Of a DNA stretch of 64,000 bases, positions 1-64,000 are shown in pieces; within the stretch, counting starts at the first letter, position 1, and each line of letters starts with the position of its first letter. Location of the stretch: assembly GCA_030041335.1 (NCBI GenBank), contig JASHOB010000196.1, positions 62,001 to 126,000 on the forward strand, given 5' to 3'. The stretch comes from Alphaproteobacteria bacterium. Its GTDB lineage: Bacteria > Pseudomonadota > Alphaproteobacteria > ATCC43930 > CGMCC-115725. The translations under genes and the position numbers were made by a program. A model generated the notes under the pieces. It worked only from the letters and a program-made list of their open reading frames with translations. It was not told the origin of the DNA and did not search any database.

Positions 1-286
1 TCTCGGGATTGTAATCGACAATCGTCGTGCCGGTGCCTTGCAGGTTGGAGATGTTGTTAAAATTGTCGACCAGCACATCGTGCTGGTGGATCGCGCCCGC
101 CGATACCGGCGCAACCACCACGGCATAAGGGTTGAGGTCGCCGTTGCCCGGTACGGTCGAGGTCAGCGTGCTATGGCGATGAATGGTTTCGAGAAAGCCA
201 TGTCGGTTCTCGGCGGCCGCGGCCGCGGTGGCAAAGGCAGCGGCGAGCGCGACAAGACCCAGACTAAAGAATGTTTTGGCGACCAT
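1..286 (-). CDS. Secreted protein of unknown function, C-terminus cut by window edge
   Basis: An open frame runs from an ATG at 286 to the window edge with no stop (95 codons visible). The SD AGGAAAGG lies just upstream. The first ~25 residues form a signal peptide (MVAKTFFSLGLVALAAAFAT, then AAAAAE), so the product is exported. The mature part begins with an extended stretch containing the motifs PGNGDLNPYAV and FNNISNLQGTGTTI. These resemble N-termini of exported proteins with beta-propeller (NHL-like) repeats, but that is a recollection and the repeats themselves lie outside the window. A Fur-like palindrome at 329-343 lies 43 bases upstream of the start, so iron control is plausible. The function is unknown. 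Confidence 0.6.
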   Translation of the reverse strand, partial: MVAKTFFSLGLVALAAAFATAAAAAENRHGFLETIHRHSTLTSTVPGNGDLNPYAVVVAPVSAGAIHQHDVLVDNFNNISNLQGTGTTIVDYNPE

Positions 287-328
287 CGTCCTTTCCTCAG
301 CCCGCACGATATGACAGCATGTTGCGAA

Positions 329-343
329 TGCGAATGATTTGCA
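329..343. promoter_or_regulatory. Fur-like operator (7-1-7 palindrome)
   Basis: TGCGAATGATTTGCA is a near-perfect 7-1-7 inverted repeat (6 of 7 positions paired). It fits the general TGATAAT-n-ATTATCA Fur consensus. It lies 43 bases upstream of the start of the secreted protein gene. A matching element is at 1934-1948 beside bfd-bfr. The binding protein (Fur, Mur or another FUR-family member) is inferred. Confidence 0.5.
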
Positions 344-365
344 CTCGCTACCATGGTGGTTGGTA

Positions 366-392
366 CTTGATCAAGGGAAAAAGCTTGATCAG
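366..392 (-). terminator. Weak hairpin downstream of the porin gene
   Basis: CTTGATCAAG and CTTGATCAG flank a 9-base A-rich spacer about 20 bases past the porin stop. They can pair on the minus strand. The T-run is in the loop, not after the stem, so this is a poor match to an intrinsic terminator. Confidence 0.2.
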
Positions 393-411
393 TTTCGCGT
401 GGCCGCCATCG

Positions 412-1842
412 CTAGAAGGTAATGCTGGTCCGCAACCCGATGACGGCCTCGTTTTTGATCTTCTCGGTCGGAATGTCAGGATTGACGATGCCGCCTCCGG
501 GATTGAACACATATTGGAAGTCGGGCTGCAATAGCCACCATGGCGCCACCTGGTATTGATAGGTCACCTCGATCACGGTCTCGACCGACTGAACGGGCGT
601 GAAGATGCCGAACTCGTTCATGTCCTGGTCCAGGGCGCCGCGCTGGCCACTGACATGAGCGAGCTCGATGGCAACACCGAACGTATCGTCGGGTCGATCG
701 GGGAGCGGATCTTTCAGGTTCAGCCCGGCATTCATGCTAAAGTCGATCAGATTGCGGTCGCTTTGCGGCGTGCCCATGACCCGCGCAAAGCCGCTCAGGA
801 TGCGGCTGTCATCCTCCTCGGACTGCCACAGCATCTGATCGACGACGCCATAGATGCTGTAATCGCCATGATGCATCTCGGGGATACCCGTTGAGGCCGG
901 ATTGGCGAGCGACAGGCCTGTATTGTCAAAACGCTGATCGGCGAAATACTCGCTGTCGTACCAGAAGCCCAGGCGATAAGTGCCGGAGAGCGGCTTCGTC
1001 TCGTTGCTCGTAACCATGCCGCCCAGTGCTGGATAGGAATATTGCAGTTCCGCGATGGCGAGGACTCCGCCATTCAGCGGAAAGCTGGTGCCCGAGGGGT
1101 TGGCAATCTGGGGATCTGGTGGTGGAAAGCTGTTGTCGGGCGACGGGCTGCCGTTGAAGACGCCGGCGAGAATCGTCACGCCGGGCGCCGGCTGCGCGCG
1201 CAAGCGCACGCCCAGCGCCGACAAAGGATAGGCCGGACCGCCCCCCGGTAGATCGGCCGACGGCACCATGGGCCAGCCAAACATTGTGTTGACGTAGAGT
1301 GCGGCATTGATGCTGTTGATGAACTCCTGGTCGAGGCTTTGCTGGCCGATTTTTAGATCGACCAAGCCATCGGCAAATTTCTGCTGGTACCACAGTTCCC
1401 ACAGGCGCAGCGCGCGATCGGCCTCGATGCCGCTCGCTGTCTGCAACGACAGAAGATTCTCTTCGCTCAAATTGCTGCCGTGAATCCAGAGCGCGCTGAC
1501 ATTGAACAAGCCGCCGTACCAATTGAAGGCGCGCTGGGTGTCGAGCTGCAACGTCGCCGTAGTCAACCCGTCATAGGCGAAACCCTGCCTTACGCCGCCC
1601 GTCACATTACCGAGCACCTCGCTCGTCTCCGTGAGGCTCAACGTAATGCCGTATTGGCCGAGAAACGGGCGAATGCCGCCCATGTCTCCGAGCAGGTTGC
1701 TGCGGCGCGCGATACTGGCCCAAAGATCGGGTGGTGGCGGGGAGGCGGAAACGGAACCGGAACCGTCCGGTGTTTGCCCGAGGGCGGGCATCGCCGCCAG
1801 CAAAAAGAGGCCCAAGGCCGCGATCTTAACCAAGCCAGACAC
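412..1842 (-). CDS. OprB-family (carbohydrate-selective type) outer-membrane porin
   Basis: The encoded protein matches the OprB porin family in layout. It has a signal peptide (SGLVKIAALGLFLLAAMPALG), then LGQYGITLSLTETSEVLGN near the mature N-terminus. Next are the alternating strands GFWYDSEYF, GDYSIYGVVDQMLW and QDMNEFGIF. The C-terminus (EAVIGLRTSITF) ends in the terminal Phe typical of BAM substrates. It should form a beta-barrel in the outer membrane for passive uptake of sugars or other small solutes. I chose the GTG at 1842 because GGGGGG precedes it and it places the signal peptide first; a longer reading from GTG 1899 is possible. It diverges from bfd, and a Fur-like box lies between them, so iron may control it. 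The true substrate is unknown. Confidence 0.85.
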   Translation of the reverse strand: MSGLVKIAALGLFLLAAMPALGQTPDGSGSVSASPPPPDLWASIARRSNLLGDMGGIRPFLGQYGITLSLTETSEVLGNVTGGVRQGFAYDGLTTATLQLDTQRAFNWYGGLFNVSALWIHGSNLSEENLLSLQTASGIEADRALRLWELWYQQKFADGLVDLKIGQQSLDQEFINSINAALYVNTMFGWPMVPSADLPGGGPAYPLSALGVRLRAQPAPGVTILAGVFNGSPSPDNSFPPPDPQIANPSGTSFPLNGGVLAIAELQYSYPALGGMVTSNETKPLSGTYRLGFWYDSEYFADQRFDNTGLSLANPASTGIPEMHHGDYSIYGVVDQMLWQSEEDDSRILSGFARVMGTPQSDRNLIDFSMNAGLNLKDPLPDRPDDTFGVAIELAHVSGQRGALDQDMNEFGIFTPVQSVETVIEVTYQYQVAPWWLLQPDFQYVFNPGGGIVNPDIPTEKIKNEAVIGLRTSITF

Positions 1843-1933
1843 CGGTCGACCCCCCAAATTCTTGCCGTGGGCGGTCCAGCCGCCGCGGGACCCTTGCACT
1901 AATGCAATTCATTCTTATTTGCAATCATATTTC

Positions 1934-1948
1934 TGAGAATAATTCGCA
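1934..1948. promoter_or_regulatory. Fur-like operator between the porin gene and bfd
   Basis: TGAGAATAATTCGCA is a 7-1-7 inverted repeat (6 of 7 pairs) in the AT-rich space between the divergent porin and bfd genes. It shares the pattern TGnGAATnATTnGCA with the element at 329-343. Its position could serve promoters in both directions. The regulator is inferred from the iron-related gene bfd. Confidence 0.55.
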
Positions 1949-2015
1949 TTTGCATTCGCCGGTGACGATGCTATAAACCAGTCGATTTCCTTACCCACCG
2001 GAGGCGGGGCGGCCG

Positions 2016-2216
2016 ATGTATGTGTGTGTTTGCAATGGCTTAACGACGCGGCAAGTGGGTGCCGCCGCGTCGCGATGTTCCTCGATCGGTGCCGTCTATC
2101 GCTTGCTGGGCGCGACGCCGCAATGCGGCAAGTGCATCCCAACCATCCGTGCCACCGTCAATGCCGTTCATCAGCAAAGTACGGAAGAACTTGCCTCGGA
2201 AGTGGCTGCAGTGTGA
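2016..2216 (+). CDS. bfd: Bacterioferritin-associated ferredoxin
   Basis: This 66-residue protein has the BFD-like [2Fe-2S] cysteine pattern C4-x-C6 (MYVCVCNG) and C37-x2-C40 (PQCGKC). Bfd delivers electrons to the haem of bacterioferritin, reducing stored ferric iron so that it can be released to the cytosol. It is about the usual length (60-75 residues). bfr follows 31 bases downstream on the same strand, so the two form the standard bfd-bfr unit. The Fur-like box at 1934-1948 lies about 68 bases upstream, consistent with induction under iron limitation, although this is inference. Confidence 0.9.
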   Translation: MYVCVCNGLTTRQVGAAASRCSSIGAVYRLLGATPQCGKCIPTIRATVNAVHQQSTEELASEVAAV

Positions 2217-2247
2217 CAAGTTTCCTCCTTAGGAGCGGGAGGAAGCC

Positions 2248-2727
2248 ATGCGCGGCGACGCCAAGACCATCGAGCATCTCAATCGCATCCTCAAAAACGA
2301 ACTGACCGCGATCAACCAGTATTTCCTGCACGCGCGGATGCTGAAGCATTGGGGCGTCACCAAACTCGGCCACTACGAATATGATGAATCGGTCACCGAG
2401 ATGAAGCACGCCGATCGGCTGATCGACCGCATCTTGTTTCTCGAAGGCCTGCCCAATCTCCAGGATTTGGGCAAGCTCCTGATCGGTGAAGAGGTGAAGG
2501 AAATTCTCGACTGCGATCTGACGCTCGAACGGGCCGGGATTGGAGATCTGCGCGACGCCATTCAGTATTTGGAAAGCGTGCGCGATTTCGTCTCGCGCGA
2601 TCTTCTCTCCGAAATCCTCGATGCCGAGGAAGACTCGGTGGATTTCATCGAGACGCAACTGGTGTTGATCGAAAAGATCGGCATCGAGAATTACACCCAA
2701 CTTCAATCGGAAGCCGCGAAGAGTTAA
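2248..2727 (+). CDS. bfr: Bacterioferritin
   Basis: Bacterioferritin forms a 24-subunit haem-containing shell that oxidises and stores iron. The 159-residue protein has the family pattern throughout: [15 protein letters not shown] near the N-terminus, and EMKHAD with Met52 in the haem-ligand position, followed by [14 protein letters not shown]. Ferroxidase ligands Glu18, Glu51, His54, Glu94 and Glu127 are present at the E. coli numbering. The usual His130 is Ser here (AEEDSVDF instead of the usual EEGHIDW type). This resembles the haem-binding, ferroxidase-impaired subunit of two-subunit bacterioferritins. The SD is GGAGGAAGCC just before the ATG, and bfd lies immediately upstream. Confidence 0.92.
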
Positions 2728-2884
2728 TCGGCCCGCCTGCGGCGGTTCTGTCTGCGGCATTTGTACCTGCGCCGTCGTGGTTCGGAGCCGCCCGGGGCGC
2801 TTGCCGCCCGCGGTGCCCCAACCTCGGTCGCACGGCGTGACGACACTGCCGCCGATCAGTTTGACGGCCCCGCCAATCGCGCCG

Positions 2885-4060
2885 TCATGCCACGCCCTTG
2901 AGGTTGGTTGCTAACCGGCGCACCGCCTCGGCCAAGACGGCGTCCTTTTTGCTGAAGCAGAAGCGGATGAGGTGGTTGGGCGTGTCGGTGCCGTCCGGAT
3001 GATAGAAGACGCTCAGAGGGATGGCGGCAACCCCGACCGTCGCGGTCAAGTAGCTGCAAAAATCGTAGTCGGAACCGTTGAAGCCGAGCCGAGAAATATC
3101 GGACGTGATGAAATAGGTACCTTCGCAAGGCAGCGTGGCGAGGCCGACGCGATCGAGCGCCGCACGCAGCCGGTCGCGCTTCGCCTGTTGCTCGGTGGCA
3201 AGCGTGGCGAAATACTTGTCGGGCAGAGCCAGTCCTACCGCAACCGCGTGTTGCAAGGCGCCATTGGTGGCGAAGGTCACGAATTGATGCGCCTTCTCGA
3301 CCACCGCGATGAGGCGTGCCGGCCCCGACACATAGCCGACCTTCCAGCCGGTCAGCGAAAAGGTCTTGCCCGCCGAGCCGATGCGCAATGTGCGCTCGCG
3401 CATTCCCGGCAGCGTCGCCAGCGCGACATGAACGCGACCGTCAAAGGTGATGTGCTCATAAACTTCGTCGCACACCGCATAGGCGTTGTGCGCCTTCACC
3501 GCGTCGGCGATCCACTCGAGTTCGCGGCGGCTGAAGACCTTGCTCGTCGGATTCATCGGCGAGTTTAGCAGCACGAGTTTGGTGCGCGCCGAAAAGGCCG
3601 CTTCGAGGGCCGCGCGCGATAGACTCCAGTCGGGCGGCACCAGCGAGATCGGCCGAACCACCGCCCCTGCTTGCCGCGCCATCGGAAGGTAACAATCGTA
3701 AAACGGCGCAAACATCACGACCTCGTCGCCCGGCGACAACAGCGCCATCAGGCAATCGGCAATCGCCTCGGTAGCGCCCGAGGTGACGATGACCTCGCTT
3801 TTCCAATCATAGTCGAGGCCGTAAAAGCGTTGATCGTGGGCGGCGACGGCCTGGCGTAGCTCCGGCACCCCTGGCATTGCCGCATACTGGTTTGGTCCGG
3901 CGATGAGACGCCGCGCGGCTTCTTCCACGATCTCGCGCGGCCCATCCGCGTCGGGAAAACCCTGGCCGAGATTGACCGCGCCGTGCTCTTCGGCGAGCGC
4001 CGACATGACCGAGAACACGGTGGTGCCGAGCGCGGTGAAGACGGGATTGAGCGAGCGCAT
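2885..4060 (-). CDS. Class I/II PLP-dependent aminotransferase
   Basis: This 391-residue fold-type I aminotransferase has SAGKTFSLTGWKVGY with the PLP Schiff-base lysine at about K232, NLGQGFPDADGP near the N-terminus, TSGATEAI for cofactor binding and CDEVYEHI in the core. The pattern is closest to the YbdL/kynurenine-glutamine transaminase group, which often accepts methionine or aromatic amino acids. Substrate cannot be fixed. It lies 18 bases downstream of the binding-protein gene and is probably co-transcribed with it. The NP-S-K stretch (NSPMNPTSKVF) has Ser where most relatives have Gly. Confidence 0.85.
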   Translation of the reverse strand: MRSLNPVFTALGTTVFSVMSALAEEHGAVNLGQGFPDADGPREIVEEAARRLIAGPNQYAAMPGVPELRQAVAAHDQRFYGLDYDWKSEVIVTSGATEAIADCLMALLSPGDEVVMFAPFYDCYLPMARQAGAVVRPISLVPPDWSLSRAALEAAFSARTKLVLLNSPMNPTSKVFSRRELEWIADAVKAHNAYAVCDEVYEHITFDGRVHVALATLPGMRERTLRIGSAGKTFSLTGWKVGYVSGPARLIAVVEKAHQFVTFATNGALQHAVAVGLALPDKYFATLATEQQAKRDRLRAALDRVGLATLPCEGTYFITSDISRLGFNGSDYDFCSYLTATVGVAAIPLSVFYHPDGTDTPNHLIRFCFSKKDAVLAEAVRRLATNLKGVA

Positions 4061-4078
4061 GGTCGAGAGGATCGCCGT

Positions 4079-5272
4079 TCAGAATCCCGCCATCACGTCG
4101 CCCATCTGCACCCAATGGCGACCGTCAAAACGCGTCAACGCCGCCTCGACAATCGGTAGATATTTGGTCCGGCTGGTGAAGAAGGTGACACCCGGCAACA
4201 ACCCGACCGGATGGAAATTCTTGAGATTGGTCGCCTGCAGCATGATGTTTTGGCGGGAGAGGTCATCGCCGCATTGCTTCAGGACCTGGACCATCGCCTG
4301 CGAACTCACGTAACCGGCGAGGTAGTATCCGACGTCTCCCGTTTTCCTGGGGAGGTATTTCGCCACGAAATCGGTGAACGGCTTGATCGTCCCGTCCTCG
4401 GTCCAGCGCGGATCGGTCGGATCGAGATAGGAGTTGGCGGTGATGATGCCTTTGGCCTTGTCCGAGCCGGCCAGCGAGATCGAGCTGGCGGCGGCGGCGA
4501 AGTTGATGAACAGCTGTGGATGCCAATCCTCGTCATGTGCCTTGGCAATGGCGCTTGCCCCGATCCGCGGCCCTGCCGCCACGATCACCGCCGTCGCGCC
4601 GGCATCGTGCAGCACCTTCCATTGAGCAGCGACGTCGGTCGCGGTTGTCGCGATCGGTACTTCCTTCACGACGATCCGGTAATAATCGGCCCCGAGGGCT
4701 TGCCTTAGCCCGGTGCGATAGGAATCGCCCATCTGGTCGAGGGCGCGCATCAGGCCGACCTTCGCGGTCGGCGTGTTGACCAGGATGTAGCGCCCGAAAA
4801 TTTGCGCTTCGACGCGGAAGACAGGCACGCCGCCGATGGTCCAGGGATAGGTCTTGCGGTCGATAACCCAATCGTCGCCGGTGGTGATGAAAAGTTGAGG
4901 AATGCCGTGTTCGTTGAGATAGGGGCGGATCGCCAAATTCTGCGGTGTGGAGAAGGCACCAAAAATCGCCGCGACATGGTCCTCTTCGACCATTTTTTTG
5001 ACCAATTCGAGAGCTCTTGCCGGAACGAAACCGTCGTCGAGGCTCTCGAGCAAGATCTGGCGACCGTTGACGCCGCCCCGATCGTTGATCATGCGGAAAT
5101 AGGCTTGTTCCGAGCGCCCCAGGGGCCCCGCGACCGCGGCGGCGACGCCGGTATAGCTCATGGTCTGGCCGATCTTGATGCTCGTGGCCGTGACGCCGGG
5201 CGCGTCCTCGGCTCGTGCCGATGCTCCGGCCACGAAAAGCACGATCGCCAAGGCGGTCGCTACCGATTTCAT
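4079..5272 (-). CDS. ABC transporter periplasmic substrate-binding protein (branched-chain amino acid type)
   Basis: This is a type I periplasmic binding protein (Peripla_BP_6 family). The ATG at 5272 is preceded by AGGAG and begins a clear signal peptide (MKSVATALAIVLFVAGASARA). A longer frame upstream is not needed. Family landmarks are TSIKIGQTMSYTG at the start of the mature domain, NDRGGVNGRQI, and GAFSTPQNLAI with FITTGDDW. It would capture amino acids or related small acids for an ABC permease. No permease or ATPase genes are adjacent, so it is an orphan component here. The aminotransferase follows after 18 bases. Confidence 0.85.
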   Translation of the reverse strand: MKSVATALAIVLFVAGASARAEDAPGVTATSIKIGQTMSYTGVAAAVAGPLGRSEQAYFRMINDRGGVNGRQILLESLDDGFVPARALELVKKMVEEDHVAAIFGAFSTPQNLAIRPYLNEHGIPQLFITTGDDWVIDRKTYPWTIGGVPVFRVEAQIFGRYILVNTPTAKVGLMRALDQMGDSYRTGLRQALGADYYRIVVKEVPIATTATDVAAQWKVLHDAGATAVIVAAGPRIGASAIAKAHDEDWHPQLFINFAAAASSISLAGSDKAKGIITANSYLDPTDPRWTEDGTIKPFTDFVAKYLPRKTGDVGYYLAGYVSSQAMVQVLKQCGDDLSRQNIMLQATNLKNFHPVGLLPGVTFFTSRTKYLPIVEAALTRFDGRHWVQMGDVMAGF

Positions 5273-5398
5273 CGCATGCTCCTGCGGGCCGGTCTTAGCC
5301 CGCACCGCCGGACCATAGCCCGAGCCGCGCCCTCCCGCCATGGCTTGACGCCCACGCCGCTGGAGCCGAATGTCGCACAAAACTGAGAGGCGCCGGAC

Positions 5399-6202
5399 AT
5401 GTCAGTGCCGAACTACGAAATCTTTGCCATCCGTTACGCCGAGCGCAACGCGAGGCGCGCCGAGCATTTCATCGGCGGCGATCCACATGACGCACCGATG
5501 CCCATGGACTACTTCACCTGGATCGTGCGCGGCGGCGGCCGCACCTTCGCCGTCGATACCGGCTTCACCGAGCCGGTCGGGACCCGGCGTGGACGCAAGC
5601 ATTTGCGCGATCCGGCACAAACGATGGCGCAGCTCGACATCGATCATCGCGAGCTCACCGATGTCATCGTGACGCACATGCATTACGACCATGTCGGCGG
5701 TTTCGCCTCGTATCCAAAAGCGCGCTTCCACCTCCAGGAAAGGGAGATGCAGTTCGTCACCGGTCGCCACATGCGCTATCCGATCTTCGGGCATTCCTTC
5801 GAGGTGGACGAAGTAACCGCGATGGTGCGGCTGAATTTTGGCGGCCGCGTCGAGTTCCACGACGGCGAGGCCGAGATCGCACCCGGCATTTCGGTTCATC
5901 ATGTCGGCGGCCACACCGCTGGCCTGCAGGTCGTACGCGTCCATACCGCACGCGGCTGGGTCGTGCTGGCCTCGGACGCCAGCCATTACTTCGAGCACAT
6001 CCGCTCCAATCGCGTCTTTACCGTGGCGTACCATATCGGCGCCATGATCGACGCTTATCGCACCGTCGAACGCCTGGCGGCGTCACCCGAGCATATCATC
6101 CCAGGTCACGACCCGCTGGTGATGAAGATCTATCCCGCCGCATCGCCGGCGCTGGCGAACGTCATTATCCGGCTCGACCGCGACCCGGAAAATTCGGCGT
6201 GA
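5399..6202 (+). CDS. Metallo-beta-lactamase fold hydrolase, N-acyl homoserine lactonase-like
   Basis: This 267-residue protein has the binuclear zinc motif HxHxDH at residues 93-98 (THMHYDHVGG), a further metal histidine in GGHTAGLQVV, an aspartate in LASDASHYFEH and the last histidine in IIPGHDPLV. This layout fits the AttM/AiiA-like lactonase branch, which opens the lactone ring of acyl homoserine lactones. Members also hydrolyse other lactones or esters, so quorum quenching is not proven. No signal peptide is seen; it should be cytosolic. It diverges from the binding-protein gene. Confidence 0.8.
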   Translation: MSVPNYEIFAIRYAERNARRAEHFIGGDPHDAPMPMDYFTWIVRGGGRTFAVDTGFTEPVGTRRGRKHLRDPAQTMAQLDIDHRELTDVIVTHMHYDHVGGFASYPKARFHLQEREMQFVTGRHMRYPIFGHSFEVDEVTAMVRLNFGGRVEFHDGEAEIAPGISVHHVGGHTAGLQVVRVHTARGWVVLASDASHYFEHIRSNRVFTVAYHIGAMIDAYRTVERLAASPEHIIPGHDPLVMKIYPAASPALANVIIRLDRDPENSA

Positions 6203-6274
6203 CGCCTCAACCCGAAAAAAGCGGCTCGGTCGCGAGAGTTCTCGATCGACGGGGCTTTCGGTCTCCAAATAACA

Positions 6275-6300
6275 GAAGGGCCGCCCGCGGGCGGCCCTTC
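6275..6300 (-). terminator. Strong GC hairpin, likely terminator of the small ORF
   Basis: The 11-base arms GAAGGGCCGCC and GGCGGCCCTTC are perfectly complementary around a CGCG loop. On the minus strand the stem is followed by TGTTATTTGG, a partial T-tract, about 40 bases past the stop of the small ORF at 6343-6420. It may also help end the lactonase-like transcript on the plus strand. Confidence 0.6.
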
Positions 6301-6342
6301 CTACGATTGTCAGACTGCGGCGACGGATCGCCGCGATCCGCT

Positions 6343-6420
6343 CTAAGCGAGGGTGACCCCTGTCAAAACAGCGATCCCGATCACGGCGAAGTCCGACGCG
6401 CGTCGATGACAATGAGACAC
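6343..6420 (-). CDS. Very small ORF (25 residues) with an ideal Shine-Dalgarno
   Basis: On the minus strand the sequence AAAGGAGGTGATCCC precedes a GTG at 6420, with 7 bases between GGAGG and the start. This is close to full complementarity to the 3' end of 16S rRNA. The frame reads MSHCHRRASDFAVIGIAVLT and then GVTLA before TAG. It has a short basic, His-rich N-terminus and a hydrophobic C-terminal half that could insert into the membrane. A strong GC hairpin at 6275-6300 follows, so the unit looks complete by itself. I do not recognise the family. It could also be a leader peptide or a noncoding RNA with a fortuitous SD. Confidence 0.45.
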   Translation of the reverse strand: MSHCHRRASDFAVIGIAVLTGVTLA

Positions 6421-6630
6421 GGGATCACCTCCTTTCCTAGTTAATGGGAGCCATCAGGTTAGAGGGCGATTCGCCCGAGCGCAAGGCTCCTCTTCGAGCC
6501 GCCATCCTCGCGTGGCGGCGGAGGCCTTTCATTTCTGGCCCCAGGCCGCGTCCCTCGCGGGTTCCGCCCTCGCGTTGCCGCGGCTGCAATCGCGCAGACG
6601 ATCGTCGCAGCGCCGCCGGGTGCCCGTCTG

Positions 6631-7056
6631 CTAATCGGCACCCAAAGCCAGCCGCATCGCCGGGAGCGCGTCCGGGAACGTGTCGAGCTCTTCCGCCGCC
6701 GCAATCGTGAACCAACCCAACGCCGAGGCGTCCTGCAGCAGTTCGCCCTCGCCCTCGCGCCAATCGCACAATATGGCGATCAGCCGGTAATGGCGGCGCG
6801 AGGCGCCCGTGTCGCCGCTGATGAAATCGAAGGCGGTTAGGATCTGAACGGCGTCGGCCGCGATCGCGGTCTCCTCTCGCAACTCCCGAACGGCGCATTC
6901 GGCCACGGTCTCGCCGTGCTCGAGATGACCGCCGGGGAAGCCCCATTTGCCAATGCCCGGCGGTTTCGCGCGTTGCACCAGCAGGATTTGCTGACCACGC
7001 CGGACCACGGCGAGGCAGCCGATGACCGGCGGCGACGTTTCGGCGAGGTCGCTCAT
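6631..7056 (-). CDS. Nudix hydrolase
   Basis: The Nudix box is complete: GGHLEHGETVAECAVRELRE followed by ET, matching Gx5Ex7REUxEExGU. Nudix proteins hydrolyse nucleoside diphosphates linked to another group. This one has KPPGIGKWGFPGG ahead of the box and SRRHYRL after, similar to MutT-like/ADP-ribose-type members, but the substrate is not identifiable. The ATG at 7056 is chosen; a longer frame from a TTG at 7092 adds only 12 unconserved residues. Length (141 residues) is normal for a single-domain member. Confidence 0.85.
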   Translation of the reverse strand: MSDLAETSPPVIGCLAVVRRGQQILLVQRAKPPGIGKWGFPGGHLEHGETVAECAVRELREETAIAADAVQILTAFDFISGDTGASRRHYRLIAILCDWREGEGELLQDASALGWFTIAAAEELDTFPDALPAMRLALGAD

Positions 7057-7167
7057 GCGCGCGCACCATCGACGACCGACATCCGACAGCAACCTCGGCG
7101 GCGGCGGCGAAGCACGCCCGATCGCTCGATCGATCGGTTCTCTGTCAACCGGCGCTCAGACAACGCG

Positions 7168-9139
<1,972 letters not shown>

Positions 9140-9394
9140 ACAGTTGGATGATTGGAGATTACGCGGCGGGCGTCAAGGAGGCAAAGACCCCTGGGGTTTC
9201 GCTCCCTCGCCATCGGCAGCGGCCCTGCCGCTTCCCGAGGTCAGGCTCTGGGAACCCCGATCGCAAAAATGAAACGGTCGGCCCTTAAAAAATTGGCCGA
9301 AGGGCGCGATGGGCATAGGTGCCGCGGACAGGAGCGGTTGCCACAGACGGCGAAGCGGGCATGCGTCAGCGCCAGCCTCGCTCGGGACGACGCC

Positions 9395-9916
9395 TCAAGC
9401 GGCGCGGCGCGGATGATGCTTCCTGGGCGTGCTGCTGCGCTGGGCGTTGCGCAGGGCGGCTCCTTCGGCCCGCATGACATCACGCGCACGGGTGAGAAAA
9501 TCGAGAATCAGAGCGAGCTCATCGTCCGAGTACGAGGCCCAGATCTCGGTCATCGAGCAATGCAGCGGCTCGAACAGCGGGGGCACGGTTTTCTCGACGT
9601 TTTCGGTCGGGCGCACGATCACCTTGCGGCGATCGCTGGTGTCGCGGTCGCGCCGCACCAGCCCGGCGCCTTCGAGACGGTCGATCACCCCGGTAATAGC
9701 GCCGCTGGTCAGGGCGGTGGCGGCCGCGAGGTCGCCCGCGGTCACACCGTTGTCACCGGCAGTGCGCGCCATGGTGAGGCATTCAAGATCGCTGACATTG
9801 ATGCCCAGCCGCTCGGCGATGGCTTGGCTGACGGCCAGATTCTGCGCACTCAGCGTCTTCGTGGCGCGTTCCAAGGCCGCCATCAGCTCGGCGCGGTTAA
9901 TAGACGGCCTCGACAC
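9395..9916 (-). CDS. MarR-family transcriptional regulator
   Basis: The protein has the winged-helix MarR core: GVTAGDLAAATALTSGAIT (recognition helix region), then GVIDRLEGAGLVRRDRDTSD and RRKVIV, the typical wing. The frame stays open far upstream, but that part only mirrors the efflux gene on the other strand. The GTG at 9916 has GGAG eight bases before it and gives 173 residues; ATG 9883 is an alternative. It diverges from the RND efflux pair, and a perfect inverted repeat at 9944-9962 lies between them, so it very likely represses that pump and itself. The inducing ligand is unknown. Confidence 0.88.
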   Translation of the reverse strand: MSRPSINRAELMAALERATKTLSAQNLAVSQAIAERLGINVSDLECLTMARTAGDNGVTAGDLAAATALTSGAITGVIDRLEGAGLVRRDRDTSDRRKVIVRPTENVEKTVPPLFEPLHCSMTEIWASYSDDELALILDFLTRARDVMRAEGAALRNAQRSSTPRKHHPRRAA

Positions 9917-9943
9917 CCGATATTTCTCCGCTTGGCGTTTTGG

Positions 9944-9962
9944 TATCTTATTGGCTAAGATA
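9944..9962. promoter_or_regulatory. Probable MarR operator
   Basis: TATCTTA and TAAGATA form a perfect 7-base inverted repeat around TTGGC, between the divergent marR and efflux genes, 28 bases from the marR start. AT-rich palindromes of this size are typical MarR sites. Binding is inferred. Confidence 0.65.
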
Positions 9963-10084
9963 TTAAGGCGTTGAACAATCCTAAGGAATAGGTAGGGGGA
10001 TGTCGAGCGCCCGGTCGGTCTGGCAGCAATGCGGAACGGGCGACGAGGGGTTTGATCGCGTATGGCGGATAGGGTGGCAGGGGT

Positions 10085-11284
10085 ATGAGCACCAAATCGA
10101 TGACCGATGCATTGCCGCGCAGGGCCGAGCGGTCGCGCAAGCCCCGCACCCGGGGGCGGCTGATTTTTCGCCTCATTCTGGTGATCGTGCTGATGGGCGC
10201 GGTCGGCTTCGGCCTTTATGCGTTTCAGAATTTCAAGACCGTCATGATCGGACAGATCATGTCCAAGATGGCCCCGCCGCCGGCGCCGGTCGCGGCCGTC
10301 ACGGCGAAGCTGCAGGACATGCCGCGCTATCTCGAAGGCATCGGCACGATCATGGCCGTGAAACAAGTGACCGTCGCGCCCGAGGTTGCGGGTCGCGTCA
10401 CCCAGATCATGTTCGAGGCCGGACAGACGGTGAAGGCCGGCGATCCGCTGGTGCAGATCTACGATGCGCCCGACCGTGCCGATCTCGTCAATTACGAGGC
10501 CCAGGAGCGCTTGGCCCAGGTCAATCTCGGCCGCGCCCGCACCCTGGCGCAGAAGGAATTCGGCTCCAAACAGGCTGAAGATCAGGCGCAGATGGCGCTC
10601 GACCAGGCGCGCGCCGGCATCGCGCACACCAACGCCGTTATCGTGCAAAAGCTGGTTCGCGCGCCGTTCGCCGGCGAGCTCGGCATCCGCCAAGTCAATC
10701 TCGGTCAATACCTTAACCCGGGCAATCCGATCGCAACACTGACCGACCTCGACACCATGTATGTCGACTTCACCCTGCCGGAGCAGGCGAGCGCCAAACT
10801 CAAAATCGGCCAGGAAATCGACGTTGCGGTCGATGCGTTTCCGAACCGGACGTTCGCTGGCAAGCTGACCACGGTCGAGCCCCAGATCGACCCGCAGACG
10901 CGCGCGATCAAGGTCGAGGCGACGATACCAAACGCCGACCATGCGCTGCGTCCGGGCATGTTCGCCAATGCCCGCGTGGTTTTGCCGCCGCAGCACGATG
11001 TGGTCACGGTACCCGAGACCGCGATCGAATACACACCTTATGGGACTTCGGTCTATATCATCAAGCCGGTTGGCAAGGACGACAAGGAACACGTCAAATA
11101 CATCGCGACGCAGAGCTTCGTGAAGCTCGGCGAGCGGCGCGATGGCAATGTCGCCGTGCTCGAAGGCCTCAAGCCCGGTGAAATGGTTGCGAGCTCGGGC
11201 CAGCTCAAGATTATCAACGGTGCCCCGGTGCGGCTGTCGCCAACCCGTCAACTGAAGCAGCCGCCGGTACCGCCGCGGGACTAA
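10085..11284 (+). CDS. RND efflux periplasmic adaptor (membrane fusion protein)
   Basis: This 399-residue adaptor links an inner-membrane RND pump to an outer-membrane channel. An N-terminal basic segment is followed by one membrane anchor (RLIFRLILVIVLMGAVGFGL). The split lipoyl half-motifs are VTVAPEVAGRVTQIMFEAG and LVRAPFAGELGIRQVNLGQY. Between them is a short alpha-hairpin, and PEQASAKLKIGQ opens the beta-barrel domain. It resembles the MexH/MexC group. The RND pump follows 4 bases downstream. No outer-membrane channel gene is nearby, so a channel encoded elsewhere would be shared. Confidence 0.92.
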   Translation: MSTKSMTDALPRRAERSRKPRTRGRLIFRLILVIVLMGAVGFGLYAFQNFKTVMIGQIMSKMAPPPAPVAAVTAKLQDMPRYLEGIGTIMAVKQVTVAPEVAGRVTQIMFEAGQTVKAGDPLVQIYDAPDRADLVNYEAQERLAQVNLGRARTLAQKEFGSKQAEDQAQMALDQARAGIAHTNAVIVQKLVRAPFAGELGIRQVNLGQYLNPGNPIATLTDLDTMYVDFTLPEQASAKLKIGQEIDVAVDAFPNRTFAGKLTTVEPQIDPQTRAIKVEATIPNADHALRPGMFANARVVLPPQHDVVTVPETAIEYTPYGTSVYIIKPVGKDDKEHVKYIATQSFVKLGERRDGNVAVLEGLKPGEMVASSGQLKIINGAPVRLSPTRQLKQPPVPPRD

Positions 11285-11288
11285 GCCG

Positions 11289-14200
11289 ATGCGGTTTACC
11301 GACCTGTTCATCCGCCGCCCGGTCCTGTCGATCGTCGTCAGTCTGCTGATCCTCCTGCTCGGATTGCGCTCGTTATACGACCTGCCGGTGCGGCAATACC
11401 CGAAAATGGAAAATACGGTGGTCACCGTGACCACCATCTACCCGGGCGCGCCGGCTGAGGTGGTTGAGGGCTTCATTACACAGCCGATTGAACAAGCGGT
11501 GTCCTCAACCGAGGGCATCGACTACATGACCTCGAACTCGGTGCTCGGCACCAGTACCATCACCGTCAACATCAAGCTGAATTACGATCCGGGCACCGCC
11601 ATGGCCGACGTCATGGCGAAGACTAACCAGGTCCGCTACCTGCTGCCGAAGGAGGCGTTCGACCCGATCATCATCAAGACGACCGGCCAGACCACCGGCG
11701 TCATGTACATCAACTTCCACAGTTCGCAATTGAGCGCCGCCGCGGTGGCGGATTACCTCGCCCGCAACGTCCAACCGCTGATCGCGACCGTCAACGGCGT
11801 CGCCTCCGCCGATATCCTGGGCGGCCAGACCTATGCGATGCGGGTGTGGCTCGACTCGACCCGAATGGCTGCCCACGGCGTTACCGCAGTCGATGTCGCA
11901 ACGGCGCTGCTGCAGAACAACTACCAGGCGGCGCCGGGCCAGGCGAAGGGCTATTTCACCATCTCCAACGTGGTCGCCAATACCGATCTCAAATCGGTCG
12001 AGCAGTTCAAGGAGATGGTAGTCAAGGCACAGAACGGTGCGCTGGTGCGCTTGAAAGACGTCGCCGACGTCGATCTCGGGCCGCAAAGCACCAACGTCTC
12101 GGTGCTGATGAATGGCCAGCGCTCGGTGTTCATCGGTATCAACGCGACGCCGACCGGCAACCCGCTCAACATCGTCAACGATGTGCGCGCCCTGCTGCCG
12201 TCGATCGAGCGCAGCTTGCCGCCAACGGTCAGCATGACGGTCGCCTACGATTCGACCAAGTTCATCCGTTCGTCGATTGCCGAGGTCGAGCGCACACTGG
12301 CCATGGCGGTCGGCATCGTTATCATCGTCATCTTCCTGTTCCTGGGCACCCTGCGCGCCGTCATTATTCCAGTGGTGACGATGCCGCTTTCGCTTGTCGG
12401 CGCCGGCATCATCATGCTGTCGATGGGGTTCAGTTTTAACCTGCTGACGCTGTTGGCCATGGTGCTGGCGATCGGACTGGTGGTCGACGACGCGATCGTC
12501 GTCGTCGAGAACGTCTACCGCCACATCGAGGACGGCGAGACACCGTTCCGCGCCGCGATCATCGGCGCGCGCGAAATCGTCGGCCCGGTGGTGGCAATGA
12601 CCATCACGCTCGCGGCGGTTTACGCTCCGATCGGCTTCCTGACGGGCCTCACCGGCACACTGTTCCGCGAATTCGCCTTCACGCTCGCCGGCTCGGTGAT
12701 CATCTCCGGTATCGTGGCGCTGACCCTGTCGCCGATGATGGCGTCGCGGTTTCTCACCGCGACGGCGCAGGAGGGGTGGTTCGCGCGTCAAGTCGACCGG
12801 TTCTTTTCCGCAGCGACGCGCTGGTACGGGCGACGCCTCGCCGGCACGCTCGATTATCGACCCGTGGTGGTCGTGTTCGCCATCGGCATTTTCGCGATGT
12901 TGATCTTCCTCTATACGCATGTGCAGAAGGAGTTGGCGCCGCAAGAAGATCAAGGCGTGCTGTTTGCGCTCGGCAAGGGGCCGCAATACGCCAATCTCGA
13001 CTATACCGAAGCGTTCGGCCGCGAGATCGAGGCGATCTATCGCTCATTTCCCGAGACCGACGCAACCTTCATGATCAACGGCTTCCAAGGTCTCAACACC
13101 AGCTTTTCGGCGATGGTGCTGAAGCCGTGGGACGAACGCGTGCGCTCGACCAAGACTTTGTCGCCGCTGGTGCAGGCCAAGCTCAACGACATTGTCGGCG
13201 TCCGCGCCAGCGCCTTCAGCCCGCCTGCCCTGCCGGGCGCGTTCGGCGGTTTGCCGGTCCAGTTCGTCATCAGCGCCGCAGCGCCGAGCGACACCATCTT
13301 CAAGCTGATGCAAGAGATCAGGATGCGCGCCATGCGCAGCCACAAATTCATCTTTGTCGATACCGATCTTGCCTACGATCAGCCCGTGACGCAGCTCAAT
13401 ATCGACCGCACCAAGGCCAACGACCTTGGGATCAACATGCAGGAGATCGGCGAGACGCTGGCGTTGATGGTCGGCGGCAACTACGTCAATCAATTCGATC
13501 TCAGCGGGCGCGCCTATCAGGTGATCCCGCAAGTGCCGCGCAGTGAGCGGCTCAGTCCGGAGGAGTTGGAGAAATTTTTCGTCAAGACGGCGAGCGGCGG
13601 TCTAGTGCCGTTGTCAACGGTCGTGTCATTCACCACCAAGACGGATCCCAACGCCTACTACCACTACAATCAGCTTAACTCTTCGACCCTGTCGGGCGTG
13701 CCGTTCCCCGGCGTGAGCATGGGCGAAGCGGTCGAATTCTTACAGCAGACAGCGGCCCAAATCCTGCCTGCTGGTTTTCATTCCGATTTCCTTGCCGAGT
13801 CGCGGCAGTATGTGGAGGAGGGCAATCAGCTCACCGTCACCTTCATCTTCGCGCTGATCATTATTTTTCTGGTACTAGCGGCGCAGTTCGAAAGCCTGCG
13901 CGATCCCCTGGTGATCCTGATCTCGGTGCCGCTCTCGATTTGCGGGGCCCTGTTGCCGTTGTTCATCGGCCTCGCCACCCTCAACATCTATACCCAGGTC
14001 GGTCTGGTTACGCTGATCGGCTTAATCAGCAAGCACGGCATTTTGATGACCGAGTTTGCCAACCAGCTGCAGCGGCGCGAAGGGCTCGATAAGCGCCACG
14101 CCATTGAACGCGCGGCCGCGGTGCGGTTGCGGCCGATTCTGATGACCACGGCAGCGATGGTGGTTGGCCTGTTCCCGCTGCTCTCGGCGACCGGTGCGGG

Positions 14201-14366
14201 GGCGGTGAGCCGCTTCTCCATCGGCATCGTCATCGTTGCCGGTATGACCATCGGCACGCTGTTCACACTGTTCGTGTTGCCGACCTTTTATACGCTCCTG
14301 GCCCGCGACCATCGTGAAGCCGCGGCTCTCGAACGCGAGCAGGAGAAGGCGCTCGCGGCCGAGTGA
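11289..14366 (+). CDS. RND multidrug efflux permease (HAE1 family)
   Basis: This inner-membrane proton/drug antiporter is 1025 residues, the usual length. TM1 is near FIRRPVLSIVVSLLILLLG, and the second TM bundle runs from about residue 335 to 540. Its TM4 carries the proton-relay pair in GLVVDDAIVVVENVY. A second set of TM segments closes the C-terminus. The paired porter-domain repeats are visible at YPGAPAEVVEGFITQPIE and in the second half. It is closest in pattern to MexI/MexF-type permeases. Co-transcribed with the adaptor and probably repressed by the divergent MarR. Substrates are not predictable. Confidence 0.95.
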   Translation: MRFTDLFIRRPVLSIVVSLLILLLGLRSLYDLPVRQYPKMENTVVTVTTIYPGAPAEVVEGFITQPIEQAVSSTEGIDYMTSNSVLGTSTITVNIKLNYDPGTAMADVMAKTNQVRYLLPKEAFDPIIIKTTGQTTGVMYINFHSSQLSAAAVADYLARNVQPLIATVNGVASADILGGQTYAMRVWLDSTRMAAHGVTAVDVATALLQNNYQAAPGQAKGYFTISNVVANTDLKSVEQFKEMVVKAQNGALVRLKDVADVDLGPQSTNVSVLMNGQRSVFIGINATPTGNPLNIVNDVRALLPSIERSLPPTVSMTVAYDSTKFIRSSIAEVERTLAMAVGIVIIVIFLFLGTLRAVIIPVVTMPLSLVGAGIIMLSMGFSFNLLTLLAMVLAIGLVVDDAIVVVENVYRHIEDGETPFRAAIIGAREIVGPVVAMTITLAAVYAPIGFLTGLTGTLFREFAFTLAGSVIISGIVALTLSPMMASRFLTATAQEGWFARQVDRFFSAATRWYGRRLAGTLDYRPVVVVFAIGIFAMLIFLYTHVQKELAPQEDQGVLFALGKGPQYANLDYTEAFGREIEAIYRSFPETDATFMINGFQGLNTSFSAMVLKPWDERVRSTKTLSPLVQAKLNDIVGVRASAFSPPALPGAFGGLPVQFVISAAAPSDTIFKLMQEIRMRAMRSHKFIFVDTDLAYDQPVTQLNIDRTKANDLGINMQEIGETLALMVGGNYVNQFDLSGRAYQVIPQVPRSERLSPEELEKFFVKTASGGLVPLSTVVSFTTKTDPNAYYHYNQLNSSTLSGVPFPGVSMGEAVEFLQQTAAQILPAGFHSDFLAESRQYVEEGNQLTVTFIFALIIIFLVLAAQFESLRDPLVILISVPLSICGALLPLFIGLATLNIYTQVGLVTLIGLISKHGILMTEFANQLQRREGLDKRHAIERAAAVRLRPILMTTAAMVVGLFPLLSATGAGAVSRFSIGIVIVAGMTIGTLFTLFVLPTFYTLLARDHREAAALEREQEKALAAE

Positions 14367-14710
14367 TCTGACGACGCCGAAAATTCCAGCGCCCGGCGGC
14401 AACGCACTCCGGTAGGGTGACGGCCGGCAGCCGAACGGCAAGCGTCCGAGGGGTTGGAAACGAGCTTGCTGAGGCGTGGGCGGCCTTGACCCGGTCCCTC
14501 GACGTCACGGTGGTTCGCCGGTTCCGATCACGCGGTCAGCGCGGCGATCCAGAGCTACCATGGCCGCCGCCAAACGATCGATTGTCGAGCCGCCGGCCTG
14601 ACTGGCCGATGGGTTGGCCGAGCGCGCCGAGCCTCCACCCCATCGGACCTACGAACTCCCGCGGGTTCGGCTCTGGCAATCCCGCATCCTTCAGCTGTTG
14701 ATCACCCGGT
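14367..14710. other. Intergenic stretch, no gene recognised
   Basis: This lies between the end of the RND permease and the end of the convergent cytochrome c gene. A 94-codon open frame on the plus strand (14417-14701) has no SD, a Pro/Arg-rich composition and no family resemblance, so I do not call it. No clear intrinsic terminator was seen. Confidence 0.5.
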
Positions 14711-15163
14711 TCAGCGACGGTCGCGAAGGCTCATGATGAAGCTAACCACATCTGCGACCTGTTCGCCGGAGAGCTCAGGATTTGGCATTTGATGCGGAGG
14801 AACGATGCCTTTATGCGTCGTGCTGATGAAATGCCGAAGCGTCGCCGCCGTCGTGCGTGGCTGATTCGCGATTCTGGCGAATGATGGTGCCGGCGGTTGC
14901 AGGATCGGTTTGAATTCCTCTTTTGGGGAGACAACATGACAGGCCGAGCACACCCTGAGTGCTAGCCTTCGGCCCTCGTTGGCGTCGCCCATGGCGGGGG
15001 GTGTTGCCTGGGCCGGGACTGCGGCCGTGCTCGTATCGGCATATCGACTCGCCAACGGTGCTCCGGCATGTGGCGTGGAATTTGACAGGAGAAAAATGCT
15101 TGTAGCAGCCGCTGCGATAACAGCCATGCGAAAGCTCGCTAAAGTTACTCGCTGAGCAGTCAT
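14711..15163 (-). CDS. Monohaem c-type cytochrome, exported
   Basis: The 150-residue protein has a hydrophobic N-terminal segment (FRMAVIAAAATSIFLLS) that acts as a signal or anchor, the haem-binding motif CSACH at residues 72-76, and a likely axial Met126 in HQMPNP, followed by the usual C-terminal helix SGEQVADVVSFIMSL. It is a class I periplasmic electron carrier. The neighbours give no oxidoreductase partner, so its electron donor and acceptor are unknown. Confidence 0.85.
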   Translation of the reverse strand: MTAQRVTLASFRMAVIAAAATSIFLLSNSTPHAGAPLASRYADTSTAAVPAQATPPAMGDANEGRRLALRVCSACHVVSPKEEFKPILQPPAPSFARIANQPRTTAATLRHFISTTHKGIVPPHQMPNPELSGEQVADVVSFIMSLRDRR

Positions 15164-15548
15164 CCCGTTCCATGCTCCTGGCTCGATGGCGGCAGATCAA
15201 GCGTCTTGGTCAATCGCACGATAGCTGGTTCTACCTGGATTCCCCGACGGCTTGGCAAATGTCGATTTAGGAAGAAGTCAACCTTGACTGCAGATTGCAA
15301 GCATACTGTGCCGGCTGGCTCGGCCAATCCAATGGAGTGGCCTGCTTTGGCGCGCGTAGGCCGCGTATTTCCGTTCGGCGGTCGTGACAGGCGTCAGCGT
15401 CAGGTGATCTCGGTCCGGCCAAACCGTGACCAACGAGCGGGCAACATCTGCACGATAGTTTGGCGGCGGCGCAGCGATGACCGTCACGAACCGATCTGAA
15501 TGACTGCGTCGGGTCCCTGGCCAACCTCCAAGGGGACCGCGAATCAAA
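15164..15548. other. Intergenic stretch, no gene recognised
   Basis: This spans the cytochrome c promoter region and the 3' side of the Lys-rich protein gene. A minus-strand open frame of 89 codons (15278-15547) reads YRADVARSLVTVWPDRDHLT and on. It looks protein-like in part, but has no SD I trust and no family I recognise. It may be a decayed gene. Confidence 0.4.
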
Positions 15549-15578
15549 CCGGCCTCCGGACAACCGCCCGGAGGCCGG
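15549..15578 (-). terminator. Intrinsic terminator of the Lys-rich protein gene
   Basis: The 11-base arms CCGGCCTCCGG and CCGGAGGCCGG flank an 8-base loop. On the minus strand the stem is followed by TTTGATTCG. It lies 20 bases past the stop of the Lys-rich gene. Confidence 0.65.
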
Positions 15579-15598
15579 GTGATCGATTGGACCAGGTA

Positions 15599-15880
15599 TC
15601 AACCCTCCTTCGGAGCCGGGGTGGTCTCTGGCGCCTTGCCCTTTTTCGCACTGCTTTTGTGATGGGACTTTTTCCTGGTGCTCTTCTTTTTCGTGGTCTT
15701 GTGGTTAGCCGCCTTGTGCGAGCCTTTCGGCGTAGTCGCAGTCGCGCCCTTTTCAGACGACATGCCCTCGGGCTTCGACATGGTCTGGTCGCCCTTCGTC
15801 TCTTGCGCCGATGCCATGATCGGCGGCGCGGAAGCGGCAACGAAAGACAGAAGTGCAAATGCTGTCAGCAACGCCTTCAT
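15599..15880 (-). CDS. Small exported Lys-rich protein of unknown function
   Basis: The 93-residue product starts with a classic signal peptide (MKALLTAFALLSFVAASAPP). The mature part is low-complexity and strongly basic, with runs such as KKKSTRKKSHHKSSAKKGK, and ends in Pro/Lys. Similar short exported Lys/Ala/Pro-rich proteins are common in alphaproteobacteria but lack an assigned role; a charge-based envelope or stress function is only a guess. The good signal peptide, a T-tailed terminator and absence of a better frame support a real gene. Confidence 0.65.
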   Translation of the reverse strand: MKALLTAFALLSFVAASAPPIMASAQETKGDQTMSKPEGMSSEKGATATTPKGSHKAANHKTTKKKSTRKKSHHKSSAKKGKAPETTPAPKEG

Positions 15881-16040
15881 TACATACTCCTATTGGATAG
15901 AGAGCCCCCCGGTGAGGCGGCGATTATCGTTCGAATCCTGGCAGATCCGACGTGCTAGTTATTGTATCATGATGATCGCTGGTCGTAGCCAATATTTGCC
16001 CGCATTCCAAAAAATTTTTCCCGTTTAGGGCGCGTCGGCA

Positions 16041-16748
16041 CTATCCGGCAGCGCGACGCACGGTCGAGGCATCCTGCCCGAACAGGATTTTGCGCGCATC
16101 AGGGCTGGTCGGTGACGTCGACTGGAATTGCTTGCCCTTGTCGTATGCGCGCACCGTCGCGGGACGCGCCTTGATAGTGTCTTGCCAACGCTTCAGGTGA
16201 GGGAAATCGTCAATCTTCTGGCCCAGGCGGTCGTAGGCCGTCGTCCAGGGATAGGACGCCATATCGGCGATCGAATAGTCGCCAGCGACGAATGCCCGGT
16301 CGGCAAGGCGCTTGTCGAGAACGGCAAAAAGGCGTCCGGTCTCTTTGACATAGCGGTCGATGGCATAAGACAGCTTTTCCGGCGCGTAGTGGGCGAAATG
16401 ATTGTTCTGGCCGGCCATTGGACCCAGCCCGCCCATTTGCCAGAACAGCCATTGCAAGACCTCGACCCGGCCGCGCAGATCGGCGGGAATGAATTTTCCG
16501 GTTTTTTCCGCGAGGTACAGCAGGATGGCGCCGCTCTCGAACAGCGAAATCGGCTTGCCGCCGTCGGCCGGATCGGTGTCGATGATCGCCGGCATGCGAT
16601 TGTTCGGAGAAAAGGCAAGGAATTCGGCCTTGAACTGTTCGCCCTTGCCAATGTTCACCGGAATGATCTCGTAAGGCAGACCGGTCTCCTCCAGAAAGAG
16701 TGTGACCTTGTGACCATTTGGCGTCGGCCAGTAATAGAGCTGGATCAT
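16041..16748 (-). CDS. Glutathione S-transferase (YfcG/YghU-type)
   Basis: This 235-residue protein has a thioredoxin-fold N-terminal domain (IQLYYWPTPNGHKVTLFLEE, then NRMPAI with the conserved cis-Pro, and LFESGAILLYLAEK for glutathione contact). The all-helical C-terminal domain includes DYSIADMASYPW, the conserved N-capping box. This fits the nu-class/YfcG group, which shows disulfide-bond reductase activity with glutathione. Its ATG overlaps the thiE stop by 4 bases (ATGA), so it is translated at the end of the thiamine operon, an unusual place for a GST. Confidence 0.9.
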   Translation of the reverse strand: MIQLYYWPTPNGHKVTLFLEETGLPYEIIPVNIGKGEQFKAEFLAFSPNNRMPAIIDTDPADGGKPISLFESGAILLYLAEKTGKFIPADLRGRVEVLQWLFWQMGGLGPMAGQNNHFAHYAPEKLSYAIDRYVKETGRLFAVLDKRLADRAFVAGDYSIADMASYPWTTAYDRLGQKIDDFPHLKRWQDTIKARPATVRAYDKGKQFQSTSPTSPDARKILFGQDASTVRRAAG

Positions 16749-17437
16749 GGCGGTTGCCTCGCTATTGGCTCCAATTTGGCCGAACTATGGCCTCCCTCCG
16801 GGGCGGCCACAAGGGTCTGATCAAGCACGGCGATGACGCCGCGAATCATCGTTTCCGGATCGTCCGCTCGCATCGCCGCGCCCATGATGGCGACTCCGGC
16901 GGCACCGGCGGCGCGGCATTGGGCGGCATTGCTTGCGTCGATGCCGCCCAGCGCGTAGACCGGAATCGCGGCTGCCTTGGCAAGTTCCGCCAAGCCGGCG
17001 AGACCCAGCGATGGACCATAATTCGGCTTGCTCGCGGTCGCGAAGATCGGGCTCAGGGTGACGTAGTCGGCGCCGAGCTCGGCCGCGCGCCGCAGCTCGT
17101 AGCGGTCATGGGCCGAAATGCCGATCGTCGCCCGATTGCCGAGATAGGCGCGTGCCGCCGTGATCGAGCCGTGACGCGGCAAATGCACGCCGGTGGCTGC
17201 GGTCGCCATGGCGGCGTCGCAATCGGCGTGGACGCTGATGGCGGCTCCCGACGGGGCGCCGCAACGGACGAGGCGTTGCAGCAGGTCGACGCGCTCCGCG
17301 CGCGAGAGATCGGGCTCGCGCAGGGAAATCCAGCGACAGCCGCCGGCTAACAGTGCCTGCGCCATCGCCAATAGCGGCCTAGCCGACTGCTTGCGATCGG
17401 TAATGACCAGCAGCGGCGGGACGGGCAGCGCCTTCAT
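16745..17437 (-). CDS. thiE: Thiamine phosphate synthase
   Basis: ThiE joins HMP diphosphate to the thiazole phosphate to form thiamine phosphate. The 230-residue TIM barrel has WISLREPDLS (phosphate/pyrimidine contact), the C-terminal phosphate loops ALGGID and GAAGVAIMGA, and YVTLSPIFATASKP. The HLPRHG segment replaces the usual HLGQ-type motif, and some features drift toward TenI-like paralogs, so a TenI role cannot be excluded. Its place directly after thiG in a TPP-riboswitch operon supports ThiE. A 4-base overlap joins it to the GST gene. Confidence 0.82.
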   Translation of the reverse strand: MKALPVPPLLVITDRKQSARPLLAMAQALLAGGCRWISLREPDLSRAERVDLLQRLVRCGAPSGAAISVHADCDAAMATAATGVHLPRHGSITAARAYLGNRATIGISAHDRYELRRAAELGADYVTLSPIFATASKPNYGPSLGLAGLAELAKAAAIPVYALGGIDASNAAQCRAAGAAGVAIMGAAMRADDPETMIRGVIAVLDQTLVAAPEGGHSSAKLEPIARQPP

Positions 17438-17441
17438 CTGC

Positions 17442-18212
17442 TCAGCCGCCGATCAGGCCAAGTTCCGGACTCGAGGGCTCGCCATGCGTACGCTTGGGGA
17501 TGCGTCCGGCAAGACGGGCAGCGCGGCCAGCAGTCACCGCCCCCTTCATCGCCCCGGCCATCCGTGCCGGATCGCGCGCCTTGGCGATGGCGGTGTTGAG
17601 GAGAACACCGTCGCAGCCCAACTCCATCGCAAACGCGGCGTCGGAAGCGGTGCCAATACCGGCATCGAGGATAACCGGTACTGAACTGGTGGCGACAATG
17701 CGCTCAATCGCGAACGGATTGACAATGCCGAGGCCCGAGCCGATCGGCGAGCCCAGTGGCATGACCGCCGCCGCCCCGCGGTCGGCAAGCTTGCGGCAGG
17801 TGACGGGATCTTCGTTGCAATAGGGCAACACCGTAAAGCCGTCGGCCACCAGTTCGTCGGTCGCCTGCAACAAATGCTCGACATCGGGATAAAGTGTTTC
17901 GCGATCGCCGATGAGCTCGAGCTTTATGAGATCGGTCGCCAGCGCCTCGCGCGCGAGACGCGCGGTCAAGACGGCGTCCTTTACCGTCGAACAGCCCGCC
18001 GTATTGGGCAACAACGTGTAGTGATTGCCGAGCAGATCGATCAAGCTGCCGGAATAGGGGTCGAGGCTAATCCGCCTTATCGAGACCGTGACCAGTGCCG
18101 GCTCGGCGGCCGCGAGTGAATCGAGCAGGACCTGGTGATTGGGATAGCCCCCCGTTCCCATGAACAGACGGGAGGGATAAGCGCGGTTCGCAATGGTAAG
18201 ATAATCACTCAT
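17442..18212 (-). CDS. thiG: Thiazole synthase
   Basis: ThiG builds the thiazole ring of thiamine from deoxyxylulose phosphate, dehydroglycine and the sulfur carried by ThiS. The ATG at 18212 gives 256 residues starting [20 protein letters not shown], the family start; the longer open frame upstream is unconserved. The catalytic lysine is in [10 protein letters not shown], and the barrel signatures [20 protein letters not shown] and [13 protein letters not shown] are intact. It lies 88 bases after thiS and 4 bases before thiE. Confidence 0.96.
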
Positions 18213-18300
18213 GCAACCAAGTCCCGAACATCTTTGCCTTCGTGAAGAGGAAAAGCGGCTCGAGGCCGCGCCCCGGTATGCGCACCGATGATCGCCGTCA

Positions 18301-18507
18301 TTAGCCGCCTCCGAAAGGACGAACGATCTCGACTTCGTCACCCGCGGACAGCAGCGTCTCTTGCCAGAGCCGCGCCGGCACCACCGTACCATTGACCGCA
18401 ATCGCCAGGCCACGCTTGCCGGCCATGCCATGCGCCTCGATGAATGCCGCGACGGACCCGCCGGCAAACAGCTCGTCCCGGCCATTAATGCGGATGACGT
18501 CGCTCAT
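18301..18507 (-). CDS. thiS: Sulfur carrier protein ThiS
   Basis: This 68-residue ubiquitin-fold protein carries sulfur as a C-terminal thiocarboxylate for thiazole formation. It has [15 protein letters not shown] and [13 protein letters not shown], where the terminal Gly-Gly is the activation site; here it is preceded by one more Gly. The ATG at 18507 overlaps the thiO stop by 4 bases, showing tight translational coupling. Many ORF callers miss it because a longer, meaningless frame extends upstream. Confidence 0.93.
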
Positions 18508-19658
18508 GCCTCGGTCCTGACCTTGAATCGGTCGAGTGCAAATGGCCTGATGGCATCTTCGATCTCGCCGCTCAGAATATAGTGTGAGATAGCCCGGGCC
18601 GTGATCGGTGTCAGTAGGATGCCGTTGCGGTAATGGCCAGTGGCGTAAAGGAGGCCCTCGAGTTTGGTTGGTCCCAGGATCGGCGCGTCGTCGCGGGAGC
18701 CGGGGCGGAAGCCGCTCCACATCTCATCGATCGGCAGATCCTCGATACCGGGGATGGCCCGCCACGCGCCTTCGAGCAGCGCCAGCACCCCGCCGGCAGT
18801 CATAGCCGCGTTGAAGCCGCGCTCCTCGACCGTGGCACCGATGACCAACCGGCCATCGGTGCGCGGCGCGATATAGGCTTTTGCCGCCCACACTACATGG
18901 CGGATCAACGGTGATTCCGGTTCCATCCGCAGCGCCACCATCTGACCTTTCACCGGCCGGACCGGAGGCCGCAGCTCGGGCAGAATGCCGCCAATCTCGC
19001 TCGACCATGCGCCGGCCGCCAACACGACAATGTCGGCGGCATGGACATGCTGGGCAAGGCGCACGCCGACGAGGCGCCCGTTCGCGATCTCTATCGCGTC
19101 GACTTTCATGCCTTCGTGAAGCGTGCCGCCGGCCTTGGTGAAGGCTCGACCTAATGCCTGCACCAGCGCCCGATTTTCGACCTGGTGATCGCCCGGGCTG
19201 AAGATGGCGGCGGCAAGATGCGGCGAGAGATGCGGTTCGCGCTGACGCGCCTGGGTGCCGCTCAGCCATTCGAGATCGATGCCGAGTGAGCGTTGAAACT
19301 CGAAGTTGAATTTGAGCCGCGCGACATCGTCGCGGGTAAGCGCGAGCATCAAGGTTCCCTCGCGGCGCAGGAATACGGGCATGGCAGCCCAGTCCTCCAG
19401 CTCCGCCGCGAAATCGGGCCATAGGCGCTGACTCGCGCGATTGAGCGCGTAGAGCGCCTGCTCGCCCGGCTCGGCTTCGAGACCGGCCGCCAGCATGCCG
19501 GCAGCGGCCCAGCTCGCCCCGTGCCCGGTCCGGTCGCGTTCGAATAGGTCCACGACGCGGCCGGCCTGTGCCAGACGCCAGCCGATGCTTAGGCCGATGA
19601 CGCCACCGCCAACGACGACGATGCGCGGCTCGGTCGATCTACGATGCGACTTGGTGAT
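18504..19658 (-). CDS. thiO: Glycine oxidase ThiO, apparently with an AUC start codon
   Basis: ThiO oxidises glycine to the dehydroglycine used by ThiG. The protein has an FAD dinucleotide-binding fold at its N-terminus (RIVVVGGGVIGLSIGWRLAQ), the DAAO-family segments TGHGASWAAAGML and GARVEN-like HQVENRAL, and the C-terminal FAD loop GHYRNGILLTP. No ATG, GTG or TTG occurs in frame between the riboswitch and the FAD motif. An SD (AGGGAG at 19665-19670) sits 6 bases before an ATC at 19658, giving 384 residues, so translation probably starts there. The first ATG downstream would delete the FAD-binding motif. thiS overlaps the stop by 4 bases. Confidence 0.88.
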   Translation of the reverse strand: MTKSHRRSTEPRIVVVGGGVIGLSIGWRLAQAGRVVDLFERDRTGHGASWAAAGMLAAGLEAEPGEQALYALNRASQRLWPDFAAELEDWAAMPVFLRREGTLMLALTRDDVARLKFNFEFQRSLGIDLEWLSGTQARQREPHLSPHLAAAIFSPGDHQVENRALVQALGRAFTKAGGTLHEGMKVDAIEIANGRLVGVRLAQHVHAADIVVLAAGAWSSEIGGILPELRPPVRPVKGQMVALRMEPESPLIRHVVWAAKAYIAPRTDGRLVIGATVEERGFNAAMTAGGVLALLEGAWRAIPGIEDLPIDEMWSGFRPGSRDDAPILGPTKLEGLLYATGHYRNGILLTPITARAISHYILSGEIEDAIRPFALDRFKVRTEA

Positions 19659-19664
19659 GGCGGG

Positions 19665-19738
19665 CTCCCTTCGCTGGCATGATCCAGACAGGTTCCGTGG
19701 GTATAATCTCAGCCGGCAAAATGCCGGCACCCCAGCCG
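19665..19738 (-). promoter_or_regulatory. TPP riboswitch of the thiO-thiS-thiG-thiE operon
   Basis: On the minus strand the blocks GGGGTGCCGG, GGCTGAGATTATACCC, GGAACCTGTCTGGATC and ATGCCAGCGAAGGGAG occur in aptamer order. The last block contains the AGGGAG Shine-Dalgarno of thiO inside the closing stem, so ligand binding would directly mask ribosome entry. Confidence 0.92.
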
Positions 19739-19802
19739 TGTGTTTAATCTGGCAATTGCCCGCGCCCGCCGCAAGTCATTTCTGTGGCGGCGCGGCAATG
19801 GC

Positions 19803-20978
19803 CTATTCAGCGGCGTGCGCCTTCTTTTTTTCCTCCTCGGCGAAGTGCTTTTGGATGGTGTGCATCATGGCGTCGTTGCGCTTCTGCGCGAAGGGTACGT
19901 TGTTCTCTTTTAGCCAACCCATCGACGCGTTGCGCCATTGGTTGGTCGCGTTGAATTTCGGCAGGACGTAGTTCGCGAACAATTCGTAGGAGCGCTTGGT
20001 CGCTTCCCAGTCGGCGAAATCGTGCGCCAGGAGCAGGATCGTGCCGAAACCGCCGGTTTTCTCCCAGAACCGCTCGAGCACCACGAGCGCCTCGTCGGGG
20101 GTGCCGATGCAGCCAAAACCGTTCGCGTTGATGCCTTCGAGGCTCGGCAGGCCAATCGCCGCGCCGCCATTGGGGCTAACGGAATAGGCGTAGACCTCCC
20201 ACTTCTCAAAACCCTTGCGACAATTGGCCAGCGCCTGCTCGCGGGTGTCGGCAATATGGAACGGCGCCATCAAACGCCATTCCGAGCGCTTCATCTCGCG
20301 GCCGTGCGCCGCCGATACTTCGTTGGCGAGCCGCCAGTTGGTGTCGAGCGCGTCATAGCCGTCGCGCGCGCCCGCGGCGACGCTGATCATCCCGATGCCG
20401 TGCTTGCCGGCGACCTTGCCGCCATTGGGTGTCACCGAACTCGCGATCGCCATATAGGGTCGCGGCTTGGTGTAGGGCTGGAGATGGAGGCGCGCGTTCT
20501 TCAGCGTGTACCAATCGGTCTCTTTGGTGATGATCTCGCCGTCGAACAGCCGCGTGATGATGTCGATGCCCTCGATCATGCGGTCACGCTGCACTTCGGG
20601 GTCGATCCCGAGCATCATCGCATCGGATGGCAACAGGCCGGGGCCGAAGCCAAACATCGCGCGGCCCCGCGTCTGATGATCGAGCTGGCAAATACGGTCG
20701 GCAAGAATCAGCGGGTTATGGTACGGCACCGAAATAACGCCGGTGCCGAGCCGGATGTTCTTGGTCACCATAGCCGCGCTGGCAATGAACATTTCGGGGC
20801 AGCCGTAGATCTCGAAACCGCCGGAATGATGCTCGCCGATCCAGGCTTCGGTGAAGCCAACCTGGTCGAGCCACTGCATCAGCGCAATGTCGCGTTCCAT
20901 CAACAGCGTGGTATCCTCGTCGGTGGGATGGAACGGCGGCAGGAACACACCCGCCTTGAGATTTCTGGCGTGGGTCAC
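19803..20978 (-). CDS. LLM-class flavin-dependent monooxygenase
   Basis: This 391-residue bacterial-luciferase-type TIM barrel uses reduced flavin and oxygen. Landmarks are LKAGVFLPPFHPTDED at the start, WIGEHHSGGFE (the luciferase-type HH region), IRLGTGVISVPYHNPL and GRAMFGFGPGLLPSDA. The pattern is close to limonene/cyclohexenone-type group A members, but the substrate is unknown. It lies 65 bases downstream of the nitrile hydratase activator gene on the same strand, so it may belong to the same transcription unit. The C-terminus is Lys/Glu-rich and unconserved. Confidence 0.85.
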   Translation of the reverse strand: MTHARNLKAGVFLPPFHPTDEDTTLLMERDIALMQWLDQVGFTEAWIGEHHSGGFEIYGCPEMFIASAAMVTKNIRLGTGVISVPYHNPLILADRICQLDHQTRGRAMFGFGPGLLPSDAMMLGIDPEVQRDRMIEGIDIITRLFDGEIITKETDWYTLKNARLHLQPYTKPRPYMAIASSVTPNGGKVAGKHGIGMISVAAGARDGYDALDTNWRLANEVSAAHGREMKRSEWRLMAPFHIADTREQALANCRKGFEKWEVYAYSVSPNGGAAIGLPSLEGINANGFGCIGTPDEALVVLERFWEKTGGFGTILLLAHDFADWEATKRSYELFANYVLPKFNATNQWRNASMGWLKENNVPFAQKRNDAMMHTIQKHFAEEEKKKAHAAE

Positions 20979-21043
20979 GGCGAACTCCCTGTGGTTGCCG
21001 CATATTGGGCCGAGATGGTTTATCGGCGCAACAGGGTCGAGGG

Positions 21044-21409
21044 CTAGCCCTCAAAATCAGCAGGCGCGAGCGCAATCGGACTGCCGTGCGGCGTGCGTCG
21101 GGCGGCGCGGCTCCAGGCATCGCTGTAACGGTCGATCGCGGCGCCGTCGGCCAGGCCCTTGGCGGCGACCATCCGCTCCAGTGCTGCCTGCCAGTGCCGG
21201 TAATAGGTCGTGCCGGTGTCGGGGTCGCCGGCCGCCTGGGCTCGCTTGATCTCGTCGGCGAGCATCGCCGTCCATTCGCGCCACGGGAACAGTCCGGCTT
21301 TGTGCAGTGCCAGCGCGATGGCGAAGGATTGCGCCTCCCATGGTTCGCTAAAGACCGGGCCGTCCGCGTCGGACGGTACCGTGGGCCGAGCGGCGTCCAA
21401 GTCACTCAT
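21044..21409 (-). CDS. Nitrile hydratase accessory (activator) protein
   Basis: This 121-residue protein resembles the small activator of cobalt nitrile hydratases, which is related to the beta subunit N-terminus. It delivers or exchanges the alpha subunit and helps cobalt insertion and cysteine oxidation. The marks are FSEPWEAQSFAIALALHKAG and FPWREWTAMLADEI, then YYRHWQAALERM. The start overlaps the beta-subunit stop by 4 bases. The alpha-beta-activator order is that of Co-type operons. Confidence 0.85.
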   Translation of the reverse strand: MSDLDAARPTVPSDADGPVFSEPWEAQSFAIALALHKAGLFPWREWTAMLADEIKRAQAAGDPDTGTTYYRHWQAALERMVAAKGLADGAAIDRYSDAWSRAARRTPHGSPIALAPADFEG

Positions 21410-22059
21410 TCCGGCAACAGGTAGGGCTCGAACGCTTCAATGGAAACAGTGAGGGCGGGATCGGCAGCGTCGCCCCACAGTTCGCGGCCGCTGAATACCA
21501 CGGTGTAGAGCCACTGCGGCTCCTCGCCGGCGCCTATCGCCGCCGTATCAGGATAAACATAGCAACCGCGCACCGCTTCGACGCTGCCGAGCCGGTGACG
21601 GGCGTAGCGCGGTAAACGCGTATGCGTTGTCGGATTGATGTTAGCGGTGCGGACGCGATCTCCGACCTTGAAGCGCGCCGGCGTCCTGGCAGGCCGCGTG
21701 TAATCGCCGCGCTTGAGACGCGCGACATCGGCGGACGACATCACGCGCGTGGGAAAGGGACCGGGACGCAGCGAGCGCTGTGCCGCGATCTCGTCGGTGC
21801 CGACCAAGCCCGCGCGCTCGACACTCTTCTCGAGCCCCATCAGCCATTTCTCATAATAGGAAGCGGCCAGGTATGTCTGCGGCGGCAGGGCTTCGATCAT
21901 CGCGCGTCCGGCATCGATGGTCCACAGCCGGGCAAACCCCATCGCGCGATAAAGCGCCATGACGCGGCCTTCCCAAGAGTGATGGAAGACCGGCTCGTCT
22001 GCTTCCGTCTCGACCCTACCGAAGCCGTGCATGCCGCCCATATCGTGGATCGAATTCAT
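21406..22059 (-). CDS. nthB: Nitrile hydratase beta subunit
   Basis: The 217-residue subunit pairs with the alpha subunit to form the enzyme that hydrates nitriles to amides. It has the family N-terminus [14 protein letters not shown], the [16 protein letters not shown] helix, and a C-terminal SH3-like barrel with [27 protein letters not shown] and [13 protein letters not shown]. The first base triplet overlaps the alpha stop (ATGA). No missing catalytic part is visible. Confidence 0.95.
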
Positions 22060-22664
22060 GGTGTGCGCGGCAAGCCGGTGCCGATCATGCTATCGCGCGT
22101 CACCAGCTCGGCGAGGCGCTCCTCGCTCCAGTCCGCCGTGCCGGCAGGACGCATCGGCAGCACGATGAATCGCGTCTCGGCGGTCGAATCCCAGACGCGG
22201 ATCTGCGTGTCGGGCGGCAGGGCGACCCCGAACTCCGCCAGCACCGCCCGTGGCTCGATTACCGCGCGGCTGCGATATGGCGCGGATTTGTACCAGACGG
22301 GGGGTAAGCCCAACACTTCCCACGGATAGCAAGAGCATAAGGTGCAGACGACCATATTATGCGTCTGCGGGGAGTTCTCGACCGCGATCAGATCGCTGCC
22401 AACGGGGCTGTCAAAGCCGAGCGAATTGGCTGCCGCAGTCGCATCGTCGAGGAGCCGTTTCTTGAACGCCGGGTCGGTCCAGGCACGCGCCACGAGCCGC
22501 GCGCCATAGCGCGGGCCGATGCGGCTCTCGAATGATTCCACAATCTCATCGAGCACCGCGGGTTCGACATAGCCTTTCTCGGTGAGAATAGTCTCGAGCG
22601 CACGCACCCGGGCCGCAATCGGCGACAGTTCCGAGCCGTGATCGTGATGGTCGTCGGCGGTCAT
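22056..22664 (-). CDS. nthA: Nitrile hydratase alpha subunit, cobalt type
   Basis: This subunit carries the metal site. The claw motif C107-T-L-C110-S-C112 ([11 protein letters not shown]) has Thr in the position that marks cobalt enzymes; iron enzymes have Ser. The two inner cysteines are normally oxidised to sulfenic/sulfinic acids. The ATG at 22664 gives 202 residues, the usual length; the frame upstream overlaps tRNA-Sec and is rejected. The gene starts 40 bases after the 3' end of tRNA-Sec, on the same strand. Confidence 0.95.
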
Positions 22665-22704
22665 GGGATCAGCTTCTATGCTGCGCCCGGTTTTGGCAAG
22701 CGGC

Positions 22705-22800
22705 TGGCGGAAGAGAGTGGGGGTCGAACCCACCAAGGACCGGCTGACGGCCCCTGCCGGATTTGAAGTCCGGCCGCCCCACCGGGGACGCTTCTCTTCC
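22705..22800 (-). tRNA. selC: tRNA-Sec (UCA)
   Basis: On the minus strand the 96-base sequence starts GGAAGAGA and ends TCTCTTCCGCCA, with an 8-base acceptor stem, discriminator G and an encoded CCA. The anticodon loop CTTCAAA carries TCA, which reads UGA. The long variable arm and extended acceptor are typical of selenocysteine tRNA. It sits 28 bases after selA. Confidence 0.96.
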
Positions 22801-22828
22801 ATGCCAACCTGCGCGGCGGCGCCAACAG

Positions 22829-24220
22829 TCACGGTGCCGGTGTCAGCGCCGCGAGATTGCCGATGAATCCGGCCTCGTCGTCGAGGCAGCGCAGATCGAG
22901 CAGCAGCGTGTGCCGCTCGATGCGTCCGACGACAGGGATCGGCAAGAGCCGTAGCCGTTTGGCGAGTTCATCGAGCCCTTTGCCCCGGATCGCCAGCCCA
23001 AAACTCGCAACGGTTTCGACCGGCAGGGCGCCTGACCCGATTTGGCTTTTGCACGGCGCCGCAGCGACGGTGAAGACGCCACCCAAGACGCGGCTCACCG
23101 CCGGCGCGATACGGTGAGCGACCGCTTCAATGTCGCCCGCCTGCCGGCTGAGATGTTTGAGCGTTGGCAAACAAGACGCGAGGCGGTCCGGGTCGCGGTA
23201 GAGCCGCAGCGTCGCCTCGATTGCCGCGAGCCGGATCTTGTCGACACGGAGTGCGCGTTTCAGCGGGTTGCGGTTGATTGGCGCGATGGCGTCGCGACGA
23301 CCAACGATGAAACCAGCCTGCGGTCCGCCCAGCAGCTTGTCGCCGGAAAAAGTGACGAGATCGGCTCCGTTTCGCACCGCTTCGGCGACGGTCGGCTCAT
23401 GCGCGAGGCCCCAGCGCGCCAGATCGATCAACGTACCGGAACCGAGATCGTGGGCCAGCAACGCTGCATGCTCGTGGGCCAGGGCAGCGAGCCGCGATGC
23501 CGCGACTTCGGCACGGAAACCCTCGATGCGGTAATTCGATGTATGAACCTTGAGCACGAGGCCAGTACCGGGGCCTAGCGCCGCGGCATAGTCCTTGAGG
23601 TGGGTGCGGTTCGTGGTGCCGACTTCAATGAGCCGCGCACCCGCCCGCGCCATGATGTCGGGCATGCGGAAGGAGCCACCGATCTCAATCAGTTCACCCC
23701 GCGACACGATCACCTCGCGGTCCCGGGCAAACGTGTTGAGCACAAGCACCACAGCCGCCGCGTTGTTGTTGACAATGGTTGCGTCTTCGGCGCCGGTGAG
23801 TTCGCATAGGAGCCCGCGCAGATGATCATCGCGCTCGCCGCGCCGGCCGCTGCCGAGGTCGAATTCAAGCGCCACCGCGTGGCGCATGGCTTTCGTCGCG
23901 GCTTCGACGGCGGCCTCAGCCAACACCGCGCGGCCAAGATTGGTATGCAGCACCGTACCGGTGAGATTGAAAACCGGCCGCAGCGATGACATGTCCTCGC
24001 GCTCAAGGAGCCGCCGCGCCGTGTTAGCAACCGCATCCGCGTCGGGCATATCCCGCAGCGCACTGGCACGATGTTGCGCGAGCGTCGCCCGCACGGCTTT
24101 GACGGTGCGGGTGCGGCCGAAAGTCTCGGCGGTGCGCCGTCCGCTATCGGCCCGCAGCACCGCATCGACGGAAGGCAGGCCATGCAATGAAGTCAGCTTG
24201 CTTTGGCGATGATTTCTCAT
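22829..24220 (-). CDS. selA: L-seryl-tRNA(Sec) selenium transferase
   Basis: SelA converts seryl-tRNA(Sec) to selenocysteinyl-tRNA(Sec) using selenophosphate. The ATG at 24220 gives 463 residues, the family length. PLP lysine K295 is in [13 protein letters not shown], and the surrounding signatures [28 protein letters not shown] and [11 protein letters not shown] are intact. It precedes selC by 28 bases and diverges from selD with only 26 bases between starts. Because selA, selC and selD are all present, the strain should make selenoproteins; selB is not in the window. Confidence 0.97.
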
Positions 24221-24246
24221 CGGCGACAAGGTACAGTCGATGTCAA

Positions 24247-25287
24247 ATGAAGACCACCCGGTTGACCGATCTGGCGCACGGCGGCGGTTGCGGTTGCAAG
24301 TTGGCGCCATCGGTGCTGAACAGCATCTTGGCGAACATGCCGGCGGCCGCGCCGTTCGCGAATCTGCTGGTCGGGGCCGAGACCGCCGACGATGCCGCGG
24401 TCTATCGCCTCAACGACCGACAAGCGCTGGTCGCGACCACGGATTTCTTCCTGCCGATTGTCGATGACCCATTCGAATTCGGACGCATCGCCGCCGCCAA
24501 CGCATTGTCCGATGTCTATGCCATGGGTGGTACGCCGATTCTGGCGCTGGCTATCCTCGGCATGCCAGTCGACAAGCTGCCGGCCGAAATGGTGCAACAA
24601 ATTCTTGCCGGGGGCGTCGCCATCGCCACCGCCGCGAACATCCCCATCGCCGGCGGCCACTCCATTGATGCACCGGAGCCGATCTATGGCCTTGCCGCCA
24701 TTGGTCTAGTCGACCCCGCGCGCCTGTTGCGCAACTCGACGGCGCGTGCCGGTGATACGCTGATTCTAACCAAGCCGCTCGGCATCGGCATTTACAGTGC
24801 GGCTCTGAAACGCGGCGAACTAGACGAAATCTGCTATGAGGAAATGCTTGCGTCGACGACGCAGCTCAATGCGGTCGGCGCCGAGCTGCCCGACCTCGCC
24901 GAAGTCCACGCCGTGACCGACGTCACCGGGTTCGCGCTGTTGGGTCACGCGCTCGAAATGTGCCGCGGCGCCAGCCTGTCCCTGTCCCTCGATGTTGCCC
25001 GCCTGCCCCTGTTCGCCGGGGCGCTGAAGCTGGCGCAGTCGGGCATTGGCACTGGCGCCGCCAAGCGCAACTGGGCGAGCTACGGCGCCGAGGTGACGCT
25101 TGCCGACGATATCGCGGCTTGGCAGCGCGATCTTTTGTGTGACCCCCAGACCAACGGCGGATTACTCATTGCCTGCGCACCCTCTGCCGCGCCCGGCGTC
25201 CTGAAATTGCTCGGCGCGCGCGGCTTTGCCCGGGCCTGCGAGATTGGTCAGTTCACGACCGGATCGGCAGGCATCAGGGTAAATTGA
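24247..25287 (+). CDS. selD: Selenide, water dikinase (selenophosphate synthase)
   Basis: SelD makes selenophosphate from selenide and ATP. The 346-residue protein has the reactive site HGGGCGCK, with Cys15 rather than Sec and Lys18, then DDAAVYRL and [21 protein letters not shown] for metal and ATP binding, and [13 protein letters not shown] near the end. The ATG at 24247 gives the family N-terminus. It diverges from selA, so the two probably share overlapping promoters. Confidence 0.96.
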
Positions 25288-25543
25288 AGACGCCGGACGG
25301 TCGGCTACTCATCAAAGCCGGAATTGCCGGTCCTGACGACGCGCGCTTGGCCGCGTGCAACGTTGGCGCTGCCCCGTGCCAGCGACGCGCCTTCGAGACG
25401 GCCGCGCGGGTCGAGATCAGGAATTGAGTGCCGCTACCTGCGATCGGCGCCGCCGCTCGGATTAGGCCCCTCGGCGACGACTGGCTGCCCCTATTTCAGC
25501 GGCGCAATCACGAGCCACGAAAGTCGCGGTCTGGACGTCAAGC

Positions 25544-26011
25544 TCAAGCCCGGTGGTAGGGATGCCCGGCGAGAATGGTCTGGGCGCGGTAGATCTGCTC
25601 GAGCAGCATGCCGCGCGCCAGGAGATGCGGCCACGTCATCGCGCCAAGCGACATAACGTAATTTGCCTTGGCGCGGACATTGTCGGCGAGACCATCGGCG
25701 CCGCCGATCAGGAAGATCACTTCCGCCACGCTGCTGTCGCGCCATTTGCCTAGACGCTGCGCGAATTCCTCACTGGAAATCTCGGTACCCCTGCCGTCAA
25801 CCGCAACCACGATTGCCCCCTTGGGGATCGCCTGCAGCAGCAAATTGCCTTCGCGCTGAACGCGCTCGACGGCGGTGGGCGAGGGGCGTTTCTCCTCGAC
25901 CTCGCGAATGGTCAGCGGCCAAGTGATTCGCTCGGAATAGAGATGCTGCAGGTCGGCGAGCGGACCCGCCCCCTTCTTGCCGACGGCGATGATGGTCAGA
26001 TGCAACGCCAT
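25544..26011 (-). CDS. rlmH: 23S rRNA (pseudouridine1915-N3)-methyltransferase RlmH
   Basis: RlmH methylates pseudouridine 1915 in helix 69 of 23S rRNA on the assembled ribosome. The 155-residue SPOUT protein has the knotted C-terminal core EVIFLIGGADGL, LGAMTWPHLLARGMLLEQIY and the C-terminal HPYHRA. It lies 3 bases after rsfS in the housekeeping operon, as in many alphaproteobacteria. Confidence 0.96.
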   Translation of the reverse strand: MALHLTIIAVGKKGAGPLADLQHLYSERITWPLTIREVEEKRPSPTAVERVQREGNLLLQAIPKGAIVVAVDGRGTEISSEEFAQRLGKWRDSSVAEVIFLIGGADGLADNVRAKANYVMSLGAMTWPHLLARGMLLEQIYRAQTILAGHPYHRA

Positions 26012-26014
26012 GCG

Positions 26015-26401
26015 TTATTCGGATCCATCGAATGCAGCACCCCACATTTTCTCAAGATTATAGCGCGCGCGAATCTCAGGACGGAAGAGATGCACAATGA
26101 CGTCACCGGCATCGATCAGCACCCAATCACCGGTCTTCAGGCCCTCAACCGGTACGCGCTTGTGTCCGCGTTGGGCTAGCGCTTCCATCACGCGATCGGC
26201 GAGTGCCGCGACCTGACGCGCCGAGCGGCCTGAAGCGATCAGCAAATCGTCGGCAATGCTGGACTTCCCGCGAAGGTCTATGCACGCGATATCCTCGGCC
26301 TTGCCATCTTCAAGGGCCGCTTGCAACAGGGCGAGGAGCACGCTCGGCTTGGCGCGCTTCGCCGTCGACTTAGCGGCTCGAATTTTTTTCGCGGATGGCA
26401 C
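26015..26401 (-). CDS. rsfS: Ribosomal silencing factor RsfS
   Basis: RsfS binds uL14 and blocks subunit joining in starved cells. The core is clear: AEDIACIDLRGKSSIADD, RQVAALADRVMEAL, GDWVLIDAGDVIVHLF and the closing RARYNLEKMW. The start is uncertain. The frame is open to a TTG at 26419, with GTG codons at 26401 and 26341. I show the GTG at 26401, which leaves a Lys/Ala-rich N-terminal extension and a 32-base overlap with the nadD end. The GTG at 26341 would remove both. Confidence 0.9.
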   Translation of the reverse strand: MPSAKKIRAAKSTAKRAKPSVLLALLQAALEDGKAEDIACIDLRGKSSIADDLLIASGRSARQVAALADRVMEALAQRGHKRVPVEGLKTGDWVLIDAGDVIVHLFRPEIRARYNLEKMWGAAFDGSE

Positions 26402-26963
26402 TAGCAGAATGTGGATCAAGCTTGATAGTGAGGAAGGTCCAGGCCGGCGGTGCCAATTCGGCGAGACCGCGTGCCGCGCCGGGTGGGACGCGGCGGCTGC
26501 CGAAGGCTTGCGCGGCGAGATCGCTCAAAGCGGCGAGAGAATAGGTCGGACGGTTCAAGACGGCAATGGGCAGGCGGTGGAAAATCTCGCGCCAGCGACG
26601 CCAGCGGCGAATCTGTTTCAGATTATCGGCACCCATCAGCCAGACAAAGCGCGTTCGCGGAAAAGATCGGCAGATCGCCGTTACCGTGTCGACGGTATAG
26701 CGCGTACCGAGCCTGGCTTCGAGATCGAGCACCCTGATGTGCGGCGATTTCGCGATGGCACGGGCTGAGGCGAGGCGGGTCGCGAACGGCGCCATGCCAT
26801 CGTCCGCCTTCAACGGATTCTGCGGTGACACCAGCCACCAGACTTCATCGAGATGAAGCCGCTTCAATGCTTCGAGACTGATATGGCGATGGCCCTCATG
26901 GGCGGGATTGAACGACCCACCCAGCAGCCCGACGCGTCGCGGCGCAAGAAAACCCAGCCGCAC
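26370..26963 (-). CDS. nadD: Nicotinate-nucleotide adenylyltransferase
   Basis: NadD adenylates nicotinate mononucleotide in NAD synthesis. The GTG at 26963 gives 197 residues starting VRLGFLAPRRVGLLGGSFNP, followed by the nucleotidyltransferase HxGH-type site AHEGHRHIS; FVWLMGADNLKQI is the other signature. A longer reading upstream mirrors proA and is rejected. The start lies 2 bases after the proA stop, so it is translationally coupled. The 3' end overlaps the likely start of rsfS. Confidence 0.94.
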   Translation of the reverse strand: MRLGFLAPRRVGLLGGSFNPAHEGHRHISLEALKRLHLDEVWWLVSPQNPLKADDGMAPFATRLASARAIAKSPHIRVLDLEARLGTRYTVDTVTAICRSFPRTRFVWLMGADNLKQIRRWRRWREIFHRLPIAVLNRPTYSLAALSDLAAQAFGSRRVPPGAARGLAELAPPAWTFLTIKLDPHSASAIREKNSSR

Positions 26964-26965
26964 GC

Positions 26966-28236
26966 TCAGGGGCGCACCTGACCGTTGCCGCGCACGACGT
27001 ATTTGTAGCTCGTGAGTTGTTCTGCGCCGACCGGGCCACGCGGCGGAAGCCGCCCGGTGCCGATACCGATCTCGGCACCCATGCCGAACTCGCCGCCATC
27101 GGCGAACTGGGTCGAGGCGTTCCACAACACAATGGCGCTGTCGACTCGCCTGAGGAAAGTTTCGGCCACTTCGGCATTCTCGGTGACGATCGCGTCCGTG
27201 TGGTGCGAGCCATAGTGATTGATATGCGCGACGGCGGCCTCGAGCCCGTCCACGACCCGCACCGCGAGTATCGCGTCGAGAAACTCGGTAAACCAATCCT
27301 GCTCCGTGGCGATGTGGGCTGCAGGATCAAGCGCGCGTACCGCCTCGTCGCCACGAATCTCGCAACCCGCGCCGTGCAATTCGGCGAGGATGGCGGGCAG
27401 GTGCTGGCCGGCAACCGCGTGGTCGATCAGCAGCGTCTCGGCGGCGCCGCACACGCCAGTACGGCGCATCTTCGCGTTAATCACGATCTTCTTCGCTTCG
27501 TCCGGATCCGCCTCGGCGTGAATGTAAACATGGCAGTTGCCTTCGAGATGCGCGATTACCGGCATCGACGCTTCGCGCTGGACGCGCTCGATCAGACCCT
27601 TGCCGCCCCGGGGTACGACCACGTCGATGAGACCATTGAGGCGCAGCATCATGCCGACCGCCTCGCGGTCGCGGCTCGGAACTAGCTGCACCGCGTCTTC
27701 GGGCAGGCCGGCCTCGCGGATGCCGCGGCGTAGGCACGCCGCGATGGCGTGCGACGAATGAAAGCTCTCAGAGCCGCCGCGCAGGATCGCGGCGTTGCCG
27801 CTGCGCAGGCATAGCCCCGCTGCGTCGGCCGTCACATTCGGCCGGGACTCATAAATGATGCCAATGACCCCGATCGGGATGCGGACACGGGCAATGTCCA
27901 GCCCGTTCGGCCGCGTCCAGCGTGCCAGCTGCGTGCCGACCGGATCGGGGAGGGCGGCGACCTCCTCGAGCCCCTTGGCCATAGCTTCGCTGCGCCCGTC
28001 GTTGAGCAGCAACCGGTCGCGCATCGCGCCGGATAGAGCGCCGGCTTCGGCCAGGTCGCGTTGATTGGCCGCGAGGATGGCGGCCCGGTCGGCGCGGATC
28101 GCGGCGGCGGCAAGCTGCAGCGCTTCGGACTTGCGCGCCGGATCGGCAAGCGCCATCGATGCCGCTGCATGACGGGCACGGACGCCGAGTGCGTGCATGT
28201 CGGCTGCCATAGTCGCCGTTGTCGTCTCCGCTACGC

Positions 28237-28240
<4 letters not shown>
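26966..28240 (-). CDS. proA: Gamma-glutamyl phosphate reductase
   Basis: ProA reduces glutamyl phosphate to glutamate semialdehyde in proline synthesis. The 424-residue protein has catalytic Cys264 in [35 protein letters not shown] for cofactor binding, and VPRGGKGLI. proB overlaps its start by 4 bases (ATGA). Length and motifs are complete. Confidence 0.97.
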
Positions 28241-30374
<2,134 letters not shown>

Positions 30375-30517
30375 TCACCGCGAGGATACTGACGGTGCAA
30401 ACCAAAGAATCACGGGACCAAACGCGCCCTGAACACCGATGAGCCCCATGCCTGGAATCGGCGAGGTGATCGGTTTGAGGCGTCGTGCCCCGTCGCGCCG
30501 CGCCGGCGCGGGCGACG

Positions 30518-30787
30518 TCAGGATTCTGATTCGGGCCGCGGTGTCACCGAGACAAAGGTGCGCCCCCCGCTCGAGGTGCGGAACTCAACTGCGCCGGCTG
30601 TCGTCGCGAACAGTGTGTGGTCGCGTCCCATGCCGACGTTGTCGCCAGCATGGAATTTAGTGCCGCGCTGTCGCACCAAAATGTTCCCTGGGACAACGAT
30701 CTCGCCACCGAACTTTTTCACGCCGAGACGTCGACCCTTGGAATCGCGCCCGTTGCGCGAGGAGCCGCCAGCCTTCTTATGCGCCAT
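30518..30787 (-). CDS. rpmA: 50S ribosomal protein bL27
   Basis: bL27 reaches toward the peptidyl transferase centre with its N-terminus. The 89-residue sequence starts [20 protein letters not shown], then [20 protein letters not shown], and is complete. It has no N-terminal extension needing cleavage. It lies 12 bases after rplU. Confidence 0.98.
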
Positions 30788-30799
30788 AGTGAAACTCCG

Positions 30800-31114
30800 T
30801 TACGAACCGATCCGGATATCGGTCACGCGTAGCACAGTCTGAGGCTGCCGGTGACCTCGCTTGCGGCGATAATTGTGTCGGCGCCGCTTCTTGAAAATAA
30901 GCACCTTGTCGGCCAGGCGATGCTCTACGATTTCCGCCGTCACGGCCGCGTCGTTCAGCGCCGAGCCAATCCTCGCATCGCCGCCTTCGCCGGCCATTAG
31001 CACGTCCCCAAGTGTAACGGAAGAGCCGACATCGCCGTCGAGCTTCTCGACAGTGATAACGTCGTCTTTGGCGACGCGATATTGTTTTCCGCCGGTGCGG
31101 ATGACAGCAAACAT
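30800..31114 (-). CDS. rplU: 50S ribosomal protein bL21
   Basis: The 104-residue protein starts [20 protein letters not shown] and has the conserved C-terminal RNA-binding [20 protein letters not shown]. It is the first gene of the housekeeping operon running from 31.1 kb down to rlmH. The operon promoter should lie between here and the tRNA-Ser gene at 31290. Confidence 0.98.
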
Positions 31115-31289
31115 GAGTGCACACAGTTCTGGAGGCGGAGCGGGCCCGATGCCCCCCGCGAGCGGCGCACTATAGCGGCGAAGCCAAGCAAGTCAATAAG
31201 TTAGGCTCTTGTCACGAACGTCTTGGCGGCAATTCCTGAAAGCGCTATTTTCCGCGTCCTTCATCCATCAATCGGCCAAATTGTACCGC

Positions 31290-31379
<90 letters not shown>

Positions 31380-31453
31380 ACAATATAGGTTTTCCGCCAT
31401 TTTTTGAGGGACAGAAACACCTGTCCCCAAATTGGTCCCCAAACGCGGAATCA

Positions 31454-31618
31454 ATGATCGACGACTGGGACAAGCGCCTCCTCGCTTGGCTCTGCGAACT
31501 ACCGCCAAGGCAAGAGTTGACCGTGGTTTGCGTCGGCCTACGGTTGCATGTTGCCAACTGCCGTCTCAGCGGCGTTGTACCTCGCCGTGGACTAGCGGGC
31601 ACCGAAAAGCGCAAGTAA
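31454..31618 (+). CDS. Possible small protein, 54 residues, unrecognised
   Basis: An ATG at 31454 opens a frame of 54 codons starting MIDDWDKRLLAWLCELPPRQ, ending just before the sulfatase SD. Composition is protein-like but the SD is weak (GCGGA) and I know no family. It may be a remnant or spurious. The stretch between the tRNA and the sulfatase holds nothing else recognised. Confidence 0.25.
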   Translation: MIDDWDKRLLAWLCELPPRQELTVVCVGLRLHVANCRLSGVVPRRGLAGTEKRK

Positions 31619-31633
31619 TCGAGAGAAGGAACG

Positions 31634-33019
31634 ATGCAATCCTCCCAAAACACCAAACCGAACGTCGTCTTGGTTTTGATGGACAACCTGGGTTGGGGCG
31701 AACTCGGGGTTTACGGAGGCGGCATCATCCGCGGCGCGGCGACACCCCGGCTCGACAAACTGGCGAGCGAAGGTTTTCGAGCACTCAATTTCAACGTCGA
31801 GGCGCAGTGCACGCCGAGCCGGGCCGCCCTATTGACTGGAAGATATGCGGTCCGCACCGGCAACGGGACTGTGCCATTGTTCACCCCCGTCTACGGTCTA
31901 ACGCGATGGGAAGTCACGATGGCAGAGATGCTTTCGGACGTGGGGTACGCCACCGGAATCTTCGGCAAATGGCACCTCGGCGACAGTCCCGGTCGCTATC
32001 CCACCGACCAGGGGTTCGACGAATGGTACGGTATTCCTAATTCAACGGACGAGTCTTTCTGGCCGCAGAGTTCGCGCTTCCGCCCGGGCGTCAGCCCATT
32101 GGCGAAGCCGGAATACATCATGGAATCGCGCAAGGGCGAGGCACCGAAGAACGTCAAGGTCTATGATTTGAATGAGCGGCCAATGATCGACCGGGAGCTG
32201 ACCGAACGCGCGGTTGAGTTCATGCGTCGCCAGGTCGCCGCGAAAAAACCCTTCTTCGCGTACATCCCTTACACGCTTGTGCATTTTCCCGTCGTACCGG
32301 AAACGGCATTCAAGGGCAGGACCGGAAACGGCGATTTTGCCGATGTGCTCGCCGAGGTTGACGATTACGTGGGGCGTTTACTGGACTGTATCGATCAGCT
32401 GGACGTCAGAGATAATACGATTTTTATCTTCACGTCCGATAATGGCCCGGACATGACGGAACCTTATCACGGCTTTGCGGGGCCCTGGCGCGGCACGTAC
32501 TTCACCAGCGCGGAAGGCTCACTACGCGTGCCGTTTCTAATGCGCTGGCCGGGGCAAATTCCTTCCGGCAGCGTCAGCAACGAGATCGTCCATGAAATGG
32601 ATCTTTTCCCGACGCTCGCCCGAATCGTTGGAGGAAAGCTCCCTGGCGACCGCATCATCGACGGCATCGACCAACTGGATTTTCTAAGCGGTAAGCAAGA
32701 ACGCTCGAACAGGGAATCGGTGATCGTCTATGTCGGTAACGATCTTTTCGGGGTGAAATGGCGGAATTGGAAGATGATGACAAAGGTGCTCTGGAAGGGC
32801 TACGGAGAGCCGGTCCAAGAGTACAACACGCCGCTGTTTTTCGATCTTCACGCTGATCCGAAAGAAGAACACCCAACCGAGCCGCATGTAGCCCAAGACT
32901 TGTGGGTCCGTTTTCCCATTGCCGAGGCTCTGGCCGCACACTTGGCATCGTTGAAGGCCGAACCTCCCATCCCGCCCGGCACTCCTGATCCGTACACTCC
33001 GGCACCGCGCACGCAGTAG
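31634..33019 (+). CDS. Sulfatase (arylsulfatase family)
   Basis: The 461-residue alkaline-phosphatase-fold protein has the formylglycine maturation motif C59-T-P-S-R63 followed by AALLTGR, metal ligands in LVLMDNLGWGELG, a catalytic FGKWHLG box and the TSDNGPDMTEP metal aspartate/asparagine pair. It would hydrolyse a sulfate or related ester. No signal peptide is seen, unusual for sulfatases, which are often exported. A good SD (GAGAAGGAACG) precedes the ATG. No dedicated maturase is nearby. Natural substrate is unknown. Confidence 0.92.
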   Translation: MQSSQNTKPNVVLVLMDNLGWGELGVYGGGIIRGAATPRLDKLASEGFRALNFNVEAQCTPSRAALLTGRYAVRTGNGTVPLFTPVYGLTRWEVTMAEMLSDVGYATGIFGKWHLGDSPGRYPTDQGFDEWYGIPNSTDESFWPQSSRFRPGVSPLAKPEYIMESRKGEAPKNVKVYDLNERPMIDRELTERAVEFMRRQVAAKKPFFAYIPYTLVHFPVVPETAFKGRTGNGDFADVLAEVDDYVGRLLDCIDQLDVRDNTIFIFTSDNGPDMTEPYHGFAGPWRGTYFTSAEGSLRVPFLMRWPGQIPSGSVSNEIVHEMDLFPTLARIVGGKLPGDRIIDGIDQLDFLSGKQERSNRESVIVYVGNDLFGVKWRNWKMMTKVLWKGYGEPVQEYNTPLFFDLHADPKEEHPTEPHVAQDLWVRFPIAEALAAHLASLKAEPPIPPGTPDPYTPAPRTQ

Positions 33020-33107
33020 AGACCAACAAGCATCTGATCCAAGGCTGCGTAACGCCCGTTCCAGGTCGGCAGCTGTTCCTGACGAATGAAAGAACCGACG
33101 AAACTGA

Positions 33108-33480
33108 GTGAGCAATATCACTTTCGACAAGGACCGCATGGCCTTGGGCGTGGGATATTCACCGCCGGATCGCGTTGGCTGAGGAGTTGCCCGTTGTCCA
33201 AATTCCCGTTTCAGCGATCAGTGAATTGGATAAACCTGATTGGCTTGGTGACGGTGTTCCGCCTACTTGCTGTAACGTGACGGAACATGCTCGATTGATT
33301 GACGCAGGGGCTTGAGCTTCCCCGTAATACTTTCGTCGGACGGGCGCGTCATGGATGGGATGCATCGTGCAGCAAAGGCCTTACTAGAGGGGATACCCAT
33401 ATTCCGGCCAAACGTTCGTTGATGACCCGGAACCGGATTTTGCCGGCGTCGCCCCCGACGGCGTCCCTTACCAATTCAGG
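33108..33480 (+). pseudogene. Frameshifted remnant of a short conserved hypothetical protein
   Basis: Several in-frame blocks follow one another in different frames: VSNITFDKDRMALG (from GTG 33108); then AEELPVVQIPVSAISELDKP with DWLGDGVPPTC and TEHARLIDAG; then LSFPVILSSDGRVMDGMHRA and AKALLEG; then FVDDPEPDFAGVAPDGVPY. Together they read like one ~110-residue conserved protein of unknown function that I recall from many proteobacteria, with a VMDGMHRVAKALL-type core. At least three indels break it. It follows the sulfatase on the same strand. No start-to-stop frame survives. Confidence 0.7.
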
Positions 33481-33774
33481 TACGCGCACGCTCTTTTGGC
33501 TGGGCTAATTGCACAGCGAGTTACACGGCCTGCGCCAGCAGGTTCTGTCGGCGCGCCGCAACAAACGCGACCACAAGAGGCCCGATTTCTCGCTAGCGTC
33601 AGAAGTTGAGATTTTTCTTGACGCCTGCCCGCCTTGCCGGAAAACCTAGACGATCCCTGGACTTTCCGGTGCTGAGTTTGACCGTCAAGCAGGTGTTTCT
33701 AGACAAGGCGTGGATGGCGCCGTCAGGCGCGGCCTTCTGGTGCGCGGGCCACGGGCGGATTGATTCCGAGATCG
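33481..33774. other. Stretch without a recognised gene
   Basis: This lies between the pseudogene and the terminator at 33775. Short frames exist but none has an SD or a known family. A piece reading SELHGLRQQVLSARRNKRDH looks protein-like and could be another remnant. Confidence 0.35.
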
Positions 33775-33802
33775 AACCCGAGACAAGCTATCTCGGGTTT
33801 TC
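33775..33802 (+). terminator. Intrinsic terminator upstream of the RidA gene
   Basis: The 9-base arms AACCCGAGA and TCTCGGGTT flank a CAAGCTA loop. The 3' arm runs into TTTTCC. It ends plus-strand transcripts arriving from the sulfatase/pseudogene side and separates them from the RidA gene at 33865. Confidence 0.7.
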
Positions 33803-33864
33803 CACGACGAGGGATTCGACCGACGCGGCCAAGAAAACTTAAGCAAGAGAGGGAGGAGCAGACC

Positions 33865-34248
33865 ATGGTCAAGATCTACAACCCTGTGCAGCTTTCGGCG
33901 CCGACAAGCTATAGCCATGCCATTGAGGCGCCGGCGGGGTCGCGAACGCTGTACATCGCGGGTCAGGCCGGATGGAATAGTAAAGAGGGGACCTCACCGC
34001 CGGGCATCGTCGCGCAGACCACGCAAGCGTTCGAGAATCTGCGAGCCATATTGAACGAGGCTGGCATGGATTTCGAAAATATCGTCAAAACAACGGTATT
34101 TCTTGTGCACCCCGATGATTTTTCCGAGTTCACGCGCATCCGTTCCTCGATCTTGGGTGCGCACAAGCCTGCATCGACGCTCGTCTTCATCAAACAACTC
34201 ATCGAGCCAAACCTTCTGGTCGAGATTGAGGCCGTGGCGGTTGGGTGA
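33865..34248 (+). CDS. RidA/YjgF-family protein
   Basis: RidA proteins hydrolyse reactive enamine/imine intermediates, or act as specific deaminases in catabolic clusters. The ATG at 33865 follows GGGAGGAG and gives 127 residues. The family blocks are LYIAGQAGWN, QAFENLRAILNEAGMDFENI and VKTTVFLVHPDDF. The usual arginine before the C-terminal loop (R105 in YjgF) is not evident (ASTLVFIKQLIEPNLLVEIE), so this is more likely a non-archetypal subfamily without imine deaminase activity. The open frame extends upstream, but the terminator at 33775 lies there. Confidence 0.88.
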   Translation: MVKIYNPVQLSAPTSYSHAIEAPAGSRTLYIAGQAGWNSKEGTSPPGIVAQTTQAFENLRAILNEAGMDFENIVKTTVFLVHPDDFSEFTRIRSSILGAHKPASTLVFIKQLIEPNLLVEIEAVAVG

Positions 34249-34389
34249 ATACGAAGGGGCTCAGGAAGGACCCGGCCACGTTCTGCATTGAATGTGAGAT
34301 ATTCTGGGGGACGACCGTCTTATGGATGTGGTTAGCTGGTACCGACATCGAGCCGTTCGAGATCTGCCCCAAAGTCAATTAGCCCGCCA

Positions 34390-35406
34390 ATGACGGAAAC
34401 GGCCGCTGCGGCGACACCAACTACTTCGACGCTACGCGAATTTGTGGCGTCTGCTGGAACGGCCATGCCGGTTATCCACGCCGCTCGTGCCGCAATAGAG
34501 CTGGACATCGCGGAATATCTGGCAGATGGCCCCCTCAGCGTCGAGGAACTCACCATCAGGGCAAACGCCCATGCACCAAGCCTCTTTCGCCTGCTGCGGG
34601 CGCTCGAATCCGTTGGCATATTCGAACAAGTCGCGCCGCGTGTTTTTGCCAATACCCCCGACAGCGAACTCCTTCGCAAAGGAGTGCCAGGATCACTATG
34701 GGTCCGCTTGCGTGCCCCGCTTTCCTGTGGCTTGTTCGAGGCATACGCGGGCCTGCCAGAGAGCATCCGGACCGGTCGCACCGCATTCGAACTGATTCAT
34801 GGGTGCGCGCTCTGGGAATTTCTGCAGCGCGATCCCACCCGAGAGACGCTTTTTGGCCAATTCATGGGCGCTCGGCACGCAGTGGTCACACCAGCCGTGA
34901 CGGCTGCTTACAGCTGGAACCGTTTCCCCTTGATAGCCGACATTGGTGGCGGCATTGGCACGCAGTTGGTCGACATTCTAGAGAGCCATCCGTCATGCCA
35001 CGGGCTTCTCTTTGACCAACCGGATGTCATTGACCGAGCAATTCCGCACGACCGAATGGCAAGTGTAGGTGGCAGCTTTTTCGAAGCGGTACCAACGAAC
35101 GCCGATGCTTATATTCTTCGCACCGTCATTCACGACTGGCCCGATTCACAGGCAATCACGATTCTGAAGAACGTGCATGCGGCCACAAAACCGGATTCAC
35201 GTGTCTTTCTGATCGAAGAGATCATTCCGGAGACCTCGGGCTTTGCTTCAAGCAAATGGGCTGATTTGAATATGTTGATGTTTACCGGCGGCCAAGAACG
35301 CACCACCACCGAATACCGCAGATTGCTCGAAGATGCGGGATTCGAACTTGAACAGGTCATTCCCACTAGCGCTGAACTGAATCTGATCGTCAGCCGCCCG
35401 CACTAA
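34390..35406 (+). CDS. SAM-dependent O-methyltransferase (acetylserotonin/COMT-like)
   Basis: The 338-residue protein combines an N-terminal winged-helix dimerisation domain (AARAAIELDIAEYLADGPLS, RLLRALESVGIFEQ) with a C-terminal Rossmann domain: SAM motif FPLIADIGGGIGTQLV, and the catalytic base in RTVIHDWPDSQA. This architecture is that of small-molecule O-methyltransferases found in antibiotic and pigment pathways. Substrate unknown. It stands alone here; no other biosynthetic genes surround it. An EmrAB-type pump lies 1.3 kb downstream. Confidence 0.9.
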   Translation: MTETAAAATPTTSTLREFVASAGTAMPVIHAARAAIELDIAEYLADGPLSVEELTIRANAHAPSLFRLLRALESVGIFEQVAPRVFANTPDSELLRKGVPGSLWVRLRAPLSCGLFEAYAGLPESIRTGRTAFELIHGCALWEFLQRDPTRETLFGQFMGARHAVVTPAVTAAYSWNRFPLIADIGGGIGTQLVDILESHPSCHGLLFDQPDVIDRAIPHDRMASVGGSFFEAVPTNADAYILRTVIHDWPDSQAITILKNVHAATKPDSRVFLIEEIIPETSGFASSKWADLNMLMFTGGQERTTTEYRRLLEDAGFELEQVIPTSAELNLIVSRPH

Positions 35407-35551
35407 ACCGCGAAACATTAGGATCGTACGAACCCGGGCCCGACTGGATTTGCGGCCACGGTGGATCCCGGAATTAACCAAATCCGCGCCACCCGATCAC
35501 CCTAATACAAATTAGATGTTAGGTTGTTTGGAGAGTGGGGGATCAGGGGTA

Positions 35552-35860
35552 ATGAGCGAAGCCCGAAAGCTCGCCGCGATTCTGGTTTTCGATGTTGTCG
35601 ACTATTCGCCGCTTGCCGGCCGCGACGAAGAACCGACACTGGCGCGTCTGAGCGCGCTCAGAAGCGACCTGATCGATCCGATTATCGCCGTCCACTACGG
35701 TCGTGTCGTGAAGCGTACCGGCGATGAAGCCGTTGTCGAGTTCCGAAGTGTGGTCGACGCGGTGCGCTGCGCCAAGCGCTGTTTCTCTTCTCGCAGCCAC
35801 GGAGTGAAGGTGATCCCGACCAACAATCCTTCTGGCGCTAAGAAACGGCTGACAGTCTGA
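35552..35860 (+). pseudogene. Truncated class III adenylate/guanylate cyclase
   Basis: From the ATG at 35552, residues follow the N-terminal third of a class III cyclase catalytic domain: MSEARKLAAILVFDVVDYSP, LARLSALRSDLIDPIIAVH, YGRVVKRTGDEAVVEFRS, VVDAVRCAKRC. Both metal aspartates of this part are present. The homology stops near 35790. The remaining ~25 residues are simply the antisense of the neighbouring VOC gene. The rest of the catalytic domain (with the HxG...N and R residues), and any TPR domain, is missing, so the product cannot be an active cyclase. A rearrangement joined the two genes. Confidence 0.8.
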
Positions 35861-36207
35861 CCCCACGGCTCTTTCTTGTTCTTGACCAGCATTCGATACC
35901 CTCGCGATTCGAGTTCCGTCGTTGCCCTTTCCACATTTTCGACGTCAAACTCAAGCCAAGCTTGTGGCAGAGGAACGTCGTCCGGCCAGGAGTCCTTCCC
36001 AAAGCAGGACTGCGCGGCTTGCGAAAGCGGCCACAGAGCGAAACTGTTCGCCCCTTTCAGGGCCTCGGTATGAAGATAACCACCGGTCTCCTCTTTGAAA
36101 TCGATTCCGAGGAGCTGGTTGTAGAGTTTGCGACTCGCGGTCGGGTCGCGGACGATGGGACCAAAGCCAGCAATGAACAGAACCTTGACTCCTTCGAGTT
36201 GTTCCAT
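35695..36207 (-). CDS. VOC-family (glyoxalase/bleomycin-resistance fold) protein, C-terminus altered by fusion
   Basis: The 170-residue frame starts from an ATG at 36207 with SD GGGAG. The VOC fold is visible in VLFIAGFGPIVRDPTASRKL, LPQAWLEFDVENVERATTEL and FLAPEGLLVGITFTPWL. A natural end would be expected just after ITFTPWL. Instead the frame runs on ~32 residues (EEKQRLAQRTASTTLRN and on) that are antisense to the truncated cyclase. So the native stop appears lost at the junction near 35790. It may still fold. Function unknown. Confidence 0.75.
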   Translation of the reverse strand: MEQLEGVKVLFIAGFGPIVRDPTASRKLYNQLLGIDFKEETGGYLHTEALKGANSFALWPLSQAAQSCFGKDSWPDDVPLPQAWLEFDVENVERATTELESRGYRMLVKNKKEPWGQTVSRFLAPEGLLVGITFTPWLREEKQRLAQRTASTTLRNSTTASSPVRFTTRP

Positions 36208-36738
36208 AGCGTCTCCCGTACCCGCAATAAATCGCGTCTCCGAATCGCGTCTCCGCCGGCGATCGCCTAGCCCAAAATTACTTTACAACTTTTCTTACGC
36301 TCGCGGGCGAAGGTGTCTCGCCGCCGCGTGCTAGGCGCCGGGCCCGGGAAGCACCTTTTTGCTCCGTTCGACGGGTTGCTCGCCCGAAGTGGCGCTGCCC
36401 GGGTCTCCGCTTTGTGATAGTTAGGGTGCAATCAACTTGCCCATGACCACCCACTGCTTGCTTGGCTCGCCAAGCGCACCAAAAACCAATCGCCCAGATA
36501 GCCCTGAATGCCCGCGCGAAGAACATGGGCGTGACTGTGATGGCTGGGTCCCTGCGAGAGGCACCTGAGTGGGATAGGCTGACCTCGCTCAGGTAGTCGC
36601 TTGCGGGTCACGGCGCCGATGGCGACATCGTTGACCTTGGTGTTCCGGGTATGGCTGAACGGTTCATGAGCAAAGATGGATTGATCGGCGGCTCGAGTAT
36701 AATCTACCCCTCCGGCCGGAATCCGAGGCATCAAGGGG
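36208..36738. other. Long intergenic stretch, no gene recognised
   Basis: About 530 bases between the VOC gene and the EmrA-like gene, both pointing away from it. A minus-strand frame at 36432-36752 (106 codons) has no known family. A 13-base tandem repeat lies at 36230-36255. A divergent promoter region is expected here but I see no clear operator. Confidence 0.4.
36230..36255. repeat. 13-base tandem duplication
   Basis: AATCGCGTCTCCG occurs twice in direct, adjacent copies just upstream of the VOC gene start. A partial third copy (AGCGTCTCCCG) is 15 bases before. It looks like a recent slippage or junction scar. Confidence 0.7.
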
Positions 36739-38268
36739 ATGTCTACCGACATGAGCGAGCAGCCAAGCGCGTCAAATTCGGGCAGCTCCTATTCCGCTGG
36801 CGAGGGGGCCGAGCCAGCGGAAACGCAAAGTCGCTCATCACCATCGCGCCACAAGGGCCCCCGGGTCGCGCCAAAGCGAAAAGTGCTGATAACGCTGGTG
36901 GGCATCGTGGGCCTGGCGGCCGTCCTCGGATTTGGCATTCCATACATCCAGCATGCTCTCAATACCGTTTCAACGGATGACGCCTATGTGAACGGTCACG
37001 TGACATTCGTTGCGCCGCGCGTCGCAGGCCAGATAGCCCGCGTTTTCGTGGATGACAACAACCGGGTCCACAAAGGAGATCTCATCGCTGAGCTGGACAA
37101 GGAGCCGTATCAGGTCGTGGTCTCGGAAAAGAGAGCCGCGGTCGACACGGCCAACGCGGATCTGCAGGTGGCTTCGGCTGCGGTGCGTGGTACCGAAGCG
37201 CAGGCCAGGAGCGCGCGCTGGAAACTGCAAAACGCGGTGCAGGACGTCGACAACCAAGTCGCTCTTTTACATGCCAGAGTTGCCGTTCTCGACCAGAACA
37301 AGGCTGCGTTGAGTCTGGCACAAGTTGAGTTCGCCCGGGCAAAGGACTTGGTCGGGAAAGGGTTTGTGTCCCGAGAGTTGTACGACCAGCGGCAGGAAGC
37401 GTTGACGTCGGCGGGGGATGCTGTCGCTCAGGCCTTGGCCGAAGTGCGGCAAATCCGTAGTTCTTTGGGCCTGCCTGCGCAACCTGACAAAGGCGACGCT
37501 CTCGACCATGTGCCGCCTGATCTCGACGAGACGTTTTCTTCCGTCCTTGAGGCGCAGTCAGAGCTGATCCAGAATGCCGCCCAGCTGGGCGTTGTCCATT
37601 CGTACGAACAGAGCCCGAAGCAGATGCTCGAGCAGTTCGCGGAACAAGGCGACATCGACCGCACTTTTGCTCGGCTCCTGGTAGAAGCGCCGGCCATCAA
37701 GTTAGCCCAAGCTAAACTCGAATCCGCCCAACGTGATCTCGCCCAGGCCGAGCTGAACCTGAGCTACTGCGACATCGTCGCGAAGATTAACGGCGTGATC
37801 ACGCGCCGGAATGTGAATCCGGGCGACTACGTTCAAGTCGGACAGAACCTCATGGCGATCCGCTCGCTCGACGAGATCTGGATCGACGCTAATTTCAAGG
37901 AGACGCAGTTGCGGGACATGCGCATCGGCCAACCGGTCGATCTGGATGTCGACATGTATGGAGGACGTGTATTCAAAGGCCGCGTCGCGGGCTTTACGAT
38001 GGGGACGGGATCGACGCTTGCGTTGCTTCCGCCAGAGAACGCAACTGGCAACTTCATCAAAGTGGTACAGAGGTTGCCGGTCCGAATCGAACTCGAAGGA
38101 TACAACCCGGACAAAACTCCATTGTTCATCGGTACTTCCGTTGTCCCATACGTTTACATAAACAGGCCAGCTACTGGACCGAATGCGGGAAAGTTTCTGC
38201 AAGCCCGCATCGTCCCTCAATCCCAAACCACCAATGCGCTTCAGCGCTCGCCGAGCGCCTCTCAATGA
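36739..38268 (+). CDS. EmrA-type membrane fusion protein (HlyD family)
   Basis: The 509-residue protein is the periplasmic adaptor of an MFS tripartite pump. It has a disordered Ser/Pro-rich N-terminus (~50 residues), one TM segment (VLITLVGIVGLAAVLGFGIP), the lipoyl half DDAYVNGHVTFVAPRVAGQI, a long coiled-coil region, and NLSYCDIVAKINGVITRR with VNPGDYVQVGQNL as the second half. It is about 100 residues longer than EmrA because the helical hairpin holds an insert (about residues 240-320). ATG 36739 directly abuts AAGGGG, so ATG 36751 may be the real start. It overlaps the pump gene by 4 bases. Confidence 0.92.
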   Translation: MSTDMSEQPSASNSGSSYSAGEGAEPAETQSRSSPSRHKGPRVAPKRKVLITLVGIVGLAAVLGFGIPYIQHALNTVSTDDAYVNGHVTFVAPRVAGQIARVFVDDNNRVHKGDLIAELDKEPYQVVVSEKRAAVDTANADLQVASAAVRGTEAQARSARWKLQNAVQDVDNQVALLHARVAVLDQNKAALSLAQVEFARAKDLVGKGFVSRELYDQRQEALTSAGDAVAQALAEVRQIRSSLGLPAQPDKGDALDHVPPDLDETFSSVLEAQSELIQNAAQLGVVHSYEQSPKQMLEQFAEQGDIDRTFARLLVEAPAIKLAQAKLESAQRDLAQAELNLSYCDIVAKINGVITRRNVNPGDYVQVGQNLMAIRSLDEIWIDANFKETQLRDMRIGQPVDLDVDMYGGRVFKGRVAGFTMGTGSTLALLPPENATGNFIKVVQRLPVRIELEGYNPDKTPLFIGTSVVPYVYINRPATGPNAGKFLQARIVPQSQTTNALQRSPSASQ

Positions 38269-39869
38269 CGGCCGCGGTGCTGTCGCCCGCCCGACCCCAG
38301 GCGGGGAGCCCGTGGATGGTAGCCGCGATAGTGGTGGTTCCAACGTTCATGGAAGTACTCGATACCACGATTGCAGTGGTGGCGCTTCGCTATATTGCAG
38401 GCGGCTTGTCGGCGACGGTCGATGATGGAGAATGGGTGCTCACCAGCTATCTGGCCGCTAATGCCATCATCTTGCCGATCACCGGCTGGTTGAGCGCGCA
38501 TCTGGGTCGCCGCAACTACTTTCTACTGTCGATCGCGGTATTCACCCTCAGTTCCGCCCTGTGCGGAATGGCGACCAGTCTCGGTCAGCTGATCCTGTTC
38601 CGCGTCATCCAGGGTCTGGCGGGCGGCGGCCTGCAGCCCTCGAGTCAGGCCGTGCTACTCGATACCTTCCCGGCTGAAAGGCAAGGGATGGCGATGACGA
38701 TGTTCGGCTTAGCTGCCCTCATCGCGCCGGTCATCGGGCCAACCCTTGGCGGCTGGATAACGGATCAATACTCGTGGCGATGGGTCTTTCTGATCAACGT
38801 GCCCATCGGCATCCTCGCGCTTGGAGCGTGTTATGCCAAACTCCGTGACCCGGATTACCTGGTCGCCCAGCGCCTTGAATTGAAAAAACGCCCATTCCAA
38901 TTCGATGGCATCGGCCTCTCACTCCTGGTCATCGTCATGGTCTCGTGGGAAGTGATGCTTAGTAAAGGTCAGGAGTGGGACTGGCTAAGTGACCCGTCCT
39001 GGCGTGTACAGATCTTGGCGATTCTCTTTGTCGTGGGTCTGGTTGTGCTCGTCTTTTGGGAGTTGCGTCACCGCAGCCCGGTGGTCAATTTCCGGCCCTT
39101 GCGTGAGCGCAATTTCGCAGCATGTTGTATCATCATCTTTTTTGCTTACGCCGCGCTTTACGGCGCGAGTACGTCGCTGCCGGCGCTATTGCAGTCGTTG
39201 TTTGGTTATGATGCGCTGGACGCCGGACTGGTAATGTCCCCGGGTGGATTCGTAGCGGTTCTGGCAATGCCCATCATTGCCCGCATGCTTGGTCGCGGGA
39301 CGGATGCCCGGTGGCTGATCGCCGTAGGACTGTTTGTCATGACAGCTGGGAACTATTGGGTGTCCCAGATGAATTTGGACGTCAGTCCGGGCGAGATCAT
39401 CTGGCCGCGAGTCGTCTTGATTGCCGGGCTCGCGATATGTTTTGCACCCGCGAATGTGGCAGCCTACCTCTATACGCCGAAGGAATTGCGTGGCGCAGCT
39501 GTGGGGTTATTGAGCCTGCTGCGCAACGAAGGAGGCAGCGTCGGGACGTCGTTGGCCCAAACCTTCAACGAGCGGCGGGATCAATTCCACACCCTGCGCC
39601 TCGGCGAGTATCTCGATCCTTTCAATGCCGCCGCCCAATCCTTCATCGCGAACGCACGTGCCTTCTTTCTCCAGTACACCGCCGACCCGGTCGCCTCGCA
39701 GCAATTCGCTTGGCAGGAACTCGCAAATCTGCGTGGGCAGCAGGCATCGTCGCTCGCCTACTTCGACACCTTTTGGATCTTCGCCGCAATGACGTTCGCG
39801 CTTCTGATCCTGGTTCCGTTTATGAAGCGCTCGGTGGCAGAGAAAGGCGCACACCTTTCTTCCGAATAA
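38265..39869 (+). CDS. EmrB-type MFS drug exporter (DHA2, 14-TM)
   Basis: The 534-residue permease has the DHA2 signatures: TM1 with VVPTFMEVLDTTIAVVALRY (motif D1), motif A at GWLSAHLGRRNYFLLSIAVF, and motif C at GLAALIAPVIGPTLGGWITD. It should have 14 TM helices in the inner membrane. It is coupled to the EmrA-like gene by an ATGA overlap and would export hydrophobic or phenolic compounds by proton antiport. No TolC-type channel or MarR regulator is adjacent. Substrates unknown. Confidence 0.94.
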   Translation: MTAAVLSPARPQAGSPWMVAAIVVVPTFMEVLDTTIAVVALRYIAGGLSATVDDGEWVLTSYLAANAIILPITGWLSAHLGRRNYFLLSIAVFTLSSALCGMATSLGQLILFRVIQGLAGGGLQPSSQAVLLDTFPAERQGMAMTMFGLAALIAPVIGPTLGGWITDQYSWRWVFLINVPIGILALGACYAKLRDPDYLVAQRLELKKRPFQFDGIGLSLLVIVMVSWEVMLSKGQEWDWLSDPSWRVQILAILFVVGLVVLVFWELRHRSPVVNFRPLRERNFAACCIIIFFAYAALYGASTSLPALLQSLFGYDALDAGLVMSPGGFVAVLAMPIIARMLGRGTDARWLIAVGLFVMTAGNYWVSQMNLDVSPGEIIWPRVVLIAGLAICFAPANVAAYLYTPKELRGAAVGLLSLLRNEGGSVGTSLAQTFNERRDQFHTLRLGEYLDPFNAAAQSFIANARAFFLQYTADPVASQQFAWQELANLRGQQASSLAYFDTFWIFAAMTFALLILVPFMKRSVAEKGAHLSSE

Positions 39870-39958
39870 GCGATCTCGCAAGAAACGCCCGGATCGGGTC
39901 GATGATATCGACGCCGGATCGTCCTGAAGCGAGGTGGCGGCCGCAGCCGATTGCGGCG

Positions 39959-40291
39959 CTATCCGCCGACCGGATTAAAGTCGTAGCTTCCGACGCCTTG
40001 CAGGATGGCGAAACGGCAACGTCCGCCGTCTTTGCCACTGACGCGATGGGCGCGCTTGGCCGGCACCGAGCAGCTCTCGCCGGGCTTCAATTCGAAGCGT
40101 GCGCTCGGCGCGCGGGTCTCAACCACCATCTGCCCCTCGATGCAGAGGATCTGGTCGCTCACCCGGGTGTGCCAATGCCACGGCACCTCCTGCCCGCTGG
40201 CCAGAGTCAGCACGGACAATTTGAGCTCGCTCGTCTCAGCCAATGTCTCGCGCTTCTCGAGCGGATAATTGGCCTCGCGCAATCCGTCCAT
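39959..40291 (-). CDS. Small cupin-domain protein
   Basis: The 110-residue single cupin has motif 1 (PWHWHTRVSDQILCIEGQMV) with metal-binding histidines and a Gln where Glu is common, and motif 2 (PAKRAHRVSGKDGGRC) with a third His. Such small cupins bind metals and can be isomerases, dioxygenases or sensors; this one cannot be assigned. It is convergent with the EmrB-like gene. Confidence 0.82.
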   Translation of the reverse strand: MDGLREANYPLEKRETLAETSELKLSVLTLASGQEVPWHWHTRVSDQILCIEGQMVVETRAPSARFELKPGESCSVPAKRAHRVSGKDGGRCRFAILQGVGSYDFNPVGG

Positions 40292-40481
40292 GATCTCCTC
40301 CTGTCGAGGCGCAAGCCTAGCACGCCGCAGCGAGGAAAGCCCGTTAATGGGACGCGGCGATCGTGCGGCCGGGTCTTTGTGGGGTGGTGGGTTTCAGAAC
40401 AGCTAAAGAGACCGAGTTGGCCGATCGTACGTTTTGATCCTCAATGAGGGTGTGCCGGCCGGATCACGACGAATTTTATGC

Positions 40482-40690
40482 TCATGTGTGATGCGGGCGA
40501 AACTCCGCGATCGCAGCCGCGATTTCGTTGGAGTGCGTTTCGAGGACAAAATGTCCGGTTCAAAGAAGCGCACGTCCGCTGCGGGCATGTCACGTTTGAA
40601 GGGCTGCGCCGGCGATCGGTGGGAATCATCAAGCCTGTGGGTGGTTTAACGGTGAATCCATCGCCTATTGGCCGATGGTCGAGGCACCGG
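40482..40690 (-). pseudogene. Decayed C-terminal end of an alpha/beta hydrolase
   Basis: On the minus strand one frame reads [16 protein letters not shown] and the next continues [20 protein letters not shown] with RPHHT and TGA. Together these match the C-terminal end of alpha/beta hydrolases of the haloalkane-dehalogenase/epoxide-hydrolase type, where GHF carries the catalytic histidine. One base is missing at the junction (near 40555). Only about 50-70 codons remain; the rest of the gene is gone. It lies just upstream of ilvD. Confidence 0.7.
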
Positions 40691-40716
40691 CACCGTAAAT
40701 CCGCGCAGAACATGTC

Positions 40717-40747
40717 AAAAAAACGGCGCCGCTTTACATCGCGGCGC
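40717..40747 (-). terminator. Minus-strand intrinsic terminator near ilvD
   Basis: The arms GCGCCGC and GCGGCGC form a 7-base stem. Read on the minus strand it is followed by C-G and seven T. It sits 43 bases upstream of ilvD, pointing away from it, so it would stop antisense transcription or belonged to a lost gene. Confidence 0.6.
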
Positions 40748-40789
40748 GGTTTGGTAGCGTGGCGGCAAAATCTGAAATGGGAGTTCGCC

Positions 40790-42532
40790 ATGCCGGACGA
40801 TGCATTTAAGCCCGTATTCGATAAATCGCGGCTGCCGAGCCGCCACACCACGGTCGGGCCGGAACGGGCGCCGCATCGTTCTTTCCTTTATGCAATGGGC
40901 CTGACCACGGAGCAGATCGCGCAACCGCTCGTCGGCGTCGTCAGTACCTGGAACGAGGCTGCGCCTTGCAATATCGCGCTCGGACGTCAGGCCCAGGCGG
41001 CGAAGCGCGGGGTCGCCGAGGCCGGTGGCACACCGCGGGAGTTCACCACGATCACCGTGACGGATGGCATCGCCATGGGTCATGACGGCATGAAGTCATC
41101 GCTGGTGTCACGCGAAGTGATCGCGGATTCGGTCGAACTTTCCATGCGCGGCCATTGCTACGATGCATTGGTCGGTCTCGCCGGATGCGACAAGTCGCTG
41201 CCGGGCATCATGATGGCAATGTTGCGGCTCAATGTGCCGGCGGTGTTTCTCTATGGCGGCTCAATCCTCCCGGGCCGCTTTCGCGGCAAGGACGTTACCG
41301 TCGTAGATGTCTTTGAAGCGGTCGGAAAGTACAGCGCCGGGATCATGAGCGAGGAAGAGCTGCGCGAACTCGAATGCGTGGCTTGCCCCTCCGCCGGTTC
41401 TTGCGGTGGCCAATTCACCGCGAACACCATGGCCTGTGTCTCGGAGGCGTTGGGGTTGGCGTTACCGGGCTCGGCCGGAACGCCCGCGCCATTCGAAGCG
41501 CGCGATTCTTATGCCGAGGCCTCGGGTAAGGCGGTTATGAATCTGCTGGCCCGTCATATTCGGCCGCGCGATATCGTCACACTGAGGGCGCTCGAGAATG
41601 CAGCGACCGTGGTCGCGGCGTCGGGAGGCTCAACCAATGCCGCTCTGCATCTGCCGGCCATCGCCCATGAGGCAGGCATCGATTTCGACCTCCATGCGGT
41701 CGGCGAGGTCTTCAGGCGTACCCCCTATATCGGCGATTTCAAGCCGGGGGGCCGCTACGTGATGAAAGACCTTTACGACGTCGGCGGCGTGCCGGTGCTG
41801 ATGAAGGCCCTGCTCGACGGCGGGTATCTTCATGGGGATTGCCTGACCGTCACGGGCAAGACGGTGGCGGAAAACCTTGCCAAGGTGAAAGTTCCCGAGA
41901 ATCAGGACGTGGTGCGTCCTGTGTCACGGGCCATTTCTCCAACCGGCGGCGTCGTTGTGCTCAAGGGCAATCTCGCACCGCAGGGGGCGATCGTAAAGGT
42001 CGCGGGCATGCAGGGCGAACAGCTTCAGTTCCGCGGTCCGGCGCGCTGTTTCGACCGCGAGGAGGATTGTTTCGCCGCGGTCGAGAAGCGGGAGTACAAG
42101 GAAGGCGACGTACTCGTTATCCGTTATGAAGGACCGCGCGGCGGCCCGGGCATGCGCGAGATGCTGTCGACCACGGCGGCGCTTTACGGCCAGGGCACCG
42201 GTGGCAAGGTCGCGCTGATCACCGACGGTCGCTTCTCGGGGGGAACGCGGGGTTTCTGCGTCGGTCACGTTGGTCCGGAGGCAGCGGTCGGCGGTCCGAT
42301 CGGCTTGCTGCGCGACGGCGACATCATCACGCTCGACGCCGAGGCTCTCACCCTCACGGTCGAGCTCGGCGATGCCGAACTCGCGGCACGGCGGAAAGCA
42401 TGGAAGCCGCGCACGACGAACTTTGGCTCGGGCGCGCTTTGGCGTTATGCCAACAATGTCGGCGACGCCGAGAAGGGCGCAGTGACCCATCCCGGGGCCA
42501 AGGCGGAACGCTCGGTCTACGCAGATAGCTGA
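40790..42532 (+). CDS. ilvD: Dihydroxy-acid dehydratase
   Basis: IlvD dehydrates dihydroxy acids to the 2-keto acids of valine and isoleucine synthesis; related members dehydrate sugar acids. The ATG at 40790 gives 580 residues. Fe-S ligands are in [12 protein letters not shown] and [18 protein letters not shown], and [17 protein letters not shown] is the C-terminal signature. The open frame extends over 100 codons upstream but is unconserved. The nearby RidA gene (42649, opposite strand) fits enamine clean-up after such dehydratases. Because the context is catabolic, an aldonic-acid dehydratase role is possible. Confidence 0.93.
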
Positions 42533-42648
42533 GGCGCGCCGGCGGCTCGCTTGGAGAAAGCACGTGGCCATCCACCCGGTTGGGCGATCGGAGCGCAGAG
42601 AATGGTGGGCTCAAAGTCGCGGCGCGCGGGCTGCGCCGACAGCGTTTC

Positions 42649-43038
42649 CTAGTCCCGATCGATAAAGGCGATGAACGTCGCTTGCAGGCTCTGCCTACCG
42701 TCGCCGGTCGCATGAGTGTGCCGCGACGGACAAGAATCGAGATCGGGAAACATCTTCACCCATTCCTCATTGATGATCGCGCGCGCCTCCGTCGGATCAG
42801 GCGCCCAGAAGTCCATCTTGACGACATCGGCCGGCGTGGCGCCCGCTTCCGCGAGCATGGCACGGACGTGGGAGAAAATGTGAACACATTGCTCGGCGAC
42901 GCTGTCGGGCATTTTCCCGCTGACGGGATCACGCCCGACGATGACGCTCGACAACACCAAAGGGCCAAGACGCGTCGCCGCAGGAATAGGATTGCCGTGC
43001 TTGAAGCCGGCGATGTGGATACTCCGACGCCTGGCCAT
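42649..43038 (-). CDS. RidA/YjgF-family protein
   Basis: The 129-residue protein has the RidA fold blocks LGPLVLSSVIVGRDPVSG, HIFSHVRAMLAEAGATPADV and VKMDFWAPDPTEARAIINEE. The C-terminal SLQATFIAFID corresponds to the usual end. The canonical catalytic arginine near the C-terminus is not obvious, so it is probably one of the catabolic RidA subfamilies, not a general imine deaminase. It lies 2 bases after the FAH-family gene on the same strand and is surely co-transcribed with it. Confidence 0.85.
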   Translation of the reverse strand: MARRRSIHIAGFKHGNPIPAATRLGPLVLSSVIVGRDPVSGKMPDSVAEQCVHIFSHVRAMLAEAGATPADVVKMDFWAPDPTEARAIINEEWVKMFPDLDSCPSRHTHATGDGRQSLQATFIAFIDRD

Positions 43039-43040
43039 GG

Positions 43041-43904
43041 TTATTTCTTCAACTTTGCCGGTAGGCGTTCGTCGTTGCCAAGCGCGACACGCCGCACGGC
43101 ATCGGTGTCGGTCGGCTGGTGGCCGACGCCTGCCCGAGGCGCCGGTGCCGCCACCACGCGATTGCTTAGCCGGCCGAGGCCGCTAACTTCGACCTCGATC
43201 AGGTCGCCCACCGCCATCGGCCGCGAGTTGGCCGGCGTGCCGGTCATCACCACGTCGCCGGGCAATAGGGTAATGTGTCTGGCGATGTCGGCGATGATGT
43301 AGTCGATACCGAACAGCATCTCCGCGATGGCGCCTTCCTGGACCAAATCACCGTTGCGATAAGTTCGCAGCGTCTGCTTGCGGATATCGATGCCGGAAAC
43401 GATGCCAGGTCCCACGGGGCAGAAACCGTCGCCACCCTTGACACGCAGCATCGAGCCCGCATCCGTATCCCGCATGTCCTGAAGGCCGACATCGTTGGCC
43501 GGCGCGAATCCGGCGAGATGCTCCCAAACCCGGTCGGGCGTAATGTTGCGCGTGACCTCGCCGATAACCGCCGCTACTTCGCCCTCGTAATTCAGATACT
43601 GGTATCCCGTGGGCCGTACTAACTCGCCGTTATGCGCGTTGATCGCGGTCACCGGCTTCTGAAAATAGGTAGGCGTCGCTGGAGGCTTGTTCGCACCTGT
43701 GAACTCGTAGAGGCGTGACAGGTAATTGAGGTGAATGCAGATGATTTTGGTGGGCTGGCACGGCGGCAGATAGGTGACCTCGCGCTCCGGGATCAGGCGC
43801 CCGTCGTTGAGCCGCAATTCACCATTTTCGTAGGCGGCCCAGTACTCGCTGCCGCCATGAATGACGTGACGGCGTTCGGTGCGGGGACCATCGAGGACGC
43901 TCAT
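43041..43904 (-). CDS. Fumarylacetoacetate hydrolase (FAH) family protein
   Basis: FAH-fold enzymes hydrolyse, decarboxylate or isomerise beta-diketo or hydroxymuconate products of aromatic ring cleavage. The ATG at 43904 follows GGGAGG and gives 287 residues. Metal ligands are in YLNYEGEVAAVIG (Glu pair) and the aspartate in PANDVGLQDMRD. GDVVMTGTPANSRPM is the conserved C-terminal loop. The C-terminal ~30 residues form a tail not usual in the family. With the divergent HpaI-type aldolase and an extradiol dioxygenase, it fits a meta-cleavage pathway. Confidence 0.9.
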   Translation of the reverse strand: MSVLDGPRTERRHVIHGGSEYWAAYENGELRLNDGRLIPEREVTYLPPCQPTKIICIHLNYLSRLYEFTGANKPPATPTYFQKPVTAINAHNGELVRPTGYQYLNYEGEVAAVIGEVTRNITPDRVWEHLAGFAPANDVGLQDMRDTDAGSMLRVKGGDGFCPVGPGIVSGIDIRKQTLRTYRNGDLVQEGAIAEMLFGIDYIIADIARHITLLPGDVVMTGTPANSRPMAVGDLIEVEVSGLGRLSNRVVAAPAPRAGVGHQPTDTDAVRRVALGNDERLPAKLKK

Positions 43905-44006
43905 TGTGTTCCTCCCAGCGAATTGTTTGTCAAAAGAGATCATGCTCCTATAGTAAGGGTCAGACAACAACTGGCGTTGCGACGTATCCTAGGGAGGAGA
44001 GATGCG

Positions 44007-44270
44007 ATGCTCGAACAGCAGGCTGTTGCAGCCTTCGTCGCAGAGCTGTCGGCAGCCCTCTCGCCGCCACGAGCGAAGAGCCGGCGTTGTCGCAACCGTG
44101 GTCAATCATGTGGCGAACGGCTCGGCGAACGCGCCAGCGCGGCACCTTCGGGCATAGGATGCGAACCAGGTCCGGTACTGTTCACGCCGCCGTTCACGCA
44201 TGCGCTACCGGTAGTCTCGGGCGACCATAGGCGGCCGCCGGCTCGCCGCGATTTCATGTCATTTGAGTGA
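44007..44270 (+). CDS. Possible small protein, 87 residues, unrecognised
   Basis: The SD GGGAGG lies 8-9 bases before the ATG at 44007, and the frame starts MLEQQAVAAFVAELSAALSP. After ~20 residues it becomes Arg/Pro-rich with no fold cue. The N-terminus could be the start of a decayed hydratase-type gene, but I cannot support this. The 375-base gap between the divergent FAH and HpaI genes also must hold their promoters. Confidence 0.3.
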   Translation: MLEQQAVAAFVAELSAALSPPRAKSRRCRNRGQSCGERLGERASAAPSGIGCEPGPVLFTPPFTHALPVVSGDHRRPPARRDFMSFE

Positions 44271-44279
44271 GGGCGGGCC

Positions 44280-45047
44280 ATGGATTTGATGACCAACCAT
44301 TTCAAGGGCGGCCTAAAATCCGGCAAGCGGCAGATCGGACTCTGGCTGGCGTTGATGAACGGCTATAGCGCCGAATTGTGCGCCGGCGCCGGCTTCGATT
44401 GGGTCCTGATCGACGCCGAACACGCACCCAACACACTCGAAAGCATCTTGCACCAGTTGCAGGCGATTGCTCCCTACGGAATTGCGCCGGTCGTGCGTCC
44501 AGTCAATCACGACCCGGATTTGCTGAAGCTGTTGCTCGACATGGGGGTGCAGACCCTTCTCGTTCCGAACGTCGAGAGCGCCGAGCAGGCGATAGCGCTG
44601 GCCGGCGCGGTGCGCTATCCACCGCGCGGCTATCGCGGAGTAGGGCACGTGCTGGGGCGCGCTTCCCGTTGGGGCCGCATCGGCGATTACCTGAAGCGGG
44701 CGGACGAGGAGATCTGCCTGCTGGTGCAGATCGAAAGCCGCAAGGGTATGGATAATCTCGAGGCGATCGCGGCCATTGATGGCGTCGACGGGCTGTTCGT
44801 TGGGCCTGCCGATCTGTCTGCTTCGCTCGGTCACCTCGGCGATATGGCACACCCCGACGCCACGGCGGCGATTGACCGCACGTTCGATCGCATTGTCGGG
44901 ACCGGCAAGCCGGTTGGGACCATTGCCGGCGGTGCCGCCAATACCAAAAGACTGTTCGCGCGCGGTTGCAGTTTTGTCGCGGCGGGCGTCGACGCGCTGC
45001 TGCTGGCTGGTGCCGTCGACCGGCTGGCGAAAGAGTTACGCGAATAA
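44280..45047 (+). CDS. HpcH/HpaI-family class II aldolase
   Basis: The 255-residue protein matches 4-hydroxy-2-oxo-heptanedioate aldolase (HpaI) and relatives, which split ring-cleavage products to pyruvate or an aldehyde. Signatures are QIGLWLALMNGYSAELCAGA, FDWVLIDAEHAPN (metal/base region), VRYPPRGYRGVGHVLGRAS, LLVQIESRKGMDNLEAIAA (metal Glu) and VDGLFVGPADLSASLGH (metal Asp). It diverges from FAH and precedes an extradiol dioxygenase by 15 bases. Confidence 0.92.
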   Translation: MDLMTNHFKGGLKSGKRQIGLWLALMNGYSAELCAGAGFDWVLIDAEHAPNTLESILHQLQAIAPYGIAPVVRPVNHDPDLLKLLLDMGVQTLLVPNVESAEQAIALAGAVRYPPRGYRGVGHVLGRASRWGRIGDYLKRADEEICLLVQIESRKGMDNLEAIAAIDGVDGLFVGPADLSASLGHLGDMAHPDATAAIDRTFDRIVGTGKPVGTIAGGAANTKRLFARGCSFVAAGVDALLLAGAVDRLAKELRE

Positions 45048-45062
45048 ACAAGGGGTGACACG

Positions 45063-45983
45063 ATGTCCGGAATCACCGAACTCGGCTATCTGCGTCTTGG
45101 TGTCAGCAATCTCAACCGCTGGCGAGAATACGCGACCGAGATCGCAGGCCTCGAATGGTGCGATGAGGGCGAGCCGCGCCGCGGTTACCTGCGTATGGAT
45201 TCCTGGCATCACCGCTTCATCTTGGAAGACGACGGCAGCGATGATCTCAACGCATTGGGCCTGCGCGTCGCCGGCGTCGAGGAATTTGCCGAGATGGATC
45301 GCCGTCTCTCGGCGGCCGGTGTGCGCCACGAAATCGGTTCGCGCGCCATGGCCGCCGACCGCCATGTGCTCGATATCATGACGCTGGAAGACCCGAGCGG
45401 CAATCCGATCGAGATATTTCACGGTCCGCATGTTCAGTACGGCAAGCCGTTTCATCCCGGCCGCCGTATGTATGCCGGCTTCGCGACGGGAACCGCGGGC
45501 ATGGGCCATTGCCTGATCCGTAACAACGGCTTCGATGCCACCTACAGATTCTACACTATGCTCGGCATGCGTGGCTCGATCCAATATCGCACCGTGCGGC
45601 CGGATGGCTCGACTGGGGAGTTCCTGTTTTTTCATTGCAACGATCGGCAGCACACGCTGGGCTTCGGCATCGGCGTCGAGAAACGCATCAATCATGTGAT
45701 GATTGAGGCCAAGAGCTTCGATGACCTCGCCTTCACCTACAATCTGGTCAAGGCGAAGCAAATTCCGATCGGCATCGATCTCGGCCGCCACGCCAACGAT
45801 CATCTCTATTCGTTCTATTTTGCCAACCCGTCGGGCTGGTTGCTCGAATACGCCTGGGGATCGCGACCGGCATTGCCGCAATCGGAATACTACGATTCCG
45901 ATATTTATGGGCATGAACATCAAGATGCCGTCATAGACGCACAATGGCATGTCCACGAATCGGCGCGCAAAGCAGTCGAGTAA
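45063..45983 (+). CDS. Type I extradiol ring-cleavage dioxygenase (VOC fold)
   Basis: The 306-residue protein has two VOC modules. The second holds the iron triad: His in MGHCLIRNN, His in EKRINHVMIEA and Glu in PSGWLLEYAWGSRP. This fits BphC/HsaC-type meta-cleavage of catechols. The first module keeps no metal site, as expected. Its substrate is unknown. It lies 15 bases after the aldolase and 9 bases before the molybdenum hydroxylase gene, so the three are one operon. Confidence 0.88.
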   Translation: MSGITELGYLRLGVSNLNRWREYATEIAGLEWCDEGEPRRGYLRMDSWHHRFILEDDGSDDLNALGLRVAGVEEFAEMDRRLSAAGVRHEIGSRAMAADRHVLDIMTLEDPSGNPIEIFHGPHVQYGKPFHPGRRMYAGFATGTAGMGHCLIRNNGFDATYRFYTMLGMRGSIQYRTVRPDGSTGEFLFFHCNDRQHTLGFGIGVEKRINHVMIEAKSFDDLAFTYNLVKAKQIPIGIDLGRHANDHLYSFYFANPSGWLLEYAWGSRPALPQSEYYDSDIYGHEHQDAVIDAQWHVHESARKAVE

Positions 45984-45992
45984 GCTTGGACC

Positions 45993-48323
45993 ATGATGAA
46001 ATTCGGTGTTGGCCAGTCGGTGCTGCGCTTCGAGGATGTCCGCCTGTTACGTGGCCAAGGCAGGTTCCTCGACGACATCAATCTGCCGAACCAACTTTAT
46101 GCCGTATTCCTGCGTTCACCGCATGCCCATGCCCGCATCCGCAAAATCGAGACGCGTGCCGCCGCCGACGCATCCGGCGTCGTGGCGGTCTATACCGGTG
46201 CCGACTACGACGCCGACAGACTCGGCAGCCCGAAGGCGACCATGCCCCGCAAGAAGGCCGATGGCTCACCCATGTTCGCGCCGCAACGTCCGGTGCTGGT
46301 CACCGATCGGGCGCGCTATGTCGGCGACGGGGTGGCGATGGTGGTGGCGACAAGCCTAAACCAGGCAAAAGACGCCGCGGAGCTGATCGAGGTCGATTAC
46401 GAACCGCTGCCGGCCGTCACCGCTGTCGTCGCGGCATCGTTGCCGAACGCGCCCCTGGTCTGGGAGCAGAATCCGGACAACGTCTCACACCTCGTTGAGC
46501 GGGGAAACAGGGCCCAGGCCGACGCGGCGTTCGCCCGCGCGGCGCATACCGTGAAGCACCGCTACGTCATCACCCGCGTTCACGCGCAGTACATGGAGCC
46601 GCGTGTGCTGATCGGTACCTACGATGCCGGACAGGAGCGTTACACGCTTCACGCCAATGTCAATTATCCCCATCGCGTCCGCAACATGCTGGCGAACCAG
46701 GTCTTCAGGGTGCCGGAGAGCAAAGTCCGGGTTGTCACCTACGATGTCGGCGGCGGTTTCGGCAGCAAAGGCTGGCACTATGTCGAGGACCGGTTGGTGC
46801 TATGGGCGTCGCGCAAACTCGGCCGCCCGGTGAAATGGCTGTGCGAGCGCTCCGAAGTGCTGCTGGCCGACGAGCACGCGCGCGACAATTTCGGCGAAAT
46901 CGAACTGGCGTTCGATGCCGATTACAAAATCATCGGCCTGCGGCTCAACATGCTGGCCAATATCGGCGCCTATATCGCATCCGACCGACAGCTGCTCACG
47001 CCCTTCGGCATGATCGGCACCGTGATCGGCGTCTACCGGATTCCGGCGGCCTACGTTGCGATTAGGGCGATTCTCAGCAATACCAGTCCGACGGCGCCCT
47101 ATCGCGGTGCCGGCCGGCCGGAGGCAAGCTACTTGATCGAACGCGCGCTCGAGGATGCCGGCAACGATCTCGGTGTCGATGCGATCGAGTTGCGACGCCG
47201 CAACACCATTCCACCCGATGCCATGCCTTTTCAATCGCCGCTTGGCCCGCATTACGATTGTGGCGATTTCGCAAAGAATCTGGACATGGCACTCGATGCC
47301 GTCGATCACGCTGGCTTTGCGACGCGCGCGGCGCAGTCCAAGGCGCGCGGCAAACTGCGCGGCATCGGCATCGCCAATGTGATTGAGCAGGCCGCGGGTC
47401 CGGTGCCGGAATATGCCGAGATCCGGTTCAATCCCAGCGGCACCGTGCTGCTGCTCCTCGGCACCAAGACGCACGGACAAGGTCACGACACCGCGTTCAA
47501 ACAAATTCTGCACCAACAATTGGGGATCGATCCGGCGGACGTGCAATATATCGACGGCGACACCGATGCGGTGGCTTTCGGGATGGGGTCGAACGGCTCG
47601 CGGTCCATGGTGACCGGCGGTTCGGCGGTGGTGCGTGCCAGCGACAAGATCATTGCCAAAGGCCGGAAGCTCGCCGCGCACCTCCTTGAAGCCGCTGAGG
47701 CCGACATCGACTTTGCCGATAACCAGTTCGTCGTGGCCGGCACCGACCGTGCGATCGCGCTGAAGGAAGTCGCGAAGGCTGCGTTTCAGCCCGCCCGCTT
47801 GCCGCCCGGACTGGAGCCAGGATTGTTCGAGAGTGCAACCTACCAGCCGTCACACGACACCTATCCCAATTCCTGTCACATCGCCGAGGTCGAAATTGAT
47901 CGTGAGACCGGCGTTGTCGAACTCGTGGCCTATCTCGTTGTCGACGATGTCGGCACGGTCATCAATCCGTTGACTCTGAAAGGCCAGATCCATGGCGGCG
48001 TCGCTCAGGGCGCCGGGCAAATCCTCACCGAGGGCGTAGTCTACGAACCGGATACCGGCCAGCTTCTGTCCGCCAGCTTCATGGACTACGCCATGCCGCG
48101 TGCCGACGTGATGTGCAACATCGAGGTGCTGAGCAAACCGGTGCCGACGGCAACCAACCCCCTCGGCGTCAAGGGCGCCGGCGAGGCCGGTTGCGTCGGC
48201 GCCCTCCCGGCGGTGATGATCGCGGTCATGAACGCGCTGAAGCCACTCGGCGTCCATTCTCTCGACATGCCGGCGACAAGCGAGCGCGTCTGGCGCGCCA
48301 TCCAGGAAGCGCGATCCAGGTAA
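45993..48323 (+). CDS. Molybdenum hydroxylase large subunit (xanthine dehydrogenase/CoxL family)
   Basis: The 776-residue subunit binds molybdopterin-cytosine-dinucleotide type cofactor and should hydroxylate an aromatic heterocycle or aldehyde. Evidence: FEDVRLLRGQGRFLDDINLP at the start, VTYDVGGGFGSKGWHYVEDR, TAPYRGAGRPEASYLIE in place of the CO-dehydrogenase AYRCSFR loop, and the catalytic Glu in LGVKGAGEAGCVGAL. The CoxL active-site Cys motif is absent, so it is not CO dehydrogenase. The medium (FAD) and small (2Fe-2S) subunits are not in the window, so it is an orphan or pairs with genes elsewhere. Confidence 0.93.
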   Translation: MMKFGVGQSVLRFEDVRLLRGQGRFLDDINLPNQLYAVFLRSPHAHARIRKIETRAAADASGVVAVYTGADYDADRLGSPKATMPRKKADGSPMFAPQRPVLVTDRARYVGDGVAMVVATSLNQAKDAAELIEVDYEPLPAVTAVVAASLPNAPLVWEQNPDNVSHLVERGNRAQADAAFARAAHTVKHRYVITRVHAQYMEPRVLIGTYDAGQERYTLHANVNYPHRVRNMLANQVFRVPESKVRVVTYDVGGGFGSKGWHYVEDRLVLWASRKLGRPVKWLCERSEVLLADEHARDNFGEIELAFDADYKIIGLRLNMLANIGAYIASDRQLLTPFGMIGTVIGVYRIPAAYVAIRAILSNTSPTAPYRGAGRPEASYLIERALEDAGNDLGVDAIELRRRNTIPPDAMPFQSPLGPHYDCGDFAKNLDMALDAVDHAGFATRAAQSKARGKLRGIGIANVIEQAAGPVPEYAEIRFNPSGTVLLLLGTKTHGQGHDTAFKQILHQQLGIDPADVQYIDGDTDAVAFGMGSNGSRSMVTGGSAVVRASDKIIAKGRKLAAHLLEAAEADIDFADNQFVVAGTDRAIALKEVAKAAFQPARLPPGLEPGLFESATYQPSHDTYPNSCHIAEVEIDRETGVVELVAYLVVDDVGTVINPLTLKGQIHGGVAQGAGQILTEGVVYEPDTGQLLSASFMDYAMPRADVMCNIEVLSKPVPTATNPLGVKGAGEAGCVGALPAVMIAVMNALKPLGVHSLDMPATSERVWRAIQEARSR

Positions 48324-48395
48324 GCCGCCACCCGCCCGTGCACGCTTGGGCTGTGACGCGCCCTCACGCCCGCCGCTTGGGTGGGAGATCGGCGA

Positions 48396-48413
48396 TGACG
48401 TTCCGGAACGTCA
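48396..48413. promoter_or_regulatory. Perfect 18-base palindrome between convergent genes
   Basis: TGACGTTCCGGAACGTCA is self-complementary. It sits between the convergent ends of the molybdenum hydroxylase and CaiB genes, so a bidirectional terminator or a regulator site is possible; there is no T-tract. Confidence 0.35.
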
Positions 48414-48523
48414 CTGGTACTCGACCCGCAGCGCGTCGGACCGTCCGAGCGACGAGCGAGCCCGCGGCGCGATGCGGCGCGACAAAGTCGATCGTCGGGC
48501 CCGAAGCGTGATACGCGTGAGCG

Positions 48524-49627
48524 TCAGTTGCGATGCTCGTCGAGCTTCGGGACGGCACCCAATTCGCGCCGCTCGCCGTCGAAGATTGCGGCCGGCGCGG
48601 GATAGGAGATGGGTCCTGCTTCCGTCTTCACGGTGACGCGCCGGAGATGGGGATGACGCAACATGTCGGCGAGCGTGTTGATTTCCGCGAAGGCGATGTC
48701 CGCCGCGATCAGCCGCGCGATCAGCGTGTCACGATCGTGCATCGCAAACGTGTCGGCGACCAGGCCATCGGTCGCGGAACGATGCTCGACGCGCGCAACT
48801 CCGTCCATGAACCGGGGATCGCCGAGCGCCTCGGGCTGCTGCAGCACGTGCTCGCAGAGGGCGCGCCATTCGCGCTCACTTTGGATCGAGATCAAGATCG
48901 GCTTGCCGTCTTTCGACAGAAATGCGCCGTACGGTGCAATCGAGGGATGCGCCAAGCCGACACGCTGGGGCGGCCTACCGGCGTCCGTGTGGATCAGCGG
49001 CACGCTCAACCAATCCGCCATCACATCGAACAACGAGATACGGATATCCGCACCCTGGCCGGTGCGCCCGCGCGCGATCAGGGCCTCGAGAATGGCCGCG
49101 TGCGCGGTGGCACCCGTCGAGATATCGGCGACAGAGAAACCGACACGGGCGGGTGCCTCGGGCCCGCCGGTAATGGAGACGAGGCCGGTTTCGGCCTGGA
49201 TCAGCGCGTCATAGGCCTTGCGGCCGGCCAGCGGGCCGTCGTCGCCATAGCCGCTGATCGAGCAGCAAATGAGGCCCGGATGGTCGCGCCGCAACGCCAT
49301 GAGGTCGAACCCGAGCCGTGCCAACGCGCCCGGCTTCAAGTTCTGCACCAGAATGTCGGCCTCGGCGATCAGTGCGCGCAACCGGGCGCGGTCGCGGTCC
49401 CCGGTAAGGTCGAGCACCAGCGATTCCTTGCCGCGGTTGAGCCAGACGAAATAGCTTGAGAGGCCCTTGGCGGCATCGTCATAGCCGCGCGCGAAGTCGC
49501 CGCCCGGCCGTTCGATCTTGATGACGCGCGCGCCGGCGTCGGCCAATCGCGCGGTGCAAAACGGCGCGGCCACGGCTTGTTCCGCCGCGACCACGAGGAT
49601 GCCTTCAAGCGGTCGGATCATCGTCAA
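48524..49627 (-). CDS. CaiB/BaiF-family CoA-transferase
   Basis: Family III CoA-transferases move CoA between carboxylic acids and form an interlocked dimer. The 367-residue protein has the N-terminal LEGILVVAAEQAVAAPFCTA, GARVIKIERPGGDFARGYD, GLSSYFVWLNRGKESLVLDL and GYGDDGPLAGRKAYDALIQA with the catalytic Asp region. It is short compared with many members (~390-400). Its ATG overlaps the acyl-CoA dehydrogenase stop by 4 bases. Substrate unknown; the paired dehydrogenase suggests activation of a branched or aryl-alkyl acid. Confidence 0.92.
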   Translation of the reverse strand: MTMIRPLEGILVVAAEQAVAAPFCTARLADAGARVIKIERPGGDFARGYDDAAKGLSSYFVWLNRGKESLVLDLTGDRDRARLRALIAEADILVQNLKPGALARLGFDLMALRRDHPGLICCSISGYGDDGPLAGRKAYDALIQAETGLVSITGGPEAPARVGFSVADISTGATAHAAILEALIARGRTGQGADIRISLFDVMADWLSVPLIHTDAGRPPQRVGLAHPSIAPYGAFLSKDGKPILISIQSEREWRALCEHVLQQPEALGDPRFMDGVARVEHRSATDGLVADTFAMHDRDTLIARLIAADIAFAEINTLADMLRHPHLRRVTVKTEAGPISYPAPAAIFDGERRELGAVPKLDEHRN

Positions 49628-50787
49628 TAAGAGCGTGGCAGTCCCAGCACGTGTTCGGCGATATAGGACAGGATGAGGTTGGTCGAAATCGGCGCCACCT
49701 GATAAAGCCGCGTCTCGCGGAACTTCCGCTCGATATCATATTCTTCGGCAAAGCCAAAGCCGCCGTGCGTCTGAACGCACGCCTCCGCCGCGGCCCAGGA
49801 AGCATCGGCAGCCAATAGCTTCGCCATGTTGGCTTCGGCGCCGCAATCGGCGCCCGCCTCGAACAACCGTGCCGCCTCGGCCACCATTAGCTCCGCCGCG
49901 CGCATCTGGGCATAGGCGCGCGCGATCGGGAACTGTACACCTTGATTCTGTCCGATCGGCCGGTCGAAGACGACGCGGTCCGCGGCATAAGCAACTGCCT
50001 TGTCAATGAACCATTTGGCATCGCCGACGCATTCCGCCGCGATCAGCACTCGTTCGGCGTTCATGCCGGCAATAATATAGCGAAAGCCTTTGCCCTCTTC
50101 TCCCAGCAAATTCTCTGCCGGAACACGCAGATCCTCGAAGAAAACCTCGGTGGTGGAATGGTTCATCATGGTTCGGATCGGGCGAATGGAAAGGCCGTGG
50201 CCCAACGCCGCCCGCATCTCGACGACGAACACAGAAAGGCCATCGGTGCGCTTCGCTACGCGATCCTTGGATGTGGTGCGCGCCAGAAGCAGCATCAGGT
50301 CCGAATGCTCGGCGCGTGAGGTCCAGATCTTCTGGCCGTTGATGATATAGTGGTTACCGTCTCGTCGTGCATTGGTCTTGAGCGAGGTCGTATCCGTGCC
50401 GCTGGTTGGTTCCGTCACGCCAAAAGCCTGCAGCCGCAGTTCGCCCGCCGCGATTTTCGGCAGGTATTTCTGCTTCTGCGCGGTGCCGCCATGGCGCAAC
50501 AGCGTCCCCATGATGTACATCTGAGCATGGCATGCGGCACCGTTGCACCCGGCATGCTGGATCGTCTCCATGATTGCGGCTGCGCCGGATAGCGGCAGCC
50601 CCGCGCCGCCATACTCTTCAGGAATCAGTGCCGCGAGGTAGCCTGCCTCCGTCAGTGCTCGGACGAAATCGCTCGGGTAGGAGCGGTCGCGGTCAAGCGC
50701 GCGCCAATATTCGCCGGGAAACGCGGCGCACAATTTGCGCACGCCTTCCCGGATTTCGGCATAGGACGATTCCATCCGTGCATTCAT
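49624..50787 (-). CDS. Acyl-CoA dehydrogenase
   Basis: This FAD enzyme forms the alpha-beta double bond of an acyl-CoA. The ATG at 50787 (SD GAGGGAG) gives 387 residues. Signatures are GGAGLPLSGAAAIMETI, AFGVTEPTSGTDTTSL (FAD/substrate loop), IINGQKIWTSRAEHSDLM, and THGGFGFAEEYDIERKFRET, ending LGLPRSY. The catalytic base position in the last signature is occupied by Glu (EEYDIE). It is a close paralog of the enzyme at 53315 by its C-terminal block. It is coupled to the CaiB gene. Confidence 0.94.
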   Translation of the reverse strand: MNARMESSYAEIREGVRKLCAAFPGEYWRALDRDRSYPSDFVRALTEAGYLAALIPEEYGGAGLPLSGAAAIMETIQHAGCNGAACHAQMYIMGTLLRHGGTAQKQKYLPKIAAGELRLQAFGVTEPTSGTDTTSLKTNARRDGNHYIINGQKIWTSRAEHSDLMLLLARTTSKDRVAKRTDGLSVFVVEMRAALGHGLSIRPIRTMMNHSTTEVFFEDLRVPAENLLGEEGKGFRYIIAGMNAERVLIAAECVGDAKWFIDKAVAYAADRVVFDRPIGQNQGVQFPIARAYAQMRAAELMVAEAARLFEAGADCGAEANMAKLLAADASWAAAEACVQTHGGFGFAEEYDIERKFRETRLYQVAPISTNLILSYIAEHVLGLPRSY

Positions 50788-50884
50788 CGCTACTCCCTCG
50801 TCATCCGATCGCTGCCATGTCTCGCGATCATCGTAGCGCATTCTGCTAAGGTTGGCGAAACGCAGCTCGGAGCATCACACCCAC

Positions 50885-52060
50885 ATGAACGGCACGCATC
50901 GCTTTCCGCTGCAAGAGCGGGTTATCTACGGCAAGCCGGCGGCCGCGGCGGTCGCTAGCGAGGTCAAGTCGCTCGGCGTCGATCGCGTCTATGTCATGAG
51001 CACGCGCTCCTTGGGCGGCGAAGGCGAGTTGGCGTCACAGATCGCGGCGGCTCTCGATCCTCATTGCCGCGGCCTTTATGCCGGCATCACCGCGCATTCC
51101 CCTCGCGAGTGCGTGATCGAAGGCGCCGCGCGAGCCCGCACCGCCGACGCGCAGCTTCTGATCGCCGTCGGCGGCGGCTCGGTCATCGACGCCACCAAGG
51201 CGATGCTCTTGTGTCTGTGGTTCGGTCTCACCAAGACCGAGGAGATGGAGCCTTATCGACGTGGCGGCGCCAAGGCCGCCCACCTCGACCCGAGCAGGCG
51301 ACCCGCAGGCATGGAACATGCGATCCGCATGCTAGCGGTGCCAACCACCTACTCTGCCGCCGAATTCACATCGGCCGCGGGCATAACCAACACCGGCCGG
51401 GGTGGGAAGGAAGGATTCGAGCATCCGCTGCTGATACCACAGACCGTGGTGCTTGATCCCGCGGCGACCTTGGCGACACCGCCCGAACTGCTGCTGTCGA
51501 CCGGCGTGAAGGCGCTGGACCATGCCGTCGAACGTTTCTGCACGACCGAGACCAATCCCTATTCGGATGCCACCGCCAGCGAGGCGATCCGTCTGCTCGC
51601 TCGGGCTTTGCCCGCGATCAAGGCGCGCCCGAACGAGCTGCCGGCGCGTCTCGACGGCCAGCTCGGCATGTGGCTGTCAATCACCGGTGGGGTAGAGGGT
51701 ATCGGGATCGGCGCCAGCCACGCCATCGGCCACATTCTGGGCGGGCGCATGCACGTGCCGCACGGAATCACCTCATGTGTCACCTTACCGGCGGTGTTGC
51801 GCTGGAACGCCGGCGTGAACGCGCCGCGGCAAAGGCACATCAGCGCCTTAATTGGCACGCCCGAGCGCGTCGCCAGCGATTTGATTCGAGAAATCATCGA
51901 CGGTCTCGGACTGCCGACCAGGCTGCGCGATATCGGCATTCGGCGCGAGGATTTCGCGACCATTGCCGAACATACGATGCGGGATCCGGCGGTGCCCGCC
52001 AATCCGCGCAAGATTACCGGCCCTCAGGACATCGAGGAAATACTCGACATTGCCTGGTGA
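50885..52060 (+). CDS. Iron-containing alcohol dehydrogenase (maleylacetate reductase-like)
   Basis: The 391-residue group III dehydrogenase has a Rossmann part with LLIAVGGGSVIDATKAM (NAD-binding and first metal region) and the helical metal site in LLLSTGVKALDHAVERFCTT, ASHAIGHILGGRMHVPHG with the histidine set. GYG-type phosphate loop PTTYSAAEFTSAAGI is present. This pattern matches maleylacetate reductases and related alcohol dehydrogenases; the exact substrate is unknown. The ATG 50885 is used; an in-frame TTG 50852 is upstream. Its 3' end overlaps the convergent CoA-transferase by 37 bases. Confidence 0.88.
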   Translation: MNGTHRFPLQERVIYGKPAAAAVASEVKSLGVDRVYVMSTRSLGGEGELASQIAAALDPHCRGLYAGITAHSPRECVIEGAARARTADAQLLIAVGGGSVIDATKAMLLCLWFGLTKTEEMEPYRRGGAKAAHLDPSRRPAGMEHAIRMLAVPTTYSAAEFTSAAGITNTGRGGKEGFEHPLLIPQTVVLDPAATLATPPELLLSTGVKALDHAVERFCTTETNPYSDATASEAIRLLARALPAIKARPNELPARLDGQLGMWLSITGGVEGIGIGASHAIGHILGGRMHVPHGITSCVTLPAVLRWNAGVNAPRQRHISALIGTPERVASDLIREIIDGLGLPTRLRDIGIRREDFATIAEHTMRDPAVPANPRKITGPQDIEEILDIAW

Positions 52061-53280
52061 CGGGCGAGCGCATCGCGATCGTCAGGATGGGCGATGGCGA
52101 TCATGCGTTTGATGCGTTCCTTCAGCGGCTGGCCGCGCAGATCGGCGACGCCATGTTCGGTGACCACCAGGCCGGTATCGGCACGCGAGGTGCTGACCGG
52201 CCCGGAAAGCCGCGCGACAATTTTGGCTTTGCCGCCGGTGCGCGACCTCAGGGCGGTAATCGCTAGGCCGCCCCGCGAGCGCTGGGCGCCACGAATAAAA
52301 TCGACGGCACCGCCGACCGCACCGAGATAACGACCATCGGCCAGCTCGGCATTGACCTGCCCAGTCAGATCAACCTCGATCGCCGAGTTGACCGCGACGA
52401 ACTTGTTGAGCCGACCCAGCAGCTCGCTGTCATGGGTATAGGTCGCAGACCGCATTTGGATTTGGCGATTATGATCGGCGAAAGCAAACAGTTTGCGGGT
52501 CCCGAGCAGCGTGCCGGCGATCGTCAGGCCGTCGTCAATGCCTTTCCTTGAATTGTCGATCACGCCCGACTGAATCAAATCGACGACAGGATCGAAAAGC
52601 GACCCGGAATGCATACCCAACCGGCGATGGCCGGATAAAGCCCCCAGAATTGCCGCCGGCAAGGCGCCGATGCCAATCTGCAGCGTGGCACCATCCTCGA
52701 TCAGCCCGGCCGCCCTTGCGGCGATGGCTCGGTCCACGGCATCGCTCGCACGCGACGGGATTTCGATCGGCGGCCGCGAACTGCGCACCAGCACATCAAT
52801 GGCGGCTGCGTTGATGGTGCGCTCGCCGGCGACCCAGGGGACCTGGTCATTGACCTCGGCAATCACGACGCGGGCGCTGTCGATCAGGGGAACGACGTAA
52901 TCGTGGCTGAGACCGAAGCTGTGATTGCCCGCGTGGTCGCCAGGCGAAAGCTGCAACAGCAGCACGTCGCATCGATCGCGCAACAGGTTCGGGAGCTGGA
53001 AATAATGACACGGCAGGATATCGAGTTTTGTGCCAAGCCGCTGGTTGGACCCCCCGCCATGGTAAGAGACAAACTCGACCGCGTCGGTGAATTGCGGATC
53101 GGGCGTTTCCGAATAGCACAGGCCGGTAAAGACCTTGAACCGACCGATGGCGCGACGCTGGGCCATGAGCGATTCGGTCAGCGACCGCGGCTCGCCACAC
53201 CCCTGTCCCCATACCACCATGTCGTCCGGCCGCACGAATTCGCGAAAATCCAGCCGACCACGCTCGATTGTCGTCGCCAT
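52024..53280 (-). CDS. Acetyl-CoA hydrolase/transferase family protein (4-hydroxybutyrate CoA-transferase type)
   Basis: Family I-type CoA-transferase moving CoA from acetyl-CoA to an acid. The ATG at 53280 gives 418 residues. Landmarks are FTGLCYSETPDPQF, LQLSPGDHAGNHSFG, LQIGIGALPAAILGALSGHR, and FVAVNSAIEVDLTGQVNAE with the catalytic Glu in SAIEVDL. The C-terminal segment VTEHGVADLRGQPLKER is typical. It diverges by 34 bases from the acyl-CoA dehydrogenase at 53315, likely sharing a promoter region. Confidence 0.92.
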   Translation of the reverse strand: MATTIERGRLDFREFVRPDDMVVWGQGCGEPRSLTESLMAQRRAIGRFKVFTGLCYSETPDPQFTDAVEFVSYHGGGSNQRLGTKLDILPCHYFQLPNLLRDRCDVLLLQLSPGDHAGNHSFGLSHDYVVPLIDSARVVIAEVNDQVPWVAGERTINAAAIDVLVRSSRPPIEIPSRASDAVDRAIAARAAGLIEDGATLQIGIGALPAAILGALSGHRRLGMHSGSLFDPVVDLIQSGVIDNSRKGIDDGLTIAGTLLGTRKLFAFADHNRQIQMRSATYTHDSELLGRLNKFVAVNSAIEVDLTGQVNAELADGRYLGAVGGAVDFIRGAQRSRGGLAITALRSRTGGKAKIVARLSGPVSTSRADTGLVVTEHGVADLRGQPLKERIKRMIAIAHPDDRDALARHQAMSSISSMS

Positions 53281-53314
53281 GGCGGCTAGACTAGCCGCAA
53301 ACTGCAGGGAGCGG

Positions 53315-54484
53315 GTGGTGGATTTCAAACTGACCCCGGAGCAAGAAAGCATCGTCTCCGCCATCGCGAACATTTGCACGGCTTTCGGCGACGAGTATTG
53401 GCTCAAATGCGACCGTCAGCACCGCTATCCCGAGGAATTTTGGGCGGCGCTGGCGGCGAATGGGTGGCTGGGCATCTGCATTCCGCAAGCCTTCGGCGGA
53501 TCGGGGCTTGGTGTCGTGGAGGCGTCGCTGATGATGCAGGCGATCGCCGAATCGGGCGCCGGCCTCAGCGGCTGTTCCGCCATCCACCTCAATATCTTCG
53601 GCCTCAATCCGGTGGTGGTCTTCGGCACCGACGAGCAAAGGCAGCGCATGCTGCCGCCGGTGGCGCGCGGCGAGCAGAAATCCTGCTTTGCAGTGACCGA
53701 ACCCGATACCGGCCTCAATACCACCCGCCTCAAGACGCGGGCGCGCCGCGATGGCGATCACTACGTGGTCGACGGCGAGAAAGTCTGGATTAGCGGCGCG
53801 CAGGAATCGAACAAGATGCTGTTGCTTGCGCGTACCACGCCGCTCGACCAGCTCGAAAGGCCGAGCGCGGGGCTGAGTTTGTTCTATACCGACATCGACC
53901 GCGAATGCGTCGAGATCCGCGAGATCGAGAAGATGGGCCGCCACGCCGTGGATTCAAACCAGATGTTCTTTGACGGTCTCCGCGTTCCGGTCGCCGATCG
54001 TATCGGCGAAGAGGGTAAGGGCTTCGAGTACATTCTTCATGGCATGAATCCGGAGCGTATCCTGATCGCGGCGGAGTGCGTTGGTCTCGGCCGCGCCGCC
54101 CTGCGCAAGGCGACGGCTTATGCCCAAACGCGCAAAGTGTTCGATCGGCCGATCGGCATGAACCAAGCGATCCAGCATCCGCTTGCGGAATGTTGGTTGA
54201 ACCTCGAGGCCGCCAACCTGACGATGCTGCGTGCGGCTTGGCGTTATGACGAGCGAATGCCGTGCGGCGCCGACGCCAACGCGGCGAAGTATTTGGCGGC
54301 CGAGGCCTGCTACCAGGCGTGCGAGACCGCGATGCTCACCCATGGCGGCTTCGGCTATGCCGAGGAATATCACGTCGAGCGGTACATGCGCGAAGCGATG
54401 ATCCCGCGCATCGCGCCGATCAGCCCACAACTGATCCTGTGCTATATCGCCGAACGCGTGCTCGGCTTGCCCAAATCCTATTGA
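53315..54484 (+). CDS. Acyl-CoA dehydrogenase
   Basis: The GTG at 53315 (SD GGGAG) starts VVDFKLTPEQESIVSAIANI, giving 389 residues; GTG 53318 is equally possible. Family blocks are AFGGSGLGVVEASLMMQAIA, CFAVTEPDTGLNTTRLKTRA, VVDGEKVWISGAQESNKMLL and THGGFGYAEEYHVERYMREA, ending LGLPKSY. The Glu base position is kept. It resembles the enzyme at 49624 closely in the last block, suggesting duplication. Substrate unknown. No other gene follows directly on this strand. Confidence 0.94.
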   Translation: MVDFKLTPEQESIVSAIANICTAFGDEYWLKCDRQHRYPEEFWAALAANGWLGICIPQAFGGSGLGVVEASLMMQAIAESGAGLSGCSAIHLNIFGLNPVVVFGTDEQRQRMLPPVARGEQKSCFAVTEPDTGLNTTRLKTRARRDGDHYVVDGEKVWISGAQESNKMLLLARTTPLDQLERPSAGLSLFYTDIDRECVEIREIEKMGRHAVDSNQMFFDGLRVPVADRIGEEGKGFEYILHGMNPERILIAAECVGLGRAALRKATAYAQTRKVFDRPIGMNQAIQHPLAECWLNLEAANLTMLRAAWRYDERMPCGADANAAKYLAAEACYQACETAMLTHGGFGYAEEYHVERYMREAMIPRIAPISPQLILCYIAERVLGLPKSY

Positions 54485-54575
54485 GCCATGTCAGTGGCCG
54501 CGATGGCCACGGCGCAGCCTCGCGTGCCATCGCCGAGCTCGCCGTGTCTCGAACATCGTCTGCGGGACGACCAGC

Positions 54576-55346
54576 TCATGCACCGACGAAACGGCCCGGC
54601 CGGCGCGCGGCGACCGCGCGCACGCCCTCGGCGAAGTCGGCGGTTTCGCGCAGCGCCGTCTGAATTGCCAGTTCGGCATCCATTTGCTCTTTGACCTTGG
54701 CCGCCAGCTCCGCGCGCAACGTTGTGCGGGTGGCTTGGACGGCGAGAGGGGCATTTTCCGCGATTTCCCGCGCGAGGCTCAGTGCCGCTTCCGGCAACCT
54801 TTCGAGCGGCACCAACTCGTCGACCAAACCCCATGCGAGCGCCTCTGTCCCCGTGATACGACGGCCAGTCAGGCACATCAGTGCCGCCTTCTGCGGGCCG
54901 ATGAGCCGCGGCAGCGTGTGGGTGATGGCAAAGCCCGGATGGAAGCCGAGCTTGACGAAATTGGCGACGAAGCGGCTCTCGGCCGTGGCGATGCGGAAAT
55001 CGGCGACCAGGGCCAGGCCGAGACCGGCGCCGACCGCAGCGCCCTGGATCGCGGCGACGATCGGCTTCTTCGCCGAGAACAAACGCACCGCCTCGGCGTA
55101 GAGCGCGCCGACGCCGTTGGCGAGGCCGGACGGCGCCGCCAGGTCCGCGCCCGCGGAAAAATTCTTGCCCCGAGAGCCGAGCACGCTAACGCGCAGCTCG
55201 CGTTCGCGGTCGATATCGGCGAGCGCGTTGGCAAGGTGGCGCATCAGCTCGACGTTGACATGATTGTGGGGCGGCCGATCGATTTCGAGCAGCGCCACAT
55301 GGCCGTCGCGACGCAGCGACGCCTCGCCGTAGCGGTCTTCACTCAT
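54576..55346 (-). CDS. Enoyl-CoA hydratase/isomerase family protein
   Basis: The 256-residue crotonase-fold protein has the oxyanion-hole block SRGKNFSAGADLA, the second block ILAIQGAAVGAGLGLALVAD (here IVAAIQGAAVGAGLGLALVA), and VKLGFHPGFAITHTLPRLIG. In classic hydratases the two catalytic Glu residues lie after FxLPE; here the corresponding segment reads HPGFAITHT, so one or both are absent. It may be an isomerase, decarboxylase or other crotonase member. Its ATG overlaps the acyl-CoA dehydrogenase stop by 4 bases. Confidence 0.9.
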   Translation of the reverse strand: MSEDRYGEASLRRDGHVALLEIDRPPHNHVNVELMRHLANALADIDRERELRVSVLGSRGKNFSAGADLAAPSGLANGVGALYAEAVRLFSAKKPIVAAIQGAAVGAGLGLALVADFRIATAESRFVANFVKLGFHPGFAITHTLPRLIGPQKAALMCLTGRRITGTEALAWGLVDELVPLERLPEAALSLAREIAENAPLAVQATRTTLRAELAAKVKEQMDAELAIQTALRETADFAEGVRAVAARRPGRFVGA

Positions 55347-56503
55347 CGTTTCGTTCCCAAGAGATTGCGCGCGACCACCCATTTGTGCACTTCAGTGGGC
55401 CCGTCATAGATGCGCATGGTGCGCAAGCGGTTGGCCATCAATTGCAGGGGCATTTCCTTGGTCATGCCCATCGCGCCATACATTTGCATGGCGTGATCAA
55501 CGACCTCCCAAGCCGCCTCGACGGCAAAGGATTTGATCATCGAGATTTCGACGCGCGCCTCCTGGCCCTTGTCGAGTTTGGCGGCGCAGTCGTAAGTCAT
55601 GAGTCGCGCGGCGTGGATTTTGGTCGCGGCATCGGCAACCCACCATTGGATCGCCTGGCGCTCGCTCAATCGAGCGCCAAAGGTGACGCGCTGTGGCGCG
55701 TATTCGCACATCATGTCGAGCGCGCGCTGCGCCAGTCCGATCGACCAGGCCGCCATTTCAACGCGCCGGGTGCCAAACCGCAATTGCATCGGCGCGAAAC
55801 CGGCGCCCTCCTTGCCGAGAAGCTTCCACCCTTCGATGCGGCAATCCTCGAATACCACTTCATAAGTGGTCATGCCGCCGATCATCGGGATGCGGCGCAG
55901 CACCGTGAAACCCGGAGTGCCCTTGTCGACCAGGAAGGCCGAGATTGCGCCGCGTTCGGACTTGCCGGTGCGCGCCATGACGATGGTGAAGTCAGCATCG
56001 GCAGCGCGGCTGATCCAGATCTTGCGGCCGTTCAGCACCCAGTCATCGCCGTCGCGCTCGGCGCGGGTGATGAGGGCACCGGGATCGGACCCGGCGCCCG
56101 GTTCCGACACCGCGATCGCGGACACGGTCTCGCCGCGGACATAGGGCGCAAGATAGGCCTGGCGCTGGCGGTCGTTCACCGTCGCCATCAGCATGCGCAG
56201 GTTGGGCGAGTCCGGCGGCAGCGTGTAGGGAGTAATGGTCCGACCCAACTCCTCGTTCACGCCGACCAGGGCCACCGACGGCAAATCCATGCCGCCGATG
56301 TCCTGGGGCGCATCCAGCCCCCACAGTCCGAGCGTCTTCGAGACTTCGTCGAGGCGCGCTTGATCCGCGGCGTCCAGCGCCAGGCCGCGCCCTTCATGTT
56401 CGCGCGCAAGCACCCTCGGCTCGAGCGGCAGCAAATCGTCGCGCACGAATTTGTGCACCAGCTCCTTGAGCATACTGTGTTCTTCGGCGAGCTCGAATTC
56501 CAT
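55343..56503 (-). CDS. Acyl-CoA dehydrogenase (long/branched-chain ACAD type)
   Basis: The 386-residue enzyme has MEFELAEEHSMLKELVHKFV, the FAD loop AIAVSEPGAGSDPGALITRA, VLNGRKIWISRAADADFTIV and a C-terminal MQMYGAMGMTKEMPLQLMAN. The Tyr/Gly-rich last block differs from the two other ACADs here, so it belongs to a different subgroup. It lies 5 bases after the CaiB gene and overlaps the crotonase, forming a CaiB-ACAD-ECH operon. Its substrate is unknown. Confidence 0.94.
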   Translation of the reverse strand: MEFELAEEHSMLKELVHKFVRDDLLPLEPRVLAREHEGRGLALDAADQARLDEVSKTLGLWGLDAPQDIGGMDLPSVALVGVNEELGRTITPYTLPPDSPNLRMLMATVNDRQRQAYLAPYVRGETVSAIAVSEPGAGSDPGALITRAERDGDDWVLNGRKIWISRAADADFTIVMARTGKSERGAISAFLVDKGTPGFTVLRRIPMIGGMTTYEVVFEDCRIEGWKLLGKEGAGFAPMQLRFGTRRVEMAAWSIGLAQRALDMMCEYAPQRVTFGARLSERQAIQWWVADAATKIHAARLMTYDCAAKLDKGQEARVEISMIKSFAVEAAWEVVDHAMQMYGAMGMTKEMPLQLMANRLRTMRIYDGPTEVHKWVVARNLLGTKR

Positions 56504-56508
56504 AGCGG

Positions 56509-57744
56509 CTATTCCTTCTGGATGAGGATCTTGCGCTCGCGCAGCGCCGCGATCTCGTCATCGCGGAAACCAACCTCGCGCAGGATTTCCTCATTGTGTT
56601 GGCCCAAGGTCGGCGCCAGGCGGCGCACCGAGGCCGGCGAGGCGGCAAACTTGGTCGCTGGGCGCGTATAGCGCACCGTACCGACGCTCGGATGCTGGGC
56701 GGTCTGAAACAACCCGGTCGCCACGAGCTGAGGATGATTGCGCAGATCATCGAGGCCATAAACCGGCGTCGCCGGAATATCGAGCTCGTGGCACAGCTTC
56801 ATCCACTCCGCGGTGGTGCGCGTCTGCGTGATCGTCGCCAGCAGCGCGTACACTTCCTTGCTGCGGACAGTGCGCTGCTCCCGGTCGGTGATCAATGGCA
56901 AACCCGCCAGGTCGCGGCGTCCGACTGCATCGAAAAACGCCATCCAGCGGTCGGCGGTGTAAGGCAGGATGCCAATATATCCGTCCTTGGTCGGCGACGG
57001 GCTTCGCCCGCCGGCGAGAATGCGGACATAGCCCGCTGGCCCCGGCGGGTCGAAGGTCATGGCACCCATATGCTCGGCGAGCACGAAGGAAGCCATCGTC
57101 TCCAGCATCGGCACCTCGACATACTGGCCAACGCCGGTACGCTCGCGATGCAGCAATGCCGCTAGCACCGCGTTGACGAGAACCAGCCCGGTGGTCTTGT
57201 CCGCGACCAGGGTTGGAATGAAGTCGGGCGAGTCCTTGCCGAGACCGGTGATGGCGACCAGACCGCTGGCCGCTTGGATCACGTCGTCAAAAGCGGGCTT
57301 GCCGGCATCGGGCCCGTCCTGGTCAAAGCCGGTGGCGGCACAGTAGACGATATCGGGCCGCAATGCTGTCACCGCGCCATAGCCGAAGCCCAGGCGTTCA
57401 ATCGCCTCGACCCGCATATTGTGCACCAGCACGTCGCAACCCGGCACGATGCGGCGCAATATTGCCACTCCTTCCGGCTGACGCAGATCGATGCATAACG
57501 CGCGCTTGTTGCGATTGAGGCCGAGAAATACCGAGGCCATCCCGGGGCGGCGCGTGGCGCTGCCCGTGCGCACCAAATCTCCGGCCGGGCTTTCCACCTT
57601 GATGACATCCGCGCCGTAGTCGCCCAGCGTCTGCGTTGCCAGTGGACCCAAGACGACGGCGGTCATGTCAAGCACGCGAATGCCGGAAAGGGGGCCTGCG
57701 GCCTCCGGTATCGCGCCTTTCGCCGAGTGCTCAGTCTTATTCAT
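56509..57744 (-). CDS. CaiB/BaiF-family CoA-transferase
   Basis: Family III CoA-transferase. The ATG at 57744 follows GGGAGG and gives 411 residues starting MNKTEHSAKGAIPEAAG. The signatures LSGIRVLDMTAVVLGPLATQ, GADVIKVESPAGDLVR, SVFLGLNRNKRALCIDLRQP and CAATGFDQDGPDAGKPAFDD with the catalytic Asp are intact. It heads the operon with the acyl-CoA dehydrogenase and crotonase, so it probably activates the acid that the two then oxidise. It diverges from the flavin monooxygenase at 57960. Confidence 0.93.
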   Translation of the reverse strand: MNKTEHSAKGAIPEAAGPLSGIRVLDMTAVVLGPLATQTLGDYGADVIKVESPAGDLVRTGSATRRPGMASVFLGLNRNKRALCIDLRQPEGVAILRRIVPGCDVLVHNMRVEAIERLGFGYGAVTALRPDIVYCAATGFDQDGPDAGKPAFDDVIQAASGLVAITGLGKDSPDFIPTLVADKTTGLVLVNAVLAALLHRERTGVGQYVEVPMLETMASFVLAEHMGAMTFDPPGPAGYVRILAGGRSPSPTKDGYIGILPYTADRWMAFFDAVGRRDLAGLPLITDREQRTVRSKEVYALLATITQTRTTAEWMKLCHELDIPATPVYGLDDLRNHPQLVATGLFQTAQHPSVGTVRYTRPATKFAASPASVRRLAPTLGQHNEEILREVGFRDDEIAALRERKILIQKE

Positions 57745-57959
57745 GTTTCCTCCCGCTACTCTCATATTCTGGACGGCATCGGGAGTCGAGCTTGCCGCTC
57801 GCGGTGCGCCGTGCCAGCATCGCGGCAAAGCCGATGGCGCAACGCGCGATCGGCCGCGAACGCGGGGGCAGGGCACGCGATGGGAGCGGATAATCGTTCG
57901 CCGGTCGTAGATCATGAATCCGTCAGCGGTCGGAAACCCTTAACCGACGGAAAATAGCC

Positions 57960-59096
57960 ATGGACGCGGAACACCGTAGCGACGACCGGCGTCGTGACAC
58001 CAACCCGCTCTTCAATCATCGCAAGCTCAAGCTAGGCACCTTCTGCACGAACCTTTCGGGCGGCTGCACCATGTCCGAGGCGGAGGGCATGCTGGATTGC
58101 GATTGGCCAAGCACCACCAGGCTGGCGCGGCTCGCCGATGAGATGGAGTTCGAGGCGCTGGTGCCGGTCGGTCGCTGGAAAGGGCTGGGCGGCACGACCG
58201 ATTTCAACGGCCGCGGTTTCGAATGCTATACCTGGGCGGCCGGTATCGGCGCGCTGACGAAGTATCCCGCAGTCTTTGCCACCTCGCACGTACCCACGGT
58301 GCATCCGATCATGGCGGCAAAGCAGGGTATGACCATCGACCATATCAGCGGGGGCCGCTTCACCCTTAATGTTGTTACCGGCTGGTTCGCTCCCGAACTC
58401 GAGATGTTTGGCGCACCGTTCCTCGATCACGATCGTCGGTACGCGATGGCGGCGGAATGGATCACCGTCATCAAGAAATTGTGGACCGAAGACGAGGAAT
58501 TCGATTTCGTCGGCGCCTACTACGAGATCAAGAAGGGAATTATGCGGCCGAAGGCGGTGCAGACGCCGCATCCCGTCATCATGTGCGCCGGCGCCTCGCC
58601 GGCCGGTCGCGAATTCACCGCCAGATATGCCGACATCGGCTTCACCGCGCTCGAGGCACACGATCTCGACAGCATGCGCGCGCGCGTCGACGCACACCGC
58701 AAATACGCCTGGGACCAGCATCACCGCGACATAAAGGTCTGGACAAACGCCTACATCTTTCAGGGCGAGACCGAGAGAGAAGCCCGCGACTATTACCGCT
58801 ATTGCATTTTCGAGAAGGGCGACTGGGCGGCGGTCGATAATCTGGTGTCGATCATGGGAATCACCTCGCAATCGTTCGCGCCCACCGCACTGGCCAGACT
58901 GAAGGAGCATTTCATGGCCGGCTGGAACGGCTTTCCGCTGATCGGTACCAAGGAACAGGTCGTCGATGGCCTGATCACGCTTTCGCAGGCGGGATTCGAC
59001 GGCACACTCTTGTCCTGGCCGCGCTACATCGAGGGCATGGAGGAGTTCCGGCGCGAGACCTACCCTCTGGTCAAGCAGGCTGGTTTGCGCGATTAG
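57960..59096 (+). CDS. LLM-class flavin-dependent monooxygenase
   Basis: The 378-residue luciferase-fold protein has KLKLGTFCTNLSGGCTMSEA, LADEMEFEALVPVGRWKGLG, ISGGRFTLNVVTGWFAPELE and MFGAPFLDHDRRYAMAAEW. The last two match the SsuD/DszA/NtaA subgroup that uses FMNH2. Substrates of such enzymes include sulfonates, sulfones and amides; none can be chosen here. The start is uncertain (weak SD), and no flavin reductase is adjacent. It stands 26 bases upstream of the sensor kinase gene. Confidence 0.88.
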   Translation: MDAEHRSDDRRRDTNPLFNHRKLKLGTFCTNLSGGCTMSEAEGMLDCDWPSTTRLARLADEMEFEALVPVGRWKGLGGTTDFNGRGFECYTWAAGIGALTKYPAVFATSHVPTVHPIMAAKQGMTIDHISGGRFTLNVVTGWFAPELEMFGAPFLDHDRRYAMAAEWITVIKKLWTEDEEFDFVGAYYEIKKGIMRPKAVQTPHPVIMCAGASPAGREFTARYADIGFTALEAHDLDSMRARVDAHRKYAWDQHHRDIKVWTNAYIFQGETEREARDYYRYCIFEKGDWAAVDNLVSIMGITSQSFAPTALARLKEHFMAGWNGFPLIGTKEQVVDGLITLSQAGFDGTLLSWPRYIEGMEEFRRETYPLVKQAGLRD

Positions 59097-59122
59097 TCCT
59101 CGCCAGGGAGGTCAAATCGAGC

Positions 59123-62100
59123 ATGGTCCCGACTTGGGCGGTCGTGGCGTTCTCGCTGGGTTACGTTGGGCTTCTATTTGCGGTCGCCTATTACGGCGAC
59201 CAGCGCGCGCGCCGCCGCGAGCGGCGGCTGACGTCGAGGCCGCTCGTTTATTCGCTGTCGCTGGCGGTTTATTGCACGTCCTGGACCTACTACGGCAGCG
59301 TCGGCCTGTCGGCCGCCAGCGGCTATAATTTCCTGCCGGTCTATATCGGCCCGATCTTGTTGTTCCTCGTGTGCTGGCCGCTGTTGCGCCGGATCGTGCT
59401 GTTGTCGAAGCGGCACAACATCACCTCGATCGCCGATTTCATCGCGGCGCGCCACGGCAAAAGTCAGTGGCTCGCCGCAGCCGTTACCGTTGTCGCCGTG
59501 ATTGGGATCATGCCTTACACCGCGCTGCAGCTTAAGGCGGTATCCGCCAGCTTTGCGATGCTGACCGAGCACGCGCACGGACCGCTATCGGTGCTCGTCA
59601 ATCGGCCAGGCGCGGCGGCATGGACGGAACTCGGCGTGTCGCTGCTGCTGGCGACATTCGCCATCCTGTTCGGCACGCGTCGCATCGAAGCGACCGAGCA
59701 TCATGACGGCTTGATTCTCGCGATCGCGTTCGAGTCGATCGTCAAGCTGTTCGCCTTCCTGTGCGTCGGCGCGTTCGTTACCTGGGGCATGTTCGGCGGC
59801 TTCGGCGATCTGGCTGCGCGCGTCGAAGCCTCACCGGGGCTGCGCCATCTGTTCTGGTCGGGCGCCGACGGTCCGCTCTGGCTCACGATCACCGGCTTGG
59901 CCTTTGCCGCCGCCCTTTGTCTGCCGCGCCAGTTCCACGTCACCATAGTGGAGAATGCCGGGGAGAGCGATTTGCGGCGCGCGGCGTGGCTGTTCCCGCT
60001 TTATCTTGTCGCCATCAACATCTTTGTCGTACCGATCGCGATCGCCGGCCTGTCGGCATTTCCGAGCGGCAGCGTCAATGGCGATCTCTATGTCATCGCC
60101 CTGCCGATGGCGGCGAAACAGGAATGGGTCGCGCTGCTCGCCTTTATCGGCGGCTTCTCGGCGGCAACGGGCATGGTGATCATGAGTTGCGTTGCGTTGT
60201 CGACCATGGTCAGCAACGCCCTGGTGATGCCAATCGTCCTTCACGGTCGCCACCTCGGCCTCACCGAGCGGGAAAACATGGGCGCGGTTATTCTTGCGAT
60301 CCGCCGCGCCGCGATCGTCGCGGTCATGTTGCTCGGTTACGGCTATTGCCGCATGGCGGGGAACGGCCCCGGCCTGGCCGAGATCGGCCTTCTCAGTTTC
60401 GCCGTCATCGCGCAGTTCGCGCCGGCGCTGTTGGGCGGCCTGATCTGGCGCAACGGCAACGCCAAGGGCGCCATCGCGGGGGTCGTCGTCGGATTTCTCC
60501 TCTGGGCCTACTGCCTGATGGTGCCGGGGCTGGCGCAATCGGGATGGGATTTTCGCGATTTGGTCGCGCACGGGCCGTTTGGCATTGCCTTCCTGCGCCC
60601 CGAGGCGCTGTTCGGTCTCAATTTCGATCCGCTGACCAACGGCACGCTGTGGAGCCTTGCCGCCAACATTGCCTGTTACGTCGGCGTCTCGCGCTTGTTT
60701 CCAATCCGGGTCATCGAGCGAATTCAGGCCAGCGCCTTCGTCGATCTCGACCCCGGCCAGGGACCGTTCAAGCCGCGGGCCTGGCGCGGACCGATCAGCG
60801 TCGGCGAGCTCGTGGGCCTGGTGTCGCGCTATCTTGGCGCCGAACGTGCCCAACGCGCGTTTGCCGCGATCGCGGCACAGCGCGGCGTCGGCGCCGACGA
60901 TAATGCGCAAGCGGATTTCCACCTTGTCCGCGATGCCGAGCGGATGCTCGCCAGCGCCATCGGTGCGCCGTCGGCAAGGCTGGTCCTGGCCCTGGCACTG
61001 GAGCGGCGGCATCTCGGTCTCGATGCAGCCATGGACCTGTTGGACGACGCCAGCGAGGCGATCCAATATAACCGCGAGTTGCTGCAGGAAACGCTGGAGA
61101 CGGTTCGCCAGGGCATCAGCGTGTTCGATCGGGCGCTGCGTCTTGTCTGCTGGAACCGCCATTTCCGCGATCTCCTGGAACTGCCCACTGATTTGGTCCG
61201 TGTCAGCGTGCCGCTGCAGGAGATCATCCAGTTCTTCGTTGCGCGCGGCGAGTTCGGCGTCGGCGATCCCGAGGAGATCGTGGCCCGGCAGTTGGACCGC
61301 TTCATCGGCGCGGGAGAAACCGTGTTCGAGAACCGCCGGTCCGACGGCCGCGTCATCGAGATCCGCACTAACCCGATGATCGGCGGCGGTTATGTCACGA
61401 CCTATTCCGACATCAGCGAGCACGTGCAATTCGCGGCCGAGCTGGCCGCCGCCAACGAGTTGCTGGAGCGCCGGGTGCGCGAGCGCACCGAGGAGCTGAG
61501 CGCCGCCAAGGCGCTGGCGGAAGAGGCCAATCTCGGCAAGACCAGGTTTCTCGCCGCGGCAAGCCACGATCTGCTCCAGCCGCTCAATGCTGCGCGCCTT
61601 TACGTGGCGAGCCTGCTCGATCACCAGGCGCGTCCGGACGACGGCGTCCGCTCCGGCGAGCTCGCACGCAAGATCGACAGTTCGCTCGGTGCTGTCGAGG
61701 ATCTGCTCGGGGCGCTGCTCGATATCTCCCGGCTCGATGCCGGCGCGCTGACGCCGGAGCGGCGTGACATGTCGCTCGACGAATTGTTCCGCGCCCTCAG
61801 AGTAGAATTCGCGCCGGTGGCGGAACGCAAGGGCCTCGAATTGACCGTGATGCCGACCCGGATTGCGGTGGAAAGCGACCGGCGCCTGCTGCGCCGCATC
61901 CTGCAGAACCTGCTTTCGAATGCGATTCGTTACACCAACTCCGGCAGGATACTGATGGGCGCACGGCGCGCCGGCGATCACGTCGTCATCCAGGTCGCTG
62001 ACACCGGCATCGGTATTCCGGCCGACAAGCGCGGTCTCGTCTTCCAGGAGTTTCAACGCTTCGCGGCCCCGGGCGCGGAGCAGGGCATGGGGCTCGGCCT

Positions 62101-62647
62101 GTCGATCGTCGAACGGATCGGCCGGCTGTTGAATCACCCCGTCAGTTTCCTGTCACAGCCCGGACGCGGCACGATCTTCAGCGTGCGCGTGCCCCGCAGC
62201 CGAGCGATATTAGCTGAAAGGCCGTCGGCGGTGACAATGTTGCGCGTCGTGTCGGGATTGGAAGGCTTGCCGGTGCTCTGCATCGACAATGATGCCGATG
62301 TCCGAGACGGCATGAAGACCCTGCTCGCCGGCTGGGGCTGCCGTCCGATCCTCGCGGCGTCGCTGGCTGAGGCACTGGCTGCCGTGACGCGCGAGCGCGT
62401 GCTGCCGGTCCTGATGCTGGTTGATTACCATCTCGACGACGTCGTCGACGGCCTGGGCTGCATCGACCGCTTGCGCGAGTATGCCTGTCCCGGCGCACCC
62501 GCGATCCTGATCACCGCCGATCGCTCCGAGAAAATCCGCGCACAGGCGTCGGAGCGCGGCGTTTCGATTCTGAACAAGCCGATCAAGCCGGCAGCGTTAC
62601 GCGCATTAGCGACACGCCTCATCGCCCCCCGCGCCGCGGCGGAATAG
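59123..62647 (+). CDS. SSS-domain hybrid sensor histidine kinase (CbrA/ErcS-like)
   Basis: The 1174-residue protein senses an unknown nutrient and signals by phosphotransfer. Residues ~1-530 are a sodium/solute symporter domain of about 13 TM helices (LTSRPLVYSLSLAVYCTSWT, then YYGSVGLSAASGYNFLP). A PAS-like region spans ~650-760, then a coiled coil (LLERRVRERTEELSAAKALA). HisKA has FLAAASHDLLQPLNAARLY with H815. The ATPase domain follows (DTGIGIPADKRG, GMGLGLSIVERIG). A C-terminal receiver has phosphoacceptor D1101 in LMLVDYHLDD. No Hpt domain is present. The convergent LuxR-type regulator at 62648 is the likely partner. Confidence 0.94.
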   Translation: MVPTWAVVAFSLGYVGLLFAVAYYGDQRARRRERRLTSRPLVYSLSLAVYCTSWTYYGSVGLSAASGYNFLPVYIGPILLFLVCWPLLRRIVLLSKRHNITSIADFIAARHGKSQWLAAAVTVVAVIGIMPYTALQLKAVSASFAMLTEHAHGPLSVLVNRPGAAAWTELGVSLLLATFAILFGTRRIEATEHHDGLILAIAFESIVKLFAFLCVGAFVTWGMFGGFGDLAARVEASPGLRHLFWSGADGPLWLTITGLAFAAALCLPRQFHVTIVENAGESDLRRAAWLFPLYLVAINIFVVPIAIAGLSAFPSGSVNGDLYVIALPMAAKQEWVALLAFIGGFSAATGMVIMSCVALSTMVSNALVMPIVLHGRHLGLTERENMGAVILAIRRAAIVAVMLLGYGYCRMAGNGPGLAEIGLLSFAVIAQFAPALLGGLIWRNGNAKGAIAGVVVGFLLWAYCLMVPGLAQSGWDFRDLVAHGPFGIAFLRPEALFGLNFDPLTNGTLWSLAANIACYVGVSRLFPIRVIERIQASAFVDLDPGQGPFKPRAWRGPISVGELVGLVSRYLGAERAQRAFAAIAAQRGVGADDNAQADFHLVRDAERMLASAIGAPSARLVLALALERRHLGLDAAMDLLDDASEAIQYNRELLQETLETVRQGISVFDRALRLVCWNRHFRDLLELPTDLVRVSVPLQEIIQFFVARGEFGVGDPEEIVARQLDRFIGAGETVFENRRSDGRVIEIRTNPMIGGGYVTTYSDISEHVQFAAELAAANELLERRVRERTEELSAAKALAEEANLGKTRFLAAASHDLLQPLNAARLYVASLLDHQARPDDGVRSGELARKIDSSLGAVEDLLGALLDISRLDAGALTPERRDMSLDELFRALRVEFAPVAERKGLELTVMPTRIAVESDRRLLRRILQNLLSNAIRYTNSGRILMGARRAGDHVVIQVADTGIGIPADKRGLVFQEFQRFAAPGAEQGMGLGLSIVERIGRLLNHPVSFLSQPGRGTIFSVRVPRSRAILAERPSAVTMLRVVSGLEGLPVLCIDNDADVRDGMKTLLAGWGCRPILAASLAEALAAVTRERVLPVLMLVDYHLDDVVDGLGCIDRLREYACPGAPAILITADRSEKIRAQASERGVSILNKPIKPAALRALATRLIAPRAAAE

Positions 62648-63304
62648 CTAGGATTGCCGCACCGACTCCGGAAACGCGGCGATTTCGCGCGCCAGGATCA
62701 CTGCCTGGGTACGGTTCTCCACTTCGAGCTTCTCGAGGATCGCCGAGACATGCGCCTTGGCCGTTGCCTCCGACACCGACAGCGCGTGCGCGATCCTTTT
62801 GTTGGGATAGCCTTCGCTCAACATCATCAGCACGCGGACCTGCTGCGGCGTCAGGCGGGATAGGCGCGCGGCGAGCGCGTCACGGGGCGCGCCGGCATCC
62901 TCACTGTCGGCCCCCGCAGGGAACCAAACTCCGCCGGCCACCAGCGCCGCGAGCGCGGCGCGGATGCCGTCGGCGCCAGTCGATTTCGCGATATAGCCGA
63001 CCGCGCCGAGTTCAAGGGCGCGCCGGACGATGCTTTTTTCCTCCTCGGCGGAAATAATGGCGACCGGCACGGCGGCGAATGCCGCGCGAATGAACAGCAG
63101 CCCTGACAGTCCCTGCATCCCCGGCATTTTGAGATCGAGGAGGACCAGGTCGGCTTCCGGCATCGCCTCGAGCTTCGCACGCAGCGTATCGAACGAATGC
63201 GCCTCCGCGATCTCGGCATTGGGAAAGGTTTGCGCGATGGTCAGACGTAGCGCGTCGCGGAACAGCGGATGGTCGTCGGCGATGACGAAATGCAGGGCCG
63301 GCAT
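62648..63304 (-). CDS. LuxR/NarL-family response regulator
   Basis: The 218-residue protein has an N-terminal receiver (VIADDHPLFRDALRLTIAQ, phosphoacceptor D57 in LVLLDLKMPG, K in GYIAKST) and a C-terminal LuxR-type HTH (LTPQQVRVLMMLSEGYPNKR, IAHALSVSEATAKAHVSAIL). This is the NarL/ErdR layout. It is convergent with the SSS-hybrid kinase, end to end with no gap, so the pair is a likely two-component system. ErdR-like regulators control alcohol or acetate metabolism in pseudomonads, but a target is not visible here. Confidence 0.93.
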   Translation of the reverse strand: MPALHFVIADDHPLFRDALRLTIAQTFPNAEIAEAHSFDTLRAKLEAMPEADLVLLDLKMPGMQGLSGLLFIRAAFAAVPVAIISAEEEKSIVRRALELGAVGYIAKSTGADGIRAALAALVAGGVWFPAGADSEDAGAPRDALAARLSRLTPQQVRVLMMLSEGYPNKRIAHALSVSEATAKAHVSAILEKLEVENRTQAVILAREIAAFPESVRQS

Positions 63305-63471
63305 TGGCTTCTCCTTCCGGCCGCCGCCGGTAGTCCGCGGCCTTTAGACGAAAGTATAATAGCTGGCGTGTGGGGCGTGGCGTTACCCTTGATTATCGGC
63401 GTTTCCGGCCGCATGCCGGAGATGCTGCGCATAATGGAAGCGTTAACGCTTCGGCAGGAAAGGGAGGATTT

Positions 63472-64000
63472 ATGAGCGTGCAAAAATTCGTCAGGCCGTC
63501 CCGTCGCACCTTGCTTCAAGCCGGCGGCGCGCTCGCCGCGGCGGCGGCGATGCCACGCCTTGCTTTCGCCGACGATCAACCGCCGATCGGCACCTGGCCC
63601 GCGGGTTCGCAAGGCGATGCTATCACGATTGGCATCACCGTGCCGCGCACCGGCACCTATGCCGCGCAAGGCGAGGACGAACTGAAGGGTTATCAGCTCG
63701 CGGTCGACCATCTGAACGGTGGCCACGAACTGATGCGCGCCATTTCGCCCAAGACCAAGAAAGGAGTGCTGGGCAAGGAAGTGAAATACGTCGTCGCCGA
63801 TTCCGCGGCGAAGCCGAACCAGGCGGTGCAGGAACAGGGCAAGTTCATCAGCGACAACAAAGTGGTGCTCATGACCGGCTCGACCTCGAGCGCGGTCGCG
63901 GTGGCACTCAATCACTTCGCGCAACGCGAGCACGTTCTCTATGTCACCGGCATCTCCGGCTCCAACGACACGACGGGCAAGGACTGCGTGCGCTACGGCT
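63472..64000 (+). CDS. Tat-exported ABC substrate-binding protein, 3' end outside the window
   Basis: The ATG at 63472 (SD AGGGAGG) opens a frame to the window edge, 176 codons. The Tat signal is SRRTLLQAGGALAAAAAMPR, with the twin arginine before a hydrophobic stretch and an AFA cleavage region. The mature part follows the branched-chain amino acid/urea-type receptor: ITIGITVPRTGTYAAQGEDE, LKGYQLAVDHLNGG, KVVLMTGSTSSAVAVALNHF. The permease and ATPase genes, if linked, lie to the right. The SSS-kinase/LuxR pair next door might control this uptake system. Confidence 0.88.
   Translation, partial: MSVQKFVRPSRRTLLQAGGALAAAAAMPRLAFADDQPPIGTWPAGSQGDAITIGITVPRTGTYAAQGEDELKGYQLAVDHLNGGHELMRAISPKTKKGVLGKEVKYVVADSAAKPNQAVQEQGKFISDNKVVLMTGSTSSAVAVALNHFAQREHVLYVTGISGSNDTTGKDCVRYG

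Follow-up and report, generated by a model that had tools for sequence, protein, structure and literature searches.

We find that thiO, the gene for glycine oxidase ThiO, is probably translated from a near-cognate AUC codon placed just behind a Shine-Dalgarno (SD) sequence that is itself the 3′ end of a TPP riboswitch aptamer. The gene lies in a 64,000-nucleotide stretch of an alphaproteobacterial draft genome of 262 contigs (the whole stretch is hereafter the window). The sequence evidence points to a genuine near-cognate start with weak, TPP-controlled ThiO output, a reading to which we assign a probability of roughly 0.82; we are highly confident in the narrower claim that the ATC is a real start codon. 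On the minus strand, the SD AGGGAG (19670-19665) is followed by the spacer CCCGCC (19664-19659) and then by the ATC (19658-19656), and the frame initiated by this codon remains open until a TGA at 18506-18504. The resulting protein of 384 residues (18504..19658, minus strand) exceeds the cut-off of the ThiO model TIGR02352 (361.3 vs 250.8 bits). No ATG, GTG or TTG occurs in frame from the ATC to the FAD-binding motif GGGVIG, and the sole canonical codon upstream in the same frame, a GTG (19730-19728), falls within the aptamer 72 nt before the ATC, with no stop separating the two. The sequence-only reading that drew attention to this site had stated that the interval between aptamer and FAD-binding motif is free of in-frame ATG, GTG and TTG, and that AGGGAG lies 6 bases ahead of the ATC; the window bears out both statements.

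The aptamer (RF00059) was placed by cmscan at 19649..19744 on the minus strand with 61.9 bits (E 1.5e-10), above the gathering score of 54.3 bits. AGGGAG (19665..19670) constitutes its conserved 3′ end and is invariant across two alignments of relatives. By our reading of the Rfam alignment, AGG belongs to the 3′ strand of P4, GA forms the junction, and the last G opens P1, which in the window consists of three standard and two non-standard pairs. The earlier proposal that the SD is contained in the closing stem therefore stands for that last G, and the remainder has to be reassigned to P4 and the junction; the SD is, on this alignment, a part of the aptamer core that lies partly in P1. The same alignment places the AUC 5 nt past the last standard P1 pair. 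In the scheme of Barrick and Breaker, direct translation attenuation has a start codon at most 15 nt from the end of the aptamer core, and in direct-type TPP control the ribosome-binding site is located in the core itself (PMC2258182). Judged by sequence and alignment, the thiO riboswitch of the window is of this direct type. The minimum free energy of the window leader is not below that of shuffled sequences (z -0.52), and the corresponding fold fails to recover the aptamer.

Among 20 relatives tested, 12 pass the RF00059 gathering score, a set that takes in one locus with a GTG start (L151). In relatives of groups g6 and g11 the aptamer is recognisable and, where matched, scores 34.7-42.8 bits, below the gathering value. 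Seven loci (L022, L023, L027, L029, L030, L032 and L034) have aptamers with GC-rich P4/P5 arms in this same range of 34.7-42.8 bits, which routine annotation would miss. At an E threshold of 0.01 no TPP element was matched in L035 or L040; the conserved aptamer motifs nevertheless align in both. As a separate observation, matches to the mmgR/suhB sRNA family (RF00519) lie a short distance upstream of the thiO riboswitch in group g6 relatives, at L027 1160-1230 (-), L035 1144-1213 (-) and L040 2874-2944 (+); the match in L027 (44.6 bits) is above the gathering score and the other two are below it.

To place the window in context, ThiO loci were collected from 43 genomes of the order, which represent two families and of which 34 gave a ThiO match, from 385 genomes of the class and from named contigs, and the start region was read in 136 distinct loci. 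The start was assigned as a codon in frame 3-13 nt after AGGGA, with ATG taken first, then GTG or TTG, then ATT, ATC or ATA, and finally CTG. Within the order, the 34 readable loci (window included) have 13 ATT, 10 ATC, 7 ATG, 3 GTG and 1 CTG; 23 of the 34 thus carry ATT or ATC (AUY in the RNA) at the place of the start and the other 11 ATG, GTG or CTG, which shows that thiO can do without a weak AUY start. Among these other codons are further weak starts, namely the CTG of L024 and the GTG of L041, L042 (13 nt after AGGGA) and L151 (at a distance of 4 nt), and in L032 a CTG 6 nt ahead of the ATT is a possible alternative start. Outside the order, five alphaproteobacterial loci have ATT or ATC (L048, L054, L055, L129 and L130). 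Two of them, L048 and L055, lie on named contigs without a known family code and might themselves be members of the order. TTG or GTG is the start of many other TPP-linked thiO genes. The Poribacteria-type thiO genes, in which no TPP element was recognised, carry an ATG near the motif, but their distance precludes a clean comparison. Plasmid records yielded Azospirillum, with ATG at thiO in the two records read, and otherwise an unannotated Methylobacterium alone. A search with a fixed pattern over the 385 class genomes, a sample with few genomes of the window's family, matched the window's own site alone.

These counts bear directly on the possibility that sequencing or assembly error turned an ATG into the ATC of the window, which the sequence-only reading had offered as an alternative while naming shared ATC codons in relatives as support for a real start. 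The draft state of the genome, with its many contigs, leaves some room for such an error; ATC or ATT stands at the same place in the genomes of many other species, however, which refutes error as a general explanation, and we consider it extremely unlikely for the window as well. Relatives do share the codon, since the 10 ATC loci of the order extend beyond the window and are accompanied by the 13 with ATT.

A further constraint comes from loci in which the start is forced to be non-canonical. Of the 28 AUY loci, 12 (L012, L013, L014, L020, L033, L034, L035, L037, L040, L048, L054 and L150) contain no ATG, GTG or TTG from the upstream in-frame stop to the FAD motif, and a non-canonical start is therefore required there; in these loci the AUY is, by sequence, the codon with proper SD spacing. 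In 8 of the 28 the upstream in-frame stop lies only 15-24 nt ahead of the AUY codon, and in L034, L035 and L040 this stop is a TGA that overlaps the SD itself. If a conserved near-cognate start is defined as one kept across species at SD distance without a canonical alternative, the tally is 23 of 34 loci in the order, with 12 forced. Initiation in the window could instead be postulated to occur at the GTG inside the aptamer, which would add 24 residues and make the ATC an ordinary isoleucine codon, and the window frame is indeed open upstream as far as this GTG. We regard this as highly unlikely given the 12 forced loci and the 8 closely placed stops; moreover, the SD of such a start would have to fall in the 5′ strand of the aptamer, and the conservation of codon 1 amid varying neighbours would be left without a reason.

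This conservation was assessed in 22 ungapped loci with identical spacing, the window included, which are mutually related and are not independent draws. ATN occupies codon 1 in 21 of the 22 loci, with CTG in the remaining one, and each of codons 2-12 in 0-5 of 22, which is more than chance would give at codon 1; the contrast is due in part to a selection rule that seeks start-like codons at 3-13 nt, and the equal spacing and absence of exceptions are not explained by that rule. Changes were then counted on a ThiO protein tree estimated by a quick IQ-TREE run, an unrooted gene tree on which gain and loss cannot be told apart. The three positions of the codon require 1, 0 and 7 changes, respectively, positions +7 to +33 mostly 6-12, and the distribution of AUY vs other starts at least 11. 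At the third base C, T and G occur but never A, and G is present in just 3 of the 22 loci. In L032, L148 and L150, where the spacing is shifted, the AUY is retained and in frame. On this alignment the A and U of the start codon are held and the third base drifts about as fast as its neighbours, a pattern consistent with a start codon that depends mainly on two of its bases; by itself it is no proof of selection for weakness.

Two readings of this conservation need to be weighed against a weak start under TPP control. The first holds that the AUY is conserved as an element of an RNA fold in the expression platform, with the true start at a nearby non-canonical codon. In its favour, the AUY lies shortly 3′ of P1, and the surrounding sequence is similar among close relatives (GGGAGYCCGYCAUY). 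We nevertheless judge it very unlikely, as the bases preceding the codon vary (GUC, GCC, GAU, GAG, AAG) with AU kept in frame, the distance to the SD shifts in L032 and L148 while AU stays in frame, and the leader of the window folds no more stably than its shuffles. The second reading accepts the weak codon as real and treats it as merely tolerated, with little ThiO needed, a strong SD at hand and a third base that drifts without regulatory meaning. We give this reading a little less than even odds. The 7 changes of the third base among C, T and G, about as many as at neighbouring positions, are in its favour, as is the occurrence of ATG, GTG and CTG at the thiO start. Against it, a survey of 36 genome triplets, covering 61,358 ancestral AUG starts, recorded a single change from AUG to AUU (PMC5622118), which makes such a change normally very rare, and G occupies the third base in few loci; neither point is decisive.

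The neighbouring genes and other genes of the order help to delimit the phenomenon. Downstream of thiO on the minus strand is thiS (18301..18507; TIGR01683, 54.2 bits), whose ATG overlaps the thiO stop (ATGA, 18507-18504), an overlap found in most relatives. It is followed by a thiG-like gene for a thiazole synthase of 256 residues (17442..18212, minus strand, start chosen at MSDYLT), for which NCBIfam gave weak related-fold matches only and whose name is taken from operon position and a reading of its sequence, and by a thiE-like gene for thiamine phosphate synthase (16745..17437, minus strand) that scores 117 bits against TIGR00693, below the cut-off of 145.1. A second TPP riboswitch of the genome (9035..9144, minus strand, 74 bits) precedes thiC (7168..8997, minus strand), which has its own SD, AAGGAGG, and an ATG start at 8997-8995. 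We used thiC as a control, noting that a TPP riboswitch ahead of it is established in the window only; it starts with ATG in 12/12 loci of the order that were readable by pattern, window included. Elsewhere in the window, a selenocysteine tRNA (22709-22800, minus strand, 76.4 bits) adjoins open reading frames whose translations mark them as candidate selA/selD (22829-24310, minus strand, and 24187-25287, plus strand).

The non-AUG start of infC is well known; among the 23 loci of the order that could be read (the pattern missed 7 of 30), ATA occurs 21 times and ATC twice. Given the AUY starts of thiO and the ATA or ATC starts of infC but the ATG of thiC, the pattern is gene-specific and does not reflect a general looseness of start choice, and we reject a clade-wide loosening on the basis of the thiC starts. 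It could also be imagined that a special initiator tRNA with anticodon GAU reads AUC and AUU as efficient starts. Nothing we found speaks for this, and its probability is close to nil: the anticodon is CAU in each of the 22 initiator-stem matches from relatives, GAU in none, and thiC keeps its ATG. In the genome of the window itself, a match with the anticodon TAT proved to be a truncated tRNA 3′ half that ARAGORN did not accept. A comparison with an initiator sequence of alphaproteobacterial type recovered two initiator-like tRNA 3′ halves there (G000:C65:694-743 and G000:C236:242-291, with 90% and 84% identity), and an intact initiator tRNA was not recognised at the matches read; the halves possibly reflect an assembly gap or scars of integrated elements.

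Returning to a near-cognate start under riboswitch control, we propose that thiO is translated from AUC (AUU in many relatives) 6 nt past the strong SD formed by the aptamer 3′ end. When TPP is scarce, the aptamer would open and 30S subunits would bind the SD; the ordinary CAU initiator tRNA would then start at the AUC with the first two bases alone matched, presumably with formyl-methionine, and ThiO would be produced slowly. Binding of TPP would lock P4 and P1, bury the SD and stop initiation. Translation of thiS would probably be coupled to that of thiO through the ATGA overlap, and the AUC start is likely to be sensitive to IF3. Low ThiO output from AUC is plausible by analogy, as AUU and AUA starts with extended SDs reached about 10% of AUG in Staphylococcus aureus reporters in poor medium (PMC13009471); the penalty of near-cognate starts differs between species (PMC9680021). 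One may go further and postulate that the weak start was selected as a further gate placed in series with the riboswitch, such that expression needs both an open aptamer and a permissive, IF3-limited codon selection. We hold this to be rather unlikely; if true, leak in the TPP-bound state would be removed and thiazole synthesis would be tied to the state of the translation machinery. Both this proposal and that of a merely tolerated codon nest inside our best explanation, and the probabilities behind our wording do not sum to one.

Several known systems resemble the arrangement in part. The infC gene for IF3 has a strong SD followed by a conserved AUH start, which in this same order is ATA or ATC, but is autoregulated by its own product, whereas ThiO is a metabolic enzyme behind a TPP riboswitch. 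E. coli pcnB has a natural AUU start that is said to limit expression and, to our knowledge, has no riboswitch. Conserved AUU or AUC starts are, as far as we know, established for very few bacterial genes. Staphylococcus ccpN (AUA) and cvfC1 (AUU) likewise have conserved near-cognate starts with strong SDs; these are genes of Firmicutes with an extended SD close to the start and no riboswitch described, and their starts were measured experimentally (PMC13009471). Direct-type TPP riboswitches share with the thiO leader a purine-rich aptamer 3′ end that serves as the SD and a start within 15 nt of the aptamer, but the available excerpt of PMC2258182 makes no mention of near-cognate AUU or AUC starts. 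A literature search found no published report of a non-AUG thiO start.

In the case described here, an AUU or AUC start adjoining a riboswitch that supplies the SD turns up repeatedly in one gene of metabolism, both in an alphaproteobacterial order and on several further branches of the ThiO tree. Gene finders restricted to ATG, GTG and TTG must misplace or truncate AUY thiO starts, which amounts to a class of annotation error. The gene also offers a simple system for asking whether a weak start codon reduces the leak of a riboswitch.
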